From contig DAOVMD010000083.1 in the NCBI GenBank assembly GCA_030630935.1, positions 1 to 9,552 on the forward strand: DNA of 9,552 bases, given 5' to 3'. The stretch comes from Candidatus Mcinerneyibacteriota bacterium. GTDB taxonomy: Bacteria > AUK180 > JAQVHJ01. The number at the start of each line of letters is the position of its first letter. Positions within the stretch are counted from its first letter, which is position 1. Shown here piece by piece: positions 1-9,552 of this stretch. The notes under the pieces are model-generated. The model was not told where the DNA came from. It saw nothing but the letters and a program-made list of their open reading frames with translations, and ran no database searches. The translations under genes were made by a program, and so were the position numbers.

Positions 1-123
1 TATACACACAAAAACCTTTAATGTGGTATATAAGTGTATGTAAGGGAATAAACCAACTGTTAACTTGTATCCCCCGCATAAACCACTTAGGTTAAATCAA
101 TAAACTTATAACAACACATTATT

Positions 124-152
124 ATGATAACAAAAAACAAAACAAAAGTCAA
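124..152 (-). promoter_or_regulatory. Possible leftward sigma70-type promoter
   Basis: On the minus strand a -35 box TTGACT (152-147) is followed by a 17-bp spacer and a -10 box TATCAT (129-124). A TG one base upstream of the -10 gives an extended -10. The spacing matches the nrdD and lipoprotein promoters in this window. Transcription would start near 117 and leave through the left edge, so the gene served is not visible. Such matches arise by chance in AT-rich DNA. Confidence 0.4.
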
Positions 153-296
153 GGAAAAAATCAGAGATAGAACCTACCGATGAGAAACTGACTGCAGAAC
201 ACTTGAACACATGCAAAGCATGCATTTTTAATAAGTCTGGAACTATTTTATGCAACCTTATATCTATTCGATTCCCGGAGTTAACTAAATCTTAGT

Positions 297-325
297 TTGC
301 ATTTCATAATGTTTTATGTTACAAT
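297..325 (+). promoter_or_regulatory. Promoter of the first lipoprotein gene
   Basis: A -35 box TTGCAT (297-302), a 17-bp spacer and a -10 box TACAAT (320-325) precede the gene, with TG at 317-318 giving an extended -10. The -10 box ends 41 bases before the ATG at 367. The second lipoprotein gene has the same -35, spacer length, extended -10 and 41-base distance, which supports both calls. Confidence 0.7.
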
Positions 326-366
326 ATCAGTAGAAATTAATTACTATTAAAAATGGAGCTAACACT

Positions 367-1356
367 ATGAAAAAAATCATTATTTTTATTATTGCAATTT
401 CTTTAGCAGTTGTGTTCTCGGGATGTTTTGATGTTGAGAGGAATAACCCGTTCGATCCTGATTCCGATTTGCCTTCTTCGGAAAAGCTTGTAACTTTAAA
501 AGGGCATACTTATAGAGGGTGGTCAGAACAAACTTTATCTAATGTTAAAGTTGAAATTGCAGGACATTCGACTTATTCAGATAGCAATGGCTATTATGAA
601 ATACCAGTAAAGCCCGGAACATATACAATTAAGTCATCAAAAAAAGGTTGGGCAACTGAAAGTTATCAAGTATCAATAAATGCTTCGAAAAACTCTTCAC
701 AGTTAGAAGATATTTCAATGTTTATTTGGTATGATTATTTTGATACCTATGCTACTAACTCTCCACCACCGCAAGCTAATCCTTGGTATTATGATGTTTC
801 ATCCGGTGCAACCGGAAGTGGAATGGTATTAATCTTGGATGCGGTCGGATACCCTGAAATGAATATTTCCTTAAGTTCAACTGATACTGGTGCTTATTCA
901 CGAGTTGACCTCGATCATATTCCTACGGAGAGTGCTGATTATTCTGAAGTCACAACAATCTCTCTCGGATTAATATTTCATAATCCAACAGGAGCTGCTA
1001 CAGAATATTATATCTCATATAATGACGTAAGTGCTAATAATTGTGTAGTTATTATTTCTAATGTTGCAACATATGGACTTCAGGTATACGACCCCTCTGG
1101 GTTAATCTACTCTGAAGCTACATTTACAAGATGGGGTGAACTCCTTTTTCTTGACCTTTATGTGGACCCGGCTGATCATTATTCTGCGTTTTTTGGTATG
1201 TACGATGCTAATGGAACAAATGTGATTCCATTTCAAGCTGTTAGCTTTCCTAATGAATTTATCTTTTCAAAAGTATTTTTTAATCTCCTATTTCATCCGT
1301 TTGGAGCAACTAAAGTTGAAGGGGATATATCTGTGTTCTCTGTCAATTTGTATTAA
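367..1356 (+). CDS. Lipoprotein with carboxypeptidase-regulatory-like domain (paralog 1)
   Basis: This 329-residue protein starts with a type II (lipoprotein) signal peptide: MKK, a hydrophobic stretch at 4-17, then FSGC with the lipid-modified cysteine at position 20. A linker containing VERNNPFDPDSDLP follows. Residues ~42-117 resemble the carboxypeptidase regulatory-like (CnaB/transthyretin-type) beta-sandwich fold, including SDSNGYYEIPVKPGTYTIK. Residues ~120-329 look beta-rich and perhaps concanavalin-A-like, but I do not recognise a family or catalytic site. The start is fixed by GGAG at 355-358, eight bases before the ATG. The protein is probably anchored in the outer or inner membrane facing the periplasm or surface; no Asp follows Cys20 (it is Phe). 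The next gene is a paralog. Function is unknown; surface binding is only a guess. Confidence 0.88.
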   Translation: MKKIIIFIIAISLAVVFSGCFDVERNNPFDPDSDLPSSEKLVTLKGHTYRGWSEQTLSNVKVEIAGHSTYSDSNGYYEIPVKPGTYTIKSSKKGWATESYQVSINASKNSSQLEDISMFIWYDYFDTYATNSPPPQANPWYYDVSSGATGSGMVLILDAVGYPEMNISLSSTDTGAYSRVDLDHIPTESADYSEVTTISLGLIFHNPTGAATEYYISYNDVSANNCVVIISNVATYGLQVYDPSGLIYSEATFTRWGELLFLDLYVDPADHYSAFFGMYDANGTNVIPFQAVSFPNEFIFSKVFFNLLFHPFGATKVEGDISVFSVNLY

Positions 1357-1507
1357 AGAAACACCGATTGCGGCTGATAAAAATAGAATACCTGAAAATA
1401 CTCAAGGATCAAAAGTAAATTTCAATCGTCTATAATAAAAAAACAATTCACACAGATAATCCATAAATAATTAAAATCATTTCAACAAATATCATATTCT
1501 GTTCTCT

Positions 1508-1525
1508 GATACGGAGTCCGGTATC
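1508..1525. repeat. Small imperfect hairpin in the spacer
   Basis: GATAC (1508-1512) and GTATC (1521-1525) pair around a GGAGTCC centre, with one bulged G. It is preceded by GTTCTCT and followed by GGATCTGCTATCT. This loosely mirrors the hairpin-plus-GGATCTCCTCTCT order of the repeat copies at 2955-3052 and 3215-3325. It may be a diverged member of that family; this is weakly supported. Confidence 0.35.
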
Positions 1526-1540
1526 CAACGTGGTACTGGA

Positions 1541-1566
1541 TCTGCTATCTATGAGGTTAACGAAGT
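1541..1566 (+). repeat. Short direct repeat, copy 1
   Basis: TCTGCTATCTATGAGGTTAA followed by C-G-AAGT recurs at 1739-1764 with a single difference (G versus A after the C). No gene follows this copy directly, unlike copy 2. Confidence 0.75.
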
Positions 1567-1738
1567 TTAACACAAGTAACTTCTTTTTAAATTTTAAGTG
1601 CATATAAAATGCATCGATTGGAGATGACTTTCTGTATGATACCATGAAGGAGCATGAATAATAAGACAATGATAGAAAAAGATTAAATAGTTGTTTCCAT
1701 TTTAAAAGTAATTAATCTCTGCTATCTGTTCTCTGCTA

Positions 1739-1764
1739 TCTGCTATCTATGAGGTTAACAAAGT
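1739..1764 (+). repeat. Short direct repeat, copy 2
   Basis: This matches 1541-1566 at 25 of 26 positions. It is preceded by partial tandem units of CTGCTATCTG (about 1716-1740) and ends 13 bases before the -35 box of the second lipoprotein gene. A related GTTAAC occurs at 280-285, upstream of the first lipoprotein promoter. Confidence 0.75.
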
Positions 1765-1777
1765 GAACCGAATAGGT

Positions 1778-1806
1778 TTGCATTTTGCAATATTATATGC
1801 TATAAT
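1778..1806 (+). promoter_or_regulatory. Promoter of the second lipoprotein gene
   Basis: A -35 box TTGCAT (1778-1783), a 17-bp spacer and a perfect -10 box TATAAT (1801-1806) are present, with TG at 1798-1799 as an extended -10. The distance from the -10 to the ATG at 1848 is 41 bases, the same as for the first lipoprotein gene. Confidence 0.78.
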
Positions 1807-1847
1807 ATTAAAGGAATCTAATAATTATTAATTTGGAGGTATCCATT

Positions 1848-2825
1848 ATGAAGAAAGTTTTAATTTTTGTAATAGTTATTTCTTTAGCTGTTATGTTCTC
1901 GGGCTGTTTCAATGTTGAGAGAAATAATCCGTATGATCCCGATGCGGATCTACCTACTGAAGAAAAAGCGGTAACTATTGTAGGAACTGTTTACCGGGGT
2001 TGGTCTGATTTTGAATTATCCGGAGTAGAAATCACAATTGGAGGACAGACCACAACCTCTGATTCAGAAGGTCGATACGAATTAGCTCTTTTACCGGGAA
2101 ACTATACTTTGAAAGCAAAAAAAGACGGATTTATTACAGAAGAATATCAAATTAATGTTAGTGCATCAAAGCATAGTACTCAACGAGAAGATATTTCAAT
2201 GTTCATATTCTTTGAATATTGGGATTACACAACTTATCAGCCACCCGGACCTCCATGGAATAATGACCCAAATCCTTCTGGTGTGGGCTGTTCTGCTACT
2301 GCATTAGTCTTAGATGTAGGCGGAGGATATCACGCCATGAACATGACGATATTTGATGACGTAGACGGATCATCATTTATCGATGTCTGGGCTAATGGTT
2401 ATGGACAAATAAATCCGAATCCGGCTAATGTGGCTGTCTTTACCTGCGGATTTGAGTTTCATTCCGGATTTGCTAATTCCGACTTTCTTTGTGGAATTGT
2501 AGATATACAAAATGCGAATCCATTCTTTGCTATCAGATATGATGGTGCACATTTATACTACTATACAGAAACTACCGGACCAATTGATACAGAATTTATT
2601 CCAGTGCTTAATACAATTTATATCCTCGAAGTATTGGTTAGCCAGGACCGGCAGAATGGAGCAATTATCTTTTATGATGTCAATTATAATCCGATTAAAA
2701 CAATTCTTGTTCATTTCTCAGACAGGAACATTGAAACAGTTGATTTTATTGGGTTTGGTCTTTATGGCAATGGCTCAACAACCGCTCAGTCTTCGATATC
2801 AATACATTTTATTGAAGTATATTAA
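1848..2825 (+). CDS. Lipoprotein with carboxypeptidase-regulatory-like domain (paralog 2)
   Basis: This 325-residue paralog of the 367-1356 protein has the same design. It has a signal peptide ending MFSGC with the lipidated cysteine at 20, a linker VERNNPYDPDADLP, a carboxypeptidase-regulatory-like beta domain at ~42-117, then a ~205-residue beta-rich C-terminal part. The first 120 residues align with the neighbour without a gap, with 73 identities by hand count. The C-terminal parts share only scattered features: a PP..PW segment, a LVLD/LILD strand followed by MN, and a final aromatic VY/LY. I chose ATG 1848 because GGAGGT at 1835-1840 lies seven bases upstream; an in-frame TTG at 1833 would overlap that site. 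It is probably envelope-anchored. Ligand and function are unknown. Confidence 0.88.
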   Translation: MKKVLIFVIVISLAVMFSGCFNVERNNPYDPDADLPTEEKAVTIVGTVYRGWSDFELSGVEITIGGQTTTSDSEGRYELALLPGNYTLKAKKDGFITEEYQINVSASKHSTQREDISMFIFFEYWDYTTYQPPGPPWNNDPNPSGVGCSATALVLDVGGGYHAMNMTIFDDVDGSSFIDVWANGYGQINPNPANVAVFTCGFEFHSGFANSDFLCGIVDIQNANPFFAIRYDGAHLYYYTETTGPIDTEFIPVLNTIYILEVLVSQDRQNGAIIFYDVNYNPIKTILVHFSDRNIETVDFIGFGLYGNGSTTAQSSISIHFIEVY

Positions 2826-2829
2826 TTTA

Positions 2830-2858
2830 AAATTATAGAATTGATAAATCTATAATTT
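2830..2858 (+). terminator. AT-rich hairpin after the second lipoprotein gene
   Basis: A perfect 10-bp inverted repeat, AAATTATAGA (2830-2839) and TCTATAATTT (2849-2858), encloses a 9-base loop and starts five bases after the stop codon. Position fits a transcription terminator or an mRNA 3'-end stabilising hairpin. The stem is AT-rich and no clean T-run follows, so intrinsic termination is uncertain. Confidence 0.4.
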
Positions 2859-2954
2859 ATTATTATGTTCAAAGTTATAATTAATTAGTCAGTACTGGGA
2901 GAGGAAATATACACGTCCTTAGCCTTGAAGTATATTAAACCGGTACATTTTAAA

Positions 2955-3052
2955 TGCAGAGCGAAGCGATGCTATGTTCTCTTCCAGTCTCCCGATACGC
3001 TTCGCTATACGGGATCTCCTCTCTACGATCGTCGACCTGCTGAAGAAATATT
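2955..3052. repeat. Intergenic ~100-bp direct repeat, copy 1
   Basis: This copy begins with GAGCGAAGCGATGCT, then GTTCTCT and an imperfect inverted repeat CCCGATACGC / GCTATACGGG (2991-3013), then GATCTCCTCTCT and CGTCGACCTGCTGAAGAA. The same blocks in the same order recur at 3215-3325. It is more GC-rich than the surrounding DNA. It looks like a dispersed noncoding repeat of the host genome. Confidence 0.85.
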
Positions 3053-3127
3053 TCTTTATTTTTGTTTTTCTTTTCTTCTTTTGTTTTATATTTTTTTATC
3101 AAATGGGTGTTTTATTTCTTATGGTCA

Positions 3128-3147
3128 GGGCGCCCGGCCGGTCGCCC
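3128..3147. repeat. GC-rich palindrome
   Basis: GGGCG (3128-3132) pairs with CGCCC (3143-3147) around the inner palindrome CCGGCCGG (3134-3141). Together with the following CTAC it reads on the minus strand as GTAGGGGCGACCGG followed by CCGGGCGCCC. Palindromic GTAGGGGCGACC-type intergenic repeats occur in many unrelated bacteria, to my knowledge. Nineteen of its 20 bases are G or C, unlike the AT-rich surroundings. Confidence 0.6.
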
Positions 3148-3214
3148 CTACTGCATTGTCATAAATAATGCAAAAGCATTCTTCACTATTCATTGTTAAT
3201 TATTCATTCTTAAT

Positions 3215-3325
3215 TGCTGAGCGAAGCGATGCTTTAAGTTCTCTTCAGTTCTCTTCAGTTCTCCCGATACGCTTCTCTATCGGGATCTCCTCTCTCCGTT
3301 CGTCGACCTGCTAAAGAATTATTTT
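3215..3325. repeat. Intergenic ~100-bp direct repeat, copy 2
   Basis: This second copy of the 2955-3052 repeat shares GAGCGAAGCGATGCT, GTTCTCTT, CTCCCGATACGCTTC, CGGGATCTCCTCTCT and CGTCGACCTGCT. It carries an extra tandem TTCTCTTCAG unit (3239-3258). Its central hairpin is a perfect 7-bp stem: CCCGATA (3263-3269) and TATCGGG (3278-3284) around an 8-base loop. Confidence 0.85.
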
Positions 3326-3492
3326 TGCATTCAATAGAATCTTCAAGCAACAAACGCTCTAAATAAATATAAACAAGATTAGTAAGTTACTTATAAGTCT
3401 TTTTAAAGTCAATGTTAATATTTTTTTTCTTTATTCTTCTTTTGTTTCTTTAGTTCTCTTCGATTCCCTGTTAAATATTTTTTGTTTAATTC

Positions 3493-4383
3493 TTAGGTCC
3501 AAAATTCGTTTTCGTTATAATTCCATTGTTTCAATATTCCTTTCAGTGTAATATTATACATTGCATAGTATTCAAGCGCAAACGGAATGAATCCGAAGAA
3601 ACCGAGGATTGGCATTTCGAATATTTTAAACATTACAGGATATGGTATATCATAGTACCATTTAGTAATTGTCCAATAGTTCCAGAACTCCCATAGAAAG
3701 CCGCATATAACACCTGATATAATCAGTGAGATGAACCTTCCCGGTTTTCCATTCTCGAACGGTGTTAACCAATTCGGTGCACCCAGAAACTGGTTAACTG
3801 GTTCCAGCAGCATAAAGAACCCCATCCAGACCGCCGGAGCAGTCCAGAATGCGAGGTTAAATTCAATATTAAATAATCTCTTCAGGAGAAAGTTTCCGAA
3901 GAATGTTATCGTAATAAAAATCAAGCCAAAAAACATTGTCCAAATTTTATATCGAGTTGAATATTTATGTTTTTTTAATTTAATATCTTTAAAGAAATAT
4001 AGCTCAAGAACTTCTGCTGTGAACATCATTCCCGGGCCAATTGTTGCGAATGCCCAGAAGTACCCGAGCATTCTCATAAATAAATTTTCAGGCATTCCTA
4101 TATAAATCCAATTTTTCATGTAAAGATTATAGAACTCAAAAATGTACCAGAATATAATGCTCAGAACTCCAAACAAAATAAATAATCCGACCTTATTCAA
4201 CAGCATTGATCTTCCTTTCTTCTTAAAAATCAGGGCATCCATCATTAAGATATACCCTGTCCATTGAATAGGTGTGAAGTAGAGCGGGATTAACCAAACA
4301 TTCCGAAACATTAAAATCTGAGCGATTATAATTATTGCAAGTCCAATAAAGAAATGTACCGGAATTTTTCGTTTCAAATTCAA
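3493..4383 (-). CDS. Multi-pass membrane protein of two homologous halves, in the nrdDG operon
   Basis: I do not recognise this 296-residue protein with certainty. About eight hydrophobic segments are visible (roughly 10-27, 37-53, 64-84, 105-128, 147-166, 177-195, 216-236, 257-277). The halves repeat each other. P38-x2-W41-x-G43-x5-D49, E83-F-Y-N86, W92-x5-P98 and P117 correspond to P183-x2-W186-x-G188-x5-E194, E232-F-W-N235, W242-x5-P248 and P267. The pattern WEFWNY..KWYY..P...GFIPFALEYY faintly recalls CrtYc/CrtYd-type lycopene cyclases, also built from duplicated membrane modules; this is an inference only. The TTG start at 4383 overlaps the nrdG stop (TTGA), so translation is probably coupled. 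A second TTG at 4377 sits better behind the GGGGG ribosome site (4390-4386), eight bases away. No terminator is evident downstream. Confidence 0.8.
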   Translation of the reverse strand: MNLKRKIPVHFFIGLAIIIIAQILMFRNVWLIPLYFTPIQWTGYILMMDALIFKKKGRSMLLNKVGLFILFGVLSIIFWYIFEFYNLYMKNWIYIGMPENLFMRMLGYFWAFATIGPGMMFTAEVLELYFFKDIKLKKHKYSTRYKIWTMFFGLIFITITFFGNFLLKRLFNIEFNLAFWTAPAVWMGFFMLLEPVNQFLGAPNWLTPFENGKPGRFISLIISGVICGFLWEFWNYWTITKWYYDIPYPVMFKIFEMPILGFFGFIPFALEYYAMYNITLKGILKQWNYNENEFWT

Positions 4384-5069
4384 AACCCCCTGATCTTAAC
4401 ATTGTCGATTTTACTATCCAGGATTAATTTAAATTCTTTTAATTTTGACTGTGGGTATGGTTTTAATTCCTGGTACTCATCAGCAAAAGTTTTTTTATTT
4501 ATAAACTGCTGAAGCACAATTGTTTTTGCTGGTGCTAACCATTCCCTGATTCGGGTAATATCATCCTCATCTACTAAACCCGGGACCGAAGTGATTCTGA
4601 ATTCATATTTCTTAAATTGCTTTACAATCTCAATGCTTTGTGTGATTTTAGAAATATCAAAATCAACTCCAATCGCACGGGAATAATTTTCGCGGCTGGT
4701 TTTAATATCCATTGCAATAAAATCCAGATTACCCTCTTCAACTAAATCCCTGAGCAATTCGGGGTTACTGCCATTTGTATCTAATTTAACTTTGAATCCG
4801 AGGTGTTGGATTTGTTTTATAAAACCGGATAGATCTTTCTGAAGCAAAGGTTCTCCACCAGTGATCGAGACACCATCAAGTTTCCCTACCCGTTTATTGA
4901 GAAATGAGAAAATCTCTTTTTCCGGAATAAGCTCATCATTATTAAATGGGATAAGTTCGGGATTATGACAGAAAGGGCAGCGAAAATTACAGCCTTGAGT
5001 AAATATTACTGCTGCTAAGATACCTGGATAGTCAATTAAAGATATTGGCAGTAGGCCGGTTACCTTCAT
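4380..5069 (-). CDS. nrdG: Anaerobic ribonucleotide reductase activating protein (radical SAM)
   Basis: NrdG is an iron-sulfur radical-SAM enzyme. It cleaves S-adenosylmethionine and abstracts a hydrogen from a glycine of NrdD, forming the glycyl radical needed for anaerobic nucleotide reduction. In this 229-residue protein the cluster motif CX3CX2C is C27, C31 and C34 (CNFRCPFCHN). SAM-binding GGEPLL is at 71-76 and KLDTNG at 95-100. The N-terminal GLLPISLIDYPG and the length fit the longer NrdG variant (TIGR02495-like), rather than the ~155-residue E. coli form. It follows nrdD after five bases and overlaps the next gene by four, so it is the middle gene of an operon. I see no strong ribosome binding site before the ATG; coupling to nrdD translation is likely. 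Confidence 0.95.
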   Translation of the reverse strand: MKVTGLLPISLIDYPGILAAVIFTQGCNFRCPFCHNPELIPFNNDELIPEKEIFSFLNKRVGKLDGVSITGGEPLLQKDLSGFIKQIQHLGFKVKLDTNGSNPELLRDLVEEGNLDFIAMDIKTSRENYSRAIGVDFDISKITQSIEIVKQFKKYEFRITSVPGLVDEDDITRIREWLAPAKTIVLQQFINKKTFADEYQELKPYPQSKLKEFKLILDSKIDNVKIRGF

Positions 5070-5074
5070 TTACA

Positions 5075-7198
5075 TTAAGAAGCTTTGCTCTGGAGTAATT
5101 TAAATTGATAATATTTTCTATCTTTAAACTCTTCTTTCTTGCCCTTATTCCAATTCTTAACAGGTCTAAAATATCCAACAACTCTGGAATAGACTTCTGA
5201 CTCAACTCCACATTCCGGACAATTAAAATGTTCACCACGGATATATCCGTGATTTTTACAAATACTGAATGTTGGTGTAATTGTGTAATAAGGCAGGCTG
5301 TACTTACTTGCTATTTTCTTTACTAATGCTTTACAGGTATCCCCATCAGATAATGATTCACCAAGGAAAATATGAAGAACGGTTCCACCTGTATATTTTT
5401 TCTGAAGATCATCCTGATGGTCAAGTGCTTCAAATACATCGTTTGTATAATTAACCGGTAGAGCACTCGAATTGGTATAATAGGGTTCATCAGTTCCTGC
5501 TTGAATTATATCGGGATATTGGTTCTTATCAATCCGTGCAAGGCGATATGAGGTGCCTTCGGCAGGGGTAGCTTCAAGATTATAAATGTTCCCGGTCTCA
5601 GTCTGGAAATCCTGAATTTTATTTCTCATGAAATCTAAAACTTCAATGCCGAATGCCTTGCCTTCAACAGATGCAATACTGGTTTGCATAAAATTTAATA
5701 TGGATTCGTTCAAACCAACAAGACCAATTGTTGAAAAATGATTATCAAATGTTTTTAAATAGCGTTTGGAGTATGGCAATAAACCATTCTCAAGATTCTT
5801 ATCTACAACACTTCTTTTAATCTCAAGTGAGAACTTTGCAAGATCCATTAACTTTTCCAACCTCTCAAAATACTCAGGCTTGGTCTTTGAAAGATAACCT
5901 AACCTTGGCAGGTTAATTGTAACAACTCCAATTGACCCGGTTGATTCTCCTGCTCCAAATAACCCGCCCGTTTTATTCCGCAACTCGCGAAGGTCAAGCT
6001 GAAGCCTGCAGCACATTGACCTGACGTCGGATGGGTTTAAATCGGAATTAACAAAATTCTGGAAATAGGGAAGACCATATTTTGCAGTCATCTTAAATAG
6101 GATATTGGCATTCTCTGAGTCCCAATTAAAATTTTTCGTGATATTATACGTTGGAATAGGGAAAGTGAAAACCCTACCATTTACATCGCCTTCTTCCAGA
6201 ACCTGGAGAAAGGCACGATTGATGATATCCATCTCAGGCTGGAAATCAGAATATGTAACATCAAGACGTTTCCCTCCAAAAATAACATTATCATTTTTTA
6301 AATCATCCGGAACAACCCAGTCAAAAGTCAAGTTAGTAAAAGGAGTCTGCCCACCCCAGCGTGAAGTGATATTAAGGCCAAAAACAAACTGCTGTATTGA
6401 TTGCTTAACCGCTTCGTAAGAAAGATTATCAAAACGGATAAACGGTGCAAGGTACGTATCAAATGAAGAAAAAGCCATCGCCCCTGCCCATTCATTCTGG
6501 AGAGTTCCCAGGAAATTAACCATCTGCCCCAAAGCAGTTTCCAAATGTTTTGGCGGACCTGATTCAACCTTACCATCAACTCCATTAAAACCCTCTTCTA
6601 ATAACTGGCGAATTGACCAGCCTGCACAATAACCCGCAATCCCCATTGAAAGATCATGAATATGAAAATCTCCGGAAATATGTGAGTCGGCTATATCTGA
6701 AGGATAAATTGTACTTAATGTATAATGTGCTAATACCGAACCGGCTGAATGAAGCATCAAGCCCGATATTGAATAATCCGAATTGCTATTCTCATTAACC
6801 CGCCAATCTGATTGACCTAAATACCCATCGATAGTCTTATCAACTTCCATAATTACTTTACGAAGCTGGCGCATCTTAGAATGCTGGGCTCGATAAAGAA
6901 TAAATGCTTTAGCTGTCTTTGCAAAACCGTTGTCCATTAAAACCTGCTCCACTACATCTTGAACATTTTCAACTGTAGGGACCATGCCCTCTTCTTTAAA
7001 CGTAGCTTCTAATAACTCATTTACATCATTCGTAAATCTTAACGCAATCTTCTTGTTTCCTTCCCTAGTCGCTAAAAAAGATTTGTAAATCGCGCCAACT
7101 ATCTTGTTCTTCTTGAAACGGTCTATGGTGCCGTCGCGCTTTTGAATCTTGGTTAACTTCTTTGGCTTCTCAAAATTAATATTAAAATTGGTAAGCAT
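5075..7198 (-). CDS. nrdD: Anaerobic (class III) ribonucleoside-triphosphate reductase
   Basis: NrdD reduces ribonucleoside triphosphates to deoxynucleotides in the cytoplasm without oxygen, using a glycyl radical. The 707-residue protein is full length. An ATP-cone allosteric domain occupies ~15-107 (KRDGTIDRFKKNKI...). The catalytic barrel includes C191 in GYCAGWS, the likely thiyl-radical cysteine, and MCCRL with C396/C397. Other landmarks are GLNITSRWGGQTPFTNLTFDW (274-294), TGSIGVVTINLPRLGY (420-435) and EGTSYRLAR (547-555). C647, H650, C660 and C663 probably form the zinc site. The radical glycine is G675 in RVVGYFRP. GGAGGAGGAGG (7214-7204), five bases upstream, fixes the ATG start. 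It is first in an operon with nrdG. Whether formate or thioredoxin is the reductant cannot be settled from motifs here. Confidence 0.97.
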   Translation of the reverse strand: MLTNFNINFEKPKKLTKIQKRDGTIDRFKKNKIVGAIYKSFLATREGNKKIALRFTNDVNELLEATFKEEGMVPTVENVQDVVEQVLMDNGFAKTAKAFILYRAQHSKMRQLRKVIMEVDKTIDGYLGQSDWRVNENSNSDYSISGLMLHSAGSVLAHYTLSTIYPSDIADSHISGDFHIHDLSMGIAGYCAGWSIRQLLEEGFNGVDGKVESGPPKHLETALGQMVNFLGTLQNEWAGAMAFSSFDTYLAPFIRFDNLSYEAVKQSIQQFVFGLNITSRWGGQTPFTNLTFDWVVPDDLKNDNVIFGGKRLDVTYSDFQPEMDIINRAFLQVLEEGDVNGRVFTFPIPTYNITKNFNWDSENANILFKMTAKYGLPYFQNFVNSDLNPSDVRSMCCRLQLDLRELRNKTGGLFGAGESTGSIGVVTINLPRLGYLSKTKPEYFERLEKLMDLAKFSLEIKRSVVDKNLENGLLPYSKRYLKTFDNHFSTIGLVGLNESILNFMQTSIASVEGKAFGIEVLDFMRNKIQDFQTETGNIYNLEATPAEGTSYRLARIDKNQYPDIIQAGTDEPYYTNSSALPVNYTNDVFEALDHQDDLQKKYTGGTVLHIFLGESLSDGDTCKALVKKIASKYSLPYYTITPTFSICKNHGYIRGEHFNCPECGVESEVYSRVVGYFRPVKNWNKGKKEEFKDRKYYQFKLLQSKAS

Positions 7199-7290
7199 CT
7201 AAACCTCCTCCTCCGTGGGTTGTGAGTTAAATCTACGCAATTCTACAGTTTCATTCTAAAAAAGCAACGTTAAATATAAAATACCTTCAT

Positions 7291-7306
7291 ACACAACATA
7301 TAGTAA
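7291..7306 (-). promoter_or_regulatory. Candidate NrdR box, downstream site
   Basis: ACACAACATATAGTAA resembles the NrdR operator consensus (approximately ACACWATATATWGTGT). It would lie at about +13 to +28 of the nrdD transcript. It is 41 bp (start to start) from the second box, close to four helical turns, so both sites should face the same side of the helix. Confidence 0.65.
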
Positions 7307-7325
7307 AATATTTCAGTATGAGCTA

Positions 7326-7354
7326 ATTATAACACAAGATATTGTTATTGTCAA
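7326..7354 (-). promoter_or_regulatory. Consensus sigma70 promoter of the nrdDG operon
   Basis: On the minus strand a perfect TTGACA (7354-7349), a 17-bp spacer and a perfect TATAAT (7331-7326), with TG one base before the -10, give an extended consensus promoter. Transcription should start near 7319, leaving a ~120-base leader. Such a strong promoter suggests that expression is limited by a repressor, consistent with the overlapping NrdR boxes. Confidence 0.85.
7332..7347 (-). promoter_or_regulatory. Candidate NrdR box in the promoter spacer
   Basis: ACACAAGATATTGTTA (plus-strand reading) has the ACAC-A/T-rich-GT architecture of NrdR operators. It fills the region between the -10 and -35 boxes of the nrdD promoter almost exactly, so bound NrdR would block RNA polymerase. 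NrdR is the ATP/dATP-sensing repressor of ribonucleotide reductase genes in many bacteria. Confidence 0.68.
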
Positions 7355-7459
7355 CGCGTTTTTATTTTTCTTAATTTACTCCCAATATGAGAATATTTAC
7401 AGGGTCAGAGGATTTGTTATATTAAAAATCATTAAAATTTGCTGCGAAAAAATAGCTTT

Positions 7460-7532
7460 GGAATGCATTGATAAGTTTACGAATCAATGCAAAAGAGAAA
7501 AAACCTTGCATCGATTAACATCGATGCATTCC
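7460..7532. repeat. Four-arm palindromic element
   Basis: Four copies of GCATYGAT alternate in orientation: 7465-7472 (+), 7483-7490 (-), 7508-7515 (+) and 7520-7527 (-). The outermost arms extend to GGAATGCATTGAT (7460-7472) and ATCGATGCATTCC (7520-7532), matching at 12 of 13 positions. The element can fold as two adjacent hairpins or one long one, much like bacterial paired REP elements. Confidence 0.75.
7498..7528 (-). terminator. Likely Rho-independent terminator of lpxC
   Basis: On the minus strand, 20 bases past the lpxC stop, a perfect 9-bp stem TGCATCGAT / ATCGATGCA (7528-7520, 7515-7507) with a 4-base loop is followed by AGG and six T's (7503-7498), then CTCTTTT. The three-base gap before the T-run makes it imperfect. 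It is also part of the four-arm palindromic element. Confidence 0.55.
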
Positions 7533-7548
7533 GATAGAATTGTTTTAC

Positions 7549-8484
7549 TTAATTTGAACTTGTTGTAATATGAAATCTGGGACCGGAAACGGTTTCGACT
7601 TGTTCAACTATATCATCAATACTTAATTCGATATCTTCAGATTCGTCTTCCTTAATTTCACCAAACTTCCTTAATAGCCTGACTAACCTGACATCGAGTG
7701 AGTGACCTGACTTATATGCTATTATATGACCTTTTACGGGGTATCCGCAGAGATATAGGTCACCAATTAAATCCAGGATTTTATGCCGGACAAATTCATC
7801 TTTATAGCGTAATCCATCATTTAAAATATCTGTATCCGTAAGAACAATTGCATTATCAAGTGACCCGCCTTTTGCCAGACCATTCTTTCGAAGGTAACTT
7901 ACTTCATCAAGAAAAGTAAATGTCCGGGCTTTACTAATATCATTTATGAAAGTTTTTTCATTTATCTCAAAAAAAGCAGTCTGTTTATTTAGAATTTCCC
8001 GGCCAAAATCAATTGTGTAATTTATCTTGAAATCATTTGAAGGCATAAAAATCAAATGTTTATCACCCTCATCAACTTCTGCAGGTTCTTCTAAAATTAA
8101 ATATTTTTTTATTTGATCCTGTTTCTCAATTCCAACTTTTAAAATCTTCTTTACAAACTCTAACGCACTGCCATCTAAAATCGGCATTTCAATGGAATTA
8201 ACTGAAATATATAAGTTATCTATTCCTAAACCACTCAATGCCGCCAGGAGATGTTCAACCGTAGATATCATACAGCCTTCTTTTCCTAAAGTTACTGCAT
8301 ACCTGGTATCAACTACATTTTCAACAATTGCCTTTATTGGAATACGTTTATTGTCCTTCTGATATAAAAAAACTATTCCCGTATCCGGCGGGGCAGGATG
8401 TAAAATCAATTGTGATAACTCCCCGCTATGGAGAGCGATACCTGTTATCTTGAGTTCGTCCTGTAGTGTTTTTTGAAATGCCAA
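7549..8484 (-). CDS. lpxC: UDP-3-O-acyl-N-acetylglucosamine deacetylase
   Basis: LpxC is the zinc-dependent deacetylase that catalyses the committed step of lipid A synthesis, acting in the cytoplasm on UDP-3-O-acyl-GlcNAc. The 311-residue protein has the family's two-domain duplication. Key residues are visible: STVEHLLAAL with E77 (catalytic) and zinc ligand H78, DGSA (104-107), KARTFTF (185-191), GLAKGG (202-207), and YKDEFVRHKILDLIGDL with H234 and D238 as further zinc ligands. H261 in SGHSLD is the likely catalytic base. It is not fused to FabZ, unlike the Bacteroidota form. The start is a TTG; AAGGA (8495-8491) about seven bases upstream supports it. An acidic tail segment (276-295) precedes the SGPRFHI end. 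It appears monocistronic: no other lpx gene is adjacent, and a terminator-like hairpin follows. Confidence 0.96.
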   Translation of the reverse strand: MAFQKTLQDELKITGIALHSGELSQLILHPAPPDTGIVFLYQKDNKRIPIKAIVENVVDTRYAVTLGKEGCMISTVEHLLAALSGLGIDNLYISVNSIEMPILDGSALEFVKKILKVGIEKQDQIKKYLILEEPAEVDEGDKHLIFMPSNDFKINYTIDFGREILNKQTAFFEINEKTFINDISKARTFTFLDEVSYLRKNGLAKGGSLDNAIVLTDTDILNDGLRYKDEFVRHKILDLIGDLYLCGYPVKGHIIAYKSGHSLDVRLVRLLRKFGEIKEDESEDIELSIDDIVEQVETVSGPRFHITTSSN

Positions 8485-8704
8485 AGTTCTTCCTTGTTTG
8501 TATAATATATGGCAAGTCTTATGCCAAATAAAACATATAACTAATATTATCTCAATATTTTACCAATATCTCGATACTTCCTAACCCTATAAACTAAAAG
8601 ACCGCTCTCCTTAATCCCAAATTACCCAAAAAACTGTGTTAATTGTTCACACTAATACTTGAAGAAATGGGGGTGAAGGGTGAAGTTTTCCAATATTTAG
8701 AGAC
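8485..8704. other. Spacer upstream of lpxC
   Basis: This 220-base spacer has no gene. A 5-bp inverted repeat, TGGCA (8510-8514) and TGCCA (8522-8526), lies just upstream of lpxC. The best promoter-like match, TTGGCA (8527-8522) and TATACA (8504-8499), would start transcription inside the ribosome binding site. The lpxC promoter is therefore unresolved. Confidence 0.5.
8628..8652 (-). terminator. Weak terminator-like hairpin after the exchanger gene
   Basis: On the minus strand, GTGT (8652-8649) pairs with ACAC (8639-8636), with two further A-T pairs inside after one mismatch. AG and six T's (8633-8628) follow. Position, about 50 bases past the exchanger stop, fits termination, but the stem is short. 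Confidence 0.3.
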
Positions 8705-9552
8705 TTACGGTGTGTCGATTATTCTAAAGTGGTAAATTAAGAATAAATAAATGATATAAATAATTAAAATTAAGATACTTTCAATGCTCACAGTTCGTTT
8801 ATGTTTTCTTTTATTCATGATCCCGAATGAAACGATTGAAGCCATTAAAACGAAGACTCCAATTGAGATGATATGAGAATAAGAGACATCGTGAAATAGC
8901 GGGTTTCTAAAGTAGAATATGTCAGAAATACAAATAATCAATAGGTTAAAGAGATTTGAGCCGAAGATATTTCCAATTGCCATATTTACAGAGTTTATTT
9001 TTCTAATAGCTTGAATTGAGACTACGAGTTCCGGCAGTGATGTTGCGAGTGCGAGGAACAGGCTTCCTACAAAAGTATGTCCAAGAATTAAACTTGAGTA
9101 TTTCAATTTAAGTTCAAACAGTGCGATTTTATCAGCTAATATAGACATAATAATTCCGAGGATTACAATCAGTGCTCCAAAGAAGATAAATCTAAATATA
9201 ACCGTTTGTTTACTCAGGTGCAGATATTTCTCTTCAACTGGTAAGGATTCTTCATCAAAACTCAAGTCTTTCATATAGAATTTGATTCCGGTGAAATACC
9301 CTATAAAGATCAAGATTGACGCTCCTGATATAAAGCCAACAGAAAGGTCCGGGTAGAAATTAATACCGAGGAAATTAACCGGTTTAACATTTGTAAAGAA
9401 GACTATTTGCAGTAGAATTATTCCTGTAATAACCAGGGATAATTTAATTGCTTTAATATAATTTTTATGTATTACATTAAATATGGAATTTCCAATAAAA
9501 ATCATTTCTATTACAAAAAGAATTGTCAGATTAAAAATATTACTCCCGATAA
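8705..9552 (-). CDS. Sodium/calcium exchanger-family membrane protein, N-terminus outside window
   Basis: This is a cation:cation antiporter of the Na+/Ca2+ exchanger family (YrbG/CaCA type), an inner-membrane protein that swaps Ca2+ or a similar cation for Na+ or H+. The family has two homologous alpha repeats with ion-coordinating residues. The frame stays open to the right edge: the 15 codons before the Met at 9505 read IGSNIFNLTILFVIE, the end of the first alpha repeat. So that Met is internal and the true start lies beyond 9552. Counting from that Met, the second alpha repeat spans 142-188: GHTFVGSLFLALATSLPEL with E159, and GNIFGSNLFN with G182-S183-N184. A hydrophilic loop with an acidic patch (80-98) separates the halves. 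The stop at 8707-8705 is intact. Ion specificity cannot be read from the sequence. Confidence 0.92.
   Translation of the reverse strand, partial: IGSNIFNLTILFVIEMIFIGNSIFNVIHKNYIKAIKLSLVITGIILLQIVFFTNVKPVNFLGINFYPDLSVGFISGASILIFIGYFTGIKFYMKDLSFDEESLPVEEKYLHLSKQTVIFRFIFFGALIVILGIIMSILADKIALFELKLKYSSLILGHTFVGSLFLALATSLPELVVSIQAIRKINSVNMAIGNIFGSNLFNLLIICISDIFYFRNPLFHDVSYSHIISIGVFVLMASIVSFGIMNKRKHKRTVSIESILILIIYIIYLFLIYHFRIIDTP

Follow-up and report, generated by a model that had tools for sequence, protein, structure and literature searches.

Among described systems, the closest points of reference for the protein studied here are the heterodimeric-type lycopene cyclases CrtYc/CrtYd (CarR/CrtYB N-domain; PF18916), which, like it, consist of tandem-duplicated membrane units, and on whose structure our literature search returned nothing useful. 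The CruF-like carotenoid synthesis protein (PF04240), representing a multi-TM isoprenoid enzyme family, was compared as a further candidate, and Insig with its mycobacterial homologue MvINS (4xu4) provides another small helical membrane bundle. Secondary transporters usually show duplicated TM units together with paired membrane acids, and alternating-access carriers commonly have inverted repeats.

The window, i.e. the whole stretch of DNA analyzed, is an entire contig (C329) of 9,552 nucleotides belonging to an 80% complete draft genome of a Candidatus Mcinerneyibacteriota bacterium. On its minus strand, a sodium/calcium-exchanger-like gene, lpxC, nrdD and nrdG are followed by an open reading frame of 296 codons, the relevant features being these:

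3493..4383, minus strand: ORF of a 296-aa, eight-TM, tandem-duplicated membrane protein (likelier start TTG at 4377)
4380..5069, minus strand: nrdG, anaerobic ribonucleotide reductase (RNR) activase of the NrdG2 type (TIGR02495, E 4.6e-67)
4386..4391, minus strand: AGGGGG, a putative Shine-Dalgarno-like element, followed after 2 nt by the TTG at 4383 and after 8 nt by the TTG at 4377
5075..7198, minus strand: nrdD, anaerobic RNR (PF13597, E 3.2e-194)

The ORF opens with a TTG whose overlap with the nrdG stop covers 4 nt (TTGA), and its third codon, at 4377, is also TTG. Because of its spacing from AGGGGG and its alignment with homologue starts (MK..P), the TTG at 4377 is the likelier start, in which case the gap to nrdG is 2 nt. 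The ORF is a genuine gene and, judged by spacing alone, is likely co-transcribed with nrdDG. The same contig carries two copies (2950-3062 and 3210-3324) of an intergenic repeat, some 110 bp long and bearing a CCCGATA..TATCGGG hairpin. For the draft genome as a whole 46 matches of 73-100% similarity are listed, which makes it an element dispersed throughout this genome. On the plus strand, 367-1356 and 1848-2825 encode two lipoproteins, paralogous and in tandem (MKK..FSGCF.VERNNP.DPD.DLP), that have a carboxypeptidase-regulatory-like domain; about 70 bp of upstream DNA were duplicated along with them.

The encoded protein belongs to an old family of bacterial proteins that is uncharacterised and has no curated name. 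A whole-genome search found the family in 9 of 98 genomes, and a profile search gave 18 strong matches in 337 genomes. One degenerate pattern detected at least 379 relatives in 84,980 GTDB species genomes, i.e. at least 379 places encoding a family with neither a curated family entry nor a close solved fold. These relatives, typically 36-45% identical to the window protein, occur in about 20 phyla, mostly of uncultivated bacteria, including Chloroflexota, Zixibacteria, Acidobacteriota, Planctomycetota, Latescibacterota, Krumholzibacteriota, KSB1, Calditrichota, Ignavibacteriota, Omnitrophota, WOR-3/Stahlbacteria and Rokubacteria. In the maximum-likelihood tree the Chloroflexota formed one supported clade, and the 20 phylum labels needed 25 changes (minimum possible 19), against a mean of 46 for shuffled labels; descent has therefore been largely vertical, with many losses, and horizontal transfer of some members is possible. 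Searches of Pfam, NCBIfam, PHROG and PADLOC returned no meaningful match for any member, and the family was found neither on viral contigs nor in a plasmid search, so that a phage or plasmid origin and, in view of the PADLOC result, a defence role were rejected. In one locus (L138; G051, contig C169, 40895-41005), a 77-codon frame matches the family over its final 35 residues alone (E 1.2e-7), possibly as a remnant or fragment.

The original prediction described an internally duplicated membrane protein, and this was borne out by the family profile and by the 4+4 TM model. The units concerned are the following:

4099..4290, minus strand: repeat unit 1, residues 32-95 (hhalign)
3652..3855, minus strand: repeat unit 2, residues 177-244 (hhalign)
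3991..4359, minus strand: half 1, predicted TM1-TM4, residues 9-131, with D49, E83, N86, W92-x-Y94, T114 and P117 (conservation and model)
3532..3957, minus strand: half 2, predicted TM5-TM8, residues 143-284, with E194, CG227-228, WEFWN231-235, W242-x-Y244, P247, MP257-258 and E271 (conservation and model)

Within the lone sequence the repeat is no more than suggestive, with a Smith-Waterman score of 61 that was reached in 45 of 2000 shuffles. Once the halves were matched as family profiles, hhalign paired residues 32-95 with 177-244 over 64 columns at a probability of 96.9 (P 1.4e-10), against 0.2 (P 0.27) for the reversed-half control, and a re-run with divergent members added to the profile gave P 2.1e-10. 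The paired residues are W41/W186, D49/[DE]194, E83/E232, N86/N235, W92/W242 and Y94/Y244; in addition, S59 pairs with position 204, which is S in 94 of 98 members and N in the window protein. Two of the three motifs initially read as common to both halves were found exactly as described, namely P38-x2-W41-x-G43-x5-D49 with P183-x2-W186-x-G188-x5-E194, and E83-F-Y-N86 with E232-F-W-N235. The third, W-x5-P-x18-P, occurs in both halves, but its spacing differs by one residue (W92-x5-P98-x18-P117 versus W242-x4-P247-x19-P267). Overall, an origin of the protein via tandem duplication of a four-helix unit is well supported.

The AlphaFold2 model, built on a 73-sequence alignment (pLDDT 93.5, pTM 0.90), places TM helices at residues 9-26, 36-56, 65-89 and 101-131 in half 1, and at 143-171, 182-199, 215-237 and 265-284 in half 2, the secondary-structure elements of the two halves corresponding one for one. 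Short strands are predicted at an equivalent place in each half, at 92-95 and 241-244; the C-half modelled alone likewise folds well (pLDDT 90.8, pTM 0.81) but lost strand 241-244, which suggests that the two strands would pair between halves. Five sequences in the alignment for the first model came from loci retrieved directly from genomes, and the second model drew solely on the window and its related loci. In all 98 aligned members the predicted inner loops contain more lysine and arginine than the outer ones (mean 16.5 inside versus 4.8 outside). This bias puts both termini in the cytoplasm and turns the acid/aromatic cluster outward; it follows that the halves have the same orientation and are not inverted. 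An eight-helix protein with both ends cytoplasmic (N-in/C-in) is thus well supported. A sequence search of solved structures found no relative, and Foldseek returned nothing at E <= 0.001 for the whole model or a half alone against solved structures, or against viral models, a coverage under which known families without a solved structure could still match by fold.

The acids noted at the outset at equivalent membrane positions proved strongly conserved: D49 and [DE]194 are kept in 95 and 97 of 98 members, and E83 and E232 in 97 and 98, respectively. S75, W79, W92, Y94, P117, E232, N235 and P247 are invariant (98/98), a residue set as strict as in many enzymes, and the most conserved positions comprise E83/E232, N86/N235, W79, W231, W92-x-Y94/W242-x-Y244, P247, M257-P258, E271 and T114. 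According to model and topology, they sit in TM3, TM7, TM4 and TM8, each time in the outward half, and in the short strands after TM3 and TM7, and D49/[DE]194 lie closer to the inner membrane side. The predicted cluster of E83, N86, W79, W92, Y94, E232, N235, W231, W242, Y244, P247, M257-P258 and E271 is accordingly placed by the model within the outer half of the membrane or immediately beyond it.

Sequence and model are tentatively read as an intramembrane enzyme, or a binder, whose pseudo-symmetric acid/aromatic pocket would accommodate a lipid or isoprenoid of the outer leaflet, a reading that we favour with less than even confidence. The two halves would pack about a pseudo-two-fold axis, as sequence and secondary structure suggest, and form a putative acid- and aromatic-lined pocket opening to the outer leaflet, which may bind, and probably would chemically modify, a hydrophobic lipid or isoprenoid. 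Such a combination of acids and aromatics would be suited to chemistry of the proton-driven or carbocation type, and the protein may act like membrane terpenoid cyclases or isomerases while standing outside any of those families. The bolder proposal of a new class of intramembrane enzymes, built on a duplicated four-helix unit with an outward acid/aromatic active site, acting on some lipid or isoprenoid that is common among uncultivated bacteria and possibly related by faint common descent to the lycopene cyclase repeat, is doubtful at present. For chemistry on lipids or isoprenoids there is no pointer from a substrate, a partner gene or a solved relative, and the scattered distribution with no constant neighbours indicates no pathway; for the invariant Trp, Glu and Asn residues, a transport or structural role could equally apply. 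Now that the family is delimited, with its topology and a small set of key residues, the protein is a testable one.

The main rival to the enzyme or binder reading is a transporter or channel, in which the repeated four-helix halves and their paired acids within the membrane would form a path for a cation or a small amphiphile. Rather unlikely on balance, it has in its favour the duplicated TM units and the paired acids D49/E194 and E83/E232, just the combination usual in secondary transporters. Set against this, no transporter family matched the protein, Foldseek gave no match at E <= 0.001 to solved transporters, conservation is concentrated toward one face, and the two four-helix halves share one orientation, unlike the inverted repeat of alternating-access carriers.

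A less probable alternative, which we regard as improbable, is a distant offshoot of the CrtYc/CrtYd lycopene cyclase fold, whose substrates would be carotenoids or other isoprenoids. PF18916 alignments were assembled from genomes and two constructions were compared with the C-half, giving P values of 0.002-0.009 and probabilities of 5-14%, a sub-threshold similarity given that an unrelated family, when reversed, attains P 0.011. PF18916 was still the best of the four families compared: one and the same stretch aligned at P 0.003 (probability 10.6) with its members and at P 0.0021 (probability 13.5) with a domain alignment made separately. In both, the register was constant, with W234-N235 on W-D, W242..Y244 on WxF/Y and MP258 on lP-x-E-E, and tandem duplication is common to the two families. 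The acids of these motifs, present in the PF18916 members aligned, are not conserved in the family: the WD acid is replaced by N235 in all 98 members, and P-x-E-E falls on P258-[LVI]-x-G261, with G261 in 96 of 98. The original suggestion of lycopene-cyclase-like motifs also found no support in direct searches, in which none of 73 members matched PF18916 and the window protein gave no PF18916 match at E <= 1. PF18916 was absent from all 18 holder genomes, and phytoene synthase (PF00494), encoded in 4 of 9 holder genomes versus 27 of 89 non-holders, was missing in the other five holders, one of them 99% complete. Membership of the lycopene cyclases, examined at the level of HMMs, profile pairs, motifs and co-occurrence in genomes, is not supported, and the family is probably not a carotenoid enzyme. 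The other three families compared, PF04240, ABC_trans_CmpB (PF06541) and YhhN (PF07947), all gave P >= 0.028 and as a set did no better than reversed controls; CruF-like PF04240 (P 0.18-0.38) fell below its own reversed control, and PF06541 and PF07947 were each represented by a shallow alignment of 4 sequences.

A lipid or sterol-like sensor of Insig type has a very slight probability. It was suggested by the structural second look with VIA-align, in which the best match of the whole protein was MvINS (4xu4; Z 5.5, 148 aligned residues, rmsd 4.1) and that of a half alone was Scap/Insig-2 (Z 3.3). Such Z scores are usual for unrelated helical bundles and too low for a claim of shared fold, no significant Foldseek match accompanied them, neither the window protein nor other members matched an Insig family, and the MvINS chain, with no sequence match, has 189 residues versus 296 here.

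Least credible, to a degree that makes it almost negligible, is a dedicated membrane partner of the anaerobic ribonucleotide reductase NrdDG. In its favour, this gene directly follows nrdG here (4-nt overlap or 2-nt gap). Against it, 88 homologue loci were compared (left flanks of 1.5 kb or more in 77 and right flanks of that length in 77) and just one has nrdDG in its flanks, about chance level; none of seven related-genome nrdD loci (L157-L163) has a homologue adjoining nrdD, and the conserved cluster points away from the cytoplasm. The operon partnership noted at first was not seen beyond the window, and a functional tie to anaerobic dNTP synthesis is not supported, nrdDG being away from the flanks of the other 87 loci and operonic with a homologue in none, and our literature search found no description of such a partner. 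In the single exception, locus L066 of Candidatus Scalindua sediminis, nrdDG lies 4 kb away on the opposite strand; by our estimate, about 0.3 such proximities would be expected by chance in 4-Mb genomes under random placement. Homologue, lpxC and nrdDG fall there within 16 kb (387-1259, 8001-8816 and 12845-16070) without being operonic, a proximity that is probably due to chance. The window's nearest kin (G001) keeps the order exchanger-lpxC-nrdD-nrdG on a contig that ends inside nrdG, so that the fourth position is not visible. The location behind nrdDG is a local operon arrangement without a general link, and this context is a poor guide for further work on the family.

Adjacent genes vary freely across the homologue loci, with no conserved neighbour of any kind beyond close kin. 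Four deltaproteobacterial-type loci (L018, L021, L022 and L029) have a DUF1848 protein and/or a DinG-like helicase next to the homologue, HAD hydrolases are its neighbours in Latescibacteria-type loci, and CutA is in KSB1/Calditrichota loci.

Set beside the CrtYc/CrtYd cyclases, the family differs in its want of an HMM match and of the WD and PxEE acids, and in not co-occurring with PF18916 or phytoene synthase, and its model has four TM helices per unit; what the two have in common is the construction from tandem-duplicated membrane units and a weak likeness in the constant register W-[DN] ... W-x-[YF] ... P.
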